Of a stretch of DNA of 64,000 nucleotides, positions 1 through 64,000 are shown in pieces. The position numbers and the translations under genes are program-made. The DNA comes from Aeromonas popoffii. GTDB lineage: Bacteria > Pseudomonadota > Gammaproteobacteria > Enterobacterales > Aeromonadaceae. The notes below the pieces were generated by a model, which was not told where the DNA came from, made no database searches, and saw only the letters and a program-made list of their open reading frames with translations. The number at the start of each line of letters is the position of its first letter. Position 1 is the first letter of the stretch. Location: positions 62,001 to 126,000 of the forward strand of contig NZ_CDBI01000074.1 of assembly GCF_000820025.1 (NCBI RefSeq). The letters are read 5' to 3'.

Positions 1-317
1 GAGAGGCGGCAGCCGCCGAAATCGAGCTGCTTGAGGGTTTTGACCTGTGCAGGCAATCCTTGTGAAGCGCGAATAAGCTGTGCCTCTTCCAGCACGTTCT
101 CACCGATGATGCCAAGGTCGACCACCCCTTCCATCACCAGACCCGGGATATCGTCATCACGCACCCGCAGGATATCGATGGGCATGTTTTCCACATGGGC
201 GATAAGACGCTGCTCGCGCAGGTTGATTTTCAGGCCACAGCTCTTGAACAGGGCTTGGGAGTCCTGGCTCAGACGACCGGACTTTTGCATGGCGATACGC
301 AGGCGTTGTGTTTCCAT
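1..317 (-). CDS. hisG: ATP phosphoribosyltransferase, N-terminal part (cut by window edge)
   Basis: HisG catalyses the first step of histidine synthesis, joining ATP and PRPP to give phosphoribosyl-ATP in the cytoplasm. The reverse strand reads [17 protein letters not shown] at its start and continues with the conserved N-terminal lobe, including [13 protein letters not shown]. The ATG lies at 315-317 (CAT on the plus strand). About 105 residues are present and the rest lies before position 1. It is the first structural gene after the his leader and attenuator at 349-497, so transcription should depend on histidyl-tRNA charging, as in enteric his operons. Identity is secure; the gene is simply truncated by the window. 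Confidence 0.95.
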
Positions 318-348
318 TTGCTCGATTTCCTTCTAGTCAAAAACGAAA

Positions 349-380
349 AAACCCTCGGAAGTATGTGCTTCCGAGGGTTT
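349..380 (-). terminator. his operon attenuator terminator
   Basis: Perfect 13-bp stem (349-361 with 368-380), 6-nt loop, then a U-rich tract on the minus-strand transcript. It sits between the His-rich leader peptide and hisG, the position of the classical his attenuator. Known biology: the hairpin forms when histidyl-tRNA is plentiful and stops transcription before hisG. Confidence 0.93.
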
Positions 381-446
381 ATGAATCTTGCGGTCCTTTT
401 GGAAGTCACCAGTTAAGTGTCTTCCAGCAGTCAACCTCCTGAAAGA

Positions 447-497
447 CTAGTCGGGATGATGATGGTGGTGATGAGTCTTCAGGGTGGTGAACTGCAT
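447..497 (-). CDS. hisL: his operon leader peptide, 16 aa with six consecutive His
   Basis: The minus strand from ATG (495-497) to TAG (447-449) encodes MQFTTLKTHHHHHHPD, 16 residues with six His codons in a row. The E. coli leader, recalled as MTRVQFKHHHHHHHPD, has the same HisPro-Asp ending. Ribosome stalling at these codons when charged His-tRNA is scarce would favour the antiterminator and allow transcription past the hairpin at 349-380. A GTAAAGGAT-type ribosome site precedes the ATG. The gene is too short for ordinary gene finders. The leader-plus-attenuator pairing makes the call very secure. Confidence 0.95.
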   Translation of the reverse strand: MQFTTLKTHHHHHHPD

Positions 498-657
498 GTA
501 ATCAATCCTTTACAAATAAGATGTCGTAGTTGACGCCTGATTTACACTACCTGCCTTGACAGAAAATGCAACCGGAAACTGTAATTTGATCGATTAAAGT
601 TGAGGAAACGGTTTTCTGGTCGATAACTAGACAATACCCCCTACAGGAGTCGCTATC

Positions 658-900
658 ATGCCCAGCCAGGACCTGTTGTTCCCCATTTTGCCGCGGGCGC
701 CAGCGACCCCGAGTCCTGACGACATCAAGCGGGAAGTGACCCAGATCAGTCAGAAGCACCAGCTGCGCAAGACCAGCACCGACAACGGTGAGTCCCAGCA
801 GCGTCAGCAGGCCTATCCCTCTGCCAAGCGTGATCAGTCAAAGCCTAAAGAGGACGATCACAAGCCGGATCCCGAGCACCAGATCGATCTCTTCGTCTGA
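658..900 (+). CDS. small hydrophilic protein of unknown function (80 aa)
   Basis: I do not recognise this family. The protein begins MPSQDLLFPILPRAP, has a short hydrophobic/proline-rich N-terminus, then a very polar Gln/Lys/Asp-rich body (DIKREVTQISQKHQ, then a QQRQQ stretch) and ends HQIDLFV. No signal peptide, membrane segment or cysteine is seen; the body looks disordered. The ATG has a good ribosome site (AGGAG at about 644-648). A possible promoter is TTGAGG, 16 nt, GATAAC at about 601-628. It lies divergently from the his leader and just upstream of yoaA, and may be cotranscribed with yoaA. Real coding is likely from start, RBS and codon use; function unknown. Confidence 0.6.
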   Translation: MPSQDLLFPILPRAPATPSPDDIKREVTQISQKHQLRKTSTDNGESQQRQQAYPSAKRDQSKPKEDDHKPDPEHQIDLFV

Positions 901-967
901 ACGCATTATCAGTCCCGTTTTAACCGCATTTTTGGCATAATGCCCGCTTTTGCTGCGGGACGCCCTT

Positions 968-2878
968 TTGACCATCCAGACCCTGTTCAAGCCAGATGGC
1001 CCTCTGGCCAGCCACATCGACGGCTTTGTTGCCCGCGCCCCACAACTGGCCATGGCCGAGGCCGTCTCCAGTGCCATCAAGCGCGGTGGCCGTCTGCTGG
1101 TGGAGGCGGGGACTGGCACCGGCAAGACTTATGCCTATCTGGTGCCTGCGCTGGAGTCCGGCAAGCGGGTGGTGATCAGCACCGGCTCCAAGAACCTGCA
1201 GGAGCAGCTTTTCTATCGGGATCTCCCGACCATCACGGGGGCGCTCTCATACACCCCGCCAGTGGCCCTGCTCAAGGGGCGCAGCAACTATCTCTGCATC
1301 GAGCGGATGAACCGGCTCTTGAGCGAATCCCATCTGCAAAAGCCGGAAGTGCTCAATGATCTGGTGAAGGTCAAATCCTGGTCCACCGCTACCGATAACG
1401 GCGATGTGGGGGACATTCCGGGGCTGCAGGAGAACGCCGAGATCCTCACCCACGTCACCAGCACCAACGACAACTGCCTAGGTCGCGATTGCCCCTATTA
1501 CGACGACTGCCATCTGGTGGTGGCCCGACGCCGCGCCATGGATGCCCAGGTGGTGGTGATCAATCATCACCTCTTCTTCGCCGATATGGCGGTGAAAGAC
1601 ACAGGGTTTGGCGAGTTGGTGCCCGAAGCGCAAGTGTATGTGTTCGACGAGGCGCACCAGTTGGCGGAGATCGCCACCAACTACTTCGGCAAGTCGGTGG
1701 GCAGCCGCACCATCCAGGATCTGGCGCAGGATATCCAGCTGGCCTATCGGGCCGAGGCGCACGACATGGCCCAGCTCGGCAAGGCGGCGGACAGGCTCTC
1801 CATCGCCAGTCAGGATCTGCGTCTCGCTTTTGGCGTGGATGGCGGTCGTGGCAATACCCGTGACATGCTGCGCCAGCCGCTCTGGGGGCAGGCGTTGGCC
1901 CGTCTCAACGACGCCATCGGGCTCTGCTACGAGGTGTTGAAGTTGGCGCTCGGGCGCGGCGAGCAGCTGGATCACGCCTTCGAGCGGATCTGCGAACTGC
2001 GCACCCGCCTTGGGGAGGTGCTGACCATTAACCAGACCGGCTTCTCCTATTGGTATGATTGCTCGCGACTGCATTTTTCCCTCAACATCACCCCGCTGTC
2101 GGTGGCCGAGCGCTTTGGCGCCGAGGTACTGCGTCCCGAGGTGGCCTGGATCTTTACCTCCGCCACCCTGACGGTGGACATGCGCTTCGATCACTTTGTG
2201 GCCGAGCTGGGACTCGCGGGCAGTGCCGAGCTCATTCTCGACAGCCCGTTCGACTATGCCGAGCAGGCGCGACTATGCGTACCCCGTTTTCTGCCCGAGC
2301 CCAACGCCTTCGGGCGGGGCGAACAGCTGGCCCAGCTGATGATCCCCCTCATCAACAAGACGCCGGGGGGCTGTTTCTTCCTCTGCACCAGCCATCAGGT
2401 GATGCGTCAGGTGGCCGAGGTGCTGCGCCGCGAGATAGGCCGCACTGTGCTGCTACAGGGGGAGGACAACAAGCAGCGGCTACTCAAGGAGTTTGTCGAG
2501 AATGGCCGCGCCGTATTGGTGGCCACCAGCAGCTTCTGGGAGGGGATAGACGTGCGGGGGGCTGCGTTGTCGTGTGTTATCATCGACAAGCTGCCGTTTG
2601 CCAGCCCAGACGATCCCTTGCTCAAGGCACGGGTCGATGATTGCAAGCTCAAGGGGGGCGATCCCTTCGCCGAGCTGCAGTTGCCCAAGGCAGTGATAGC
2701 GCTCAAGCAGGGGGTGGGGCGGCTCATTCGTGATCGCAGTGATCACGGCGTACTGGTCATCTGTGATCCACGCATGGTCAACAAACCCTACGGCGCTACC
2801 TTTATCAAGAGTTTGCCCGCCATCCCTCGCACCCGGGAGTTGGGGACGCTGGGGCGCTTTTTCGATCGCGGTGAATAA
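968..2878 (+). CDS. yoaA: ATP-dependent DNA helicase YoaA (XPD/DinG-like, Fe-S)
   Basis: Superfamily 2 iron-sulfur DNA helicase of the XPD/DinG group; in E. coli YoaA acts in DNA damage tolerance and binds the polymerase accessory subunit HolC. Visible motifs: Walker A EAGTGTGKT (about residues 46-54), the Fe-S cysteine set CLGRDCPYYDDC (about 170-181) with an earlier cysteine in SNYLCIER, DEAH in VYVFDEAHQL (about 225), and C-terminal motif VI in LKQGVGRLIRD. About 636 residues matches the family. Start is uncertain: I chose TTG at 968 (MTIQTLFKPDG), because it sits at suitable distance from a GCGGGA ribosome site; an in-frame TTG at 950 is possible. It heads a block with tsaB, slp, fadD and rnd, as in E. 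coli. Confidence 0.93.
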   Translation: MTIQTLFKPDGPLASHIDGFVARAPQLAMAEAVSSAIKRGGRLLVEAGTGTGKTYAYLVPALESGKRVVISTGSKNLQEQLFYRDLPTITGALSYTPPVALLKGRSNYLCIERMNRLLSESHLQKPEVLNDLVKVKSWSTATDNGDVGDIPGLQENAEILTHVTSTNDNCLGRDCPYYDDCHLVVARRRAMDAQVVVINHHLFFADMAVKDTGFGELVPEAQVYVFDEAHQLAEIATNYFGKSVGSRTIQDLAQDIQLAYRAEAHDMAQLGKAADRLSIASQDLRLAFGVDGGRGNTRDMLRQPLWGQALARLNDAIGLCYEVLKLALGRGEQLDHAFERICELRTRLGEVLTINQTGFSYWYDCSRLHFSLNITPLSVAERFGAEVLRPEVAWIFTSATLTVDMRFDHFVAELGLAGSAELILDSPFDYAEQARLCVPRFLPEPNAFGRGEQLAQLMIPLINKTPGGCFFLCTSHQVMRQVAEVLRREIGRTVLLQGEDNKQRLLKEFVENGRAVLVATSSFWEGIDVRGAALSCVIIDKLPFASPDDPLLKARVDDCKLKGGDPFAELQLPKAVIALKQGVGRLIRDRSDHGVLVICDPRMVNKPYGATFIKSLPAIPRTRELGTLGRFFDRGE

Positions 2879-2968
2879 GTTTGCCGCCAGATAACAGAGT
2901 TGAACAACGGGCGAGTACATCTTGCTTGCCGGTTATGTAATTGACTGATTTTATAGAGATTGGAAAGC

Positions 2969-3670
2969 ATGAACGAGTTGAAGATCCTGGCCGTTGATAC
3001 CGCCACCGAAGCCTGCTCCGCCGCCTTGCAGGTGGGTGACACGCTGTTCTCCCGCTGGGAAGAGGCGCCGCGGGATCACACCCGTAAAATCTTGCCCATG
3101 GTTCAGGCTGTGCTGGATGATGCCGGGATAACCTTGGGCGAGCTCGATGCCATCGCGTTCGGGCGTGGCCCGGGCTCCTTTACCGGGGTACGGATCGGCA
3201 TCAGCGTGGCTCAGGGGCTGGCGTTCGGGGTGGGTGTGCCGCTGATAGGCATCTCGACTCTGGCCGCCATGGCGCAAGGTGCCTATCGTCTCGATGGCGC
3301 CAAACAGGTGTTAACCGCCATCGATGCACGGATGAACGAGGTCTATTTTGGCCGCTATGAGCTGATAGATGGCCGTATGCAGCGGGTGGGCGACGAGGTG
3401 GTGAGCGATCCCGCGGCACTGGTTGACGCCCGTGGCAAGCTGGCGGGTTGGGTGACCTGCGTCGGCACAGGTTTTGAAACCTATAGCGAGACCTTGAGTG
3501 GTCTTGCCGATGAGCTGGCGGTGAGCCAGGTACGCTTCCCGGCGGCCATCGACATGCTGCCACTGGCCCGCGCCGCCTGGCTGGCTGGGGAGGCAGTACC
3601 TGTTGAGCAGGCGACGCCGGTCTATTTGCGTGACAAGGTGACCTGGAAAAAATTGCCGGGTCGCGAATAA
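2969..3670 (+). CDS. tsaB: tRNA t6A synthesis protein TsaB
   Basis: TsaB (YeaZ) is the scaffold partner of TsaD in making N6-threonylcarbamoyladenosine at position 37 of ANN-decoding tRNAs. The 233-residue product starts MNELKILAVDTATEACS, the hallmark ASKHA N-terminus, and has GRGPGSFTGVRIG (about residues 69-81), the second family signature. ATG at 2969 is chosen because the preceding GGAAAG can serve as ribosome site and the family starts just before K-I-L-A-V-D. It lies 90 nt after yoaA, as in E. coli, and is probably cotranscribed with it and slp. Confidence 0.95.
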   Translation: MNELKILAVDTATEACSAALQVGDTLFSRWEEAPRDHTRKILPMVQAVLDDAGITLGELDAIAFGRGPGSFTGVRIGISVAQGLAFGVGVPLIGISTLAAMAQGAYRLDGAKQVLTAIDARMNEVYFGRYELIDGRMQRVGDEVVSDPAALVDARGKLAGWVTCVGTGFETYSETLSGLADELAVSQVRFPAAIDMLPLARAAWLAGEAVPVEQATPVYLRDKVTWKKLPGRE

Positions 3671-3777
3671 GGGCAGGAGGCGGCGTTGCATGCCTGTCGC
3701 TCTTGCCATAAACCTGCATCCCCCCTGCCGGACAGGGCCTGGTAACAGGTTCGGTATCCGGCAAAAAGGAGAGTGAC

Positions 3778-4293
3778 ATGATGAAACGTGCGATCGTGAT
3801 AGGGGTGGCAGGCTTGCTGCTCGGCGGGTGCAGCACTGTTCCGAAGGAGCTGGCTTATGAGCCGGCAAACCAGCTGGTGGCCTATCAGCCCGCCCTTGGC
3901 GGGATGGAGGGCAAACCGGCCCGCTGGAGCGGCGTCATCTCGGCAGTACAGAACAAGGCGGATCAGAGCGTCATCGAGGTAGTTTATCTGCCGCTCAAAT
4001 CCAACGGTGTTCCGGAGCAGACTGAGCAGAGTCCGGGCCGCTTTCTGGCCATCATGCAGGGCTTCGTCGACCCGACCCTTTACGCCAAGGGGCGCAGCCT
4101 GACGGTGCTCGGCACCATAGCCCAGCCGGTAGATGGCCAGATTGGCGAGCACAAATATCGTTTCTCGGTGATCGATGCCACCTCCAGCAAGCTGTGGCCG
4201 CCGGTGAAGGAGGTAGAGATCCGCTATATGGATCCTTACTTCTACGACCCCTTCTATGATCCCTTCTGGCCGAGACGGCCGCTGCGTCGCTAA
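3778..4293 (+). CDS. Slp family outer-membrane lipoprotein
   Basis: A 171-residue protein with a lipoprotein signal: MMKRAIVIGVAGLLLGGC, lipobox LLGGC with the modified cysteine at about residue 18. The mature part (PKELAYEP..., then W-S-G-V-I-S and RFLAIMQGFVDPTLYAKG) fits the Slp/YeaY family of starvation- or stationary-phase outer-membrane lipoproteins. The C-terminus is rich in Tyr, Phe, Asp and Pro (DPYFYDPFYDPFWPRRP), which looks unstructured. The ribosome site AGGAG lies about 7 nt before ATG 3778; ATG 3781 is an alternative. Its place between tsaB and fadD matches E. coli yeaY. Family call firm, precise role unknown. Confidence 0.88.
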   Translation: MMKRAIVIGVAGLLLGGCSTVPKELAYEPANQLVAYQPALGGMEGKPARWSGVISAVQNKADQSVIEVVYLPLKSNGVPEQTEQSPGRFLAIMQGFVDPTLYAKGRSLTVLGTIAQPVDGQIGEHKYRFSVIDATSSKLWPPVKEVEIRYMDPYFYDPFYDPFWPRRPLRR

Positions 4294-4301
4294 GGTTGCA
4301 C

Positions 4302-5153
4302 ATGACAATCATCATGCAGGAAAAAATGCTCACCCTGGCCGATGGTCGTCGGGTGGCCTTGCTTGACAACGAGCAGCAGGGCAAGCCGCTGCTGATCGCC
4401 TTGCATGGCTGGCTCGACAACAGCGCCAGCTTCTTGCCGCTGGCCCCGTATCTGGGGGACTTTCATCTCATCTGTGTCGATCTGCCAGGTCATGGTCACT
4501 CCGATCACAAGACCACCCCCTATGTTTTTGTGGACTGGCTGGATGATCTCTACCAGATCGTTCAGGCGGCAGGCTGGTCGCGTTTCAATCTACTTGGCCA
4601 CTCCCTCGGGGCATTGATTGCGTCTGCCTATGCCGGCGTCTTTCCCGAGCTGGTGGAGCGGATCATCATGCTGGAGGGGTTGGGCCCGCTCAGCCAGCCC
4701 GATGAGGAGGTGCCGGCGCAGTTGCGGCGGGCGATTTTAAATCGCAGTCGCACCCGGGAACGCAGTGCCAACGGTTTTGCCTCGGTTGATGAAGCGGTGG
4801 CCGCCCGTTGCAAGGTGGTGGATATCACGCCGCAGGCGGCGCGGCTTATCTGCGAGCGACAACTGGTGGAGCGGGCAGGGCGCTGGCATTGGCGCAGCGA
4901 TCCCCGTTTGCGGGAATTGTCGCCACTGCGCATGGGTGAGGGGCAGGCCCAGGCGCTGATCCGTGCCATCCGCTGCCCTGCGCTGTTTATCCGGGGCGAG
5001 CAGGGCTTTGCCAGCCTGCTGGAGCAGTGGCAGTTGCGTCATGGCGCATTCGAGCAAATAGAAATGGTCGTTTTGGCGGGAAACCATCATTTTCATATGG
5101 AAAACTCGGCCGATACCGCCGTTTGTATCGAAAAATTTTGTCAAATTCGCTAG
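4302..5153 (+). CDS. alpha/beta-hydrolase fold protein (possible esterase)
   Basis: A 283-residue cytoplasmic alpha/beta hydrolase. Oxyanion-side motif ALHGWLDN (about residues 33-40), nucleophile elbow GHSLG (about 103-107, Ser105), and a late NHHFH that can supply the catalytic His. No signal peptide. It resembles the serine-hydrolase group often annotated MhpC-like or as a lipase, but the substrate cannot be told from sequence. ATG 4302 follows TAAGG, formed by the stop of slp, at 6-nt spacing, which suggests translational coupling to slp. It sits between slp and fadD, where E. coli has no such gene. Fold certain; reaction unknown. Confidence 0.88.
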   Translation: MTIIMQEKMLTLADGRRVALLDNEQQGKPLLIALHGWLDNSASFLPLAPYLGDFHLICVDLPGHGHSDHKTTPYVFVDWLDDLYQIVQAAGWSRFNLLGHSLGALIASAYAGVFPELVERIIMLEGLGPLSQPDEEVPAQLRRAILNRSRTRERSANGFASVDEAVAARCKVVDITPQAARLICERQLVERAGRWHWRSDPRLRELSPLRMGEGQAQALIRAIRCPALFIRGEQGFASLLEQWQLRHGAFEQIEMVVLAGNHHFHMENSADTAVCIEKFCQIR

Positions 5154-5351
5154 AATCACCGGCTTTCAATCATTCCAGGTTTGTTTTCCCCCTCACACGT
5201 ATCCGTTGTTAATTCGCTGTTAATTGATGTGGCCCTATGTAAATATGGGTGACATTAGAGCATGAGCTTAAAACGACCGATTGAATTGGATGTGAACAGG
5301 GACGGAGGCAATACAGTGAGCGCACAGGTGCTAGTTATGCAGGAGAAGTTC

Positions 5352-7028
5352 GTGGAAAAAGTCTGGCTGAAGCGTTATCCACAAGGGGTTCCCGCCGAGA
5401 TCAACCCAGACCAATACAGCTCCCTGGTCGACATGTTTGAGGCATCGGTGACCGAGTTTGCCGATCAGCCTGCCTTCGTCAACATGGGGCAAACCATCAC
5501 CTACCGCCGACTGGAAGAGCAGTCCCGCGCCTTTGCCGCCTACCTGCAAAGCGAGCTCAAGCTCAGCCAGGGGGATCGGGTGGCTGTGATGATGCCGAAC
5601 CTGTTGCAATACCCCATCGCCGTGTTCGGCATACTGCGCGCCGGTATGATAGTGGTGAACGTCAATCCGCTCTATACCCCGCGCGAGCTGGAGCATCAGC
5701 TCAAGGACTCGGGTGCCAAGGCCATCGTCATCGTCTCCAACTTTGCCCATACCCTGGAAAAAGTGGTCTACGACACCCCAATCAAGCACGTCATCCTGAC
5801 CCGCATGGGCGACAACCTGGGGCTGGCAAAAGGCACCCTGGTCAACTTCGTGGTGAAATACGTCAAGAAGCTGGTACCCAAATACAACCTGCCCCACGCC
5901 AGCACCATGCGTCAGGCCCTCTCCAAGGGGCGCTACCTGCAGTACATCAAGCCCGAGATCACCAATGATGATCTCGCCTTCCTGCAGTACACCGGCGGCA
6001 CCACTGGCCTCTCCAAGGGGGCCATGCTGACCCATCGCAACATGATTGCCAACGTCGAGCAGTGCCTCGGCGTCTATGGCCCCATGCTGGCGCGGGGCAA
6101 GGAGTTCGTGGTCACGGCACTGCCGCTCTATCACGTCTTCGCCCTGACGGTGAACTGCCTGCTGTTCATGCGCCTGGGTGGCTACAACCTGCTCATCAGC
6201 AACCCGCGCGACATCCCGGGCTTTGTCAAAGAGATCAGAAAATACCCCTTCACCTGCATCACAGGGGTCAACACCCTGTTCAATGCCCTGGTCAACAACG
6301 GCGAATTCCAGTCGATGGATTTTGGCAAGTTGAAGCTGACCATAGGGGGGGGCATGGCGGTGCAACGGGCGGTCGCCGAACAGTGGAAGGGGCTGACCGA
6401 CACCCCGCTGCTGGAAGGTTATGGCCTGACCGAGTGTTCGCCGCTGGTGAGCGTCTGCCCCTACGATCTGCTCGACTACAACGGCTCCATCGGTCTGCCG
6501 GTCTGCTCCACCGACATCCGTCTGGTGGATGACGCCGGTCAGGTGATCACCGAATGTGGCAAGCCCGGCGAGATGCAGGTGCGAGGCCCCCAGGTGATGG
6601 TGGGTTACTGGCAGCGTCCCGAGGCCACTGCCGAGGTAATGCAGGATGGCTGGCTCTGTACCGGCGATATCGCCGTGTGTGACGAGCAAGGTTTTTTCAA
6701 GATCGTCGATCGCAAGAAGGACATGATCCTGGTCTCGGGTTTCAACGTCTATCCGAACGAGATCGAAGACGTGGTGGCGCTTCACCCCAAGGTGCTGGAA
6801 GTGGCTGCGGTTGGCGTGCCGCACAAGGTTTCCGGCGAGCTGGTGAAGATCTTCGTGGTCAAAAAAGATGCAAAACTGCAGGAGGACGAGATTATTGCCC
6901 ACTGCCGCACACATCTGACTGCCTATAAGGTGCCGAAACTGGTAGAATTTCGCGACGAACTTCCCAAGACCAATGTGGGCAAGATCCTGCGCCGCGTGCT
7001 GCGCGACGAGGAAATTGCCAAGCAATAA
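5352..7028 (+). CDS. fadD: long-chain fatty acid-CoA ligase FadD
   Basis: FadD activates imported long-chain fatty acids to acyl-CoA at the inner membrane for beta-oxidation. ANL-superfamily motifs: ATP/AMP signature [12 protein letters not shown] (about residues 212-223), [12 protein letters not shown], and C-terminal GKILRR with the conserved adenylation lysine. I chose GTG 5352 (product [14 protein letters not shown], 558 aa), because it aligns with the E. coli start, recalled as MKKVWLNRYP, and AGGAG at 5341-5345 is ideally spaced. In-frame starts at 5262 (ATG), 5316 (GTG) and 5337 (ATG) would add up to 30 residues. A terminator follows at once. Fatty-acid-responsive control (FadR in relatives) is expected, but I did not identify an operator. 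Confidence 0.96.
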
Positions 7029-7051
7029 CGGGCGATCCGCCGCTGTCATGC

Positions 7052-7079
7052 AAAACCGTGGGTCATGCCACGGTTTTTT
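7052..7079 (+). terminator. fadD terminator
   Basis: 10-bp stem (AAAACCGTGG at 7052-7061 with CCACGGTTTT at 7068-7077), 6-nt loop and six T's. It lies between fadD and rnd, so rnd needs its own promoter or readthrough. Confidence 0.9.
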
Positions 7080-7109
7080 CTTTTGGCCCTGATCAACGCG
7101 CAGGCAAAG

Positions 7110-8222
7110 ATGCACTATCAACTCATTTCACAGCAAGCCGAACTGGAACAGTATCTCGCTTCCCTGGCCGACGTTCCCCTGGCCATCGATACTGAATTCG
7201 TCCGCACCCGCACCTATTACCCCCAGCTGGGCCTGTTCCAGATCTATGATGGCGAGCATCTGGCCCTGCTGGATCCCCTGGCTCTGAACCTCGCGCCCCT
7301 CTGGCAACGGCTTGGCCGGGCAGGGCAGATCGCCATACTGCACGCCTCCGGCGAAGACCTGGAGCTGATCCAGCACGAGGCTGGCCATCTGCCCAATCAG
7401 ATGCACGACACTCAGCTGGCGACGGCCTTTCTGGGCTATGGCGTGTCGGTCGGTTTTGGCGCCCTGGCCAAGGATTTTCTCGGCGTGGAGCTGGTCAAGG
7501 ATCAGGCCCGTACCGATTGGCTGGCTCGTCCGCTCACCGAGCGTCAGCTCGAATACGCGGCGGCTGATGTGTTCTACCTGATGCCGCTCTACGAGAAGGT
7601 GATGGCCCAGCTGCACGAGAGCGGCAAGTTTGCCTGGTTCGAGCAGGAGTGCCAGAACCACTCGGCCCGCAAGACCCAGGGCTGCGATCCCCGTCAGGCC
7701 TATCTCGACATCATCAATGCCTGGCAACTGGGACGCCGTGAACTGGCCATACTGCGCGAGCTGGCTGCCTGGCGTCAGCAAGAGGCGGTGCGCCGCGATC
7801 TGGCCCTTAACTTCGTGGTCAAGGAGCTGCATCTGTTCAAGGTGGCGGAGCGCAAACCCACGTCGCTGCGCGATCTCAATGAGCTGGGGCTGGCTCCCAT
7901 CGAGATCAAGATCCATGGCAAGCGGATGCTGGACATAGTCGCGACGGCCCAGCAGAGCGACCCTGCGGGCTGGCCTGATCCCATTCGCCGGCTGGTGGAT
8001 TATCCCCAGTACAAGGCCGAGCTCAAGCGCATCAAGGGGATGGTGGAGGAGAAAGCCAAGGCCAGCAACATCCCGCCGGAACTGGTGGCGAGCAAGAAGA
8101 TCATTCACCAGTACTTCACCTGGAGCTGGCGTATGAGCGATGAAGAGCGTGCTCGTGCTGACAAGCCCATGCTGCTACAAGGGTGGCGTCATGAGCTGGT
8201 GGGGCATCTGCTGGCACAATAA
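7110..8222 (+). CDS. rnd: ribonuclease D
   Basis: RNase D is a 3'-5' exoribonuclease that trims tRNA 3' ends. DEDDy nuclease motifs are present: AIDTEFVR (motif I), HASGEDLELI and MHDTQLA (motif II), and YAAADVFYL (motif III), followed by an HRDC helical region. The 370-residue product begins MHYQLISQQAELEQYL. ATG 7110 is preferred over the upstream TTG 7065, because the latter lies inside the fadD terminator. It completes the tsaB-slp-fadD-rnd order seen in E. coli. Confidence 0.95.
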   Translation: MHYQLISQQAELEQYLASLADVPLAIDTEFVRTRTYYPQLGLFQIYDGEHLALLDPLALNLAPLWQRLGRAGQIAILHASGEDLELIQHEAGHLPNQMHDTQLATAFLGYGVSVGFGALAKDFLGVELVKDQARTDWLARPLTERQLEYAAADVFYLMPLYEKVMAQLHESGKFAWFEQECQNHSARKTQGCDPRQAYLDIINAWQLGRRELAILRELAAWRQQEAVRRDLALNFVVKELHLFKVAERKPTSLRDLNELGLAPIEIKIHGKRMLDIVATAQQSDPAGWPDPIRRLVDYPQYKAELKRIKGMVEEKAKASNIPPELVASKKIIHQYFTWSWRMSDEERARADKPMLLQGWRHELVGHLLAQ

Positions 8223-8233
8223 GCGACATAGTC

Positions 8234-8260
8234 AACAATGGGCCCAGCGGGCCCATTGTT
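8234..8260. terminator. bidirectional terminator between rnd and the convergent gene
   Basis: 12-bp perfect stem (AACAATGGGCCC at 8234-8245 with GGGCCCATTGTT at 8249-8260) and 3-nt loop. It sits between two convergent genes. The T-tracts are weak on both sides. Confidence 0.75.
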
Positions 8261-8269
8261 CTATCTGCC

Positions 8270-9028
8270 TCACGGCTGCGGGTAGTGGTAGCGTGCGAGG
8301 ATCTGCCTATATTCAGGGCTCTGCAGCAGGGCCCTGATGGCCTCGTCGAGCCGTTGCAACTGCTGTGGCGTGGTGGTGCGGCGGTTCAGCATCAAATGCA
8401 CGGGTGTCTGCTGGATATAGATCAGGGTGGTCAGCTCATCGAGTGGCATGCCAAAGGGGCTCAGCTCCTCCAGCCCCATGGGGTCCAGGACCACACCCTG
8501 GATACGGCCTGCCAGCAGTAATTTCATCAACTGCTCCAGCCGTAGCCTGACGAGCAGGCGATCCTTCAGCTGGGGAGATTGCACGAAGGTGCGAAAGTCA
8601 GGGCCGTAGTCAAAGTCGCGCAGCAGGCCTATGGTGAACTCGGTGCGAGGCAGCAGATCGGAGAGCTGAGCAACCCCCTGCCAGCGTGACTTGTCCTGGC
8701 GCCTGATGAGAAGCACCGTCTCTTCATTGCGATAGGAAATGGAAAAGCGGGCAAATTGTTCCCGCAGTGGTGTCTTGTTGGCCATCATTGTCATCTGCAA
8801 GCTGCCAAATTCCAACTCGCGCAGGATCCGGGCCCAGGGCATTTCGCTGTAACGGGCGTCAAAACCGGCCCTGCTGAAGATGGCCTCCACCAAGTCGATG
8901 TCCAGCCCCTGCAACTGCTGCTGTTCATCGCGAAAGCTGAACGGATGCCAGCTTGACCAGCCCACGACCAGTGACTCCTGTGCCCAGGCGGTGCAACACA
9001 GACACCATAACAACAAGACTCTGCACAC
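8270..9028 (-). CDS. periplasmic solute-binding protein, family 3 (amino-acid type)
   Basis: A 252-residue type-II periplasmic binding fold protein of the SBP_bac_3 (amino-acid/polar) family. N-terminal secretion signal MCRVLLLWCLCCTAWAQ ends near residue 17. The mature part opens with VGWSSWHPFSFRDEQ, continues GLDIDLVEAIFSRAGF and EMPWARILRELEFG, features shared with stand-alone binding proteins of Vibrio and Aeromonas. GTG 9028 is chosen because AGGGA lies upstream at suitable spacing and the signal peptide begins there. No ABC permease or ATPase is adjacent, so it may work with a distant transporter or as a sensor input. Ligand unknown. Confidence 0.85.
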   Translation of the reverse strand: MCRVLLLWCLCCTAWAQESLVVGWSSWHPFSFRDEQQQLQGLDIDLVEAIFSRAGFDARYSEMPWARILRELEFGSLQMTMMANKTPLREQFARFSISYRNEETVLLIRRQDKSRWQGVAQLSDLLPRTEFTIGLLRDFDYGPDFRTFVQSPQLKDRLLVRLRLEQLMKLLLAGRIQGVVLDPMGLEELSPFGMPLDELTTLIYIQQTPVHLMLNRRTTTPQQLQRLDEAIRALLQSPEYRQILARYHYPQP

Positions 9029-9122
9029 GGATATGTCCCTGTTCAGCGTGGTTGTTATTGATTATTGGATAGAAATGGCAGGCTGACCAGCCTGGAAGCG
9101 AGGATGCACACATGTGCATCCC

Positions 9123-9491
9123 TCAGAGTTCGTGGGCGTGGAATCCCTTGCGATAGCGGGCTTCGCAGCGTGGGCAGCGTTGCAGGGTCGGATCCAGCTC
9201 GAGTTGCTCAATGGCAAGCGGCTCTTCGCAATCGGAACAGATGCCATAGAGCCCCAGATCCATTTGACAGAGAGCGGCATCAATCCGCTTGAGGCAGGCC
9301 ACGCTCTGCTCCACCTTGGGCAAGTCGAGGCGACTGGTCAGCTCTACCAGCTGATCCCGTTCGCAGTGATCTACTTTTTCCGCCCACTCGTCACGCCGAC
9401 AGGCCTTGAGCTGACCTATCAGCTCTTCTCTTACTTGTGCCCAGTCAGTCAGCAGGCGCTCACGCCACACGGCCAACCGAGCTTGCGTCAT
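9123..9491 (-). CDS. DksA/TraR-type zinc-finger protein
   Basis: A 122-residue protein with an N-terminal helical region and a C-terminal four-cysteine zinc finger, CSDC then CPRC, separated as in the TraR/DksA family. The sequence before the finger (RIDAALCQMDLGLYGI) matches the coiled-coil-to-finger junction of DksA-like proteins, which insert into the RNA polymerase secondary channel. It is shorter than E. coli DksA (151 aa), so it is a paralog and probably not DksA itself. ATG 9491 (MTQARLAVWRERLL) is preferred to TTG 9512, because it starts the family's first helix. It is monocistronic, between a binding-protein gene and dusC. Confidence 0.85.
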   Translation of the reverse strand: MTQARLAVWRERLLTDWAQVREELIGQLKACRRDEWAEKVDHCERDQLVELTSRLDLPKVEQSVACLKRIDAALCQMDLGLYGICSDCEEPLAIEQLELDPTLQRCPRCEARYRKGFHAHEL

Positions 9492-9588
9492 TTCACACAC
9501 ACTAGCCCCCAACAGACGAATTACGAATCCAGGGCAGTATAGGGAGACAACAGGATTATCAAGATGATATGCGTCAAGTAAAAGACGG

Positions 9589-10533
9589 TTAGATCACAGC
9601 TTTCGAGGCTTGCAGCAAGGCCTCCCGAATGGGAGCCGTCTCCTTGAACAGCCTGATATCGCGAAACAGCAGGTCGGCTTGCGGGTATTCCCGCTTGAGG
9701 TAGCTGAACCACTGCTTGATGCGGCTGGGGTAATAGTCCGCTTTCTCGCTGGCCAGATCCTGCTCGGTGTAGCTCACCATCAGCTGCAACACCTGTGCCC
9801 AGCTCATGTGGGCGCAGCCTGTCTTCATCACGTTGGCCAGGTTGGGCAGGGAGATGGCACCGCGCCCCACCATGAGAGCATCACAGCCGGAGACGCTGGC
9901 GCAGGTGAGGGCATCTTTATGATCCCAGATCTCGCCGTTGGCCGTGACAGGGATGGGCAGGGCGCGGCGGATGGCGTCCACATACTCCCAGTGGGCCGGG
10001 GCTTTGTAGCCTTCGCGCTTGGTGCGGGCATGCACCGCCAGCTCGTTGGCGCCCGCCTGATAGACGGCCTGGGCGTTCTCCAGGTAGAGATCCTTGTCAT
10101 CGTATCCGAGGCGGATCTTGGCGCTCACCGGCAGATGGGCTGGCACCGCCTCCCGCACCGCCTTGACGATGCGGTAGATGGTGTCGGGCTCTTTGAGCAA
10201 GACGGCGCCGCCCTTGCTCTTGTTCACCGTGGGGGCAGGGCAGCCAAAGTTGAGATCGACCCCGGGGGAGCCAAGCTCGATGGCGCGTGCCGCGTTCTCG
10301 GCCAGCCATTCGGGGTGTTGCCCCAGCAGTTGCACCCTTACCGGGGTGCCGGCGCGGGTCTTGCCACCCTGCTTGAGTTCGGGCACGAGCCGATAAAACA
10401 CCTTGGCAGGCAGCAACTGATCGACCACGCGGATAAACTCGCTGACGCAGAGGTCGTAGTCGTTGACGGAGGTGAGTACCTCCCGCATCAGGTGATCCAG
10501 CACCCCCTGCATGGGGGCCAAAATAACGCGCAT
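9589..10533 (-). CDS. dusC: tRNA-dihydrouridine(16) synthase DusC
   Basis: FMN-dependent reductase that makes dihydrouridine at U16 of tRNA. The 314-residue product opens MRVILAPMQGVLDHL and has the Dus signature LNFGCPAPTVNKSKGG (E. coli DusC, recalled: LNCGCPSKTVNGSGGG), ARTK, ANGEIWD and GCDALMVGRGA. The catalytic Cys of GCP is kept; the preceding Cys of E. coli is Phe here. VNDYDLCVSEF and VVDQLLPAKVF near the N-terminus separate DusC from DusA and DusB. ATG 10531-10533 was chosen because the family begins at MRV; an in-frame start at 10584 would add 17 residues. It is transcribed away from ybaN-apt. Confidence 0.93.
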   Translation of the reverse strand: MRVILAPMQGVLDHLMREVLTSVNDYDLCVSEFIRVVDQLLPAKVFYRLVPELKQGGKTRAGTPVRVQLLGQHPEWLAENAARAIELGSPGVDLNFGCPAPTVNKSKGGAVLLKEPDTIYRIVKAVREAVPAHLPVSAKIRLGYDDKDLYLENAQAVYQAGANELAVHARTKREGYKAPAHWEYVDAIRRALPIPVTANGEIWDHKDALTCASVSGCDALMVGRGAISLPNLANVMKTGCAHMSWAQVLQLMVSYTEQDLASEKADYYPSRIKQWFSYLKREYPQADLLFRDIRLFKETAPIREALLQASKAVI

Positions 10534-10709
10534 AGCTGCTTCCGAAGACAAGGGGAGAAAAAAGAGCGCAGATTGTAGTGGCAATGGCCGGCGTTGTCAG
10601 CCGTCAGCCCACTCATTGAGCCTCATCAGCCGGCGCTCGCAGGTCTGGGTTGTCAGCTTTTGGGTCAACTCTGTTACGCTAAGCAGAGCTGAATTGAAGA
10701 GGAGCTGCC

Positions 10710-11087
10710 ATGAAACGTTGGTGTCTGATGGGATTGGGCTGGTTGGCATTCGTCACCGGCATCATAGGAATCGTGCTGCCCCTGTTGCCGACCACCCCCT
10801 TCATGTTGTTGGCAGCGGCGCTGTTTGCCCGTTCGTCCCCCCGCTTTCACCGCTGGCTGCTGGCTCACCCCTGGTTTGGCCCGCCCATCGTCGATTGGCA
10901 GCAGTATCGCGGTATTCGTCGTCATGCCCGTCGGCGGGCCATCATCTTCATTCTGCTCACTTTCTCGGTATCGCTGGCGGTGGTGCCGCTGCTCTGGGTC
11001 AAGGGGCTGCTGGTGGTCATAATGGTGATCCTGCTCACCTGGTTAATGCGTCTGCCGGTACTGGAGCCAGTTGCAATGGCGAAGTGA
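10710..11087 (+). CDS. ybaN: YbaN family inner-membrane protein (DUF454)
   Basis: A 125-residue membrane protein of the DUF454 family. Three hydrophobic segments are visible: about residues 7-25 (WLAFVTGIIGIVLPLLP), 29-40, and a C-terminal hairpin at about 75-115. The family motif PLLPTTPFMLLAA is present. Ribosome site GAGGAG precedes the ATG. In E. coli ybaN also lies directly before apt, which supports the name. Function is unknown. A terminator at 11125 separates it from apt. Confidence 0.88.
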   Translation: MKRWCLMGLGWLAFVTGIIGIVLPLLPTTPFMLLAAALFARSSPRFHRWLLAHPWFGPPIVDWQQYRGIRRHARRRAIIFILLTFSVSLAVVPLLWVKGLLVVIMVILLTWLMRLPVLEPVAMAK

Positions 11088-11124
11088 AGTCCCTAAGCTA
11101 TTGCGGCAATAATGCTATGGAGTC

Positions 11125-11155
11125 GGCCTGTCATTTTTGCGTGACGGGCCTTTTT
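11125..11155 (+). terminator. terminator between ybaN and apt
   Basis: 9-bp stem with one G-U pair (11125-11133 with 11142-11150) followed by five T's. It lies in the 133-nt gap before apt and may act as a partial terminator or leader hairpin for apt. Confidence 0.7.
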
Positions 11156-11220
11156 ATTTCCCGCTGGCGGGAATCGAGAAATACGGCCACGCCTGGGCTC
11201 AAAAAATAAGCGGTCAAACA

Positions 11221-11766
11221 ATGAATCCGGATACCCTGAAATTTATCGAAGCGAGCATCAAGACCATCCCCGACTATCCGAAGCCGGGCATTCTGTTTCG
11301 TGACATCACCAGCCTGATAGAGAACGCGGAGGCCTTCAAAGCCACTATCGATCTGTTGGCTGGGCATTATCGTGATCAAGGGATCACCAAGATCGTCGGC
11401 ACCGAGGCCCGCGGCTTCATCTTCGGTGCACCGGTCGCCTTCGCCATGGGCCTGGGGTTTGTGCCGGTGCGCAAGCCGGGCAAGTTGCCCCGTGCAGTGA
11501 TCGAGGAGTCCTATGCCCTCGAATACGGTACCGACACCCTGCAACTGCACACTGATGCCATCGTGCCGGGTGACAAGGTGCTGGTCGTCGATGATTTGCT
11601 GGCCACCGGCGGTACCGTCGATGCGACCGTCAAGCTCATCCGCCGGGCCGGTGGTGATGTGGCCGATGCGGCCTTCATTATCTCCCTGCCATCTCTGGGC
11701 GGCGATGCCCGCCTGACGGCGGCCGGCATCAAGGTCGTCTCACTGGTCGAATTGGCTGGCGAGTAA
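11221..11766 (+). CDS. apt: adenine phosphoribosyltransferase
   Basis: Apt salvages adenine to AMP using PRPP. The 181-residue product begins [20 protein letters not shown] and has [17 protein letters not shown], and the PRPP-binding loop [13 protein letters not shown] (about residues 120-132). Size matches E. coli Apt (183 aa). ATG 11221 is the only start consistent with family length; upstream in-frame codons run into the terminator. Order ybaN-apt-dnaX-ybaB is the E. coli order. Confidence 0.97.
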
Positions 11767-11812
11767 TCCCCCCGGATGCAACGTAGGCCTCGTCAGCCTG
11801 TTGCGTGTCCCG

Positions 11813-11840
11813 AAACCGATGCCCATCCGGGCATCGGTTT
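11813..11840 (+). terminator. apt terminator
   Basis: 12-bp perfect stem AAACCGATGCCC / GGGCATCGGTTT with a 4-nt loop, 47 nt after the apt stop. The T-tract is short. Confidence 0.75.
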
Positions 11841-11945
11841 GAAATTCAAGCGATCCCTCCCGCCCTCGCCGATAGCCGATACAGCCCGCCTGGCATTTGT
11901 GTTAGCATTCTGTCTCAATGCCTTGTCATCCCTGCATCGAGACTT

Positions 11946-14504
11946 ATGAGCTATCAGGTTCTGGCGCGTAAATGGCGCCCCCATACGTTTGAACAAGTGG
12001 TAGGCCAGCATCATGTGCTGACCGCCTTGACCAACGCCCTGGATCAGGGACGGCTGCATCATGCCTATCTGCTGAGCGGTACCCGTGGGGTTGGCAAGAC
12101 CACCATAGCCCGCATTCTGGCCAAGAGTCTCAATTGTGAGCAGGGGATCAGCAGCCATCCGTGCGGTGTGTGCGACACCTGCCGCGAGATCGATCAGGGC
12201 AACTTTGTCGATCTGCTGGAGATTGATGCGGCGTCCCGCACCAAGGTGGAAGACACCCGCGAGCTGCTCGACAACGTGCAGTATCGCCCGGCCCGCGGCC
12301 GCTTCAAGGTCTACCTCATCGATGAAGTGCACATGTTGTCGCGCCACAGCTTCAACGCTTTGCTCAAAACCCTGGAAGAGCCGCCCCCCTATGTGAAGTT
12401 CCTGCTGGCCACCACGGATCCGCAGAAGCTGCCAATTACCATCCTCTCCCGCTGCCTGCAGTTTCATCTCAAGAGTCTGGATCAGACCCAGATCGCCAAG
12501 CAGCTCGAATGGGTGCTGGATCAGGAGGGGCAACCGTTCGAGCCGCGCGCTTTGCAAGCCTTGGCCAAATCGGCTGACGGCAGCATGCGCGATGCCCTGA
12601 GCCTGACCGATCAGGCGCTGGCTCACGGCAATGGCAGTGTGCGTCTCGAGAGTGTGCTGGCCATGCTGGGGACGCTCGATCACCGCCACCTGCACCAGTT
12701 GCTGGAGGCCATCTTGCGCCAGGATGCTCCGGCGGCCATGGCCAAGATCACCGAGATCGCCACTCTGGGCCCTGATTTTGATCAGCTCCATGCCGAGCTG
12801 GAAGGGCTGCTGCATCGCATCGCCATGGCGCAGTTACTGCCCGCCACAGTGCAGGAGCAGGGGGCGGATGCCGACGCCCTGTTGCAGCTGGCTCAGGCCA
12901 TGAGCCCGGAAGAGGTGCAGCTCTGCTACCAGATCGTGCTGGGGGGGCGTAAGGATCTGCCCTGGGCCCCCGATGGCCGCACCGCGCTCGAGATGACCTG
13001 CCTGCGCATGCTCGCCTTCTCCCCGCGCCGTGAGGCCGTGCACCCGGCCAACCTTGCCGCTCCGTCGCCCGTGGCTGGTGTGAGGACTGCACCGGCCCTG
13101 CCGGGAAAGCCTCAGGGGGTTGAGCCAGCCCCCGCTTCGGCCACCGCGACTGTGGCCCCACCGGCTGTCTCTACTGATGCTCCAACCCTCACGCCGGGGG
13201 TGCCCTCCCTTGTGCAGGCTGAGCCTGTCATCCCTCGCTCTGTGGATGAGCAAGAGAATGCCAGCGACGCGCTGAGCGCGCCGCTGTTTGCCGAGCAGGA
13301 CGAGCTGCTGCGTGAAGCGCAGCAGATGGGCTATGAGGGATCCTCTGGCGCGAGTGAGCCAATGGCTCCCGTCAGCAGGCGTGACGACGCGCAGCAGGAC
13401 GCCTCATTGACAGCACAGTTATCCCCTGAGCCTCATATAGAGGCAGCTCCCGTTGCCGAGCCGGAAGCTGCCCCCTCTGCTGCGTCCAGCATGCAGAGCC
13501 TGCTGGGCAAGCGCAATCTGCTGCGCAGCCGCCTGCGTGGTGAGCCAGGGGCAACCGCCGTTGCGTCTGCACCACCTCGTGTTGCGCCCACCAGGCCGGT
13601 GACGGCCCCCGAGGCCAGCCCGATCGTGCCGCCGGTTGCTGCGCCAGCATCCCCCGGCTGGCCACCCGCTGCCGTGGCGCCGCTCCAGAGTACTGCGGTA
13701 GCGGGCTATGAGGATCTGCCGCCGCTCGACGCCTATGACGACAGTGGCTGCGATTACGAGGAGTACCTGAGCCAGGGCTTTAGCGATGCGGTTGCCAGTG
13801 CGCCCATGCCGAACCGGTTGCCGGCGGCTCCTGCGGCCAGCGCCGGGCCTGCCTATGCTCCCGTTCCCGCCAGCGCTCGTCCCAACCCCGACGATCTGCC
13901 GCCCTGGGATCTGGACGGTACGTCGGCCGCGAGGGTACAGGTCGCGCCTGCCGTCTCCAGCCCCGCACCCGCGATGCCCCAGGTTGCTGCTGCCAGCGCA
14001 CCTCAGCCGACGGCGACCTCCGTGATGGAGGCCATCGACTGGGATGAGCTGGAGAGCGACAGTCAATCCGAGGAGGGGGAAGCGGTCGCCAGATTGATCC
14101 CGTCCTCCTTGCTGGTCAACTGCGGGGATCCCTGGGCCGAGCTGATTGCCCGCACCGGGGTCGGCGGTCGGCTGCGTCAGCTGGCGATCAACGCAGTCAT
14201 GAGCCAGCAGGGAGAGACAGTGCAGCTGATCCTCAAGCCTGAGCAGCGCCACCTGATCAGCGATCGGGCCCGCGCCGATCTGGCCGAGATCATAGGCCCG
14301 GAGCTGGGTCAGGCCGTGCAGGTGGAGGTGACCCTGGGCCTGGTGCCCGATAAGGAGACGCCCCTTGAGATAGAGCACCGCCTCTATTTGGGTGTGCGCG
14401 AGCAGGTAAGCCGGGATCTGGAGTTGGATCCCAATGTGCAGTTTTTAGTTCAGCGGTTTGGTGCCATGCTCCACCACGAGAGCATAGAGCCGCTAAGCAA
14501 TTGA
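11946..14504 (+). CDS. dnaX: DNA polymerase III subunit tau (DnaX)
   Basis: DnaX is the clamp-loader ATPase (tau) that ties polymerase cores and the DnaB helicase together. Visible: Walker A GTRGVGKTT (about residues 45-53), zinc module CGVCDTC, Walker B IDEVHML, sensor SRCLQFH. Length 852 aa is well above E. coli tau (643): residues about 360-695 form a very long Pro/Ala/Val-rich, low-complexity linker before a C-terminal domain (LIPSSLLVNCGDPWAEL...) resembling the tau-specific alpha-binding region. I see no A-AAA-AAG slippery heptamer, nor any run of six A's, where gamma would be made by frameshifting. ATG 11946 gives the canonical MSYQVLARKWRP. It is followed by ybaB. Confidence 0.97.
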   Translation: MSYQVLARKWRPHTFEQVVGQHHVLTALTNALDQGRLHHAYLLSGTRGVGKTTIARILAKSLNCEQGISSHPCGVCDTCREIDQGNFVDLLEIDAASRTKVEDTRELLDNVQYRPARGRFKVYLIDEVHMLSRHSFNALLKTLEEPPPYVKFLLATTDPQKLPITILSRCLQFHLKSLDQTQIAKQLEWVLDQEGQPFEPRALQALAKSADGSMRDALSLTDQALAHGNGSVRLESVLAMLGTLDHRHLHQLLEAILRQDAPAAMAKITEIATLGPDFDQLHAELEGLLHRIAMAQLLPATVQEQGADADALLQLAQAMSPEEVQLCYQIVLGGRKDLPWAPDGRTALEMTCLRMLAFSPRREAVHPANLAAPSPVAGVRTAPALPGKPQGVEPAPASATATVAPPAVSTDAPTLTPGVPSLVQAEPVIPRSVDEQENASDALSAPLFAEQDELLREAQQMGYEGSSGASEPMAPVSRRDDAQQDASLTAQLSPEPHIEAAPVAEPEAAPSAASSMQSLLGKRNLLRSRLRGEPGATAVASAPPRVAPTRPVTAPEASPIVPPVAAPASPGWPPAAVAPLQSTAVAGYEDLPPLDAYDDSGCDYEEYLSQGFSDAVASAPMPNRLPAAPAASAGPAYAPVPASARPNPDDLPPWDLDGTSAARVQVAPAVSSPAPAMPQVAAASAPQPTATSVMEAIDWDELESDSQSEEGEAVARLIPSSLLVNCGDPWAELIARTGVGGRLRQLAINAVMSQQGETVQLILKPEQRHLISDRARADLAEIIGPELGQAVQVEVTLGLVPDKETPLEIEHRLYLGVREQVSRDLELDPNVQFLVQRFGAMLHHESIEPLSN

Positions 14505-14629
14505 ATTCGATGTTTAACACCCATGCCGGGCTCAGTGCCCGGTTGAAAAGCGGTTTGCTTGTCCCCATCTAGGACAGACAAGCCCACAGCCCGGCGCTGG
14601 ATGCCGGATTTCAAGACGAGAGACGACAT

Positions 14630-14959
14630 ATGTTTGGTAAAGGTGGAATGGGGAACCTGATGAAGCAGGCCCAACAGATGCAAGAGCGCATGCAGAAGAT
14701 GCAAGAGCAGCTTGCCCAGATGGAAGTGGTCGGCGAAGCCGGTGCTGGTATGGTCAAGGTCACCATGGCCGGCAGCCACAGTGTGCGTCGCATCGAGATC
14801 GACCCGAGCCTGATGGAAGATGACAAAGAGATGATCGAAGATCTGGTCGCTGCCGCCGTCAACGATGCCGTTCGTCGTGTGGAAGAGCAAAACAAGACCA
14901 AGATGGGTGAACTGACCGGCGGCATGCAACTGCCCCCGGGCATGAAGCTGCCCTTCTAA
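14630..14959 (+). CDS. ybaB: YbaB/EbfC family nucleoid-associated protein
   Basis: A 109-residue protein of the YbaB/EbfC family, small DNA-binding dimers associated with the nucleoid. It starts [18 protein letters not shown], with a Met/Gln-rich helix, then [18 protein letters not shown] and a C-terminal LPPGMKLPF tail typical of the family. Canonical length (E. coli 109 aa). It follows dnaX by 125 nt and ends at a terminator (15102-15142). E. coli recR, which normally comes next, is absent here. Confidence 0.95.
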
Positions 14960-15101
14960 GCATGTCGACGTAAATCCAATGCTTCGATAGGGCAGCGCGG
15001 GCTAAGGGCCAGGCAGGTCTGATGTTCTCGCGATGTGACGCAGGGTGGGTGTTTCGTACGTTCCCCATCTGGCATGGCAAGCCTCATCAAGCATGACCAG
15101 G

Positions 15102-15142
15102 ACGCAGTTGATGCAGGCACTCTGTATCAGCTGCGTTTTTTT
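15102..15142 (+). terminator. dnaX-ybaB terminator
   Basis: 9-bp stem with one G-U pair (ACGCAGTTG 15102-15110 with CAGCTGCGT 15128-15136), 17-nt loop and a run of seven T's. It closes the dnaX-ybaB unit. The 14960-15101 stretch before it shows no gene or recognised RNA. Confidence 0.75.
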
Positions 15143-15204
15143 ATGGCGTGCGTGCCAAATCAGCCCCTGTTGCGGCGGGCGTTACGGCTGCTGTGCCAAA
15201 AAGT

Positions 15205-15226
15205 GAAGGCGCCCTCGGGCGCCTTC
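15205..15226 (-). terminator. terminator of the YjiH-type gene
   Basis: Strong stem GAAGGCGCC / GGCGCCTTC with a 4-nt loop. The minus-strand transcript continues into ACUUUUU. It lies 50 nt after the convergent membrane-protein gene. Confidence 0.75.
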
Positions 15227-15276
15227 TTGGTTGGTGCACGTGCTTGCGCTTCATCGCCAGGGTGTTGCCACCTCGC

Positions 15277-16599
15277 TTAACTCAGCCAGCCGGCCGCTAT
15301 GGCCAGCTTGCCGCAGAGTGCTGCCAGCACTATGCCGAGCAGGGTGCGCAAGAGCCAGATCACCACCAGCTGGCTCACGCTCACCGGGATCCTGGTGGCC
15401 AGGATGCAGGGGATGGAGGCGGAGAAGAAGAGGACTGAGCTGACCGAGATCACGGCGGTGACATAGCGCACCAGCAGATCCGCATCTTTGAGCAGGATGG
15501 CGGGCAGGAACATCTCTGCCAGCCCGGCCGAGAGCGATCTGGCGGTCTCCAGTGGCTCGCCCAGATCAAGCAACCAGGTCAGGGGCCACAGTAGCCAGCC
15601 CAACAGGTCGAACAAGGGGGTGTGCTGCGCCAGCAACAGGCCGAGCAGGCCGACCGACAATATGGTGGGCACCACGGCGGCCGCCATGCTGAGGCCATCC
15701 TTGAGGTTGTCTTGCAACTGGCGCAGCAGGGGGTCTGCCTGACTGGATTGGCTCAGCCCGGATGCCAGTGCAGCTTGCCAGCGGCGCATGCCGGCTGGCA
15801 GTGGCTCATCGGTTTCCCCGTGATGGGCCATGTTGGAGATGGGGGGCACGCGCGCCAGAATGGCGGTGATGACAAAGGTGATCACCAGGGTGGACCAGAA
15901 ATAGAAGTTCCAGTGTTCCATCAGGTTGAGGGTCTTGGCCACAATGATCATGAAGGCGGCCGACACGGTGGAAAACCCGGTGGCTATGATGACGGCTTCC
16001 CGCACCGTGTATTTGCCGGCGAGGAAGACCCGGTTGGTGATGAGCAGCCCAACCGAATAGCTGCCGACGAACGAGGCTACCGCATCAATGGCGGAGTGTC
16101 CCGGTGTGCGCCATAACGGCCGCATCACGGGCTGCATCAGTACCCCGATCAGTTCCAGCAGACCGAAGCCGAGCAGGAAGGTGAGGGCCATGGCACCGAT
16201 GGGCACGATGAGGCCGACCGACATGGCCAGCTTGTCGAACAGAAAGGGCAGGCGATCCGGGGTCATCAGCCAGGCCGGTCCCAGCTCGGCGACATACATC
16301 AACGCCAGACCAAGACCGAGCAGCTTGAACAGGCTCAGGAGTCTGTCGATGGGACGCGCGCGCCAGCGGCCATCCAGCAGCGGAGTCACGGCCCCATAAG
16401 CGATCAGTAACAGGATCAATCCCAAAGCCAATGGCCGCTGTGCCATCAGCAAGCCAGCCAGGTGATCCACCAGTATGGTGCTGCGTCCTGCCAGCTCGAA
16501 CGGGATGAAAAAAATGGCGATGCCAAGCAGGCTGGTCAGCAACAGCTTGATGCCGGCGCCTGATTTCGTGGGGGCGATGAGCACATTATCCTGTTCCAT
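15277..16599 (-). CDS. YjiH family membrane protein with nucleoside-recognition (Gate) domain
   Basis: A 440-residue polytopic membrane protein with about ten hydrophobic segments, e.g. LLLTSLLGIAIFFIPF (near residue 20), LALGLILLLIAYGAV, and a C-terminal set. The segments around SFVGSYSVGLLITNRVFL and FSTVSAAFMIIVAKTL match the nucleoside-recognition/Gate domain of YjiH proteins. ATG 16597-16599 is used, with AAGGAG about 10 nt upstream; a further in-frame start at 16638 lacks a ribosome site. It is single, convergent with dnaX-ybaB, and occupies the place where recR would be expected. Transport substrate unknown. Confidence 0.85.
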   Translation of the reverse strand: MEQDNVLIAPTKSGAGIKLLLTSLLGIAIFFIPFELAGRSTILVDHLAGLLMAQRPLALGLILLLIAYGAVTPLLDGRWRARPIDRLLSLFKLLGLGLALMYVAELGPAWLMTPDRLPFLFDKLAMSVGLIVPIGAMALTFLLGFGLLELIGVLMQPVMRPLWRTPGHSAIDAVASFVGSYSVGLLITNRVFLAGKYTVREAVIIATGFSTVSAAFMIIVAKTLNLMEHWNFYFWSTLVITFVITAILARVPPISNMAHHGETDEPLPAGMRRWQAALASGLSQSSQADPLLRQLQDNLKDGLSMAAAVVPTILSVGLLGLLLAQHTPLFDLLGWLLWPLTWLLDLGEPLETARSLSAGLAEMFLPAILLKDADLLVRYVTAVISVSSVLFFSASIPCILATRIPVSVSQLVVIWLLRTLLGIVLAALCGKLAIAAGWLS

Positions 16600-17197
16600 C
16601 TCGTCATTTCTCCTTGTGGTGTAACGCCTGCCCGACATCTGACCGAGTAAATTGTATATACATTACCGTCTATGGCTCACAAATCAAACATAAAATTAAC
16701 CAAAATGAAACATTGGCGCATTGGATCTGGCGTGAGATGGCGATCTGCGCGTATGGGAGGCAAAGGGGGATGAGTGGCGATAACAGCGTGGCTGGATAGA
16801 TGGGCAGTAAAGGGGATGAGTGCAGTCAGGCAGATGTGGCGCTATGGTGCTGGCATCGTCAGACCCAAAATAACTAGGCCAGGGGAGGCAGGGGGCGGGA
16901 ACTTTATTGGAGCCCGGTCGGTTGTTGGGGCCAAAGGGGAAAAAATGCGAGGTTTGTCATGGGATCAGGATCTCACCGTGGTGGTAACCCCGATGACGAT
17001 AAAAATATCCATAGCGACAAAAATCATATAAAACATTAACTTGGATTTAAGATTTTCGCTTTCACCCATCCTTATGTACTTTTATCATTCCTATTTATTG
17101 ATCAGTTATAAAACCTTTGTTCATTTGACTACTTTTCGGGTTTCTCATTGCAGAGTAAGATGCCACCTCAATAAAAATAAGAATTAGGAGTTCGGGA
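16600..17197. other. 598-nt intergenic region, AT-rich on the right
   Basis: Divergent region between the YjiH-type gene and the LuxR-type regulator. The right 250 nt (about 16950-17190) is strongly AT-rich, unlike the neighbours. I see no ribosomal, transfer or known small RNA, and no convincing open frame. It presumably holds promoters for both genes, but none matched well enough to place. Confidence 0.6.
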
Positions 17198-18268
17198 GTG
17201 AAGGCATTAGCAAAAGAAAGGGTATCACCCTATATAAGCCAGTTATATGAGTGCGGTATTAATGATTCTGACATTAAGTTGGTGGTGGATCAGTTCCGCT
17301 CCGATGTGTCAGGCAGTTCTTCGCTGTTTCTGTTACGGGATGATGACAAGAGCGACGGGATAAAACTCTTCTCCAGCGGGCTGACAGAGGCACAGCAGCA
17401 GTTCTATGTACAGCACCATCGCCAGGATGTGTGGTTCAATCACTATCTGGACAAGGGCTGTCAGGGCATAGTCAATGCCACGACACTGTCCAATTCGACG
17501 GGGCTGCTTGCCAGTTTCGGTGCGCAATATGCGGCCGGGGGGGTCTGCCGGGTAAAGGGGCGGGGTCTTAGCAGCCTGTGCACCTATCGTGGTGCCAGCC
17601 AGGAAGATTTCAGCGCTCAGGATATCTCCTCGCTGGCAGAGGTTTATTCTGGTTTTGCGGCCTGGAGTAACCATTATTGGAACTTGCTGGCGCTGGAAAC
17701 CCAGAACTATCAGCTGCAGCAACTGGTTAAAAACCATAATAAGCCCAGCGCCATCGTCGATGACAAAGGCCATATCCATTATTCCAATGTGGCCTTCAAT
17801 CGTATCTCCGATGAGAATGTTGAGTTACGGGCCGTTAATGGTATGTTTTCGCTGCACAATAAGGAGCAACAACGCCAGTTCAAGGAGATCCTGAATGGCT
17901 TTGCTTACTTGTTGCCAGGAGCGAGCGCGTATATGTCTATTTCCCGTCAGGCCAATTTAAGGCCGCTGCTGATCCAGTGTACGCTGATGAGCGGGCTCAG
18001 CCGGTTCGAGCGCTATGTGGAAGTTGTGCTGCGCGATCCCGAGCACTCTTTCAATCCCGACATAGAGGCGCTGGCCAGCCTCTATCCGCTGACCATAGGC
18101 GAGAAGGAGCTGCTGGTGCTGATGAGCAAGGGTTACAGCAGCAACGACATCGCCGAGCTGCGTGGGGTCAAGGTGGAAACCGTCCGCTCGACCCTCAAGG
18201 GGGTGTTCAAGAAGACCGACTGCCACAGTCAGAACGAGCTGCTGCTGTTGCTGCAATCCATCTCCTGA
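17198..18268 (+). CDS. LuxR-type transcriptional regulator
   Basis: A 356-residue regulator. The last 65 residues (from about 290: LYPLTIGEKELLVLMSKGYSSNDIA..., then VKVETVRSTLKGVFKK) form a LuxR/NarL helix-turn-helix. The N-terminal 280 residues show a PAS-like stretch around residues 185-260 (KPSAIVDDKGHIHYSNVAFN) but no phosphorylatable receiver motif and no obvious acyl-homoserine-lactone pocket. GTG 17198 has a textbook ribosome site (TTAGGAG, 7 nt). Codon use is less GC-rich than its neighbours at the N-terminus. The next gene is a CBS-domain protein 85 nt on, possibly a cotranscribed partner. Signal unknown. Confidence 0.85.
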   Translation: MKALAKERVSPYISQLYECGINDSDIKLVVDQFRSDVSGSSSLFLLRDDDKSDGIKLFSSGLTEAQQQFYVQHHRQDVWFNHYLDKGCQGIVNATTLSNSTGLLASFGAQYAAGGVCRVKGRGLSSLCTYRGASQEDFSAQDISSLAEVYSGFAAWSNHYWNLLALETQNYQLQQLVKNHNKPSAIVDDKGHIHYSNVAFNRISDENVELRAVNGMFSLHNKEQQRQFKEILNGFAYLLPGASAYMSISRQANLRPLLIQCTLMSGLSRFERYVEVVLRDPEHSFNPDIEALASLYPLTIGEKELLVLMSKGYSSNDIAELRGVKVETVRSTLKGVFKKTDCHSQNELLLLLQSIS

Positions 18269-18353
18269 TCGGGTGCGAGCTATGCTTGGAGTGAGCCGGA
18301 CATAGTGTCCGGCTTGCGCCTCCCGCCCGGGAGGCTGGTTGGGGGAACGCACA

Positions 18354-18764
18354 ATGGAATCACTCAAGGCAAAGGATTATATGCAGACCCGGCCCATCAC
18401 GTTCAGCGCTGACATGATGGTGCAGTCTGCGGTCGAAAAGTTTCTCAACAGTCACCAACTTGGTGGCCCTGTGGTGGATGCGCTGGGTCATCTGATCGGC
18501 TGGGTTTCCGAGCAGGACTGCATCGCTGTCATGCTCAAGGAGGCCTATCACTGCGAGCAGGTGGCCCAAGTCAAGGATGTGATGCGCAAGGAGGTGCTGG
18601 CGGTCGGGCCCGACACCAGCATTCTGGAGCTGGCCGAGATGATGATGGGGCAAAAGCCCAAGATCTATCCTGTGGTGGAGGAGGGGCATCTGCTCGGGGT
18701 GATCAGTCGTCATAATGTGATGCTGGCGATCCACGCCCAGCTGGCTACCTGTTTCGTACACTAG
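18354..18764 (+). CDS. CBS-domain pair protein
   Basis: A 136-residue protein made almost entirely of two CBS motifs (about residues 6-60 and 75-130), ending each with a typical GWVSEQDC or GVISRHNV strand. Such Bateman modules bind adenosine nucleotides and signal energy state, usually by contacting another protein. No extra domain is fused. ATG 18354 is preferred to an in-frame TTG 18339. It sits 85 nt downstream of the LuxR-type gene and ends at a terminator, so the two may form one unit. Ligand and partner cannot be told. Confidence 0.85.
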   Translation: MESLKAKDYMQTRPITFSADMMVQSAVEKFLNSHQLGGPVVDALGHLIGWVSEQDCIAVMLKEAYHCEQVAQVKDVMRKEVLAVGPDTSILELAEMMMGQKPKIYPVVEEGHLLGVISRHNVMLAIHAQLATCFVH

Positions 18765-18802
18765 GCCCGTGCCTGATCGGATTGAGTGTCATGAGTCATC
18801 GG

Positions 18803-18828
18803 GAGCAGGCCGCGGCCTGCTCTTTTTA
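18803..18828 (+). terminator. terminator after the CBS-domain gene
   Basis: Self-complementary GC-rich hairpin (18803-18822) followed by five T's, 38 nt after the stop codon. Confidence 0.88.
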
Positions 18829-18986
18829 TTCAGGTCATTCAGATACTTCTGTCCAAACGCCCGTTATTCCGGTTTTCATCGCCATCCCAATCGCTTAAAG
18901 GCTTGCACCGCTCTTCCTCGCTCTTTAGGATCTCCCGAAGCTTGTCGATATGGCCCCTCTGGGCACTCATTTAAGGAATTCGTACC

Positions 18987-21224
18987 TTGTCTCTCTCTAT
19001 CGAGGCGCTGCGCCGCCGTCTTTCTGCCTGTATGAATCTCGATGCCCGCCGTCTTTCCAGTCGTCTGCACGGGGTCAAAAAGCTGCCTGAGGGCAAGCAG
19101 GCTGCCGTGCTTGAGACCATAGTTGCGGATCTGGATGTTGCACAGGCGCGTTACCAGTCTCGTCTGGCGGGCGTGCCCAAGGTCACCTATCCGGCCAATT
19201 TACCGGTCAGCCAGAAGCAGGCGGAGATCGCCAAGGCGATCAGTGAACATCAGGTGGTGATCATCGCCGGTGAAACCGGCTCGGGCAAGACCACCCAGAT
19301 CCCCAAGATTTGTCTCTCGCTCGGGCGCGGGGTGAAAGGCTTCATCGGCCACACCCAGCCGCGGCGCCTCGCGGCCCGTACCGTGGCGGCCCGTATTGCC
19401 GAGGAGATGGAGTCCGAGCTCGGCCACTACGTGGGTTATAAGGTGCGCTTTACCGATCAGGTGAGCGAGCAGACCCACATCAAGCTGATGACAGACGGTA
19501 TTTTGCTGGCGGAGATCCAGAACGACCGTATGCTCACCCAGTACGACACCATCATCATCGATGAGGCCCACGAGCGCAGCCTCAACATCGACTTCATCTT
19601 GGGCTACTTGAAGCAGCTGCTGCCAAGGCGCCCCGATCTCAAGGTGATCATCACCTCGGCCACCATAGACCCGCAGCGTTTCTCACGCCATTTCAACAAG
19701 GCGCCGGTGATCGAGGTTTCCGGCCGCACCTATCCCGTGGAGGTGCGTTATCGCCCCCTGTTTGTCGATAAAAAAACCGGCGACAAGAGTGAAGGGCTGG
19801 AGGAGCGCGACGAGCTGCAGGGCATCTTCGATGCGGTGGAGGAGCTGGCCCGCGAAGGGCTGGGGGATATCCTCATCTTCATGAATGGCGAGCGGGAGAT
19901 CCGTGATACCACGGAGGCTCTGCGCAAGCTCAACCTGCGCGATACCGAGGTGCTGCCGCTCTATGCCCGTCTCTCCAACGCCGAGCAGAACAAGGTGTTC
20001 CAGCAGCATGCCGGACGGCGTATCGTGCTCGCCACCAACGTGGCGGAGACCTCGTTGACGGTGCCGGGTATTCGCTATGTCATCGATCCGGGTACTGCCC
20101 GTATCAGCCGCTACTCCTGGCGCACCAAGGTGCAGCGCCTGCCTATCGAGCCTGTCTCCCAGGCCAGTGCCAACCAGCGCAAGGGGCGTTGCGGCCGGGT
20201 GGCGGACGGTATCTGTATCCGCCTCTACTCGGAGGAGGATTTCAACGGCCGTCCGGCCTTTACCGATCCCGAGATCCTGCGCACCAACCTGGCCTCCGTC
20301 ATTCTGCAGATGCTGGCGCTGGGGCTTGGCAACATGGAGGCTTTCCCCTTCGTCGAGCCGCCCGAGTCACGCCACATCAAGGATGGCCTGAGCCTGCTCA
20401 AGGAGCTGGAGGCGGTGCGTGAACTGCCAGCTCGTCACCTCGCCGCCCAGCAAGCCGGCCAGGATCAGGAGCCCAAGTTACAGCTGACCGACATTGGTCG
20501 TCAGCTGTCGCGCATCCCCCTTGATCCGCGTCTGGCGAAGATGGTGATCACGGCGGCGCAAACCGGCTGCTTGAGCGAAGTCATGGTGATCACGGCGGGC
20601 CTCAGTATTCAGGATCCCCGCGAGCGGCCCATGGAGAAGAAGCAGGCCGCCGATGAGCAGCACAGACGCTTTGAAGACAAGGATTCTGACTTCCTCGCCT
20701 TCGTTAATCTGTGGAACTACCTGAAAGAGCAGCAGGATACGCTCGGCAGCAACCCGTTCCGCCGCATGTGCCAGAAGGAGTTTCTCTCTTACCTGCGGGT
20801 GCGCGAGTGGCAGGATATCCACTTTCAGCTGCGCCAGACGGTGAAAGAGTTGGGTTTCAAGGCCAACCATGAACCGGCAGATTTCAAGACGGTGCACTGC
20901 GCGCTGCTGACCGGTCTCTTGAGCCATATTGGCAACAAGGATCTGGAGAAACCCGAGTTTCTCGGTGCCCGCAACGGCCGCTTCCACCTCTTCCCGGCGT
21001 CGGGCCTGTTCAAGAAGCCGCCCAAGTGGGTGATGGCCGCAGAATTGGTAGAGACCTCGCGTCTCTACGCCCGGGTCAACGCCAAGATCGAACCGGAATG
21101 GGTGGAGCCGCTGGCGGCCCATCTCATCAAGCTGCACCACAGCGACCCGCACTGGTCGAACAAAAAATGGCGCCGTGATGGCCAAGGAGAAGGTGACCCT
21201 CTATGGCCTGACCCTGGTCAATGA
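18987..21224 (+). CDS. hrpA: ATP-dependent RNA helicase HrpA, N-terminal fragment (frameshifted)
   Basis: DEAH-box RNA helicase. This frame carries the helicase core: GETGSGKTT (about residues 94-102), DEAH (about 190), SAT (about 223), and QRKGRCGR motif VI (about 397), then the helicase-associated region up to PEWVEPLAAHLIK. After that the sequence becomes SNKKWRRDGQGEG and stops at TGA, unlike E. coli HrpA, where homology continues. The missing C-terminal half lies in the +1 frame from about 21175. TTG 18987 is the start, with AAGGAA upstream and the family-like SIEALRRRLSACM, RRLSSRLHGVKKL. The full 18987-22926 span equals an intact 1,312-aa protein if one A is removed at 21162-21167. Confidence 0.9.
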   Translation: MSLSIEALRRRLSACMNLDARRLSSRLHGVKKLPEGKQAAVLETIVADLDVAQARYQSRLAGVPKVTYPANLPVSQKQAEIAKAISEHQVVIIAGETGSGKTTQIPKICLSLGRGVKGFIGHTQPRRLAARTVAARIAEEMESELGHYVGYKVRFTDQVSEQTHIKLMTDGILLAEIQNDRMLTQYDTIIIDEAHERSLNIDFILGYLKQLLPRRPDLKVIITSATIDPQRFSRHFNKAPVIEVSGRTYPVEVRYRPLFVDKKTGDKSEGLEERDELQGIFDAVEELAREGLGDILIFMNGEREIRDTTEALRKLNLRDTEVLPLYARLSNAEQNKVFQQHAGRRIVLATNVAETSLTVPGIRYVIDPGTARISRYSWRTKVQRLPIEPVSQASANQRKGRCGRVADGICIRLYSEEDFNGRPAFTDPEILRTNLASVILQMLALGLGNMEAFPFVEPPESRHIKDGLSLLKELEAVRELPARHLAAQQAGQDQEPKLQLTDIGRQLSRIPLDPRLAKMVITAAQTGCLSEVMVITAGLSIQDPRERPMEKKQAADEQHRRFEDKDSDFLAFVNLWNYLKEQQDTLGSNPFRRMCQKEFLSYLRVREWQDIHFQLRQTVKELGFKANHEPADFKTVHCALLTGLLSHIGNKDLEKPEFLGARNGRFHLFPASGLFKKPPKWVMAAELVETSRLYARVNAKIEPEWVEPLAAHLIKLHHSDPHWSNKKWRRDGQGEGDPLWPDPGQ
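21162..21167 (+). other. six-A run at the hrpA frame break
   Basis: Run of six A's exactly where the two hrpA frames meet. With five A's the frame would read SNKNGAVMAKEKVTLYGL, which matches E. coli GAVMATEKVTVYGL (recalled). So the break is one extra base relative to the ancestral reading. It could be a sequencing error, a strain mutation, or a slippage site. Confidence 0.85.
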
Positions 21225-22926
21225 GCGCACCATCAACTTCAGCCGCCTCGATCCGGCCCTGTGCCGCGAGCTGTTTATTCGCCGCGCGCTGGTGGAGGGG
21301 GATTTCGAGACCCGTCACCGTTTCTTTGGCGAAAACCGCAAGTTGCTGGCCGAAGTAGAGGCGCTGGAGCACAAATCCCGCCGCCGCGACATCCTGGTGG
21401 ATGACGAGGATCTGTTCCGCTTCTACGATGCCCGTTTGCCGGAGGAGGTGATATCAAGCCGCCACTTCGACAAGTGGTGGAAGGAGGCGCAAAAGCAGGA
21501 TCCCGAGCGGCTCAACTTCGAAAAAGAGATGTTGATGAAGGGGGATGCGGCTCACATCAGCGATCTCGACTACCCCAACTTCTGGCAGCAGGGGCGCCTC
21601 AAGCTCAAGCTGACCTATCAGTTCGAGCCGGGGGAGGCGGCGGACGGCGTTACCCTGCACATTCCGCTGCCGCTGCTCAATCAGGTGGAAGTGAAAGGGT
21701 TTGAGTGGTTGATCCCCGGGCTGCGCCATGAGCTGCTGGTGGCCCTTATCAAGTCGATGCCAAAGCCGATGCGCAAGAACTTCGTGCCGGCGCCCAACTA
21801 TGCCGATGCGCTGCTCGCCAGCCTCAACCCCGAGCAGGGGCCGCTGCTGGACGAGATGGAGCGCCAGCTACGGCGGATGACCGGGGTCACAGTGCCTCGC
21901 GAGTCGTGGGACTGGAATGCGGTGCCCGATCACCTGAAGCTCACCTTTCGGGTAGTGGATGACAAGCACAAGCAGGTGGCGGAAGGGAAAGATCTGGAGG
22001 CGTTGAAAGAATCCCTGCGTGGCAAGGTGCAGGAGACCTTGTCGCAAGTGGCGGATGACGACATCGAGCAATCCGGCCTGACCCTGTGGAGCTTTGGCGA
22101 GCTGCCCCAGGAGTACAGCCAGAAGCGGGGTGGCTTCGAAGTGAAGGCCTATCCGGCGCTGGTGGATGAGAAGGACTCTGTTTCCATCCAGCTGGTGGAG
22201 AGTCCGGTGGCCCAGCAGCAACTGATGTGGGCGGGTCAGCGCCGGTTGGTGCTGCTCAACGTGCCATCCCCCATCAAGTACCTGCAGGAGAAGCTGCCCA
22301 ACAAAGCCAAGCTCGGGCTCTACTTCAACCCGTTTGGCAAGGTGGCGGAGCTGATCGATGACTGCATCGCCTGCGGCTGCGACAAGCTCATCGAGCGCCA
22401 CGGCGGCCTGGCATGGGACGAGGCGGGGTTCGAGGCGCTCAAGGAGTATGTCCGCGCCGAGCTCAACGATGCCGTGGTGGAGGTGGCCAAGCAGGTAGAG
22501 GCAGTGCTGACCCTCTCCCATGAGATCAAGAAGCGGCTCAAGGGCAAGATGCAGCTCGATACCGCGTTCGCCATGTCAGATATTCAGCTCCAGCTCGACA
22601 AACTGATCCATAAAGGCTTTGTGACCGAGACCGGCTGGCAGCGTCTGCCGGACTTGTTGCGTTACTTGCGCGCCATTGAGCGCAGGATGGAAAAGTTGGC
22701 CATCGATCCCAACCGGGATCGGGTCTACATGCTCAAGGTGCAGAGCGTGGAGGCCGATTACAAGGGGCTGCTGGCCAAGATCCCAACATCCCAGCTGATC
22801 CCCGCCGAGGTGGCCAATATCCGCTGGATGATCGAGGAGCTGCGGGTGTCATTTTTTGCCCAGAATCTGGGGACCCCCTATCCGGTGTCAGATAAACGGG
22901 TGCTTAACGCCATCGCCCAGTGCTAA
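21175..22926 (+). CDS. hrpA: HrpA C-terminal fragment (frameshifted)
   Basis: This frame continues HrpA from MAKEKVTLYGLTLVN to the natural C-terminus (IRWMIEELRVSFFAQNLGTPYPVSDKRVLNAIAQC). It contains the family's DUF3418-type region with HKSRRRDILVDDE, YQFEPGEAADGVTLHIPLPLLNQVE and MTGVTVPRE. It is not expected to be an independent gene: no own ribosome site is seen, and GTG 21175/ATG 21178 lie inside the N-terminal fragment. Homology between the two frames joins without loss or gain other than one base, so both are parts of one gene. Confidence 0.88.
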   Translation: MMAKEKVTLYGLTLVNERTINFSRLDPALCRELFIRRALVEGDFETRHRFFGENRKLLAEVEALEHKSRRRDILVDDEDLFRFYDARLPEEVISSRHFDKWWKEAQKQDPERLNFEKEMLMKGDAAHISDLDYPNFWQQGRLKLKLTYQFEPGEAADGVTLHIPLPLLNQVEVKGFEWLIPGLRHELLVALIKSMPKPMRKNFVPAPNYADALLASLNPEQGPLLDEMERQLRRMTGVTVPRESWDWNAVPDHLKLTFRVVDDKHKQVAEGKDLEALKESLRGKVQETLSQVADDDIEQSGLTLWSFGELPQEYSQKRGGFEVKAYPALVDEKDSVSIQLVESPVAQQQLMWAGQRRLVLLNVPSPIKYLQEKLPNKAKLGLYFNPFGKVAELIDDCIACGCDKLIERHGGLAWDEAGFEALKEYVRAELNDAVVEVAKQVEAVLTLSHEIKKRLKGKMQLDTAFAMSDIQLQLDKLIHKGFVTETGWQRLPDLLRYLRAIERRMEKLAIDPNRDRVYMLKVQSVEADYKGLLAKIPTSQLIPAEVANIRWMIEELRVSFFAQNLGTPYPVSDKRVLNAIAQC

Positions 22927-23022
22927 GCTGCTATCTGTCTGTTTTAACAGCGTGATATCGTTTTATGAGGAGGGGCTGGCCAGTCAGCTGGCCCCTTCAA
23001 ACCACAAGTCAGGGAGGCAAGG

Positions 23023-23880
23023 ATGCTGGGGATCTGGTTGAGTGTGGCGCAGGTGGTGATCAGCGGTTACCAGCCTATTGCAGAGCAAACCTGGGTGCAG
23101 TTGAACCCGGAATATTACCCGCTGCATCGCTCCCCGCCGGCCATCTTCGTGGCCTGGCGGGGCAATCAGTTCCCCCTGCTCGAACTCAAGCAGAAGAAGG
23201 GGCGCTGGCAGGTGCTGTTTCCGGCCCGGCTGGTGCCGCCCTTCGATCTGTTTGAGGGGGAGGCGCAGCTCTCCAAGGCGTATCTTGCCAGGCTCAGGCG
23301 CATCGATGAGGCCGCTTATGGCTTGGCACCCATCGCGCCCGTCACGTCACCGCATTATGGCGAGCAGGAGGTGGCCAGTCTGGGGGTCCCCTTCATGGCT
23401 GAATTCACGCCGCCAGCGATGCCGGGTCAGCCGCGCGCCGCCAGCTTGGGCGCAGAGCCGCAGGGTATGAGCCTGGCCCTGAACGCAGCCTGGCGCGCAC
23501 CGGATACCCTGCTGGTCCATGTTGCCCATGGCGAGGTGACGCCTGCGGTGAACGCATCTCCCAGCGGTGAGACGCTGACGCTCTCGGCGCCAGCGGTCGG
23601 CAATGGCAAGCGGGTCTGTCATCAGGTGGCATCCGGAGAGACACTGTGGCGCATCGCCGCCACCCTGGCCCAAAATGGCACTGTCACTGGGGCGGCGGGA
23701 GACACTTACAGCTATCTGTTGGCCATCGTAGATGACAATCGCCCGCTGATGGGCAACAGCATCCGGGTCAAGGCGGGGGATACCCTCTACTGTCCGGCTC
23801 CCCAGACCCTGGCCCGCTTCGATGCCCTGAGTGCGGCAGAGCGACAACAGCGGTTTGTTCGGCTGGAGCAGGGGCGTTAA
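23023..23880 (+). CDS. hypothetical protein with C-terminal LysM-like module
   Basis: A 285-residue protein I cannot name. The N-terminus MLGIWLSVAQVVISG is a weak signal or anchor. Residues about 195-275 look like a FimV/LysM-type module: VCHQVASGETLWRIAATLAQN, then YLLAIVDDNRPLMGNSIRVKAGDTLYCP; LysM binds glycans of the cell wall. The middle is Pro/Ala-rich. Ribosome site GGGAGG precedes ATG 23023. It stands alone between hrpA and rplY. A periplasmic or envelope role is a guess from the LysM-like motif. Confidence 0.65.
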   Translation: MLGIWLSVAQVVISGYQPIAEQTWVQLNPEYYPLHRSPPAIFVAWRGNQFPLLELKQKKGRWQVLFPARLVPPFDLFEGEAQLSKAYLARLRRIDEAAYGLAPIAPVTSPHYGEQEVASLGVPFMAEFTPPAMPGQPRAASLGAEPQGMSLALNAAWRAPDTLLVHVAHGEVTPAVNASPSGETLTLSAPAVGNGKRVCHQVASGETLWRIAATLAQNGTVTGAAGDTYSYLLAIVDDNRPLMGNSIRVKAGDTLYCPAPQTLARFDALSAAERQQRFVRLEQGR

Positions 23881-23886
23881 GGTCTC

Positions 23887-23915
23887 TTGTTACTGTTCTG
23901 GGCCCGTGCTAGTAT
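23887..23915 (+). promoter_or_regulatory. predicted rplY sigma-70 promoter
   Basis: TTGTTA at 23887-23892, 17-nt spacer, TAGTAT at 23910-23915, with a TGC extended -10. Predicted start near 23922 gives a leader of about 65 nt containing the hairpin at 23933-23958. Confidence 0.7.
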
Positions 23916-23932
23916 GCGCCCTCGTTTTGCGA

Positions 23933-23958
23933 GGTGCTGACCGGTCGCAGTCAGCACC
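23933..23958 (+). promoter_or_regulatory. rplY leader hairpin
   Basis: 9-bp perfect stem GGTGCTGAC / GTCAGCACC with an 8-nt loop in the rplY 5' leader, 28 nt before the ATG. Autogenous control of rplY through leader stems has been described in E. coli. Whether this hairpin is an L25 target is inference. Confidence 0.5.
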
Positions 23959-23986
23959 ATAAATTCATCTATATGAGATAACCACT

Positions 23987-24274
23987 ATGTCTTTCGTATT
24001 CCAAGCTGAAGTCCGTTCTGACCTGGGGAAAGGTGCGAGCCGCCGCCTGCGTCACGCTGACCAAGTTCCTGCCATCATCTACGGTGCCGGCAAAGAAGCT
24101 CAGTCCATCACTGTTGACCACAAAAAATTCATCATTGCCCAAGAGAAGCCGGAATTCTACGAATCCGTGCTGACCCTGGTCATCAACGGTGAAGAAGTCA
24201 GCGTTAAAGTGAAGGCTATCCAGCGTCACCCGGTTAAGCCGAAGCTGGTTCACCTGGACTTCGTTCGCGTTTAA
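23987..24274 (+). CDS. rplY: 50S ribosomal protein L25
   Basis: L25 binds 5S rRNA. The 95-residue short form starts [20 protein letters not shown] and has [21 protein letters not shown], matching the single-domain enterobacterial L25 rather than the longer CTC form. It has its own strong promoter (23887-23915), a leader hairpin and a terminator, so it is a single-gene unit. Codon use is highly biased as expected for a ribosomal protein. Confidence 0.97.
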
Positions 24275-24293
24275 TCGCGAGCTATCCAGTTGA

Positions 24294-24321
24294 AAAAAGC
24301 CACTCTCAGGAGTGGCTTTTT
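24294..24321 (+). terminator. rplY terminator
   Basis: Stem AAAAAGCCACTC / GAGTGGCTTTTT with a TCAG loop, 20 nt after the rplY stop. Confidence 0.93.
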
Positions 24322-24360
24322 GCTGTCTGGCGTTTGATGCAACGCGCAGCAAACCATGAA

Positions 24361-24394
24361 AAAGAGGGCAACCCCGGGGTTGCCCTCTTTTTTT
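24361..24394. terminator. bidirectional terminator between rplY and the MBL-hydrolase gene
   Basis: 15-bp perfectly self-complementary arms meeting at 24375/24376, followed by T's on the plus side and AT-rich sequence on the minus side. It lies 24 nt beyond the stop of the minus-strand hydrolase gene. Confidence 0.85.
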
Positions 24395-24417
24395 GCGTGG
24401 CTGGCCCTCTGCGCCCG

Positions 24418-25062
24418 TTACCAGAGAGGCTGGGTCAGGTAGGGGTTGCTTGCTTTCTCACGACCGAAGGTGGAACTGGGGCCGTGGCCCGGAATAAAGA
24501 CGATCTCGTCACCCAGTGGCAGCAGGGTCTCGGTGATCGACTTAATCAGGGTGGCGTGATCGCCCCGGGGGAAGTCGGTACGGCCAATGCTGCCGGCAAA
24601 GAGCACATCGCCAACCCAGGCAAGTTTTTCGGCCTGGCTCAGCAGCACGATATGGCCCGGGGTGTGGCCGGGGCAGAAATGGACCTCCAGCTCGCAGTTG
24701 CCCAGCGTCACCTTGTCACCCTGCGCGAGCCACTGGTCGGGGGCGAAGGCGGGGGTATGGGCGAAGCCGAACATCTGGCTCTGCTGGGGCAGCATGTCGA
24801 GCCAGAAGGCGTCTTCTTTGTGGGGCCCGGTAATGGTGACGCCGGTCTTTTCCCGCAGCTCAGCCGCCGCGCCCACGTGATCCAGATGACCGTGGGTCAG
24901 CAGTATGTGGGTCAGGGTCAGCCCGCGCTTGGCGATGGCGGCCAGCAGTTTGTCCGCTTCGCCACCCGGGTCGATCAACGCCGCCTGACGGGTTTCATCA
25001 CACCAGATAAGGGAGCAGTTCTGGGCGAACTGGGTGACCGGGATCACCTCGAATGTCAACAT
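24418..25062 (-). CDS. MBL-fold hydrolase (YcbL/glyoxalase II-like)
   Basis: A 214-residue metallo-beta-lactamase-fold protein. Metal-binding THGHLDHVG (about residues 56-64), CPGHTPGH (about 129-136), GDVLFAGSIGRTDFP and a late PGHGPSSTFGRE are all present, the set found in YcbL-type glyoxalase-II relatives. Substrate is likely a thioester such as S-lactoylglutathione, but this is inference. ATG 25060-25062 (MLTFEVIPVTQFAQNC) is the family start; the upstream extension is not homologous. It lies 31 nt downstream of selU and may be cotranscribed with selD-selU. Confidence 0.9.
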   Translation of the reverse strand: MLTFEVIPVTQFAQNCSLIWCDETRQAALIDPGGEADKLLAAIAKRGLTLTHILLTHGHLDHVGAAAELREKTGVTITGPHKEDAFWLDMLPQQSQMFGFAHTPAFAPDQWLAQGDKVTLGNCELEVHFCPGHTPGHIVLLSQAEKLAWVGDVLFAGSIGRTDFPRGDHATLIKSITETLLPLGDEIVFIPGHGPSSTFGREKASNPYLTQPLW

Positions 25063-25093
25063 GTGGGGTCCTCTTGTTAGAAAGGGGATGAGG

Positions 25094-26209
25094 TCAGCCT
25101 TGTTGCGCGTTGGTGCGCTGCTCGGCGAAGTAGTCGAGACAGGCCTGCTTGTCACCCCGGAACACGATGCGCTCCTGCTTGTTGCCAAGCTGGTAGAGAT
25201 ACATGGGGTCGTAGTAGCGGGTCAGCAGCAGGGTGATCCAGGCCAGATGCGGCTCGGTCGCGCCACTGCTGGCCTGCTCGGTGAGGGCTGTCTGCATCAG
25301 CGCATCCAGCTCGCGGTGAGCCTGATCGCCGAGGCGACGCTTGAGACGGGCCAGTGCATCGGTGAGGTAGGCGGCAAACAGCGGCCAGCCCTCTTGTGCG
25401 CCGAACATGGCCTGATAACGCAGCCAGAGATCGTGCACATAGTCCTGGCGGATCTGTTCGGCCCTCTCTCCCTGCGGCACATCCACCACCACCAGCGGGG
25501 CCTTGCACATGGAATCGAACAGCGTGTTAGGCAGGCAGCAGCGGCCAATCAGCCGGCTCTCATCCTCCACCACGAAGGCTTGTTCGCCCTTGTGGCGGCG
25601 CTTGAGCAGCTCGATGGCCATGTTGTTTTCAAAGTTGATGTTGCTGGGCTGGCCGCCGGGCAGCTGGCCAAACGACGAGCCCCTGTGGCGGGCATGGCCT
25701 TCCAGGTCGAGCGCCTGGGCCACATGGCCCAGCATATGGGTCTTGCCGGAGCCGGTCATGCCGGTCAGCACGCTCCACTGGCACTCGGCCGCGGCCTTGT
25801 CCAGGGTATCGATCAGAAAACGGCGCAGCTCCTTGTAGCCACCGGCGACGCGAGGGCGGGTGATCCCGGCATCAGCCAGCCACTGTTGAACGGTTTGTGA
25901 GCGCAGGCCACCGCGAAAGCAATAGATCAATGCCTCGGGCTGCTGGTGCAACTGTGCCAGCCAGCCTTCGACTCGCTCGGCGCGTACCGCTCCCCCCACC
26001 AGGGTGTGACCAAGCTCAATGGCGGCGGCCTGACCCTGCTTCTTGAAGCAGGTCCCCACCTGGGCGCGCTCATCGTCTGTCATCAAGGGCAGACTGGTCG
26101 AGCAGGGGAAGGCCCCCTCCTTGAACTCGATGGGGGCGCGCACGTCTATCAAGGGCACATCGCCTAAAAATATGTGGGCGTAGTCGGTGGCCAGCGGCAA
26201 TTCACTCAT
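25094..26209 (-). CDS. selU: tRNA 2-selenouridine synthase SelU (MnmH)
   Basis: SelU converts 2-thiouridine at the wobble position of Lys, Glu and Gln tRNAs to 2-selenouridine using selenophosphate. The 371-residue product has an N-terminal rhodanese domain with catalytic Cys97 ([12 protein letters not shown]), and a P-loop GMTGSGKT at about residues 150-157. It follows selD by 13 nt on the same strand, so donor synthesis and use are encoded together. Size and motifs match E. coli YbbB. Confidence 0.95.
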
Positions 26210-26222
26210 TGGGCTATCTCAC

Positions 26223-27260
26223 TCATTGGACAATCTCGATAAAGCGGGTGCCCTCAAGGGGCTTGATCTGGCCGATGGGCGAGAGCGCAAGGCCTGCTTC
26301 CCGCGCGATGGCGAGCAGCTCGGCTTCGCTATCCTTGCCCACGGCGACCAGCAGGCCACCGCTGGTTTGCGGATCGCACATGATGTTGCGGGTGCGATCA
26401 TCCATGGCATCCAGCTTGTGGCCGTAGGAGTCGTGGTTACGCAGGGTGCCGCCCGGTACGCAGCCCTCGGAGAGGTAGTAATCCACCTCGTCCAGCAGCG
26501 GCAGCGCTTCGAAGTCGAGGCGGGCACTGACTTTGGAGCCTTCGCACATCTCCAGCAGGTGACCGGCCAGACCAAAACCGGTGACGTCGGTCATGGCGTG
26601 AACCCCCGGCAGCTCGGCAAAACGCTGGCCAATCTTGTTGAGGGTGCACATGGCGTTGGGGGCCAACTGCTCGTGCTCGGGCTTGAGCTTGCTCTTCTTC
26701 TGGGCGGTGGTGAGGATGCCGATGCCAAGGGGCTTGGTCAGATAGAGGGTGTCACCCACCTTGGCGGTGTCGTTCTGCTTGATGGCATCCAGAGGCACGA
26801 TACCGGTTACCGCGAGGCCGAAGATGGGCTCGGGGGCGTCGATGCTGTGGCCACCGGCCAGCGAGATCCCCGCTTCATGGCACACCTGACGGCCACCGTC
26901 GATCACCTGCTGCGCAATCTCGGGAGCGAGCGTGTTGATTGGCCAGCCGAGAATGGCGATGGCGACGATGGGCTTGCCGCCCATGGCGTAGATGTCGCTG
27001 ATGGCGTTAGTGGCGGCGATGCGGCCAAAGGTAAAGGGATCGTCGACGATGGGCATGAAGAAGTCGGTGGTGGAGACGATACCCTGACCGTTGCCGATAT
27101 CGACCACGGCCGCGTCATCCTTGCTGCTGTTGCCCACCACTAGGGTCGGGTCGTCAAAGCCCGGGATCTGGCTCTTGAGAATGGTGTCGAGCACCTTGGG
27201 AGAAATTTTGCAGCCGCAGCCAGCACCGTGGCTGTATTGGGTCAGACGAATGGAAGACAT
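26223..27260 (-). CDS. selD: selenophosphate synthase SelD
   Basis: SelD makes selenophosphate from selenide and ATP. The 345-residue product has HGAGCGCK (catalytic Cys15 in place of selenocysteine, Lys18), [16 protein letters not shown], and [11 protein letters not shown], all AIR-synthase-fold hallmarks. The catalytic residue is Cys, so no recoding is needed for this gene. The neighbour selU shows one use of the product is tRNA selenouridine; selA, selB and selC are not in the window. Confidence 0.96.
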
Positions 27261-27659
27261 ACTTACCCCTTATGCAGAGGCTCTGTGGAGCCGTCTTGGT
27301 CAATGGGCGGTCATCCGCCGCCTTGTAGACAGGCAGACAAGATACCGCAAAAAATGGGTGGCCTCGGTGCCAACGGGGGCAGCGATTTCAGGCAGCCATG
27401 GGAAGGCCACCAAGCCGGACGGGGAGGAGGGGCGACATGGTGCGCCAGAGCAGCCCCGCCAAGGGCCACAGGACGGGGCATTATGCCACAAATGCCCTCT
27501 CTGGTTCGAACTGGAATTCATACAAAGCGCAGGGGATTGGTGGGAAAAATGAGAGAGGGGACAGCCTTCGCCATACGCTGGCCGTGAGGCATATCCCCCT
27601 GTGTTGTCCCGATGAGGCTGAGCCTGTCTCGCTTCGGGGCCATGTTTGGGCGGCGGACC
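27261..27659. other. 399-nt GC-rich intergenic region
   Basis: Lies between selD and the minus-strand acyltransferase gene; both are on the minus strand, so it holds the selD promoter and the end of the acyltransferase transcript. Several overlapping frames are open, but none has a ribosome site or recognisable protein. I see no RNA gene or repeat. Confidence 0.5.
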
Positions 27660-28844
27660 TTACCCGGCTCGCTCCAGCGCCGGTTGCCGTGACTTGCCCC
27701 AGCGGCGCAGACGCCGTTGCAGTGGCCGCTCCAGCAGGTTGTAGCTTAACGCCGAGAGGCCGATCAGCACCGCCAGCATCAGCAAGGTCGCCACCACGCC
27801 CAACAGCGGGTGGGTCTGGGCATACCACCACGCGGTGAGCTCCGGCGCCAGATAGTGGATCAGTTCGCAACCCGTGAGCAATACCAGCGCATGCAGCAGG
27901 TAGACGGAGTAGGAGAGATCCCCCAGCCAGTTGGTGAATCGGTTGTCCAGCAGGCGCAGCAGCGGACTCTGGCGCGCCCCCTGTGCGGCGGCAATCCAGA
28001 TCAGCAGCACGTAGGCACCAATGAGCAGCAAAGTCAGTGGCGGCGTCATGGTGAACTGCATCAGCGCGAAGGGCAGCACAAAGGCGATCAGCAGCGGCAG
28101 ATCCCGTTGCATCATGGGCAAGCGTTGCGCGGCTTTTACCCTGGGCAGCAGCCAGAGCCAGAGCACAAATTCACTCACCCCGCGCCACACAGCCAGCGCC
28201 CCGCTGGTGACATCCAGAGTGCCGCGACTGTGCACGATAAACGCCAGCACCGTCAGCGCGAACAGGGGCGCGAGATGGCTCCAGCGACTGCGGGATACCG
28301 CGAGCGGAATAAGCAGCGGGAACAGCAGGTAGCTTATCCACTCCACGCTGAGCGACCAGGCGGCGAAGTTCCAGGTCAGTCCGTGATCCGTCACCACCTG
28401 TAGCAGCAGGAAGGCGCTTGGCAGTGCCTCGGCCGGGGTGAAGGGGGAGCCGAAGGGGGGCATACCTTCCCACTCCCACATCTTGAACAAGGGGCCTGCA
28501 TAGAAGCCCACCCCGTGCTGCGCCTTGTAAAGCTCCCAGCCAACCAGCAGCACCAGGGTCATAAAGTAGAGGGGGTAGACGCGGGTCAGCCGCAGCCAGA
28601 GAAAGCGGCCATAGCCCAGGGTGCGGGGCGTGCGGGTGAAGGCCTCCCCGTAGACGTGGGCCAGCACCAGTCCGCTCAAAATAAAGAACAGATCGACCCA
28701 GAGGTAGCCGTTCTCGATGAGTTGCGTGTGGCCTGCGATCGACTCCATCCACTGGGGAAAGAGCACTAATCGGGCATGGAACAGCACCACCATCAGGGCA
28801 GCGATGCCCCGCAGCGGCGTTAACAGCGGCAATGATTGATTCAT
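27660..28844 (-). CDS. acyltransferase family 3 membrane protein
   Basis: A 394-residue polytopic acyltransferase-3 (OafA/NodX-like) protein. The N-terminal motif LTPLRGIAALMVVLFHARL carries the family's conserved Arg and the His in FHA, and FFILSGLVLAHVYGE follows. About ten transmembrane segments are visible. These enzymes move acyl groups onto extracytoplasmic sugars such as O-antigen or glucans. No carbohydrate genes are next to it, so the acceptor cannot be inferred. ATG 28842-28844 is the family start. Confidence 0.9.
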   Translation of the reverse strand: MNQSLPLLTPLRGIAALMVVLFHARLVLFPQWMESIAGHTQLIENGYLWVDLFFILSGLVLAHVYGEAFTRTPRTLGYGRFLWLRLTRVYPLYFMTLVLLVGWELYKAQHGVGFYAGPLFKMWEWEGMPPFGSPFTPAEALPSAFLLLQVVTDHGLTWNFAAWSLSVEWISYLLFPLLIPLAVSRSRWSHLAPLFALTVLAFIVHSRGTLDVTSGALAVWRGVSEFVLWLWLLPRVKAAQRLPMMQRDLPLLIAFVLPFALMQFTMTPPLTLLLIGAYVLLIWIAAAQGARQSPLLRLLDNRFTNWLGDLSYSVYLLHALVLLTGCELIHYLAPELTAWWYAQTHPLLGVVATLLMLAVLIGLSALSYNLLERPLQRRLRRWGKSRQPALERAG

Positions 28845-29185
28845 ATCGGGATCCCTTGTGATGTTCAGCTTGGCCTGACATCGTTTTTTGTTGTTGTGCC
28901 GCCCATCAATCCTGACGGGGCGGCGGCCCCGGCTTGGCTGCCGCAGGCGGGATCACACTACAAAAAAGAGATTCATACGGGTGTGATTTAAGTCATAAAT
29001 GTGCAGGGATTGTGCAAAAAAGTTAAACAGAGAAACAGTGGAGAACCGGCAGGGAAAGAGGAGCAGGGCGGAGAGGGTAGTCATCGGGATGGGGGGCGAG
29101 TTTCAGGCTCAGGTCTATACACAGCGACGCAAAACAATCAGGCCCGCAAGGGGCCTGATTGATCACAAGGGAAGATGACGGCCGA
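28845..29185. other. 341-nt intergenic region
   Basis: Between the acyltransferase gene and rlmI, both on the minus strand. It contains the rlmI terminator at 29132-29160. The stretch 28860-29130 should hold the acyltransferase promoter. Nothing else is recognised. Confidence 0.6.
29132..29160 (-). terminator. rlmI terminator
   Basis: 10-bp stem AATCAGGCCC / GGGCCTGATT, 5-nt loop; the minus-strand RNA continues GUUUUG. It lies 26 nt past the rlmI stop. Confidence 0.82.
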
Positions 29186-30379
29186 TCAGCGGGCGCGCAC
29201 CACCAGACCCTTGAGGTAGAAACCTTCCGGATAGGCGGTGCCGATGGGGTGATCGGAGGCTTGTGACAACAGCTCCAGGATCTGGGCATCGCGACCGGCA
29301 TCGAGCGCCGCATCGGCCACTATCTTCTGGAACAGGCTCTGCTCCATCAAGCCAGAGCAGGAGTAGGTCAAGAGCACACCACCCGGCGCCAGCAGCTGGA
29401 ACGCCAACATGTTGATGTCCTTGTAACCACGGCAGGCACCCAGCAGTTGGGCCTTGCTCTCGGCAAATTTGGGTGGATCCAGCACGATGACATCGAACTT
29501 CTCGCCCTTCTCACGGTATTCGCGCAGCAGCTTGAACACATCGTGGCGGACGAACTGGGTGTTGCTGATATCGAGCCCGTTCAGCTCGGCATTCTGGCGA
29601 GCGATATCCAGCGCATTCTGAGAGAGATCGACGTTGACCACCTCTTTAGCGCCACCCTTGAGGGCATAAATGCCAAAACCACCGGTGTAGCTGAAGCAGT
29701 TAAGGACACGTTTGCCTTCGGTGTACTTGGAGACCGCCTGACGGTTGTCGCGCTGATCCAGATAGAAGCCGGTTTTGTGGCCGTTGCGAATATCCACCAG
29801 GATCTTCACGCCGCCGTTCTCTTCGATCACGACCGGTTCGGTCGGGGCTTCGCCATGGATGACACCGGTGCGCTCTTTCAGCCCCTCTTTTTTACGTACT
29901 GCTACGTCGGAGCGCTCATAGATGTTGCACTCTGGGTAGAGGGTTCGCAGGGCTTGCGTTATCAGCTCACGCTGGAACTCGGCACCAGCGGAGAGGATCT
30001 GGCACACCAGAAAATCGGCATAACGGTCGATGGTCAGGCCCGGCAGGCCGTCAGATTCGGCGGCGCACAGGCGATAGCCGGTGAGACCCTGACGCTTGAT
30101 CAGCGGATCGCGAGACTCCTGCGCATATTTGAGGCGGCGGATAAAGAAGTCGAGATCGATTGTCTCTTCTTTATTGAAGGTCCAGACCCGAGCACGGATC
30201 TGGGAGCTGCCTGACCAGGCACCACGGGCGAGCCATTTGCCATCGTTGGCGTAAATCTCGACGGTATCGCCGTCAACGGGGTTGCCTTCAACCCGCTCAA
30301 TCCCCTTGGAGAAGATCCAGGGGTGACGGCGCAGCAGGGATTTTTCGCGGCCTTTGACGAGATAGATGAAAACGCTCAT
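29186..30379 (-). CDS. rlmI: 23S rRNA m5C1962 methyltransferase RlmI
   Basis: RlmI methylates C1962 of 23S rRNA. The 397-residue product has an N-terminal PUA-like domain ([19 protein letters not shown]), then a class I SAM-dependent domain with [29 protein letters not shown] (the catalytic-type PP motif) and [10 protein letters not shown] with the conserved Cys. It is divergent from acyP at one remove, with a chemoreceptor gene between; in E. coli rlmI and acyP (yccX) are neighbours. Confidence 0.95.
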
Positions 30380-30493
30380 GGGTGTTTGCCGATGGTAAAA
30401 AGAAAAGGGGCCACATTCTATGTGGCCCGCTGGTAAAACTCAAACAACCTTGGCAAGAGAGCCCGGTTTGTCTGATCTGGCATCGGGCTCAGA

Positions 30494-31924
30494 TCAGCTC
30501 TTGATCCCCTTCAATGCTTGGGCCAGCTCGGTTGCCGTGCCTTTGAGCCCGGCAGTGCCGGCCACCGAAGCGCTGGCGGATTCCTCCACCTGACCCGCTT
30601 CGTGGCGCACCTGGTCCAGGTTGCGGGTGATCTCCTCGGCGACCGAACTCTGCTCTTCGCTGGAGGTGGCGATCTGGGTACTCATCTCCAGCACTGCATC
30701 GCTGTGATGGCTGAGCTTGTCGATGTCGAGCCCCACTTCGCTGATCAGCGCCTGGCTGCTGGCAGCGCGGTCAACGGTTTTCTCCATGATGTCGTTGAGG
30801 GCACCGGTACCGGTCTGCAGCTCTTCGATCATCTGCTGGATCTCGACGGTGGCCTGCTGGGTGCGGCTGGCGAGGGTACGTACCTCGTCGGCCACCACCG
30901 CAAAGCCGCGTCCCTGCTCACCGGCCCGTGCCGCCTCGATGGCGGCGTTGAGCGCTAGCAGGTTGGTCTGCTGGGAGATGGCGTTGATGACGTTGACCAC
31001 CTCGTTGATCCGGTTAGCATTGTCGGTGAGCCGCTCTACCGCGCCGGAGGCATTGCCTATCTCGTCGGCCAGGGTGCGGATGGTGGCGATGGTAAGGGAT
31101 ACCCGGGCGGCGCCATTGGCCGCCTCTTCGCTCGACTGACGGGTCTGTTGCAGGGTGTCGTTGGCGTTGCGCGCCACTTCGCGGATGGCGGCCGACATCT
31201 GCTCCATGGCGGCGGCCAGGGAGTCCATGTGCTGGCGCTGGGAGCGGGCCATGGTTTCCCCTTCGCTGGCGTGATCGCGAAACTCGTCGGCGGCCATGGT
31301 GAGCGCCTCGGCAGACTCCTCCACCAGTTGTACTATCTTGTGCTGGCGGTCGGTGAATCTGTCTATGCTGCCCGCGAGGATGGAGAACTCGTCCCGCACC
31401 GGGAAGAAATTGAGGCGGAAGGTGAGATCCCCGTCAGCCACTGTCTGTAACGCCTTGTTGGTGGAGTAGAGGGCACCGGAGACAAAGGTCATCAGATAGT
31501 GGGTGATGAGGGCCAGCAAGGCCGCCAGCACGGCGATGATGGTGAGGGTGGTACCTTGTCCTTCCCACATGGAGTAGCGACCGGCATCCAGGCTGCCGGT
31601 CACGAAACCGGCCTGGCCTGCGCTGGCGCTGAAACGGTAGTTGTCGCCCTGCTGGCTCAGGCCGGCACTGCCGGTCGGGCTGACGGTAAGATCGGCGGGC
31701 AGGGTGAGGGTGGCTTGCTGGCTTACCAGTTGGGCGCTGGTCTCGACCCGTTGTTTGAGTTGATCCAGCCGGATCTGCATCTGCTGATCATGACCGTCAG
31801 CCAGCAGGTACCCGGTGAGCAGGGCGATGAACAACAAAGGGCACCAGAAGGTGATGAGAAATTTTTCGCTGATCGTGAGGTGAATGAGATAACGGTCAAC
31901 CCACCGGAATTTTACTTCTTTCAT
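30494..31924 (-). CDS. methyl-accepting chemotaxis protein
   Basis: A 476-residue chemoreceptor. An N-terminal transmembrane helix (about residues 22-43) and a second (about 124-146) enclose a short periplasmic region of about 80 residues, too small for a standard four-helix or Cache domain. A HAMP-like segment follows, then a long methyl-accepting coiled coil with the conserved tip [19 protein letters not shown] (about 325-343), which contacts CheA and CheW. No pentapeptide CheR tether is at the C-terminus. It has been inserted, relative to E. coli, between rlmI and acyP. Ligand unknown. Confidence 0.93.
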
Positions 31925-32009
31925 AATGGCATTGCGTCCTGCAAGGGGAAGAGAGTGTCGCGCTCATTATCGCCTTGGGGGAGAATTTCTTAAGGGGAAG
32001 GTGTGAGAA

Positions 32010-32282
32010 ATGAGAGAGCAATCGTTTGTCGTACGAGTCTGGGGTCAGGTGCAAGGGGTTGGATTTCGCTACTTCACCCGAGAACAGGCGCTGCAACTGG
32101 GGCTGCGCGGCCACGCCTATAACCTGGAGGACGGGTCGGTGGAGATCCTGATCTGTGGGCCCGAGCACAGGGTGCAGATGATGCTGGGCTGGCTGGAACA
32201 CGGGCCGCGCACCGCCGAAGTGACCCGGATGGAGTATACGGAGGCGCCGCCGCCCAAAGGGAGTGGCTTTCATACCAATTGA
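32010..32282 (+). CDS. acyP: acylphosphatase
   Basis: A 90-residue acylphosphatase, which hydrolyses carboxyl-phosphate bonds such as acetyl phosphate. Catalytic loop VWGQVQGVGFRYFTRE supplies the Arg, and the conserved Asn is in YNLEDGSVEI. Canonical length. ATG 32010 is used. It ends 26 nt before a terminator shared with the convergent gst gene. Confidence 0.93.
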   Translation: MREQSFVVRVWGQVQGVGFRYFTREQALQLGLRGHAYNLEDGSVEILICGPEHRVQMMLGWLEHGPRTAEVTRMEYTEAPPPKGSGFHTN

Positions 32283-32311
32283 GCGCAGCGAAACCGCCAT
32301 GTCACGCATGA

Positions 32312-32338
32312 AAACGGGAGCCATCGGGGCTCCCGTTT
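32312..32338. terminator. bidirectional terminator between acyP and gst
   Basis: 11-bp stem AAACGGGAGCC / GGCTCCCGTTT with a 5-nt loop. The same stem core recurs at the HAD/yceF terminator (45733-45760). Confidence 0.8.
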
Positions 32339-32351
32339 GCACATGTTGGCG

Positions 32352-32987
32352 TCAGCTGGCCTGGGCGGCGTCGGCGATGGCCTGGGTCTTGGCCAGCACG
32401 GCCTGCAGAGCCGGGCGTTTGGCCAGACGATCCCGATAGGCGGCCAGCTTGGATGGAATGGTCTGCTCGAAGCGGGTTGCCCACATCAGGGTATGGGCCA
32501 GCAGCAGATCCGCCAGGGTGATCTGCTCGCCCAGCAGGTAGCCGTGCGCCGGCACCCAGGACTCGGCGATGGCTGCCGCCTTGTCAAACTCCCACTTGGC
32601 GGTGGGGAAGATGGCCGGCAGGCGCTGTGGTTCGGGCAGTGCAAACTTGTGCTTGCCGATGGTCCACAAGGGTTGCTCCAGCTCACAGGTGATGAAGCTG
32701 ACCCACTGGGCATGCAGCGCCGATGCCTGCGTTCCTCTGGCTGGCAGCCAATCTGCACCATAGTTTTCTGCCAGGTACTGCATGATGGCGGCAGATTCGG
32801 TCAGCACAAAATCCCCATCTTTGAGCACCGGCATCTTGCCGCTCGGGTTCAGCGCCAGAAACCAGTCGCTGCGATTCTCGCCCTTGGCGAAATCGAGAAA
32901 CTGAAATTGCCACGCCACGCCCAACTCTTCCAGTAACCAGGAGATGCGCAGGGCTCGACTGACAGGGGTTCCGTATAAGGTGATCAT
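32352..32987 (-). CDS. glutathione S-transferase family protein
   Basis: A 211-residue GST. The N-terminal thioredoxin-like domain has MITLYGTPVSRALRISWLL, NPSGKMPVLKDGDFVLTES (cis-Pro and the ES glutathione-contact motif), and a C-terminal all-helical domain with GEQITLADLLLAHTL. ATG 32985-32987 is the family start; the longer open frame to 33296 is not homologous. Probably cytoplasmic detoxification; the subclass and substrate are not assigned. Confidence 0.9.
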   Translation of the reverse strand: MITLYGTPVSRALRISWLLEELGVAWQFQFLDFAKGENRSDWFLALNPSGKMPVLKDGDFVLTESAAIMQYLAENYGADWLPARGTQASALHAQWVSFITCELEQPLWTIGKHKFALPEPQRLPAIFPTAKWEFDKAAAIAESWVPAHGYLLGEQITLADLLLAHTLMWATRFEQTIPSKLAAYRDRLAKRPALQAVLAKTQAIADAAQAS

Positions 32988-33144
32988 GCTTGCTCCTTGC
33001 CTGATGGAGGGGGTCGATGTGCGACCCGAAGTGAACAGGCAGTCTAGGCAAATTGCGCGGCGGCAACAAGCCGATATGGGAGTGGTGGCGATGGGAGGCC
33101 GCTGCCATGCCGTGTAAAATGCCGTGTAAAAAGGGGGATCAAAA

Positions 33145-33168
33145 AAGAGAGGCCAAATGGCCTCTCTT
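33145..33168 (-). terminator. metG terminator
   Basis: 10-bp stem AAGAGAGGCC / GGCCTCTCTT, 4-nt loop, then UUUUUU-type tract on the minus-strand RNA, 25 nt after the metG stop. Confidence 0.9.
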
Positions 33169-33192
33169 CTCATGGGGGGTGAGCAAGCGTGC

Positions 33193-35226
33193 TTATTTGA
33201 CGCGCATGCCAGGCTGAGCGCCTTCCTGCGGCTCCAGGATCCAGAGATCCTTGCCGCCCGGGCCTGCGGCCAGCACCATGCCTTCGGACATGCCAAAGCG
33301 CATCTTGCGTGGCGCCAGGTTGGCCACCATCACGGTCAGCTTGCCTTCCAGATCTTCCGGGTTGTAGGCGGATTTGATGCCGGCAAACACCTGACGGGTT
33401 TCACCGCCCAGATCCAGCTGCAGCTTGAGCAGCTTGTCGGCCTCCGGTACCGCTTCGGCCTTCTTGATCAGTGCGACCCGCAGGTCAAGCTTGGCGAAAT
33501 CATCAAAAGAGATGGTTTCGCTGATAGGATCATCTGCCAGCGGGCCGGTGATCTTGGGGGCTTGCTCCTTGGCAAGGTCCTCCTTGGAGGCCTCGATCAT
33601 GGCTTCAATCTTGGCGGGCTCGATGCGGGAGAAGAGTGCCTTGAACGGAGTCAGCTGATGGTTGGTCAGTGGCAGTGCCACACCATCCCAAGTGAGGGTT
33701 TCACCCAGGAAGGCTTCGGCACGTTCGGCCAAGAGCGGCATGACCGGCTTGAGGTAGGCCATCAGCACACGGAACAGGTTGATACCGACTGAGCAGACCG
33801 CTTGCAGCTCGGCGTCAGCCCCTTCTTGCTTGGCCAGTACCCAGGGCGCCTTCTCATCCACATAGCGGTTAGCCTTGTCGGCCAGCGCCATGATCTCGCG
33901 GATGGCACGGCTGAACTCGCGCGCTTCATAGGCCTCGCTGATGGAGGTGCTGGCATTGGCGAACTCGGCGTAGAGCTCGGGCTCGGCGCAGGTGGCGGCC
34001 AGTTTGCCGTCGAAACGCTTGGCGATGAAGCCGGCGTTGCGGGAGGCGAGGTTGACCAGCTTGTTGACCACGTCGGCGTTGACCCGCGCCACGAAGTCAT
34101 CCAGGTTCAAGTCCAGATCGTCGATGCGGCTGTTGAGCTTGGCGGCGTAGTAGTAACGCAGGCACTCCGGATCCAGGTGGTTCAGATAAGTGGATGCCTT
34201 GATGAAGGTGCCCTTGGATTTGGACATCTTGGCGCCGTTGACGGTCACATAGCCGTGCACGTTGACCTTGGTCGGCTTGCGGAAGTTGGCACCTTCCAGC
34301 ATGGCTGGCCAGAACAGGCAGTGGAAGTAGGCGATGTCTTTACCGATGAAGTGGTAGAGCTCGGCGCTGGAGTCTTTGTTCCAGTAGCTGTCAAAGTCGA
34401 TGTCGCCGCGCTTGTTACAGAGGTTCTTGAACGACGCCATGTAGCCGATGGGGGCATCCAGCCAGACGTAGAAGAACTTACCCGGAGCACCCGGGATCTC
34501 GAAACCGAAGTAGGGGGCATCGCGGGTGATGTCCCACTGCTGCAGGCCGCTCTCGAACCACTCCTGCATCTTGTTGGCCATCTCTTCCTGAATGGCGCCA
34601 GAACCGCGCACCCAGCCGGCCAGCCAGGTTTCAAACTGCGGCAGGTCGAAGAAGAAATGCTCTGAGTCTTTCATGACTGGCGTGGCGCCTGAGACGGCGG
34701 ATTTCGGATCGATCAGCTCGGTCGGGCTGTAGGTAGCGCCGCAGCTGTCACAGTTGTCGCCGTATTGCTCCGGAGACTTGCACTTGGGGCAGGTGCCCTT
34801 GACGAAGCGGTCCGGCAGGAACATGGATTTTTCCGGATCGAACAGCTGGGTGATGGTGCGACCCTTGATAAAGCCACCGGCTTTCAGACGACCGTAAATC
34901 AGCTCCGCCAGCTCGCGGTTCTCGTCGCTGTGGGTGGAGTGATAGTTGTCAAAGCTGATGTTGAACCCGGCGAAGTCTGTCTGGTGCTCTTTGGATACGG
35001 CCGCAATCATCTCTTCCGGGGTGATCCCCATCTGTTGCGCTTTGAGCATGATGGGGGTGCCATGGGCATCATCGGCACAGATGAAGTGCACCTGATGACC
35101 GCGCATTCGCTGATAACGAACCCAGATATCGGCCTGGATGTGTTCCAGCATGTGGCCAAGATGGATGGAGCCATTGGCATAAGGGAGGGCGCAGGTTACC
35201 AGCATTGTACGAGGATCAGTTGCCAT
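33193..35226 (-). CDS. metG: methionyl-tRNA synthetase
   Basis: MetG charges Met and initiator tRNA. The 677-residue product has class I motifs: HLGHML (HIGH-like), the zinc-knuckle cysteines [24 protein letters not shown] (KMSKS, about residues 335-341), and a C-terminal EMAP/Trbp111-type tRNA-binding domain (residues about 575-677, [16 protein letters not shown]...). ATG 35224-35226 ([19 protein letters not shown]) is the family start; a further in-frame upstream extension is spurious. It is divergent from mrp with 186 nt between, as in E. coli. Confidence 0.97.
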
Positions 35227-35412
35227 ATAGTCGTTCTTGATGTGCTTGTTGGGATGATACAGTGCCGTGCATGTTACCCGAATTGGGGGTAGCCTGCCTA
35301 GGGTTGTGGCGCTGTCCGCCCTGGTGCTCGCGCTGGTTGGCAAGCAGGCAAGCCACTGATTTGTGTGCGGTAACCGTTCACCTCAAGATAATGACAAGAT
35401 AATGAGGAGTTA

Positions 35413-36495
35413 ATGGTGATTGATTCAGTAAAACAGATCCTGGCCGAATTTAAACCGACAGGGTGGGGCAAGGATCTGGTTGCGGCCGGGTTTGTGCGCA
35501 GCGCAGCGTTGCAGGGGAAAAGCCTGACCATAGCGCTGGTGTTGCCCTTTGCCGGGCGTTCCCTGTTTGAGCAGATCAAGCAGGACTTCGATGTCCGGCT
35601 GCGCGGCGCCACCGGCGCTACTCGCATCGACTGGGTGTGTGACATCGAGGTGGCCAGCTTGCCGCGGGCGCAAGGGCTGGCAGCGGTGCAGGGGATCCGC
35701 AACATCCTGGTGGTCGCCTCCGGCAAGGGCGGGGTGGGCAAGTCCACCACGGCCGTCAACCTGGCGCTGGCGTTGCAAAAGGAGGGGGCGCGAGTCGCCA
35801 TTCTGGATGCGGATATCTATGGACCCTCCATTCCGACCATGATGGGGACGGTCAAGGAGCGCCCCAGCAGCCGTGACGGCAAGCTGATGGAGCCCGTGAT
35901 GGCCTGCGGCCTCAAGAGCAACAGCATCGGCTATCTGGTGGATGAGCAGGACGCCACCATCTGGCGTGGCCCCATGGCGAGCAAGGCACTGGCCCAGATC
36001 CTGCACGAGACCCGCTGGGGCGAGGTGGATTATCTGGTGGTGGACATGCCGCCAGGCACGGGTGACATCCAGCTCACCATGGCCCAGCAGGTGCCGACCT
36101 CGGCGGCGGTGATCGTGACCACGCCGCAGGACGTGGCGCTGGCGGATGCCCGCAAGGGAGTCGCCATGTTCAACAAGGTCAATGTGCCCGTGCTCGGCAT
36201 CATAGAAAACATGAGCTATCACCTCTGCAGTGCCTGCGGTCATCACGAGCCCCTGTTTGGGACCGGCGGCGGCCAGAAGATGGCTGAGCAGTATCATGTG
36301 GCACTGCTTGGTCAGCTGCCGTTGCACATTGATATCCGCCAGCACATGGATGATGGACGCCCGACCGTGTTCGGTGCACCGGAAGGGAGCCTGGCTCAGG
36401 CCTATATGAAACTGGCTCGGCGGGTGGGGGCTGAACTCTATTTCAGCGGTAAACCGATTGCGACCCCTCTCTATACGGTGGCGCTGGATGAATAA
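35413..36495 (+). CDS. apbC: Fe-S cluster carrier ATPase Mrp (ApbC)
   Basis: A 360-residue P-loop ATPase of the Mrp/NBP35 family, which loads iron-sulfur clusters onto target proteins. N-terminal DUF59-like region (residues 1-95), then ASGKGGVGKSTTAVNLALAL (deviant Walker A), the switch motif DADIYGPSIPTMMG, VDMPPGTGD, and the C-terminal CxxC (HLCSACGHH) expected for cluster binding. ATGAGGAGTTA gives a strong ribosome site before ATG 35413. It is divergent from metG, as in E. coli. Confidence 0.95.
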   Translation: MVIDSVKQILAEFKPTGWGKDLVAAGFVRSAALQGKSLTIALVLPFAGRSLFEQIKQDFDVRLRGATGATRIDWVCDIEVASLPRAQGLAAVQGIRNILVVASGKGGVGKSTTAVNLALALQKEGARVAILDADIYGPSIPTMMGTVKERPSSRDGKLMEPVMACGLKSNSIGYLVDEQDATIWRGPMASKALAQILHETRWGEVDYLVVDMPPGTGDIQLTMAQQVPTSAAVIVTTPQDVALADARKGVAMFNKVNVPVLGIIENMSYHLCSACGHHEPLFGTGGGQKMAEQYHVALLGQLPLHIDIRQHMDDGRPTVFGAPEGSLAQAYMKLARRVGAELYFSGKPIATPLYTVALDE

Positions 36496-36604
36496 TCGGC
36501 TGTCGTGTGGTTGAGGTGGATTTGAGGGTGGGCATGGCTCACCCTTTTTTATATAATGGATCGGTTTAAACAATCCCCACTGCTCTTCTCTTTAGGTATT
36601 TTCA

Positions 36605-37249
36605 ATGTCTGATACTCAACATTCGTGTGTGATCATCGGTATTGCTGGCGCATCCGCGTCTGGCAAGAGCCTTATAGCCCAAACCATTTATGAAGAGCTG
36701 GTGGCCGAACTGGGCGCGGGGGAAATCGGTGTCATCTCCGAAGATTGCTACTACAAGGATCAATCCCATCTGACAATGGAAGAGCGGGTCAAGACCAACT
36801 ATGACCATCCCAGCTCAATGGACCACAGCTTGCTGGTTGAGCATCTTGGCTCTTTGCTCAAGGGGGAAGGGGTAGACCTCCCGCAATATTCCTATTCCGA
36901 GCATACTCGGATGGCAGAAGTAAGCCATTTTGCCCCACGCAAGGTGATCATTCTTGAAGGGATCCTGCTGCTGACCGACAGCCGCTTGCGTGATCTGATG
37001 GATGCCTCCATCTTCATGGATACCCCGCTGGATATCTGCCTGCTGCGCCGTCTGGTGCGTGATGTGCAAGAGCGTGGTCGTACCATGGATTCCGTGCTTA
37101 AGCAGTATCAGAAGACGGTACGTCCCATGTTCCTGCAGTTTATCGAGCCTTCCAAGCAGTACGCGGACGTGATCGTACCCCGTGGTGGCAAGAACCGCAT
37201 CGCCATCGACATGCTCAAGGCGCGTATCCGCCACATGTTGATTGGTTGA
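36605..37249 (+). CDS. udk: uridine kinase
   Basis: Udk phosphorylates uridine and cytidine for pyrimidine salvage. P-loop [11 protein letters not shown] (about residues 12-22), EGILLLTD and [12 protein letters not shown] are the family signatures. 214 aa, as in E. coli (213). It is followed by a terminator and then dcd, the E. coli order. Confidence 0.96.
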
Positions 37250-37257
37250 GATGAAAC

Positions 37258-37282
37258 AAGCCGGGTGATGCCCGGCTTTTTT
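37258..37282 (+). terminator. udk terminator
   Basis: 8-bp GC-rich stem AAGCCGGG / CCCGGCTT, 5-nt loop, six T's, just after udk. Confidence 0.9.
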
Positions 37283-37312
37283 AAATGAACATTTTGTCAG
37301 GAGAGTCGCCCA

Positions 37313-37894
37313 ATGCGTCTTTGTGATACCGATATTGAACGCCATCTGGATGAAGGCAAGATCGTCATTGAGCCAAGACCCGGTGTTGAGCGGATCAGCG
37401 GCGTCAGCGTCGATGTACTGCTGGGCAACGAGTTTAGAGTGTTTCGCGATCACACTGCCCCCTATATCGACTTGAGCGGCCCGAGTGGCGAGATGGCTGA
37501 TGCCATCGATCGGGTGATGAGCGACGAGATCCACATTGCAGATGGGGAAGCCTTCTATCTGCACCCGGGCCAACTGGCGTTGGCGGTAACTTATGAATCC
37601 GTTACTTTGCCGGCCGACATCGTCGGTTGGCTGGATGGCCGCTCCTCCCTGGCCCGTCTAGGGTTGATGGTGCACGTCACCGCACACCGGATCGATCCGG
37701 GTTGGTCCGGTCGCATCGTGCTGGAGTTCTACAACGGCGGCAAGTTGCCGCTGGCGCTGCGTCCCAAGATGAAGATAGGCGCACTGAACTTCGAGATGCT
37801 CTCCGGGGCAGCGGCACGTCCCTATAACAAGCGGGAAAATGCCAAGTACAAGAGCCAGCAGGGCGCTGTTGCCAGCCGTATGAATCAGGATTGA
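37313..37894 (+). CDS. dcd: dCTP deaminase
   Basis: Dcd deaminates dCTP to dUTP, feeding dTMP synthesis. The 193-residue product matches E. coli length exactly and has [22 protein letters not shown]-type core split here as [10 protein letters not shown] and [15 protein letters not shown], which contains the catalytic Glu. ATG 37313, 30 nt after the udk terminator. The E. coli udk-dcd order is kept, but asmA does not follow. Confidence 0.96.
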
Positions 37895-37948
37895 CCATCG
37901 GTGTTGCATGATCCGGTCGACAGCCGAACCGGTGGCAAGGTGTTAACG

Positions 37949-37974
37949 AAGGGTGCCATTGGCGCCCTTTTTTT
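37949..37974 (+). terminator. dcd terminator
   Basis: 9-bp stem with one G-U pair (AAGGGTGCC / GGCGCCCTT), 3-nt loop, seven T's, 54 nt after dcd. Confidence 0.88.
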
Positions 37975-38336
37975 CGGGTTTGGCACGGATTGGGGCGACA
38001 GGGCAGCATGGGACGGGTGTAAAGGGGTAGGGGAGTGGCTTGCTTTCGCATGCCCTGTGTACAGATGTCGCGATTCTGTCGGTCGAAATCTGACGGTTAA
38101 GGTGAGCTAAACACAGTGTTGCCGTGCAAGATTGTGATGAATTGTCCCCATTTGGGGACTTTTTTTGTCAGCGTGGGTCTGTTTAATTAATCGCAGACAA
38201 GCCTTGTGGTGACTGGCTTTAAGTTATTTTTTGATAGAATGCTCTTTTTTTTTCTTACTGAAATATTTCAACAGCGGGTATGGCACAACCAGCCTTCTGG
38301 CATAATCCGCCGCAACTCATAAACAGGTTCGTTTTT
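37975..38336. other. 362-nt intergenic region with an orphan terminator
   Basis: Lies between the dcd terminator and pitA. It contains a second strong terminator at 38144-38166 with no gene in front of it, and an AT-rich stretch (38167-38275) that should hold the pitA promoter. The segment 37980-38143 may be transcribed as a small RNA; no open frame is convincing. Confidence 0.5.
38144..38166 (+). terminator. orphan intrinsic terminator
   Basis: 6-bp G/C stem GTCCCC / GGGGAC, ATTT loop and seven T's. It lies 170 nt downstream of the dcd terminator with no coding gene between. Confidence 0.82.
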
Positions 38337-39809
38337 ATGTTTGAAATGTTTAGTGGTTTGGGTTTGTGGTGGTCAATCGGTTTGGTATTGGCCGTTTTTT
38401 TTGTGTTGGCCTATGAGTTCATCAACGGTTTTCACGATACCGCCAATGCGGTAGCAACGGTTATCTATACCAAGGCGATGCCGGCTCACCTGGCGGTAGT
38501 CTCATCGGGGATCTTCAACTTTTTGGGTGTCATGTTCGGTGGTCTGGGGGTGGCCTATGCCATTGTCCACTTGCTGCCGATTGATTTGCTGTTGGGCATG
38601 GATTCCACCCAGGGTTTAATCATGGTGTTCTCCCTGCTGTTTTCCGCCATTGTCTGGAATCTGGGGACTTGGTTCCTGGGCATTCCGGCCTCCAGTTCTC
38701 ACACACTGATCGGTTCCATTCTGGGGGTGGGCGGTGCCTATGCCTGGCTCAACCATCAGCCGCTCACTCAGGGTATCAACGTCGCCAAAGCGATCGACAT
38801 TATGCTTTCCCTGATCATCTCCCCAACCGTTGGTTTTATCGTGGCAGCCCTGTTGTTGTTTGCCATGAAGCGAGTCTGGCTGGGCAGCAAGATCCACAAG
38901 ACTCCGCAAGAGCGACTACTGGTGGATGGCAAGAAGCATCCGCCGTTCTGGGCCCGTCTCACTCTGGTCGCCTCCGCCATGGGGGTGAGCTTCGTGCACG
39001 GCTCCAACGATGGTCAGAAGGGCATTGGTCTGGTGATGCTGGTGTTGATCTGCATGGCCCCGGCCTATTTCGCACTGAACATGAACAGCCGTTCCTACGA
39101 GCTGGATCGCACTCAGGATGCCAACCAGCGCATCATGGAGATCTACCAGCGCAACCAGTCCGCGCTCTCTGGTGTTATCAACTTCTCTGCGCCGGCAACG
39201 GCTCAGGAAGAGCTGATGACCCACTGCTCCGCCGATGGCGTGCTGCAGGCGATGGCAACGCTGGATGCCCGTCTTGGCGCTGTGCGCACCTATGAAGAGA
39301 TGGACCTGACCAATCGTCGGGAAGTGCGTCGCCTGCTGCTGTGTATTGACGACACCGCCCGCAAGGTGTCCAAGCTGCCGTTGCCGGCCAAGGAGTTGAC
39401 CGATCTGGCCAAATGGCGCAAGGATCTGACTGCGACCGCCGAGTATGCACCGACCTGGGTGATCGTCTCCATCGCACTGGCGCTGGGTTGCGGGACCATG
39501 GTGGGTTGGCGTCGTATCGTCTACACAGTCGGCGAGAAGATTGGCTCCACTGGCATGACTTACAGCCAGGGCATCGCCGCCCAGATCACGGCTGCCGCTT
39601 CTATCGGTGTTGCCAGTTTGACCGGTATGCCTGTCTCCACCACCCATATCCTCTCCTCTGCGGTAGCGGGGACCATGGTGGCGAACAAGTCAGGCCTGCA
39701 GAGCCAGACCATCAAGACCATATTGATGGCCTGGGTGCTGACCCTGCCGCTCACCATGCTGCTCTCTGGTGGCCTGTTTCTTATCAGCCACCGCCTGTTT
39801 GGCGGCTGA
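38337..39809 (+). CDS. pitA: low-affinity inorganic phosphate transporter PitA
   Basis: A 490-residue inner-membrane transporter that takes up metal-phosphate with protons. Two PHO4 repeats are visible: GFHDTANAVATVIYT near residue 34 and the second copy at SFVHGSNDGQKGIGLVML (about 220), then GMPVSTTHILSSAVAGTMV. A cytoplasmic loop of about 130 residues lies between repeats. Size close to E. coli PitA (499). ATG 38337 is preferred; an in-frame ATG at 38280 would add 19 residues. Closed by a terminator. Confidence 0.94.
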   Translation: MFEMFSGLGLWWSIGLVLAVFFVLAYEFINGFHDTANAVATVIYTKAMPAHLAVVSSGIFNFLGVMFGGLGVAYAIVHLLPIDLLLGMDSTQGLIMVFSLLFSAIVWNLGTWFLGIPASSSHTLIGSILGVGGAYAWLNHQPLTQGINVAKAIDIMLSLIISPTVGFIVAALLLFAMKRVWLGSKIHKTPQERLLVDGKKHPPFWARLTLVASAMGVSFVHGSNDGQKGIGLVMLVLICMAPAYFALNMNSRSYELDRTQDANQRIMEIYQRNQSALSGVINFSAPATAQEELMTHCSADGVLQAMATLDARLGAVRTYEEMDLTNRREVRRLLLCIDDTARKVSKLPLPAKELTDLAKWRKDLTATAEYAPTWVIVSIALALGCGTMVGWRRIVYTVGEKIGSTGMTYSQGIAAQITAAASIGVASLTGMPVSTTHILSSAVAGTMVANKSGLQSQTIKTILMAWVLTLPLTMLLSGGLFLISHRLFGG

Positions 39810-39836
39810 TAACAGCGCACATCCCAGACATTGACG

Positions 39837-39858
39837 AAGGGCCTACGGGCCCTTTTTT
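39837..39858 (+). terminator. pitA terminator
   Basis: 7-bp stem AAGGGCC / GGCCCTT, 4-nt loop, six T's, 28 nt after pitA. Confidence 0.85.
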
Positions 39859-40476
39859 CATGTCTGCGGATTTGAATGGGGGAGTGCAAGGCACTTGCTT
39901 GGGCAGACTGAGGGGATGAGAGCCGATGACTTGTTTCTGATGTTTTTGACTCTTTATATGCCATCAAACTAGATGTGTTAAAGACATAGCAACACAAATG
40001 GACCAGCATGGATAATCCTGCCTATTCAACAATCTTCTATAGGCGTCATGGAATCCAACCTGATGCGCCATGCTGTCTAGCTTGCCATCCGCTGAAAGGC
40101 ATAGGTGGGGGCCAGGAGCGCGGCAACCTGTCACTCTGATGTTTGTGCTTGGCTCAGCGCGCGGGAGCGCTGTCGCCTGGGGCAAGCCGAGGTGATGGGG
40201 CGATCAGGACATCTCTCCAGGTCATGGTGCTATTAATTGACGGATACTAGGCACAGAGGGTGACTCATAATCGCTGGCTAGGAATGGCAGGGTACGTGGC
40301 AAAAGGGGTCACTAGGCGTTGCAGCTTATTGGGCCGTACAGAGGCGACTATTTTCGCGTATTGGCAGACTTGCGAGGAGAAGGCGTGGCTTTGGCGTGAC
40401 AGAGTGCTTGATGAGCAAAGTGAAAAACTATGGGGAAAGGCAGGGGGTCAGTGACACCAGAGTCCACACTGAAGAT
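39859..40476. other. about 620 nt without a recognised gene
   Basis: Between the pitA and rne terminators, which face each other, so no read-through transcript needs it. Composition is mixed and the longest frames (about 65 codons) have no ribosome site or familiar protein. I looked for tRNA arms, riboswitch cores and RNase P motifs and saw none. It may be decayed sequence or hide a small RNA. Confidence 0.4.
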
Positions 40477-40508
40477 AAAAAAGAGCCACACAGTGTGTGG
40501 CTCTTTTC
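40477..40508 (-). terminator. rne terminator
   Basis: 10-bp stem AAGAGCCACA / TGTGGCTCTT, 5-nt loop; the minus-strand RNA ends in a run of U's. It lies 23 nt beyond the rne stop. Confidence 0.92.
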
Positions 40509-40530
40509 CATCAGGCTAGCTGGTTGGCAA

Positions 40531-43500
40531 TCAAGGACGACCAGCCGGGCTGGTTGCCACGTTGACAGCAGCCGTGCTGCCGCCATGACGGCCAGAGCTT
40601 GCCACATCATTGCGCACCAGCGGTGCCTGCTCGACAGGCGCACGCTCAGGCACGGCAGGGGCCGCCGCCGGCGTTGCCATCGGGGCAGAAGCCTTGCGGG
40701 CACCCGCCAGCAGACCGGCACCTTTCTTAGCCTGGTTGACCACGGGCGCAGCAACGGCAGCGGGTGCTACCGGTTCTGCCTGGGCGACCACGGCTACGAC
40801 TGGCTCGGCAACAACAGGTTCAACAACCTGGGGCGCGGGTTCAGTTGCAGGTGCAGCTTCCGCGACAACGGGTGCAACAACCTCGGCAGCCACCTCGATG
40901 ACAGGTGCGACTGTGGCAACGACGTCGTCAGGTGTGGCAACGACGTCGTCAGCAGGTGTGACAACGACGCTCACTTCGGCAACCACAGGCGTGGCCACCA
41001 CGTCAGCGACAACCGGCTTGGCAGCAACAACAGGGGCTGCTTCCGGCTGGGTGTCGGTCACAACAGGGGCGGCGGTTACCACGGCTTCTGCTTGCTCACG
41101 GGCTTCTTCGGCAACAGCTTCCACCACCACATGCTCGGTCAGTGCAGCAGAGGCTTGTACGGCGGCAGCAATGGCTTCGGCGCTCGGGATTGTGATGACG
41201 GGCACTGCCGGCTCTTCCACTTTCACCTGAGCCGCATCAGCCTGCGCGGCCGTGGTCAGGATAGTGGAGTCTGCTTGCTGCTCGTCATCATCGCGCTGAC
41301 TGCGGGCATCTTCGTTGATGCGCTTGCGACGCTGACCTTCGATACGCTGGCTGCGCGGCGTACGACGGGAACGACGCTGGCTGTCGGCCTGTTCGTCACT
41401 CTGTTCCACTGTGTCAGCGGTATTGGCCACGGTAGCAACCGGCTCATCAGTCGGCTGGGTAGCAGGTACATCGGCACGGATCTGCTTGCGCAGTTGACGA
41501 CGCTCGCGGCGTTCGGCGACTTTCTGCTCTTTCTCCTGCTGAGGCTCGGCACTGACCACGGCAGTTTCAACGGCGTCGACCGCTTCAACGACCAGCTCTG
41601 CACGGGGCTCACGCGGTGCGCGGGGCTCACGAGCAGGACGCGGGGCACGCGGTTCGCGTTCCTGGCGAGGTTCGCGGGGCTCACGTTCCAGGCGCTGTTC
41701 TGTGCGGACTTCACCGCGGGCTTCACGTTCCTGACGGGGCTCACGCTCTTGACGCGGTTCGCGTTCTTTACGCGGACGACGATTGCGGTTTTCACCACCC
41801 TCGCGATTGGCCGCGCCTTCGCGCTTCTCGCCAGCTTCTGCCGTGTTGCGGTTGCTGCGGTTGTCGTCACGACGGGGGCGCTGACCACGGCCACGGTTTT
41901 CATCACGCTGATGACGGTGACCTTCATCCTTGCGCGCTTCCCGCGGCGCAGCCGGTTTCTCGGCAGGCGCCTTGACATCGCTCGGGGCGGCATCGCCAGT
42001 AAACAGACCCGAAATGGCCTTGAACAGCTTGCCAAACAGACCCGCTTCGGCGGCAACCTGTGGCTGTGCTGTGACGGGCGCAGGTGCAGCAGGGGCGGCC
42101 GGTTGAGGAGCCTGGACGAAGCCTTGCAGCAGCGGTTGCTCGCGCTCGATCACCTGAGCCTGCTTCGGCTGGTAGACCGGCTTGGCAATCTCGGTTTTGA
42201 GCTCGTAGCTGGCCGCTTCCGGGATCTCGTTCTGACGAATACGGGTCACTTCATAGTGCGGGGTTTCCAGATGCTGGTTCGGAATGATGTACAGACGTAC
42301 TTCATTACGCTGTTCCAGACTGGCGATGGAGGCGCGCTTCTCGTTGAGCAGATAGGCGGCAACATCGACCGGCACCTGAGCATGAACCTGCTCTGTGTTG
42401 TCCTTCATGGCCTCTTCTTCGATGAGACGCAGGATGGACAAGGCCAGTGATTCGTTGTCACGGATGACGCCCTGACCCTGGCAACGGGGGCAGATGTGGC
42501 TGCTTGACTCGTTGAGGGAGGGACGCAGACGCTGGCGGGACATCTCCAGCAGACCGAAACGGGAGATCCGGCCCAGCTGGATGCGGGCGCGGTCCTGATG
42601 TACGGCTTCACGCAGACGGTTTTCCACTTCGCGCTGATGGCGAACCGGCGTCATGTCGATGAAGTCGATCACGATCAGACCACCCAAGTCACGCAGACGC
42701 AATTGACGGGCAATTTCGTCGGCCGCTTCCAGGTTGGTTTGCAGCGCAGTCTCTTCGATATCGCCGCCCTTGGTGGCGCGGGAGGAGTTGATATCGATGG
42801 AGGTCAGCGCTTCGGTCGGGTCGATGACGATGCTACCGCCGGAGGGCAGGCGTACTTCGCGCTGGAAAGCCGACTCGATTTGGCTCTCAATCTGGAAGTG
42901 GTTGAACAGGGCGACTTCACCCTTGTACAGCTTCACGCGGTTGAGGAAATCGGGACGAACCAGCTCGATGTGAGCACGGGCACGTTCAAAGATGACAGGG
43001 TCGTCGATCAGGATCTCGCCGACATCGCGACGCAGGTAGTCACGAATGGCGCGCACGATCACGTTGCTTTCCTGGTGGATAAGCACGGGAGCGGTACGGT
43101 CCTGTGACGCCTTGTGGATGGAGTCCCAGTGGTTAAGCAGAACGTTCAGATCCCATTCCAGCTCTTCCGGGGATTTGCCCACACCGGCGGTACGCACGAT
43201 GAGGCCCATGCCGTCCGGCACTGTCAGTCCGTTCAGGGCTTCTTTCAGTTCAGTCCGTTCATCACCCTCGATGCGGCGGGAGATACCACCGGCACGGGGG
43301 TTGTTCGGCATCAGCACCAGGTAGCTACCGGCCAGGCTGATAAAGGTAGTGAGGGCTGCACCCTTGGTGCCACGCTCTTCCTTATCGATCTGGACGATCA
43401 CTTCCTGGCCTTCGCGGACCACTTCTTTGATGTTGGGACGACCCTGATAGGAGTAACCGGAGGGGAAGTAATTGCGGGCGATCTCCTTCAATGGCAGGAA

Positions 43501-43698
43501 ACCGTGACGCTCAGCGCCATAGTCGACAAAAGCAGCTTCGAGACTGGGTTCTACACGGGTGATTTTACCCTTGTAGATGTTCGCTTTTTTCTGCTCGTGT
43601 CCCGGACTTTCAATATCCAAATCGTAGAGCTGTTGTCCGTCAACAAGCGCTACGCGCAACTCTTCTTCCTGAGTCGCGTTGATTAGCATTCTTTTCAT
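40531..43698 (-). CDS. rne: ribonuclease E
   Basis: RNase E is the essential endoribonuclease that organises the degradosome on the inner membrane. The catalytic half (residues 1 to about 530) has the S1 domain ([24 protein letters not shown]), the metal-binding SIDINSS and IVIDFIDM aspartates, and the zinc-link CPRCQGQG (about 404-411). The C-terminal half (about 530-1055) is low complexity: Arg/Glu/Pro-rich tandem blocks ([11 protein letters not shown] type) then a Val/Ala/Pro/Thr-rich tail. 1,055 aa compares with 1,061 in E. coli. ATG 43696-43698. Divergent from rluC, with a leader of about 320 nt. Confidence 0.97.
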
Positions 43699-44111
43699 TG
43701 AGTTCTCGTTATTTTGTCATTTTGATTTCCTCCACAGGATCCTGCCGGCGCCGGCCTCGGGTCTTCAGCATACTTGGGCAACCTCCCGGTTGGGGTATGC
43801 ATGAGGCGCAAACTAAGGGCGCTCTGGTTCGGCCTTCTCGAGAAGGCATGAATTAAGGATGCCGGTGTGGAGACAAATAATCGGTTCTGTTTGTGTTCTC
43901 CATGCGCTGTACCTCGCACCCGGGAACCGTCATGTTCTTGTATACACGGTGTTTCGGGATTGGGTGGCATAAATTTTGGCCACTTAGTACAAGGCTTGAA
44001 CACAATGACAAAACCTTGTTTATTATCCCATTTAAACCACTTTTATAGCAAGGTGCCATTTTTCAACAAAGCATGCAGCCAAGGGCCGCCGGCGGTGTTA
44101 AAATCCGCGCC
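43699..44111. other. rne leader and divergent rne/rluC promoter region
   Basis: 413 nt between the divergent rne and rluC genes. On the minus strand it is mostly the long untranslated leader of rne, which in E. coli folds into hairpins that let RNase E limit its own mRNA. Several hairpins can be drawn here (e.g. around 43745-43790 and 43915-43950), but I could not align them to the E. coli elements. Confidence 0.6.
44022..44051 (-). promoter_or_regulatory. predicted rne promoter
   Basis: Minus strand: TTGCTA (44046-44051), 18-nt spacer, GATAAT (44022-44027) with TGG before the -10. Start near 44015 predicts a leader of about 317 nt, close to the 361 nt known for E. coli rne. Confidence 0.6.
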
Positions 44112-45056
44112 ATGACACAGATACAACAACAAGTGCGGCTGCTCACCATCGAAGCTGAGCATGAAGGGCAGCGCATCGACAATTTTCTCAAGACTCAGCT
44201 AAAGGGCGTCCCCAAGAGCCTGATCTATCGCATCCTTCGAAAGGGGGAAGTGCGCGTTAACAAAAAGCGCATCAAACCGGAATACAAACTCTGCCCAGGC
44301 GACGAGGTGCGGGTCCCCCCCGTGCGGGTTGCCGAGAAAAACGAACTGCCCTCAGCCAACCTCGGCAGCATTCAGCGTCTGGAGAGCCAGATCCTGTTTG
44401 AAGACGACGCCATGATAGTGCTCAATAAACCGTCCGGCATGGCTGTGCACGGTGGCAGCGGCCTGAGCTTCGGTGTCATCGAGGGGCTGCGCGCTCTGCG
44501 CCCGGATGCCCGTTTCCTGGAGCTGGTACACAGGCTCGATCGAGATACCTCCGGCGTGTTACTGGTTGCCAAGAAGCGCAGTGCCCTGCGCAGCCTGCAT
44601 GAGCAGTTGCGAGTCAAGACCATGCGCAAACAGTATCTGGCGCTGGTGCGCGGCCAATGGCAGCCCCACGTCAAGGTGGTCAATGCGCCGCTGCGCAAGA
44701 ATGATCTGCAATCCGGTGAACGGGTGGTGCGGGTCAGCAGTGATGGCAAGCCATCTGAAACCCGTTTCCGCATCGCCCGTCAATTTGCCGAGGCGACCCT
44801 GGTCGAGTGCAGCCCAATCACGGGTCGTACCCACCAGATCCGGGTGCATACCCAGCATGCCGGTCATCCGATCGCCTGTGATGACAAGTATGGGGAAGCG
44901 GCCTTTGACGAGAAAATGCGTAGCCAAGGGCTGAAACGGTTGTTTTTGCATGCCTGGAAGCTGAGCTTTACCCACCCGGTCGATGGTCGCGAGATGCAGG
45001 TGGAAGCCCCGCTCGCACCAGAACTCGACAACTTCCTGAACAAGCTGGCTCGCTGA
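44112..45056 (+). CDS. rluC: 23S rRNA pseudouridine(955/2504/2580) synthase RluC
   Basis: RluC isomerises three uridines of 23S rRNA. The 314-residue product has an N-terminal S4 domain (RIDNFLKTQLKGVPKSLIY) and the RluA-type catalytic motif HRLDRDTSG (about residues 140-148) with the nucleophilic Asp. ATG 44112 gives MTQIQQQVRLLTI; the upstream in-frame start is not supported. Its stop overlaps the ATG of the next gene (TGATG), indicating translational coupling. rne-rluC divergence is the E. coli arrangement. Confidence 0.96.
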   Translation: MTQIQQQVRLLTIEAEHEGQRIDNFLKTQLKGVPKSLIYRILRKGEVRVNKKRIKPEYKLCPGDEVRVPPVRVAEKNELPSANLGSIQRLESQILFEDDAMIVLNKPSGMAVHGGSGLSFGVIEGLRALRPDARFLELVHRLDRDTSGVLLVAKKRSALRSLHEQLRVKTMRKQYLALVRGQWQPHVKVVNAPLRKNDLQSGERVVRVSSDGKPSETRFRIARQFAEATLVECSPITGRTHQIRVHTQHAGHPIACDDKYGEAAFDEKMRSQGLKRLFLHAWKLSFTHPVDGREMQVEAPLAPELDNFLNKLAR

Positions 45057-45703
45057 TGAAAGAGGTCCGACTCGCCATTTTCGACTGGGACGGTACCCTG
45101 ATGGACTCGGTGGGGCGGATTGTGGCCTGCGTCGCGGGGGCGGCTCGCGATTGCGGCGAGCCGGTGCCCACTGCGATAGAGACACATCAGATCATAGGGC
45201 TCAGCCTGGAGGTCGGCATTCCACAGCTGTTTGCGCTGGCGCCGGGTGGCGAGCGGGCCTACGCCCTGATCGCCCGCTATCGTCACCATTATGTGCATGA
45301 TGGCACGCCCAGCCCGTTGTTTGCCGGGGCGAGTGCGCTGCTGCACCACTGGCACGGGCAGGGGATTGCGCTGGCGGTGGCCACCGGTAAGTCTCGCCGT
45401 GGCCTGGATCGGGTGCTGGATGATACCGGACTGCGGCCGCTGTTTGCCGCCAGCCGTGGCGCGGACGAGGCCAACTCCAAACCCGATCCCCTGATGCTGA
45501 CGCAAATTCTGGATGAGCTGGGCTTAGCGGCGCACCAGGCGGTGATGATTGGCGACTCCATCCATGACATGGCGATGGCAGAGGCGCTGGGCATGCCGCG
45601 GATCGGGGTGAGCTGGGGCGTGCACGACAAGCGCCGGTTGCAGGCACATGATCCGCTTGCCGTCGTCGATACCATGGATGAGCTCAAGCGGTTGCTGGGC
45701 TAG
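45056..45703 (+). CDS. HAD-superfamily phosphatase (phosphoglycolate phosphatase-like)
   Basis: A 215-residue HAD hydrolase with motif I FDWDGTLMDS (Asp nucleophile about residue 10), motif II VATGKSRRGL, motif III Lys in SKPDP and motif IV MIGDSIHDMAMA. A helical cap inserted between motifs I and II places it in HAD subfamily IA, as in Gph-like phosphatases. Substrate not predictable. Coupled to rluC by a 1-nt overlap; the same rluC-HAD-yceF grouping is, as I recall, seen in Vibrionaceae. Confidence 0.9.
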   Translation: MKEVRLAIFDWDGTLMDSVGRIVACVAGAARDCGEPVPTAIETHQIIGLSLEVGIPQLFALAPGGERAYALIARYRHHYVHDGTPSPLFAGASALLHHWHGQGIALAVATGKSRRGLDRVLDDTGLRPLFAASRGADEANSKPDPLMLTQILDELGLAAHQAVMIGDSIHDMAMAEALGMPRIGVSWGVHDKRRLQAHDPLAVVDTMDELKRLLG

Positions 45704-45732
45704 CGCCTTGCCACATGTCTGATGAAAAGATG

Positions 45733-45760
45733 AAAAACGGGAGCCTTGGCTCCCGTTTTT
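45733..45760. terminator. bidirectional terminator between the HAD gene and yceF
   Basis: 13-bp stem AAAAACGGGAGCC / GGCTCCCGTTTTT with a 2-nt loop; A/T tracts serve both strands. Confidence 0.93.
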
Positions 45761-45783
45761 CATTGCTGGGCATATCGTTCCCC

Positions 45784-46365
45784 TCAGGGGAGGGTGAGGC
45801 CATGGCGTTCCAGCAGCTCGATCAGACCGATCAGTGGCAGGCCGATCAGAGCGTTGGGATCGCGCCCCTCCAGCCCCTTGAACAGCACTATCCCCATACC
45901 TTCACATTTGAAACTGCCCGCGCAATCAAGGGGCAGCTCAGCCTCTACATAGCGGCGAAGGGCGGCTTCATCCAGCGTGCGAAAGTGCACAGTGAAAGGT
46001 TCTACCAGCTGTTCAGTCCGGCCGCTGGCGGCATCCAGCACGCACAGGCCGGTATAAAAGGTGACGCTGCGGCCCTGTGCAGCCATCAGTTGTGCCACCG
46101 CCTTCTCCACCGTGCCCGGTTTGCCCAGAATCTGACCGTCGCAGACACACACCTGATCGGACCCTATGATCAGCCCTTGATCAAATCGGTCGGCAATGGC
46201 GTTTGCTTTGGCATGGGCCAGCCGCGCTACCAGCGCTTCGGCAGATTCGCCGGGCAGGGGAGACTCATCTACCTCGGGGGCCGCACATTCAAAAGGAAGG
46301 CCGAGTTTTTCCAGCAGGGCTTTGCGGTAGCGGGAGGTGGAGGCGAGGATCAGCTCTGTTGGCAT
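45784..46365 (-). CDS. yceF: Maf-like nucleotide pyrophosphatase YceF (m7GTP-specific type)
   Basis: A 193-residue Maf/HAM1-fold protein that hydrolyses modified nucleoside triphosphates. [35 protein letters not shown] and [16 protein letters not shown] are family signatures, and [10 protein letters not shown] plus CAGSFKCEG favour the YceF (7-methyl-GTP) subgroup. In E. coli it lies directly beside the divergent yceD; here 4.5 kb separate them. Confidence 0.93.
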
Positions 46366-46522
46366 TGTGATGTCCTGGTTCTATGCAGTCAGGCGCCGAT
46401 GGTATCGCCCCGCCGTGAGCCGGGCAAATACCTGATGGGATTTTCGTGTTTGACATGATCTGCCGGTATCGCCGGATGGAGTCCGTGTGCTTGCAGTGAG
46501 CAGGGAGCATGACGCCCCTCGG

Positions 46523-46537
46523 TTTCCAAATTGGAAA
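46523..46537. promoter_or_regulatory. 15-bp perfect palindrome upstream of mdtL, candidate LysR box
   Basis: TTTCCAAATTGGAAA, a 7-1-7 palindrome that includes the T-N11-A pattern of LysR-type sites, 98 nt before the mdtL start. The LysR-type YidZ encoded in the same unit is the natural candidate regulator. This is inference from motif and position. Confidence 0.5.
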
Positions 46538-46634
46538 GTGCCGTTATCGACTCTTTCATCGGCCTCTTCCCTATAGTGACAGGCTTATCCGACTGTCATG
46601 CCTTGGGTGACAGTCCGCTACTGCTGGAGTTGTC

Positions 46635-47864
46635 ATGCGTCCCTACCTTGTTTGCAGTTTTTTGATGATCACCCTCTACCCGGTGGGCATAGATCTCTAC
46701 CTGGTCGCGCTCCCCCAAATCGGGGGCGCGCTAGCGGCCAGCGCGGCACAGCTGCATACCGCGTTTTCAGCCTATCTGTTTGGCATGGCTGCTACCGTGT
46801 TGGTCGGCGGACTGCTGGCTGACCGATATGGTCGCAAGCCGGTGATCCTGGCGGGCGCCCTGATCTTTGTGCTGGCCTCGCTGGCGGCCGGCAATGCCGA
46901 CTCGATCACAGTATTTCTACTGGGCCGCATCGGTCAGGGGATAGGGGCAGGCACCCTCTATATCATGACCTTTACCGTGCTGCGCGATGTGCTGGCGCCG
47001 GCCCGGCTGGCGGCTGTCCTGTCAATGATCAACGGCATCATTTGTGTGATCCCCGTGCTGGCGCCTCTGCTCGGTTATCTCATTCTGGCCCGCTTCGACT
47101 GGCCAGCCATCTTTCAGGCCATGGCCCTGCTCGGCGCCGTGGTGGGATTGGTGACTCTGCTCTGGCTGCGGGAGACCCGCCCAGAGGAGGGCAGGCAGGC
47201 CACTGGCCATCCTGCCGATCGCCTCGGGTTTCTGCGTTCGAAGCAGTATTTGTGGATGTGCGGCCTGACCAGTACCGGCATGACCTGCATCCTGACCTAT
47301 GTCAGTACCTCGCCCATGATATTGATGACGGAGATGGGGCTGGATACCGCCGGCTACGCCGAGATCATGATGGCGATGGCCGTGATCAGCATGATCACCT
47401 CCTTTCTCAATCCGGTGTTGATCCGCCGGTGGGGCAAGGAGAGGGTGCTGGCCTGGGCCCACGGCGCCTTGGGGTTGGCACTGCTGTTGCTACTGGCTTC
47501 CCGGCAGGAGGCGCTGTTGATGGCGCTGGCCCATGATGGTTCATCGCAGCTGTGGGCGCTCTGGCTGATCCGTTTTGGCTTTGCCTTCGTTTGCATCGGT
47601 TTTTCCGCCAGCTTCGGCATCGCGATGGGTGAGGCCCTCGCCAGTTGCCAGCGCCATATTGCTCTGGCCAGTGCAACCCTGTGCATTATTCAGATAGCCA
47701 GTTCAGCGCTCTATATCTGGCTGATGGGCTGGCTTGGTCTGGCACCCCTCTTGTTACTGGCTTATTCGCTCCTGCTTGCCGTGCTACTCTACCTCGCCTT
47801 TCGCATCATGGGGCCTGTTGTCGACCAGGCGCCCTGCGATCCCCAGCCCGTGGAGAACATCTGA
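46635..47864 (+). CDS. mdtL: MFS drug efflux transporter MdtL
   Basis: A 409-residue major-facilitator protein of the Bcr/CflA drug:proton antiporter group with 12 predicted membrane segments. It resembles E. coli MdtL along its length: LLYPAGID-like LYPVGIDLYLVALP, AQLHTAFSAYLFGMAAT, loop 2-3 signature ADRYGRKP (about residues 62-69), GRIGQGIGAGTLY and SMINGIICVIPVLAPLLG. yidZ follows 2 nt later, the same pairing as in E. coli, so the name is supported by both sequence and context. Substrates (chloramphenicol-like in E. coli) are not shown here. Confidence 0.88.
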   Translation: MRPYLVCSFLMITLYPVGIDLYLVALPQIGGALAASAAQLHTAFSAYLFGMAATVLVGGLLADRYGRKPVILAGALIFVLASLAAGNADSITVFLLGRIGQGIGAGTLYIMTFTVLRDVLAPARLAAVLSMINGIICVIPVLAPLLGYLILARFDWPAIFQAMALLGAVVGLVTLLWLRETRPEEGRQATGHPADRLGFLRSKQYLWMCGLTSTGMTCILTYVSTSPMILMTEMGLDTAGYAEIMMAMAVISMITSFLNPVLIRRWGKERVLAWAHGALGLALLLLLASRQEALLMALAHDGSSQLWALWLIRFGFAFVCIGFSASFGIAMGEALASCQRHIALASATLCIIQIASSALYIWLMGWLGLAPLLLLAYSLLLAVLLYLAFRIMGPVVDQAPCDPQPVENI

Positions 47865-47866
47865 TC

Positions 47867-48835
47867 ATGCGCCCCCTGGTCGAACTCGATCTCAATTTGT
47901 TGGTGGTATTCAGGCTGTTGCTGCAAGAGCGCAGCGCGACCAAGGCGGCCAAACGGCTCAATGTGACGGCGCCGACGGTCAGCAAGGCGCTGGCTCGCCT
48001 GCGCGACTGGTTTGATGATCCGCTCTTTATCCGCACGCAGCGGGGGCTGGAACCCACCAACCTGTCGCTGAGACTGGAAGAGGAGCTCAAGGAGTGGTTT
48101 CAGCTGTCGGGCAACATAGCCTCCCTCTGCGGCAACGCGATTCCGGAAGGCGCAGCCTTCAGGCTGGTGTTGGAATCTCCCTTTTACACCAGTTTTCTCA
48201 ACAGCTTGCCCATGGTTATCTACGAGAAGTACTGCAAGTCGACCATCAAGGTGATGAACTGGGATCACCACTCCCTCAGCGACATCATCAATGGCGATGC
48301 CGATCTCGGTTTCTGTGCCCGCGAGACGCACCCTGGCTCCTTGGCCCGTGTCAACCGCCTGCCTTATTACATTGATCACGAGGTGTTGTTCGAAGACAGA
48401 CCCGTGGTGTTCTTGCGCAAAGATCACCCTCTGCTGGCCCGCACGTGGAGCCTGGACAATGTTCTCGCCTACCCCCATGTGAGCGTGGTGTGGGAGGCCA
48501 GCGATGCCTGGGCGCTCGACAGCCTGCTTGATGATGAGGGACTCAGCCGACGGGTACCGATCCGGGTCTCCAGCTTCGAACAGGCGCTGCACATTGCCGC
48601 CCAATCGGCTCACGAGCTGATCGCGGTCGTGCCGTCCTATTGTGCCAGCTATGCCAGCTTGCATCACGACAACCTGATCTCCTTGCCACTGCCGCTGGAG
48701 GAAACGCTGTATTGCCAGCTCGACATCGCTTTTATCCTGCTCTGGCACAAGCGCAACAACCACAATACCAAGGTGCTCTGGCTGCGAGACGAGATAAAGC
48801 GGCTCTACCATGAGCACGTGGAGAAGCCCGGCTAG
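47867..48835 (+). CDS. yidZ: LysR-type regulator YidZ
   Basis: A 322-residue LysR-type protein: N-terminal winged helix-turn-helix (LDLNLLVVFRLLLQERSATKAAKRL split here, then VTAPTVSKALARLRDWFDDPLF) and a periplasmic-binding-like effector domain. It matches the E. coli YidZ placement directly after mdtL. ATG 47867 begins 2 nt after the mdtL stop, and the MRPLVELDLNLL start fits the family; the longer upstream frame overlaps mdtL and is spurious. It may control the mdtL promoter through the palindrome at 46523. Confidence 0.88.
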   Translation: MRPLVELDLNLLVVFRLLLQERSATKAAKRLNVTAPTVSKALARLRDWFDDPLFIRTQRGLEPTNLSLRLEEELKEWFQLSGNIASLCGNAIPEGAAFRLVLESPFYTSFLNSLPMVIYEKYCKSTIKVMNWDHHSLSDIINGDADLGFCARETHPGSLARVNRLPYYIDHEVLFEDRPVVFLRKDHPLLARTWSLDNVLAYPHVSVVWEASDAWALDSLLDDEGLSRRVPIRVSSFEQALHIAAQSAHELIAVVPSYCASYASLHHDNLISLPLPLEETLYCQLDIAFILLWHKRNNHNTKVLWLRDEIKRLYHEHVEKPG

Positions 48836-48934
48836 CCACCATCTTCCCGGGACATGTCGGCCCGCCAGCAGACAGACCTCCCTGTCAGTCGAAAAGCGGC
48901 TATAAGCATAAGCAGGATCAGGAGAGGGCATCAG

Positions 48935-49600
48935 ATGACAAAACATGGAATATGGTTGCTGTGGCTGCTCTGTTTACCGGCATGGGGACAAGGGTGGCAA
49001 CTGCAGACGGGGGAGGCCGGCATCTTGCTATGGACCCGCGCTCACCCACCGGGGGCATTTGTGGCCCTGCGCCTGGAAATGAACGTAGCGGCGCCCCCAT
49101 CCGCCTTGCTGGCCGTGCTGCGCGATACTAGCCGTCATCAGGAGTGGCTGCCACATAGCCTGGAGGTGCGTGTGCTGGCAAAACCAGCGCCCGATGAAGA
49201 TTTGGTGTATACCCGCTTGTCAGCACCCTGGCCTGTGCAGGAGCGAGAGCTGATCACACACTCTCGCCTGCTGCGCAACGCCGATTGCAGCCTGCAACTG
49301 ACGGTCTGGGCGGTACCCGATGCACTGCCGCCCCATCTGGGGCGAGTGCGGATCCAAGCCAGTGAAGGGCGCTGGGAGGCATTGCCACAACTCAATGGCA
49401 CCACCCTGGTGCGTCTTGAAACCTACACCAACCCGGGCGACAGCCTGCCGAGCTGGATCATCAATCCAATTGCTACCGAAGCGGCGCTGGACAGCTTTCG
49501 AGCCATTCGCCGGCTGATGGAAGCCATGCCACCCCAGCCCTGTGCGTGTGCGCTGCAACATCCGGCGGGCAAGTGGCAGTCATGCCAGGTCATTCCTTGA
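48935..49600 (+). CDS. START-like lipid-binding domain protein, exported
   Basis: A 221-residue protein with a cleavable signal (MTKHGIWLLWLLCLPAWGQ, cut near residue 19). The mature part fits a START/SRPBCC fold: the LAVLRDTSRHQEWLPHSLE helix-strand, VYTRLSAPWPVQERELITH, and a long C-terminal helix. Bacterial stand-alone periplasmic START proteins are thought to bind lipids or other hydrophobic ligands; no ligand can be named. ATG 48935 with GGAGAGG upstream. It lies 99 nt after yidZ and may be part of the same unit. Confidence 0.8.
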   Translation: MTKHGIWLLWLLCLPAWGQGWQLQTGEAGILLWTRAHPPGAFVALRLEMNVAAPPSALLAVLRDTSRHQEWLPHSLEVRVLAKPAPDEDLVYTRLSAPWPVQERELITHSRLLRNADCSLQLTVWAVPDALPPHLGRVRIQASEGRWEALPQLNGTTLVRLETYTNPGDSLPSWIINPIATEAALDSFRAIRRLMEAMPPQPCACALQHPAGKWQSCQVIP

Positions 49601-50860
49601 CGACGGTCTTTGTTCAGGCTTGCGTCTTGATGTGTATTCTCCAGGTTTAAGCCGGAGGCACCATTCAGATGTTGTTTATCAAGAGCTCGCCTTTATCTTT
49701 TCACTGCCCGGTCATCCGGGTAAATAGTCGGTAGCTCCTATCCATTTTTCATGAGGGACAGTATATAGCGGCAAACTCATGATATTTATCATGCTTCGTT
49801 TATTCCCTGCCTTTATCGTCACAGTGGCATATAAGCGCTTGTCAGCTGTGTTGACCGAGGGTGGCCACATTAAAGATCTCGTTCATTTTCAGATCAGGTT
49901 TTAACGACTCTTTTGCTTGGTCGTCGTTTCTGGCACCAGCCTCTTCATCCATCAGATTTGAATTGCGGTGATAGTTACTATCTGACCTTATCAGGAAATA
50001 TCATGAAGCCATCACATATTCTTGCGGCCCTGTTGTGCTGGTCACAGGACGTGATGGACGCCGTCGTAGCTGATTAGACGCCCAGAGACCTTGTGAGCCT
50101 GACGCTGATGAAACGGGGTGCCCGTGCAGGCGCCCACATTGAAATCATAGGGGAGGGTATTGATACCCAGTGATGGTGGTGGTCACACGCCAGCAATGCT
50201 GGTGCATTGAATTGGCGGTGGAGGTTTTCAACCATTATCTTATGCCAGATATGTCATGTCATCAGAATGCTGTATATAAACTATTTCCCATCACATTTAT
50301 ATGTGCATGTTAATGCTGTTTCACCTTCGCCAGTTATTCATTGTGCCTTGATGAGCGTGATAAAGGCACCCGTGCCCAGCAAGGTTCAATTTGCTTCATC
50401 AGTGGCTGGAGATAAGATCCTGATGGTAACGACAGGAGCGGCCTGAATGAAAGACGGTCATGAGCTGTCGCATGAAAGATCGCCCTCCCTTGTATCTGTG
50501 AGCCGGCATCCTCTCACTGTTACATCAAGGGGGGTTGGATTGAGATGGAAGAATCGGCCCTCATGACGAGCGCTACCGCCAGATAAACATGATCAGTTGC
50601 CAACAGGCATTACCCGCGGCGGATGAAGGGGGCTGGACCATGTGCCGGTCATGTGACGACAAGACTTCGGACCCGCACACCTGAGTTGGCAACAAGAAAC
50701 CAGATCAGTGAGGCCGAGGCACACGCGATATGTGCCGAATGCAGGCAGGATCCTGTGTAGGATCCTCAGGTTTATGGCATAATCAGCCACCGATGAGAAC
50801 AAATCCCGGCATCTCAGGGACTTGTATGGTTAAAATCATCGGCGGTAAGGACTTTTTCCT
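49601..50860. other. about 1.26 kb with no intact gene; AT-rich, decayed sequence
   Basis: Lies between the START-like gene and the yceD promoter. No frame combines a good start, ribosome site and recognisable protein. A decayed HPr-like frame is traced at 50003-50250. A small self-complementary hairpin (AGGATCCT twice) lies at 50747-50766. Base composition is more AT-rich than the core. No tRNA, transposase or known RNA was recognised. Confidence 0.6.
50003..50250 (+). pseudogene. decayed HPr-like (PTS phosphocarrier) reading frame
   Basis: From ATG 50003 the frame reads MKPSHILAALLCWSQDV, then TAG at 50075, then TPRDLVSLTLMKRGARAG and AHIEIIGEGID to TGA at 50171. After a frameshift, IELAVEVFNHYLMPD follows at about 50206. 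The order resembles the HPr fold: an R/K-P segment, an SL..L-G-(A/V)-..G motif, then I-x-I-x-x-x-G and a C-terminal AV-x-x-(L/V)-V helix. The catalytic His region is not intact. Two stops and a frame change make it non-functional. Weak call from eye alignment only. Confidence 0.3.
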
Positions 50861-50887
50861 TTGACTATCAGTTGTTGGACCTATAAT
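50860..50887 (+). promoter_or_regulatory. predicted yceD-rpmF-plsX-fab promoter
   Basis: TTTGAC (50860-50865) or TTGACT (50861-50866), 16 or 15 nt, then a perfect TATAAT (50882-50887). The expected start near 50894 is only about five bases before the yceD ATG, so the mRNA would be leaderless or nearly so. Confidence 0.75.
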
Positions 50888-50898
50888 ATTCGCGCCCT

Positions 50899-51420
50899 AT
50901 GCAAAAGGTGAAGTTGCCCGTTAAGGTTGATCCAGTCCGTAATGCCTTGAAGCTGCTCGACTATGTCGGGATAGTGGAAAAGTCGCAGATGCCCAGGCTG
51001 GAGGCATCAACCGCAGGCTTGCAGAGTGATGTCGATGTATCACTGCACTTTGGCAAAGATGTCCAGAAGTTGACCGTTATGAAAGGCACTGCCCATGCCA
51101 AGGTTGACCTGGTTTGCCAGCGTTGTGGAGATACATTCGAACACCTTTGTGAAGCTGATTTTATCTACACTCCGCTGTTTGAAAAAACAAACGAGGAAGA
51201 ACTGCCGGAAGCTTATGAGCCCATTGAGTTGGACGAAAACGGCGAGATAGATCTTCATCAAATCCTGGAGGATGAACTCATCCTCTCGTTGCCTCAGGTG
51301 GCGATGCATCCGGTGGATGCTTGTCCGCGCGGTAACATGGAGATGACTTGGGGTGATATCAAACCTGCTGATGAGCGGCCGAATCCCTTTGCAGTTCTTG
51401 AAGAGCTTAAACGTAAGTGA
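50899..51420 (+). CDS. yceD: YceD family protein (DUF177), 23S rRNA accumulation protein
   Basis: A 173-residue YceD/DUF177 protein; E. coli YceD is linked to 23S rRNA accumulation. It opens MQKVKLPVKVDPVRNA (E. coli, recalled: MQKVKLPLTLDPVRTA), has the zinc-like CQRCG near residue 73, and EAYEPIELDENGEIDL plus PNPFAVLEELKRK at the end. ATG 50899 is fixed by this conserved start, yet no Shine-Dalgarno precedes it and the -10 box ends 11 nt upstream. First gene of the rpmF-plsX-fab unit, 19 nt before rpmF. Confidence 0.93.
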   Translation: MQKVKLPVKVDPVRNALKLLDYVGIVEKSQMPRLEASTAGLQSDVDVSLHFGKDVQKLTVMKGTAHAKVDLVCQRCGDTFEHLCEADFIYTPLFEKTNEEELPEAYEPIELDENGEIDLHQILEDELILSLPQVAMHPVDACPRGNMEMTWGDIKPADERPNPFAVLEELKRK

Positions 51421-51439
51421 ATCTAGGAGTTAGCCTACA

Positions 51440-51607
51440 ATGGCCGTACAACAGAACCGTAAAACCCGTGCCAAGCGTGGCATGCGTCGTTCACACGATG
51501 CGCTGACCAGTGCAGCTCTGACTGTTGATCAGACCAGTGGTGAAATTCATCGTCGTCACCACGTGACTGCCGATGGTTTCTACCGCGGTAAAAAGGTAAT
51601 CGCTTAA
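51440..51607 (+). CDS. rpmF: 50S ribosomal protein L32
   Basis: A 55-residue L32: [20 protein letters not shown], then [19 protein letters not shown] and [10 protein letters not shown], the family's full length. ATG 51440 has AGGAG about 10 nt upstream. It was too short for the size cut-off usually used for open frames, so it is easy to miss. The yceD-rpmF-plsX-fabH order is conserved with E. coli and ties ribosome supply to lipid synthesis. Confidence 0.98.
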
Positions 51608-51616
51608 GGATTGCCT

Positions 51617-52636
51617 TTGTCTACGCAAACTGTCGCGCTAGACATAATGGGGGGAGATATTGGCCCCTCGGAAACAGTGCCTGCCGCCGTGCAGGCACTG
51701 TCTCTTTTGCCCCAGTTAAAACTGATCCTGGTCGGTGATCAGCACCAGACTACCTCCTTGTTGCAGCAACATGGCTTGCTGACTCATCCTCGCGTTCGTT
51801 TCGTACATGCATCCCAAGTGGTTGGCATGGGCGACAAGCCGATCGTGGCGCTGCGTACCCTGAAAGATTCCTCCATGCGGGTCGTGCTCAATCTGGTGAA
51901 AGCGGGTGAGGCCGATGCCTGCGTCAGTGCTGGCAATACCGGCGCCCTGATGGCCATGGCCAAGTGCGTGCTCAAGTCCCTGCCCGGCGTCGACAGACCC
52001 GCGCTCATCAAGGCGCTGCCGACCTTGAGCGGCAAGCGTACCGTGATGCTGGATCTGGGGGCCAATGTCAGCTGCGATGCTGACACCCTGCTGCAATTTG
52101 CGGTGATGGGCTCAGTGGTGGCCGAGAAGGTGGAAGGCATTGCCTTTCCCCGGGTCGCCTTGCTCAACGTCGGGGAGGAGGAGATCAAGGGCAACGATCT
52201 GGTGCGTCACAGCGCCGAGCTGCTGCGTCAGTGCAGTGCGCTCAATTTCGTCGGCTTCGTCGAGGGGGATCGCATCTTTAGTGGCGAGTGCGACGTGATT
52301 GTCTGTGACGGTTTTGTCGGTAATGTTGCCCTCAAAACGGCGGAAGGTGTGGTACGGATGATGGCCCAGTTGGCCGGATATCCCCGCAAGAAACACAGTT
52401 TTCTTGGCCGTATCGCCGGATTTATGTTCAAACGGCGTTTTTCTTACCTGAACCCCGACCAGTATAACGGCGCAAGTCTGTTAGGATTGCGCGGCATTGT
52501 GGTAAAAAGCCATGGGCGAGCCGAACGGCGCGCTCTGTGTAATGCGATCCTGCTGGCCGCACAAGAGGCCAAGCATCAACTTCCATTGCAAATAGCAGAT
52601 CGCCTTGAATCTGTCTTTTCCGACAGGGATCTATAA
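51617..52636 (+). CDS. plsX: phosphate acyltransferase PlsX
   Basis: PlsX converts acyl-ACP to acyl-phosphate, the first step toward phosphatidic acid with PlsY and PlsB. The 339-residue product has [44 protein letters not shown] and [16 protein letters not shown], all family hallmarks. TTG 51617 is chosen because AAGGA (51606-51610, overlapping the rpmF stop) is 6 nt before it; TTG 51611 directly abuts the ribosome site. Only 9 nt separate it from rpmF. Next gene is fabH, 7 nt downstream. Confidence 0.95.
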
Positions 52637-52643
52637 GAACTCT

Positions 52644-53603
52644 ATGCATAGCAAAATTCTGGGTACTGGCAGTTATCTGCCGAGTTCAGTGCGTACCAAC
52701 GCCGATCTCGAGCAAATGGTTGAAACCAGTGATGAGTGGATCGTGGAACGTACCGGGATCCATGAACGCCGTATTGCCGGTGCCGACGAAACCGTCGCCA
52801 CCTTGTCTCACCAGGCCGCCCTGCGCGCCCTGGATGCTGCAGGTCTGACCGCAGCCGATCTCGACATGATAGTGCTGGCCACCACCAGCGCAGAGAACGC
52901 CTTTCCGGCCGCAGCTTGCGAGCTGCAGGGGCTGCTCGGCGTGCCTGGCATCCCCGCATTTGATGTGGCGGCCGCCTGCGCAGGTTTCACCTACGCACTC
53001 TCCATTGCCGATCAATTCGTCAAATCCGGCGCAGCCCGCCATGTGCTGGTCGTCGGTGCCGATGTGCTGTCCCGCATGTGCGATCCGCAAGATCGCGGCA
53101 CCATCATCATTTTCGGGGATGGTGCCGGCGCTGTGGTGATTGGTGCCAGCGAGACGCCTGGGATACTGTCGACCCATCTCCATGCCGATGGCCGTTATGG
53201 CGATCTGCTCAAGCTGCCACACCCTCGTCGTGGCATGCCGGGAGCCGAACTCGAAGCCTACATGTATATGAAGGGCAACGATGTGTTCAAGGTGGCGGTC
53301 ACCCGTCTGAGCGAGCTGGTGACTGAAACCCTGGCCGCAGCCGGTGTCGAGCCGAGCGAGCTCGACTGGTTGGTGCCACACCAGGCCAACTTCCGCATCA
53401 TCAGCGCGACGGCCAAGAAGCTCGGCATGAGCCTCGACAAGGTGGTGCTGACCCTCGACAAGCACGGCAACACCTCTGCCGCCTCCGTGCCCATCGCCTT
53501 CGATGAAGGGGTGCGCGACGGCCGGATCAAACCGGGTCAGCTGGTGCTGCTGGAGGCCTTCGGCGGTGGTTTTACCTGGGGCTCGGCGCTGGTTCGCCTC
53601 TGA
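52644..53603 (+). CDS. fabH: beta-ketoacyl-ACP synthase III FabH
   Basis: FabH starts fatty-acid synthesis by condensing acetyl-CoA with malonyl-ACP. The 319-residue product has catalytic Cys112 in [11 protein letters not shown], His in PHQANFRI and Asn in GNTSAAS, as in E. coli. ATG 52644 ([19 protein letters not shown]) is the family start. It follows plsX by 7 nt and precedes fabD. Confidence 0.97.
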
Positions 53604-53675
53604 TCTTCAGCGGGATGGGGCCCTGCGCCATCCCGCGACCGATTTCGTTTTCGTCTTACCTTAAAGGAATCAATG

Positions 53676-54611
53676 ATGACCCAATTTGCCATTGCCTTCC
53701 CGGGACAAGGCTCCCAAACTGTCGGCATGCTGGCCGAGCTGGCCGAGCAGCACGGCGTGATCAAGGAAACCTTCGCCGAGGCGAGCCAGGTGCTGGGTTA
53801 TGACCTGTTTGCCCTGATCATGGATGGTCCGGTTGAAGATCTGAACAAAACGTGGCGCACCCAGCCAGCGCTACTGACTGCCTCCGTCGCGCTCTGGCGT
53901 CTGTGGCAGCAGCAGGGTGGGGCGACCCCCGCCATCATGGCCGGCCACAGTCTGGGGGAATATTCAGCCCTGGTGTGCAGCGGTGCCTTGGCCTTTAGCG
54001 ATGCGGTCAAACTGGTTGAGCTGCGTGGTCTGGCCATGCAGGAAGCCGTACCGGAAGGCACAGGCGCCATGGCTGCCATCATAGGTCTGGATAACGAGGC
54101 CATCGCCGCCAACTGCGAAAAAGCAGCGCAAGGTCAGGTGGTCTCCCCGGTCAACTTCAACTCCCCGGGCCAGGTGGTGATCGCCGGTCACAAGGAAGCG
54201 GTTGAGCGCGCCAATATCTTGATGAAAGAGTCTGGTGCCAAGCGCGCGCTGCCGCTGCCGGTCTCTGTACCCTCTCACTGCGCTCTGATGAAACCTGCTG
54301 CAGAAAAACTGGCAGCTGCGCTGGACGGGATCGAGATCAAGGTTCCAACCATCGCAGTCATCAATAATGTCGACGTATCCTGTGAACAGGATCCGGCTGC
54401 CATCAAGCAGGCCTTGGTGCGTCAACTGTTCAGCCCGGTCCGTTGGTCCGAGACGGTGGAGCGGATGGCCAATGAGGGTGTCGTGCTGGAGATCGAGATG
54501 GGGCCGGGCAAGGTATTGACCGGGCTCGCCAAGCGCATCGACAAGCGAGTGGAAGGCATCCACGCCAACGATGTCGCCTCTTTCGAGCTGGCATTGGCCC
54601 AGTCCAAGTAA
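53676..54611 (+). CDS. fabD: malonyl-CoA:ACP transacylase FabD
   Basis: FabD loads malonyl groups on ACP. The 311-residue product has GQGSQ near the N-terminus, nucleophile Ser92 in GHSLGEYSAL, and catalytic His in VPSHCALM. Two ATGs lie in tandem (53673 and 53676). The second is preferred, because MTQFAIAFPG matches E. coli MTQFAFVFPG and its spacing from AAAGGAA is better. It follows fabH by 72 nt and precedes fabG by 13 nt. Confidence 0.96.
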   Translation: MTQFAIAFPGQGSQTVGMLAELAEQHGVIKETFAEASQVLGYDLFALIMDGPVEDLNKTWRTQPALLTASVALWRLWQQQGGATPAIMAGHSLGEYSALVCSGALAFSDAVKLVELRGLAMQEAVPEGTGAMAAIIGLDNEAIAANCEKAAQGQVVSPVNFNSPGQVVIAGHKEAVERANILMKESGAKRALPLPVSVPSHCALMKPAAEKLAAALDGIEIKVPTIAVINNVDVSCEQDPAAIKQALVRQLFSPVRWSETVERMANEGVVLEIEMGPGKVLTGLAKRIDKRVEGIHANDVASFELALAQSK

Positions 54612-54624
54612 ACAGGAGCAGATC

Positions 54625-55359
54625 ATGAGTTTTACCGATAAGGTTGTGTTGGTGACCGGTGCCAGTCGTGGTATCGGCCGGGCGATTGCCGAAACATTTG
54701 TGGCCCGTGGCGCAAAAGTCGTTGGCACTGCGACCAGCGAGAGCGGCGCAGAGGCTATCAGCGCCTATCTGGGTGAGCAGGGCTGTGGCATGGCACTGAA
54801 CGTGACCAGTCAGGAATCCATCGAAACTGTCTTCGCGGCTATCAGGGCACGCTTTGGCGAGATCGACATTCTGATCAACAATGCCGGCATCACCCGCGAC
54901 AACCTGTTGATGCGCATGAAAGATGATGAGTGGAATGAAATCATCGACACCAACCTGACTTCCCTCTATCGTTTGAGCAAGCCAGTATTACGCGCCATGA
55001 TGAAGAAGCGTCATGGCCGGATCATTAGCATCGGCTCAGTGGTCGGTACCATGGGCAATGCGGGCCAGGTCAACTATGCCGCCGCCAAGGCGGGTCTGGT
55101 TGGCTTTACCAAATCGTTGGCACGGGAAGTGGCATCCCGTGGTATCACAGTGAACGCGGTTGCGCCCGGTTTCATCGAGACCGACATGACCCGTGCCCTG
55201 AATGACGATCAACGTGCCGGCATCATGAATCAGGTGCCTGCTGCCCGTTTGGGCGATCCAAAAGAAATTGCCGCAGCTGTGGTATTCTTGGCGTCTGATG
55301 ACGCCGCCTATATCACTGGCGAAACCCTGCATGTTAATGGCGGGATGTACATGGTGTAA
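54625..55359 (+). CDS. fabG: 3-oxoacyl-ACP reductase FabG
   Basis: NADPH-dependent ketoreductase of the fatty-acid elongation cycle. The 244-residue SDR protein has TGASRGIGRAIAE (cofactor loop, residues 11-23), NNAGIT, and the catalytic Ser138, Tyr151 and Lys155 (SIGSVVG, NYAAAKAG), the same numbering as E. coli. ATG 54625 with AGGAG upstream. Last gene of the run that starts at yceD; acpP follows after its own promoter. Confidence 0.97.
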   Translation: MSFTDKVVLVTGASRGIGRAIAETFVARGAKVVGTATSESGAEAISAYLGEQGCGMALNVTSQESIETVFAAIRARFGEIDILINNAGITRDNLLMRMKDDEWNEIIDTNLTSLYRLSKPVLRAMMKKRHGRIISIGSVVGTMGNAGQVNYAAAKAGLVGFTKSLAREVASRGITVNAVAPGFIETDMTRALNDDQRAGIMNQVPAARLGDPKEIAAAVVFLASDDAAYITGETLHVNGGMYMV

Positions 55360-55442
55360 TCAATTTGTCGTGAGATCTGTTCAAATTTGCGATAGTACGC
55401 CGAAGTTTGGCGAATTTCGTGGTTTGACCAGCGGCAAGCTAC

Positions 55443-55470
55443 TTGCAAACTCACGTCAATTGAATAAACT
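55443..55470 (+). promoter_or_regulatory. predicted acpP promoter
   Basis: TTGCAA (55443-55448), 16 nt, TAAACT (55465-55470) in the 157-nt gap before acpP. Strong separate transcription of acpP is expected, given the abundance of ACP. Confidence 0.55.
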
Positions 55471-55516
55471 ACCCCAACCAGACGCAATAGCGTATTTTTA
55501 AAGGAAAATTCAGGTC

Positions 55517-55753
55517 ATGAGCAACATCGAAGAACGCGTAAAGAAAATCATCATCGAACAACTGGGTGTTAAAGAAGAAGACGTTAAAAACGCTGCCTCC
55601 TTCGTCGACGACCTGGGCGCTGACTCTTTGGATACCGTTGAACTGGTAATGGCGCTGGAAGAAGAATTCGATACCGAAATTCCTGATGAAGAAGCCGAGA
55701 AGATCACCACTGTTCAAGCGGCTATCGATTACATCACCGCTAATCAGGAATAA
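55517..55753 (+). CDS. acpP: acyl carrier protein
   Basis: A 78-residue acidic four-helix protein carrying the growing fatty acid on a phosphopantetheine arm. The attachment site is Ser37 in [10 protein letters not shown]. It opens [18 protein letters not shown], almost the E. coli sequence. A strong ribosome site AAAGGAAAATTCAGGTC-type leader precedes ATG 55517, and codons are highly biased. A terminator right after it separates most of its mRNA from fabF. Confidence 0.98.
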
Positions 55754-55766
55754 GTTCCTGTTCTGA

Positions 55767-55794
55767 AAGAAGCGGCCCAAGGGCCGCTTCTTTT
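55767..55794 (+). terminator. acpP terminator
   Basis: 12-bp stem AAGAAGCGGCCC / GGGCCGCTTCTT with a 2-nt loop and T's, 14 nt after acpP. Partial read-through would supply fabF. Confidence 0.9.
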
Positions 55795-55834
55795 ATATTG
55801 ACCCCTTTCAAAATAGCTCTCGGAGACTAGCTCA

Positions 55835-57076
55835 GTGTCAAAACGCAGAGTCGTGGTGACCGGCCTGGGGATGCTTTCCCCGGTGGGCAACACTGCCGAA
55901 TCCAGCTGGCAAGCCCTGCTCAACGGGCAGAGCGGCATTTCTCCCATCGAACACTTTGATGCCAGCGAGTTTGCGACCCGTTTCGCAGGCCAGGTTAAAG
56001 AGTTTGATCCCGAACAGTACGGCATCAACCGCAAAGAAGCCCGCAAGATGGATCCCTTCATCCAGTACGGTGTGGCTGCGGGGATCCAGGCACTGGAAGA
56101 CTCGGGTCTGGTGATCAACGAAGCGAACGCAGAACGGGTTGGTGTGGCCATAGGTTCCGGCATCGGTGGTCTGGGTCTGATCGAACAGAACCACAGCAGC
56201 CTGATTAACGGTGGCCCGCGCAAGCTGAGCCCCTTCTTCGTACCGTCCACCATCATCAATATGGTGTCCGGTCATCTCTCCATCATGAAAGGCCTGCAAG
56301 GCCCTAACATAGCCGTGACTACTGCCTGTACCACGGGTACTCATGCCATCGGCATGGCTGGCCGCATGATCGCCTACGGTGATGCGGACGTGATGGTAGC
56401 CGGTGGTACCGAGAAAGCCTCTACCCCGATGGGGATGGGCGGTTTTGCAGCGGCCAAGGCGCTTTCTACCCGCAACGACGAGCCGCAAAAGGCAAGCCGT
56501 CCGTGGGACAAGGATCGCGATGGTTTCGTGCTGGGTGATGGCGCCGGTGTGCTGGTGCTGGAAGAGTACGAACACGCCAGGGCCCGTGGCGCCAAGATCT
56601 ACGCCGAGCTGGTCGGTTTTGGCATGAGTGGCGACGCCTACCACATGACAGCGCCCCCTGCTGATGGCAACGGTGGCGCCCGCGCCATGAAAAATGCCAT
56701 CAAGGATGCCGGCATTGCGCCCGAGCAGATTGGTTACATCAATGCCCACGGCACTTCCACCCCGCTGGGTGATGTGGCTGAGCTGCGCGGCATGAAATCA
56801 GTGTTTGGCGAGCACGCCACATCCCTGATGATCAGCTCCACTAAATCCATGACGGGTCACCTGCTGGGCGCTGCCGGCGCCATCGAGGCGATCATCACAG
56901 TGCTGGCGCTGCGTGATCAGGTGGCTCCACCCACCATCAATCTGGATAACCCGGATGAAGAGTGCGATCTGGATCTGGTGCCCCATGTGGCCAAGCCAGG
57001 CAGCTTCGAGTACGCCCTCTCCAACTCGTTTGGTTTTGGCGGCACCAATGGCTCACTGATCTTCAAACGCGTATAA
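55835..57076 (+). CDS. fabF: beta-ketoacyl-ACP synthase II FabF
   Basis: FabF elongates acyl-ACP and sets temperature control of cis-vaccenate in relatives. The 413-residue product has the active Cys (about residue 165, [12 protein letters not shown]), His in [11 protein letters not shown] and His in [14 protein letters not shown]. Start is GTG 55835 ([19 protein letters not shown]) with GGAGA upstream. It is followed by a terminator and then pabC, as in E. coli. Confidence 0.97.
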
Positions 57077-57099
57077 TTCGCCCCGGGGCGGACAGTATG

Positions 57100-57129
57100 G
57101 GCCCGATACGTCAGTATCGGGCCTTTTTT
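57100..57129 (+). terminator. fabF terminator
   Basis: 10-bp stem GGCCCGATAC / GTATCGGGCC, 4-nt loop, six T's, just before the pabC ribosome site. Confidence 0.92.
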
Positions 57130-57144
57130 ATCGGAGGGATCCTT

Positions 57145-57951
57145 TTGTTTATCAATGGAGTATCGACAGACCTCTTGTCCGCCAGGGATCGTGGGCTGGC
57201 ATACGGGGATGGTCATTTCACCACCATGCTGATCAAGCATGGTCAGGTTGTCTGGTGGTCGGCTCATCTGGCTCGCCTGCAGCAGGCCAGTGCCAGACTC
57301 GGGTTTGCCGAGATGGACTGGTCAATCCTGACCCGCGAGGTGGCGCAGCTTGCCGCCGGTCAGACGCAAGCTGTCGCCAAGGTGATGCTGACCCGTGGCA
57401 TCGGTGGTCGAGGTTATGACGGCAGTGGCTGCCAGACGCCGACCCGGATCGTCTCCCTTGCCGATTACCCGAGCCACTATCAGGGTTGGCAGCAAAACGG
57501 CATTCCACTGCTGGTTTGCCAGCAACGGCTCGGTGATGCCCCCATGCTGGCAGGACTCAAGACCCTGAACCGGCTGGAGCAGGTGTTGCTGAAAAACGAA
57601 CTTGCAGCGCGTTCGGGAGTCGAAGGTATAGTCTTGAACAGTCGTGGATTTCTGGTAGAAGGTGTCAGTGCCAATCTGTTTTGGCGCCGAGGCAAGACGG
57701 TGTTTACACCGGATCTTGCTCACTGCGGTATTGATGGCATCATGCGGCGGCATGTGATGGGAATGCTAAAACAGATGAGTATTGAACTGCGTGTCGTGGA
57801 GGCTCCACTGGAGTCACTGTGGCAGGCCGAAGAGGTATGGCTGACCAATACCCTGATGGGCATAGTGCCGGTGAACGGCATTGGGGATACCCAGTATCCC
57901 AGCCCGGTATTGATCCGCCGTTTACAGGAGCGTTTGGTCATTGAAGTTTAA
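57145..57951 (+). CDS. pabC: aminodeoxychorismate lyase PabC
   Basis: PabC releases p-aminobenzoate from aminodeoxychorismate for folate synthesis. The 268-residue class IV PLP enzyme has DRGLAYGDGHFTT, the PLP Lys in LAGLKTLNRLEQ (about residue 139) and NSRGFLVEGVSANLF. Start is TTG 57145 behind GGAGGGAT; it yields MFINGVSTD, matching E. coli MFLING. An upstream in-frame extension runs into fabF and is rejected. It overlaps mltG by 11 nt. Confidence 0.93.
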   Translation: MFINGVSTDLLSARDRGLAYGDGHFTTMLIKHGQVVWWSAHLARLQQASARLGFAEMDWSILTREVAQLAAGQTQAVAKVMLTRGIGGRGYDGSGCQTPTRIVSLADYPSHYQGWQQNGIPLLVCQQRLGDAPMLAGLKTLNRLEQVLLKNELAARSGVEGIVLNSRGFLVEGVSANLFWRRGKTVFTPDLAHCGIDGIMRRHVMGMLKQMSIELRVVEAPLESLWQAEEVWLTNTLMGIVPVNGIGDTQYPSPVLIRRLQERLVIEV

Positions 57952-58942
57952 TCGGCTTTACACCTTGCTCGCGGGCGCGGCACTGACAGTCGCCGTGGCC
58001 GGGGGCTATGTACATTACAAATGGCAGCAGGTGGAGACGCTCCCCAACAAGGGGCCGACGCGCCTCTTTACCGTCGAGAAGGGCGCCCACGCGGCGCGCC
58101 TGATCGCCGAGCTGGGGGAGGGGGAAACCAGCCCCTGGGCGGTACGCCTTTGGCTGCGAGGCCATCCCGAGCTGGTTGCCATCAAATCTGGCACCTACGA
58201 GATCAAGGAAGGGGCCCCTCTCAAAGAGACCCTCGCTCTGTTCGCCTCCGGCAAGGAGTTTCACTTCAGCCTCACCTTCGTCGAGGGTTCCCGTTTTGAG
58301 GATTGGTTGAAGCAGCTCTCCGGCGCACCTTATCTGGAGCGGCTGACCGTAGAGCAATCTGAAGCTGACCTGGCCCAAGAGCTGGGCATCGAAAATGGGA
58401 AGCTGGAGGGCTGGTTCCTGCCGGAAACCTACGCTTATACCACCCATGCCAGTGACATCTCTATTCTGCGTCGCGCTAATCAGGACATGAAAGCCTTCCT
58501 GCAGCAGAGTTGGGACAAGCGCCAGGCCAATCTGCCCTACAAGACCCCTTATGAGGCGCTGATCATGGCCTCTATCATCGAAAAAGAGACGGGTCAGCCA
58601 GACGAGCGGGCGCAGATCGCCTCCGTGTTCGTCAACCGCCTGCGTCTTGGCATGAAGCTGCAGACAGATCCCACCGTCATCTATGGGGTCAAGGATCGCT
58701 ACGATGGCAATATCCGCCGTAGTGACCTGACAGATGTGAATCCATACAACACCTATGTGATCAACGGCCTGCCACCCACGCCCATCGCCATGCCGGGCAA
58801 GGCCTCCATCGAAGCGGCGCTCAATCCCAAGTCGACCGACTATCTCTATTTTGTCGCCAAGGGGGGCGGTGCCCACTATTTCTCCAAGACCCTCGATGAA
58901 CACAATCGGGCGGTTCGCGAATACATATTGAAGAAGCCCTAA
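57941..58942 (+). CDS. mltG: endolytic murein transglycosylase MltG
   Basis: MltG cuts nascent glycan strands at the inner membrane and ends their growth. The 333-residue product has one N-terminal membrane anchor ([20 protein letters not shown], about residues 7-26), a LysM-like part and the YceG catalytic region: [10 protein letters not shown] and [19 protein letters not shown], with the essential Glu near residue 214. TTG 57941 overlaps the pabC end; CAGGAG at 57925-57930 is the ribosome site. A 1-nt overlap links it to tmk. Confidence 0.94.
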
Positions 58943-59583
58943 TGTCTAAATTTATTGTGATTGAAGGACTGGAAGGGGCAGGGAAGAGCTCCGCGGTGCG
59001 CTATGTTACCGATTATCTGCAACGCCACGGCATAGACCAGATCGAATGCACCCGTGAGCCCGGGGGAACCCCGCTGGCCGAGCGGATGCGCGCCATCGTC
59101 AAGGAAGTTCACGACGAGCGTCTCACCATCGAAGCCGAGTTGCTGCTCATGTATGCCTCCCGGGTGCAGCTGGTCGAGACCCGGATCAAACCGGCACTGG
59201 CTGAAGGACGCTGGGTGGTGGGAGATCGCCACGATCTCTCCTCCCAGGCCTATCAGGGCGGCGGGCGTGGCATTGATGCGGGGCTCATCGGCGCCATCAA
59301 GCTGGCAGTGCTCGGTGACTTCAAGCCGGATCTCACCCTTTATCTCGATATCGATCCCGCTCTTGGTTTGCAGCGTGCCCGTCATCGTGGCGAGCTGGAC
59401 AGGATCGAGCTGGAGCAGATCAGTTTCTTCGAGCGCACGCGCAGCCGTTATCTCGAACTGGCCGCCAAAGATGATTCCATTCGGGTGATCGATGCCGGAC
59501 AAACTCCGGATCAGGTCAAAGCTGCCATTGAGGTTGCACTGGACAATTACTTATCGAACAAGCCTCTATGTATCCCTGGTTGA
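58942..59583 (+). CDS. tmk: thymidylate kinase
   Basis: Tmk phosphorylates dTMP to dTDP for DNA synthesis. The 213-residue product has P-loop [10 protein letters not shown] (residues 8-17), the [16 protein letters not shown] segment with the catalytic Arg-type lid and [16 protein letters not shown] 58942 shares one base with the mltG stop. It overlaps holB by 16 nt, so the three are probably translated in a coupled way. Confidence 0.96.
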
Positions 59584-60515
59584 TCCCGGATTGGCATGCC
59601 CTGAGTCAGACGGCCCAAGCCGGTCGGCTGGGCCACGCCTGGTTGTTGCTCGGCGATCCCGGGCTTGGCAAGGAGCAGCTTGCTGAACGATTGGCGCGTT
59701 TGCATCTTTGCCAACAACCGGATCGGGGGGAACCCTGCGGCCAGTGTCACTCCTGCCAGCTGTTTGACAAGGGACATCACCCGGATCTTGGTACCCTGCC
59801 TGCTGAGAGCAAGACCATAGGGGTCGAGGCTATACGCGAGATCTGTGCTCGTCTGCAGAACTCGGCCCAGCTCGGTCGGGGTAAGGTGGTGATCATCCCT
59901 GATGCGGAGCGCATGACGGAATCCGCCGCCAACGCCTTGCTGAAAACCTTGGAGGAGCCAGCCGGGGACAGCCTCTTGCTGCTGATTGCCTCTCAGGTTT
60001 CCCGTCTGCTGCCTACCATACTGAGCCGCTGCCACAAGCACGTTTGCCAGTTGCCAACGGAAGGGGAGACGGTGCGCTGGCTGGCCGAACAGGGTCACCA
60101 GGCCACATTGGCCCAGGTACGGATCTGTCAGGGAGCACCGCTACGGGTGTTGCGCTACATAGAAGAGCAGCAAGATGGCAAACGTCGCGAGTTGCTGGGG
60201 AGTTTCGTCTCCCTGTCACTGACCCCGACCCGGGCCACCCATGTCTGCAGCCAGCTGGCGGATGAAACTCAAGTCAGGCTGCACTGGTTGCAGCTGTTTT
60301 TGTGTGATGCAATCAAGACTCAGGCTGGCTGCGGTCATCATCAGCTGGCGATGCCGGATCTGGCGGCCCTCAGCCAGCAGTTGGCCGAGGGCAACTCCAG
60401 CGAAAAATTGCTGGAGGCGGAGCAGCAGCTCGTGGCGCTTAAGGCTGCCTGCCAACCTGGGCAGCTTTCCAATCCCACCATTCATTTGATGAACTGGCTC
60501 AGCCGCTGGTTATAA
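59568..60515 (+). CDS. holB: DNA polymerase III delta' subunit HolB
   Basis: HolB is the clamp-loader delta' subunit. The 315-residue product has a degenerate P-loop ([11 protein letters not shown]), the four-cysteine zinc module [22 protein letters not shown], and [11 protein letters not shown] with the SRC arginine-finger motif. ATG 59568 starts [12 protein letters not shown]. The tmk-holB-tatD run is conserved with E. coli. Confidence 0.94.
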
Positions 60516-60540
60516 ATCTGACAAGACGCAAAGGTTCTTT

Positions 60541-61320
60541 ATGTTACTCGTTGATTCCCATTGCCACCTCGATCGCCTCAGCTATGGCAGCAAGCAGACC
60601 AGCATGGCTGATGTGCTGGCCAAGGCCGCGAAACTGGACGTGGGATATTTTCTCTGTGTCAGTGTGACTCAGGCACAGTTCCCGATCATGCTCGAGGCGA
60701 TCGCTCCTTATCCCCAGGTGTTTGCTTCCTGTGGTGTGCATCCGCTCAATCAGGAACCCGGTGTTGATGCGGCGTTATTACTGACGCAGGGCGCAGATGA
60801 CAGAGTGGTGGCCATAGGGGAAACCGGGCTCGACTACTTCTACTCGCCAGAGAACAAGGAGGTGCAACAAGCCTCTTTCCGCGAACACATCCGCGTCGCT
60901 CGCGCCTTGAACAAGCCGCTGATCATTCACACCCGTGATGCCCAGCAAGATACCCTGCAGATCATGCGTGAGGAGGGGGCCGATCAGGTGGGTGGTGTGT
61001 TGCACTGTTTCACCGAGTCCCTCGAGATGGCCCAAGCCGCGATGGCGATGGGCTTTTATATTTCCATTTCCGGCATAGCGACCTTCAAGAATGCATCTGC
61101 ACTGCAAGAAGTGGTCAAGGCATTGCCGTTGGCGCGCTTGCTGGTCGAAACAGACTCTCCCTATCTTGCTCCTGTTCCTCATCGGGGGAGGGAGAACGAG
61201 CCCGCCTTTGTCCGAGATGTTGCTCAGTTCGTTGCCGACCTTCGCCAGATCTCGCTGGCCGAGCTGGCGGATGCGACGAGCCAAAACTTCTTCGAGCTGT
61301 TCAAGCTGGCAAAAAAGTAA
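60541..61320 (+). CDS. TatD family metal-dependent DNase (YcfH-type)
   Basis: A 259-residue TatD-family hydrolase. Metal ligands are visible in DSHCHLDRL (residues 5-13), GETGLDYFY, HTRDAQQD, HCFTES and ETDSPYLAP. E. coli has a close paralog, YcfH, at this place after holB, so this is the YcfH-type member rather than TatD itself. Closed by a terminator at 61324, after which synteny with E. coli ends. Confidence 0.93.
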   Translation: MLLVDSHCHLDRLSYGSKQTSMADVLAKAAKLDVGYFLCVSVTQAQFPIMLEAIAPYPQVFASCGVHPLNQEPGVDAALLLTQGADDRVVAIGETGLDYFYSPENKEVQQASFREHIRVARALNKPLIIHTRDAQQDTLQIMREEGADQVGGVLHCFTESLEMAQAAMAMGFYISISGIATFKNASALQEVVKALPLARLLVETDSPYLAPVPHRGRENEPAFVRDVAQFVADLRQISLAELADATSQNFFELFKLAKK

Positions 61321-61323
61321 ACG

Positions 61324-61352
61324 AAGAGGCCCCGGATAATGGGGCCTCTTTA
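61324..61352 (+). terminator. terminator ending the fab-tmk-holB-tatD unit
   Basis: 10-bp stem AAGAGGCCCC / GGGGCCTCTT, 7-nt loop, T-rich tail. Confidence 0.92.
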
Positions 61353-61596
61353 TTTCAAATAATCAGCATCCTTTCCCTCGACAGTATTACCAATGCCATC
61401 TGTTATCTCTCACTGACATGAATATCAGCCTATTATAAGCAGGCTTATTCAAGACGATGCTAGGCAGGAGAACATGGAGGTTCAATGAGGTTTAATTCAG
61501 GATCTTTTAAGTATCGATAATATTCATTATCGATACTTGATGTCTAGGGTGGATCCTGTAAGATCCATTTAAACTTTATATGAATCAAAGCGTTCT
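61353..61596. other. AT-rich gap before the recombinase gene
   Basis: 244 nt, clearly more AT-rich than the flanks. It holds the palindromic site at 61509-61538 and a second small inverted repeat (TGGATC/GATCCA, 61550-61567). No gene is seen. Confidence 0.6.
61509..61538. repeat. perfect 13-bp inverted repeat with dif-like 11-6-11 layout
   Basis: Arms AAGTATCGATAAT / ATTATCGATACTT with a 4-nt centre. Read as a Xer-type site it is AGTATCGATAA, TATTCA, TTATCGATACT: 11-bp arms ending ATAA and starting TTAT around a 6-bp core, the geometry of dif. Each arm matches about 6 of 11 dif positions. It lies 59 nt upstream of a tyrosine recombinase. It may be its recombination site or an operator. Confidence 0.55.
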
Positions 61597-62625
61597 GTGG
61601 CATATCCAACCCTATCCGGCTCGGCATACCAATCACTGCAAACCGTCTTCGATGCCCAGCTAAATTCTCGGGCACGCCGCTTTTTGCGCGGTGCAAAAGC
61701 GGATTCCACCCTCAATGCCTATCAGGCTGATACCCGTATTTTTGTCTTCTGGTGCCTATTGCACGGGCTGGATCCGCTGCAAACTACCCATCACGACATC
61801 ATGAACTTTCTGGCTGATCAGGCCGACGGGGTATTGGCTGACTGGGTATGGCTGGATAAAGAGGAGGGCAAAGGGGAACTGCGCAACGGCGAACCTCGAA
61901 AACCTGCAACCTTGGTGAGACGTCTGGCGGGGATCCGCTATGCCTTCAAGCAGAAGGGCATCCATCCCATGCCGACCGAACATGCCGAAATCAAGGAGAT
62001 GATGCGCGGTATTGTCAGGTTGGGGGATAACCGCAAACGCAAAACTGGCGCCCTGACGCTGCAACCATTGACTCAGGTGCTGGATGGCATCGACACTACT
62101 GCTCTGGCGGGCCTGCGCGATCATACCCTGCTGCTCTTGATGTTCAGTGGCGCCTTGCGCCGCTCGGAAGCGGCCCGAATTGAAGTAAGCGATCTCGATT
62201 TTGTGGGGCAGGGGATCCGCCTTCGCCTCAAACCGAGCAAGCATCAGCTCCATGAAACCGAGATAGCCCTGATCCCTGGCAAGCACTATTGTCCCGTGTC
62301 GGCACTGCAGAACTGGCTGCGCAAAAGCCGGATCAGCGACGGGCCGCTGTTTCGGCGGATGAACCGCTGGGGTCAACTCATGACAGAACCACTCGGTCCC
62401 CAGGGTATCAACCTGATGATCAAGCGCCGAACCGGTCAAACCATCGACGATCTCTACGTCAGTGGCCACAGCCTGCGACGAGGATTCATTACCTCGGCAG
62501 TCACCGCTGGCAAGCCCATGAACAAGATCATCGAGGTGACTCGCCACAAGGACATGCGTACCCTGCAGGAGTATTTCGATGATGCCCACAAATTCTCCGA
62601 TCATGCGCTGGATGGCTTGTTGTAA
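61597..62625 (+). CDS. tyrosine recombinase / integrase
   Basis: A 342-residue tyrosine recombinase. N-terminal SAM-like core-binding region (residues about 20-125, STLNAYQADTRIFVFWCLLH). The catalytic domain has Arg188 (SGALRRSEAARIE), Lys near 215, H291-x-x-R294 (SGHSLRRGF), His317 (TRHKDMRTLQ) and nucleophile Tyr326 (QEYFD), so the enzyme looks active. Length and layout are those of chromosomal or phage integrases of XerD/Int type. Start GTG 61597 is uncertain: no clear ribosome site precedes it, and the ATG at 61580 is in another frame. The neighbouring palindrome and phage-like genes suggest it belongs to a mobile element. Confidence 0.88.
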   Translation: MAYPTLSGSAYQSLQTVFDAQLNSRARRFLRGAKADSTLNAYQADTRIFVFWCLLHGLDPLQTTHHDIMNFLADQADGVLADWVWLDKEEGKGELRNGEPRKPATLVRRLAGIRYAFKQKGIHPMPTEHAEIKEMMRGIVRLGDNRKRKTGALTLQPLTQVLDGIDTTALAGLRDHTLLLLMFSGALRRSEAARIEVSDLDFVGQGIRLRLKPSKHQLHETEIALIPGKHYCPVSALQNWLRKSRISDGPLFRRMNRWGQLMTEPLGPQGINLMIKRRTGQTIDDLYVSGHSLRRGFITSAVTAGKPMNKIIEVTRHKDMRTLQEYFDDAHKFSDHALDGLL

Positions 62626-62635
62626 CAGATACTCC

Positions 62636-62661
62636 GCGCAACTGTACAGATTACGTTAAAT
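62636..62661 (+). other. dif-like sequence, candidate Xer attachment site
   Basis: The stretch has GCGCA (62636-62640), TGTA (62643-62646) and TTACGTTAAAT (62651-62661). E. coli dif, recalled, has GCGCA, TGTA and TTATGTTAAAT in the same order. The XerD-side arm matches 10 of 11; the centre is one base longer and the rest of the XerC arm differs. It overlaps the start codon of the next gene. Function as attL/attP is inference. Confidence 0.45.
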
Positions 62662-63064
62662 GAAGACTCAAACTACGCCGCGCTGGAATAAGCCAGCTTT
62701 TGATGGTTTGAAGAGCATGGACAGAGCAATAACCAAAAACTTCATTTTTCGCTGGTTTGAATGCGGATTTAACAAGGAAGAAACCGCAAAACTATGTTTT
62801 GTTTCTGTGATGGAGGTCACATTGTGGGATGAGGGAAAAGAGATTCCCGCGATATGTAAACGGGTCATGAGGATGGCAGCAGGAAGGGAACTCCCCTCAA
62901 TTTTCGAGCGGTACTGGCATGGATGGAGAATGTCTGGATACCACCTCATCACTCCGGCGGGTTCACAGATGACCCGGCAAAGGCTGGAGCTGATCGACAT
63001 GATGGGCGCAGAAACCTTCAAGCGGTGGCAGTCGCCAAGGAAGAAATACCGGTATTACAGGTAA
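62660..63064 (+). CDS. DUF3653-like phage protein
   Basis: A 134-residue basic protein. The central part (LCFVSVMEVTLWDEGKE, then IPAICKRVMRMAAGRELPS and WHGWRMSGYHL) resembles DUF3653 phage proteins, known to me mainly from Vibrio filamentous phages. The first half (ITKNFIFRWFECGFNKEETAKL) looks like a helix-turn-helix, so DNA binding is possible. No signal or membrane segment. The ATG has no evident ribosome site and lies within the dif-like sequence. Codon use is more AT-rich than in core genes. Family assignment is from memory and needs a profile search. Confidence 0.6.
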   Translation: MKTQTTPRWNKPAFDGLKSMDRAITKNFIFRWFECGFNKEETAKLCFVSVMEVTLWDEGKEIPAICKRVMRMAAGRELPSIFERYWHGWRMSGYHLITPAGSQMTRQRLELIDMMGAETFKRWQSPRKKYRYYR

Positions 63065-63254
63065 TAGCCTAGGAGCGCTAAGGCGTTTACCTACCTCAAA
63101 ACGCCGGAAGCCTTAAAAGCCGGTTTGGCAGGAGGAAGGGGGATCCCGACTCTGGTCTAGATGGGCGTGTTTCGGCGCCTGGCTACGTCATTTTCTCTTA
63201 ACGTAGTGGGGCGCCTTGTAGGGGCTACCGCCCCTGTTCTCTGATGACCATACA
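63065..63254. other. hairpin-rich non-coding stretch, candidate phage origin or att region
   Basis: About 190 nt between two convergent genes. One large hairpin: GGCGCC (63174-63179) and CTACGT (63183-63188) pair with ACGTAG (63201-63206) and GGCGCC (63210-63215), each separated by TGG. A smaller one: AGGGGC / GCCCCT at 63220-63235. Such structure is typical of single-stranded phage intergenic regions, but could also be convergent terminators. Confidence 0.5.
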
Positions 63255-63869
63255 TCAGTGCCATTGCGGATTGGCCTTGTAGAGCTCGCGAGCGTAATCA
63301 CGAAGGGCGAGAGTGCTAGTCCACTCGTATGGTACGTGCTCAGGGCCTTCTGACATCTTGGCGAGGCGTTCCAAAAGCTGCAACATGAACAGATACGAAT
63401 AGCCACCATCATAGTCCGCAAACTTCAGAAAACGCTTCATGAGTTGCAAATGTCCCTTGTAATCGGAGAGCAACGGCATATAGACCGCCCAAGCCTGCTC
63501 TGCCGTGGACAATGCAGGATCCGGCAAATCTTGCTCTGCCGTAGACAATGCAGGATCAGGCAAATCTTGCTTTGGCTCCGGCAAGGGAAGTGCAACCTGT
63601 TTCTCTGCATCACCGCGTTCTGGGGTGGACTGCACGTTTACGTGCTCTGGTGCAGGCTTAATGACGGTGACTTTTTCAATCTTGTTGAAGTGCCACGCCA
63701 GATAACGCACGGCTAGAGCGGTGCGGATTTCAATGGCCATGTGGCCTTTCTCCATGCGGTTGATGGTGTTCCGCGCAACGCCCAGCTCATCGGCCATGCG
63801 CTGCTGTGACCAGTCCAGCACCCGGCGAAAATCCCTCAACTCCTCGGCGTTCAAGTTCAAGCTGTCCAT
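63255..63869 (-). CDS. XRE-family helix-turn-helix repressor with tandem linker repeat
   Basis: A 204-residue regulator. The N-terminal 65 residues hold a Cro/CI-type helix-turn-helix (WSQQRMADELGVARNTINRM, about residues 19-38). A Pro-rich linker carries two copies of a 12-residue unit (AEQDLPDPALST type, about residues 100-123) encoded by a 36-bp tandem repeat. The C-terminal 80 residues are helical and unassigned. ATG 63867-63869 has AGGGGGAGA upstream. Its promoter is bracketed by two identical palindromes, so self-repression is likely. Position resembles RstR-type repressors of filamentous phages, transcribed away from the replication genes. Confidence 0.8.
   Translation of the reverse strand: MDSLNLNAEELRDFRRVLDWSQQRMADELGVARNTINRMEKGHMAIEIRTALAVRYLAWHFNKIEKVTVIKPAPEHVNVQSTPERGDAEKQVALPLPEPKQDLPDPALSTAEQDLPDPALSTAEQAWAVYMPLLSDYKGHLQLMKRFLKFADYDGGYSYLFMLQLLERLAKMSEGPEHVPYEWTSTLALRDYARELYKANPQWH
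63498..63569 (-). repeat. 36-bp tandem repeat, two copies, in the repressor linker
   Basis: Units 63498-63533 and 63534-63569 differ at two bases. Each encodes 12 residues of the Pro/Asp-rich linker. Being a multiple of three, copy-number change would lengthen or shorten the linker without breaking the frame. Confidence 0.9.
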
Positions 63870-63886
63870 ACTCTCCCCCTAGAAAG

Positions 63887-63903
63887 TGCAACATCATGTT
63901 GCA
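63887..63903. promoter_or_regulatory. 17-bp palindromic operator, copy 1
   Basis: TGCAACATCATGTTGCA, a perfect 8-1-8 palindrome, 18 nt upstream of the repressor start codon and at the predicted transcription start. Identical to the site at 63934. Confidence 0.8.
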
Positions 63904-63910
63904 TATCTTG

Positions 63911-63938
63911 AGTATAGAATGACCAACATTAAATGCAA
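63911..63938 (-). promoter_or_regulatory. predicted promoter of the XRE repressor
   Basis: Minus strand TTGCAT (63933-63938), 16 nt, TATACT (63911-63916). The -35 box overlaps operator copy 2 and the start point falls at operator copy 1, which would give tight autoregulation. Confidence 0.65.
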
Positions 63939-63950
63939 CATCATGTTGCA
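63934..63950. promoter_or_regulatory. 17-bp palindromic operator, copy 2
   Basis: Second identical TGCAACATCATGTTGCA, centre 47 bp from copy 1. It overlaps the repressor's -35 and probably also controls a divergent gene beyond the window. Confidence 0.8.
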
Positions 63951-64000
63951 CATTCTTTTTGCATGTCAGTGTTTTGGCTACGGGCCGAGAGAAAGCTACA

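Follow-up and report, generated by a model that had tools for sequence, protein, structure and literature searches.

An inovirus prophage of Aeromonas popoffii at a conserved secondary Xer-like site next to a host tyrosine recombinase gene

The phage-like element at the right end of the 64,000-nucleotide stretch of Aeromonas popoffii DNA analysed here (the window) is a prophage of an inovirus, a filamentous single-stranded DNA phage, which starts at about position 62643 and not at 61353. Its unusual feature is the location: the phage family is otherwise known from dif or its vicinity, whereas this member lies at a conserved secondary Xer-like site. Based on its sequence, this inovirus, which has an attP module like that of VGJphi and lacks a recognisable integrase gene, was probably integrated by host XerC/XerD at this non-dif site. 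A preliminary description had let the element begin at 61353, behind a hairpin following the tatD-type gene. The hairpin was confirmed, but the start was not: each of the 24 fetched Aeromonas contigs matches the window through the recombinase gene up to 62609-62663 and again from the equivalents of 71113-71334, so that 61353-62642 is host DNA. The prophage is 8,484 bp long and runs past the window's right edge, and both of its junctions lie inside the Xer core. The features are listed in Table 1.

Table 1. Features of the host flank and the prophage (window positions unless L026 is given)
Feature	Position	Strand	Basis or remark
Lox-shaped palindrome, 34 bp, host	61507..61540	+	Upstream of recombinase; 30-bp core 61509-61538
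Tyrosine recombinase, 342 aa, Cre/Xer-like, host gene and not phage	61597..62625	+	PF00589, E 9.6e-14
attL, Xer-like site	62632..62661	+	Compared with empty sites L006, L022 and L024
Inovirus prophage, left part	62643..64000		Right end at L026:15126, outside the window; total length 8,484 bp
VGJphi ORF136 homolog, DUF3653 / VC1465-family Xer recombination activation factor-like	62660..63064	+	Profile and VGJphi comparison
Block common to Aeromonas inoviruses	63075..63125		88% over 51 bp in L107
HTH repressor-like protein, 204 aa, 12-aa tandem repeat	63255..63869	-	HTH_3, E 5e-7
Operator-like palindrome TGCAACATCATGTTGCA, copy 1	63887..63903		17 bp, upstream of HTH gene; presumed function
Operator-like palindrome TGCAACATCATGTTGCA, copy 2	63934..63950		17 bp, identical to copy 1; presumed function
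attR	L026:15116-15145		Prophage right end, outside the window

Extension of the sequence to the right, as the preliminary description had proposed, yielded the replication, coat-type and Zot genes that it had anticipated. The gene set comprises a regulator, attP, an Xer-activation-factor-like gene, a repressor, Zot, coat-like genes, an ssDNA-binding protein and Rep. Characteristic of Inoviridae are the Zot/pI-type assembly ATPase (PF05707, E 4.8e-32; phrog_197, E 7.3e-65) and the rolling-circle Rep accompanied by an ssDNA-binding protein (Phage_GPA in Pfam, E 1.9e-62; phrog_5738, E 6.2e-21). A 73-aa ORF (L026:11401-11622, minus strand) is a candidate for the small single-span major coat protein with a signal peptide, having the right shape when judged by eye. 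No match to an integrase family was obtained among the prophage ORFs scanned (8 against Pfam, 9 against PHROGs). The best Zot match in the phage collection was Alteromonas phage phiAFP1 (42.5%), while Rep was matched by Vibrio phage Vaf1 (38% over 78%) and by CTXphi RstA (43% over 63%), among others.

The attL site consists of the host XerC-side arm CTCCGCGCAAC, the phage centre TGTACAGA and the phage XerD-like arm TTACGTTAAAT. Read by eye, attP is a 29-bp dif-like site made up of the XerC arm ACCGCGCATTT, the 7-bp centre GTACAGA and the XerD arm TTACGTTAAAT, located at the 3' end of the ORF154-like regulator gene and directly ahead of the ORF136 homolog. Three matches to the XerD arm (at most one mismatch) were found in the 20 kb of L026 compared to 0.10 expected, a number reached by none of 200 shuffles, and the phage-derived XerC arm at attR was equalled in 1 of 2000 shuffles. 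The XerD arm of the chromosomal secondary site is TTATGTTAAAT, which lies 16-32 bp past the recombinase stop codon in 30 of the 33 fetched genomes, with TTATGGTAAAT in two more (the region 3' of the recombinase was read in these 33 genomes, the prophage-bearing genome itself and G029). Overall, the secondary site was present in 32 of the 34 other recombinase-bearing Aeromonas genomes and unoccupied in every one of these 32, suggesting that integration there may be a rare event, as the site is occupied in our genome only. The chromosomal XerC-side arm is weak: in a weight-matrix comparison to dif arms, 4 of 30 species sites did better than all but 5% of shuffles, and the other 26 did not. Besides the single occupied site and this weak arm, counted against our preferred explanation is that this strain carries GCGCAAC compared to GCGTCAC in its three nearest relatives, a difference that bears on the strain's sequence before integration.

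The dif site of this genome (C74:154977-155002) is intact with its usual right flank and lies 21.8 kb from the right end of the prophage. The prophage is thus away from dif, and we classed it as working like an IMEX of the VGJphi type (no integrase among the 8-9 ORFs scanned, a single dif-like attP at an ORF154/ORF136-like junction) at a secondary site. Also counted against the explanation is that XerD was not found in this genome, its locus coinciding with a contig break. Loss of XerD was considered and dropped, since the sequence lying behind xerD in a relative begins here at base 1 of contig C58; the missing gene is most likely an assembly gap.

The prophage was then compared to known phages that use host Xer recombinases. 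VGJphi, a phage of Vibrio (Inoviridae, Fibrovirus), is described as integrating as double-stranded DNA by XerC through one dif-like attP of 29 bp (PMC4246890). As here, this attP is single and 29 bp long, and it is annotated in the 3' part of ORF154, directly before ORF136. Here the ORF154-like homolog reaches into attR and the ORF136 homolog starts at attL (35% and 51% identity, respectively, the latter over 95 aa), and in both phages an oppositely oriented small gene and the pI-type assembly gene come next in similar places, a likeness seen in a comparison of positions. However, the integration recorded for VGJphi in that account is at dif1, whereas the Aeromonas prophage sits at a non-dif site. 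Similarly, XacF1 of Xanthomonas is reported to carry attP inside the reading frame of what may be a phage regulator gene and to integrate through host XerC/D, but at dif (PMC5666396), unlike this prophage. Close relatives were found within the genus: Rep is 80-88% identical in three of 36 other Aeromonas genomes, at dif in G033 and G013 and within an array ending 0.7 kb from dif in G032; the Rep proteins of L106, L107, L108, L170 and L173 fall in this range. By their flanks, the prophages of L106, L107, L108 and L170 lie at dif or in adjoining arrays, in contrast to the one described here, while dif placement in L015, L018, L173 and L176 was judged solely from the dif-type XerC arm at the left junction. 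An Xer-activation-factor-like gene shortly after a dif-like left junction is likewise seen in L107, L173, L176, L015 and L018, and the attL of L107 has the arm TTACGTTAAA in common with this prophage.

In the mechanism that we propose, the phage would enter the chromosome as double-stranded DNA through host XerC/XerD, with attP recombining not with dif but with the secondary Xer-like site 3' of the conserved host recombinase gene. The crossover maps to the edge of the central region on its XerC side, the position expected for a VGJphi-type strand exchange by XerC. The activation-factor-like protein may permit FtsK-independent recombination at such a non-dif site. The gene content, the boundaries, the empty orthologous sites, the location of relatives at or near dif and the VGJphi-like order of the attP module were observed directly, whereas catalysis by XerCD, the part played by the activation-factor-like protein and the order in which strands were exchanged are deduced from these. 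In the preliminary description, this phage-type protein, which is indeed encoded at 62660-63064, was part of a filamentous phage with its own tyrosine recombinase and Xer-like sites, possibly a new integration arrangement. The filamentous phage has been substantiated and the recombinase ORF is real and directly adjoins attL, but the gene belongs to the host: it occupies the same locus without a phage in 24 of 24 contigs, occurs in 34 of 36 other Aeromonas genomes and is absent from the related phage contigs L170-L173 and L176. We regard an own recombinase of the phage as refuted at this locus.

An alternative explanation is that the adjoining Cre-like host recombinase, rather than XerCD, integrated the phage beside its own gene. 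The Xer-like site begins six bases past the recombinase stop codon, site and gene occur together in the 32 site-bearing genomes mentioned above, and XerS/difSL, as reported in PMC2731167, provides a precedent for linkage between a recombinase gene and the site belonging to it. However, both attL and attR bear XerD arms, the phage relatives lie at or near dif, and the likeness of attL and attR to the AAGTATCGATA arms of the upstream palindrome is at chance (best 7 and 6 of 11 bases, reached by 385 and 500 of 500 shuffles, respectively), which makes this explanation unlikely. Relocation of a phage that had entered at dif, together with an Xer half site, by later homologous recombination or inversion appears more unlikely still. 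There is a weak resemblance between the right flanks of the secondary site and of dif (59 of 2000 shuffles were as good with the genome's own flanks, 18 of 2000 with consensus flanks), which would suit relocation and is only suggestive of a secondary site paralogous with dif; yet phage-free species have empty orthologous sites with a similar right flank, and the intact dif and the position of both junctions inside the Xer core also argue against it. Integration by host XerC/XerD at the secondary site is what we retain as the probable course of events.

Phages that borrow XerCD have been described as dif specialists, and in marine V. cyclitrophicus all filamentous phages are reported to have recombined at two dif sites (PMC11630473). 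If a prophage can reside at a conserved Xer site other than dif, the Xer machinery would give such phages a second landing place, perhaps when dif is occupied. The case also offers a natural substrate for asking whether activation factors encoded by phages make Xer recombination independent of FtsK and dif.

The host recombinase is itself of interest. Its gene was found in 35 of the 37 genomes of Aeromonas species. It is missing in G017 and G020, is frameshifted in G025 and occurs in G029 without either the palindrome or the Xer-like site, all of which indicates that it is not essential. Of the two Xer-like sites in the preliminary description, both stand out (61509-61538 and 62632-62661), but the first has the geometry of lox and not that of dif. 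It matches the published form of a lox-type site (34 bp with two 13-bp inverted repeats, at most two mismatches and an 8-bp spacer; PMC4957104), being an intergenic palindrome near a gene with 13-bp arms TTAAGTATCGATA and TATCGATACTTGA, one mismatch and the 8-bp spacer ATATTCAT (hairpin z -6.97). The palindrome is near-invariant: 33 of the 37 Aeromonas genomes have exactly one copy, and it is present in 32 of 33 fetched loci, with an inverted spacer in one of these; the 33rd locus is masked by N. Similarity to loxP is marginal (18 of 34 positions, matched by 97 of 2000 random palindromes). In a fold search with the recombinase model (mean pLDDT 68.8), Cre rows ranked top (Z 17.9 compared to 14.1 for XerD), while an archaeal Xer and XerD outscored Cre in profile comparison. 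Among distant recombinase relatives (29-34% identity), palindromes with arms of at least 13 lie within 400 bp upstream in 3 of 11 (L125, L131 and L133), compared to 3 among 110 stretches taken elsewhere in these loci and 44 among 552 from Aeromonas contigs, a suggestive result from small numbers.

Together, modelled fold and site geometry suggest that recombinase and palindrome may form a chromosomal Cre/lox-like system near dif. As in Cre/loxP, Nigri/nox and Panto/pox, the 34-bp 13-8-13 intergenic palindrome lies beside the gene, and the best solved-structure match of the recombinase is Cre; the Aeromonas pair differs in being chromosomal, nearly genus-wide and near dif, the search described in PMC4957104 having covered phage and plasmid sequences. 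This raises the question of whether an ordinary XerCD bacterium also has a Cre/lox-like resolution system near its terminus. We tentatively consider, as a possibility we hold to be less probable than not, that a nearly genus-wide system of this kind, in which each chromosome has a single lox-shaped site and the orientation of the spacer differs between species, adjoins a second dif-like Xer site usable by filamentous phages as an alternative attB, and that the pair could be a second chromosome-dimer resolution system beside XerCD/dif. Among the titles and openings of abstracts listed in searches of the open-access literature, none reported this recombinase or a filamentous prophage at a secondary Xer site in Aeromonas.

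Finally, the remaining genes of the left part were compared to profiles. The ORF136 homolog matched NF040522 (E 3.2e-9) with 36.8 bits, under the cut-off of 70, and no other family; it is thus a distant relative of the XafT/VC1465 family and not a member, VGJphi ORF136 itself scoring 41.8 bits and all five proteins tested, including the latter, remaining under the cut-off, which we also count against the preferred explanation. Its true start may be the ATG at 62717. The autoregulated repressor of the preliminary description corresponds to the HTH repressor-like gene with two identical operator-like palindromes upstream; it matches the RstR family weakly (2.2e-4, under that model's cut-off). 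In contrast, the DNA at 63065-63254, described earlier as structured, folds no better than shuffles (z -1.02), but a block of about 51 bp within it is shared with other Aeromonas inoviruses. This block is a candidate replication or packaging signal, and 63077-63132 is 86% identical over 56 bp to Aeromonas phage MBa-2020a.

Contig NZ_CDBI01000074.1 (C74; 198,009 bp in a 4.76-Mb assembly of 105 contigs) carries an inovirus prophage of 8,484 bp (GC 0.54 compared with 0.587 for the window), which continues beyond the window into locus L026 (C74:118001-138000; L026 position = window position - 56000). Recombinase-bearing contigs were found 24 times, in Aeromonas every time, with A. bestiarum and A. 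piscicola closest to the window (90-91% over 6.7 kb). As all 24 align with the window past tatD, a hairpin, a palindrome and the gene for a 342-aa recombinase up to 62609-62663, the start of the element at 61353 proposed in the preliminary description was not borne out. Similarity restarts at L026 15113-15334, followed by a RepB-like ORF, rsmF and the next gene, and none of the 24 contigs carries the phage block at this place. Extension to the right and comparison of occupied and empty loci, as proposed in the preliminary description, revealed replication, coat-type and Zot genes and a right att site. Joining the flanks without the phage gives CTCCGCGCAAC-TGCATTTT-TTATGTTAAAT; in the empty site of the three nearest relatives, CTCCGCGTCAC (L006, L022) or TTCCGCGTCAC (L024) precedes an identical central region and XerD arm. 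The crossover position is the TG opening the central region, i.e. on the XerC side. Just behind this secondary, non-dif site lies a gene of the RepB-RCR_reg replication regulator type (L026:15271-15555); it may be what is left of an old plasmid in the neighbourhood of dif.

Features of the prophage and its junctions
Feature	Position	Strand	Remark
attL	62632-62661		CTCCGCGCAAC-TGTACAGA-TTACGTTAAAT
DUF3653 protein	62660-63064	+	weak match to NF040522 'VC1465 family Xer recombination activation factor'
HTH repressor-like	63255-63869	-	two identical 17-bp palindromes upstream
Zot	L026 8178-9314	-	
DUF2523 / phrog_974 minor coat-type protein	L026 9354-9686	-	
531-aa protein	L026 9699-11294	-	no family match
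73-aa coat-like ORF	L026 11401-11622	-	judged by eye
ssDNA-binding protein	L026 11882-12190	-	
Phage_GPA-type Rep	L026 12233-14413	-	
DUF3693 regulator	L026 14784-15143	+	3' end enters attR
attR	L026 15116-15145		GACCGCGCATT-TGCATTTT-TTATGTTAAAT

The annotated attP of phage VGJphi falls within the 3' part of ORF154, immediately before ORF136 starts. Because both junction ORFs of the present phage are homologs of these genes (DUF3693 regulator and ORF154, 35% identity over 99 aa; ORF at 62660 and ORF136, 51% over 95 aa), the closed phage circle reads ORF154-like, attP, ORF136-like. Its attP, read by eye, is ACCGCGCATTT-GTACAGA-TTACGTTAAAT (29 bp, centre of 7 bp). For VGJphi, PMC4246890 describes a single 29-bp dif-like attP and dsDNA integration by XerC. 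Scans of eight phage ORFs against Pfam and nine against PHROGs gave no integrase match. Five other Aeromonas prophages or phage contigs, all distinct (L107, which includes L172; L173; L176; L015; L018), have a dif-like left junction close before an activation-factor-like gene; the pattern found none in L170 or in L106/L010/L171 (one prophage), where degenerate versions are visible by eye. Overall, this is an inovirus with a VGJphi-like attP module and no recognisable integrase, an ordinary kind of phage in an unusual place.

Two minor features of the phage were also noted. The repressor-like protein contains an exact tandem duplication of 12 residues (DLPDPALSTAEQ twice), and a Xer-like sequence (ACYGCGTGACG ... 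TTATGTTAAAT; L026:9326-9336) sits immediately upstream of zot, in a short gap; it is degenerate here, kept in L106, L107, L170-L173 and L176, and possibly due to chance or a translation signal.

The dif site itself was detected in 36 of 37 genomes (at most 2 mismatches), and in the present genome dif (C74:154977-155002) lies 21.8 kb past attR. A Rep 80-88% identical occurs in three of the 36 other Aeromonas genomes: the 3' end of the regulator passes directly into dif in G033 and G013; G032 has the phage block in inverted orientation as part of an array, with its end 0.7 kb away from dif. The left flank of phage contig L170 is that of the A. hydrophila dif. The xerD gene is missing from the present assembly, most likely because the locus falls at a contig break (base 1 of contig C58); the other 36 genomes have it above the cut-off.

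The secondary site itself is conserved. TTATGTTAAAT follows the recombinase stop by 16-32 bp in 30 of 33 fetched genomes and TTATGGTAAAT takes its place in two (45 and 79 bp beyond the stop); among these 33, G036 has neither, and G029 is likewise without a site. TTATGTTAAAT is also present in all 24 recombinase-bearing contigs, largely the same species. None of these 32 secondary sites is occupied, host genes following within a few hundred bases; of the 30 genomes with TTATGTTAAAT, 29 have rsmF at a distance of 628-750 bp, and in G006, with no rsmF nearby, the RepB-like ORF region comes next. Against reading it as a Xer site, the XerC-side arm is weak, scoring better than 95% of shuffles in only 4 of 30 sites. 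The flanks of dif and of the secondary site resemble each other to a degree that is no more than suggestive.

The host recombinase gene (61597-62625) is carried by 35 of the 37 Aeromonas genomes, G017 and G020 being the two without it, and by none of seven sister-genus genomes searched. Across 295 genomes of the order, 11 further matches reached E 1e-20 or better, with 29-34% identity. In the A. salmonicida genome (L157 of G025, and L022) the gene is frameshifted, giving two tblastn pieces in different frames. Tyrosine recombinases are expected to carry R, K, HxxR, H and Y, and these are invariant in an alignment of 14 sequences including one distant relative. The best fold matches of an AlphaFold2 model (mean pLDDT 68.8) were Cre chains (Foldseek E 1.6e-10, VIA Z 17.9), XerD ranking later (4.4e-7, Z 14.1); the sequence profile ranks an archaeal Xer (2e-10) and XerD (1.8e-8) before Cre (6.2e-8).

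Upstream of this gene lies the palindrome AAGTATCGATA-ATATTCAT-TATCGATACTT; 33 genomes out of 37 have one such site each (at most 3 mismatches). Its first base is some 84-106 bp ahead of the matched recombinase start in all fetched loci but one (32 of 33), the exception being masked by N. Two bases added on each side turn it into a palindrome of 34 bp (13-8-13, one mismatch; 61507-61540), a geometry that PMC4957104 uses as criterion for lox-like sites. It is nearly invariant between diverged flanks, its spacer is inverted in one species (A. taiwanensis, L017), and it lies 9.4-52 kb from dif in 25 genomes with both on one contig (four at 9.4-9.5 kb). Our boldest reading is that recombinase and palindrome near dif are a candidate chromosomal Cre/lox-like system. 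Alternatively, the palindrome may be an operator. Neither attL nor attR resembles the palindrome, and therefore the host recombinase probably did not place the phage.

Most Aeromonas loci have the recombinase module between inverted 12-mers (GTTATCTCTCAC / GTGAGAGATAAC), which in L002-L025 lie near -206 and +1150 as counted from the recombinase start. The present genome has the copy at 61402-61413 but, like L006, L022 and L024, lacks the downstream one. The 24 loci (484 kb) contain 43 copies of GAGAGATAAC on the two strands together, and 39 of these stand at those two positions. The same motif also follows a second tyrosine recombinase (L027:15448-16851, C74:153448-154851; 468-aa frame, PF00589), the immediate left neighbour of dif, and is found there 108 bp before dif; in G004, G008, G015 and G021 it lies to the left of dif at a distance of 94-110 bp.
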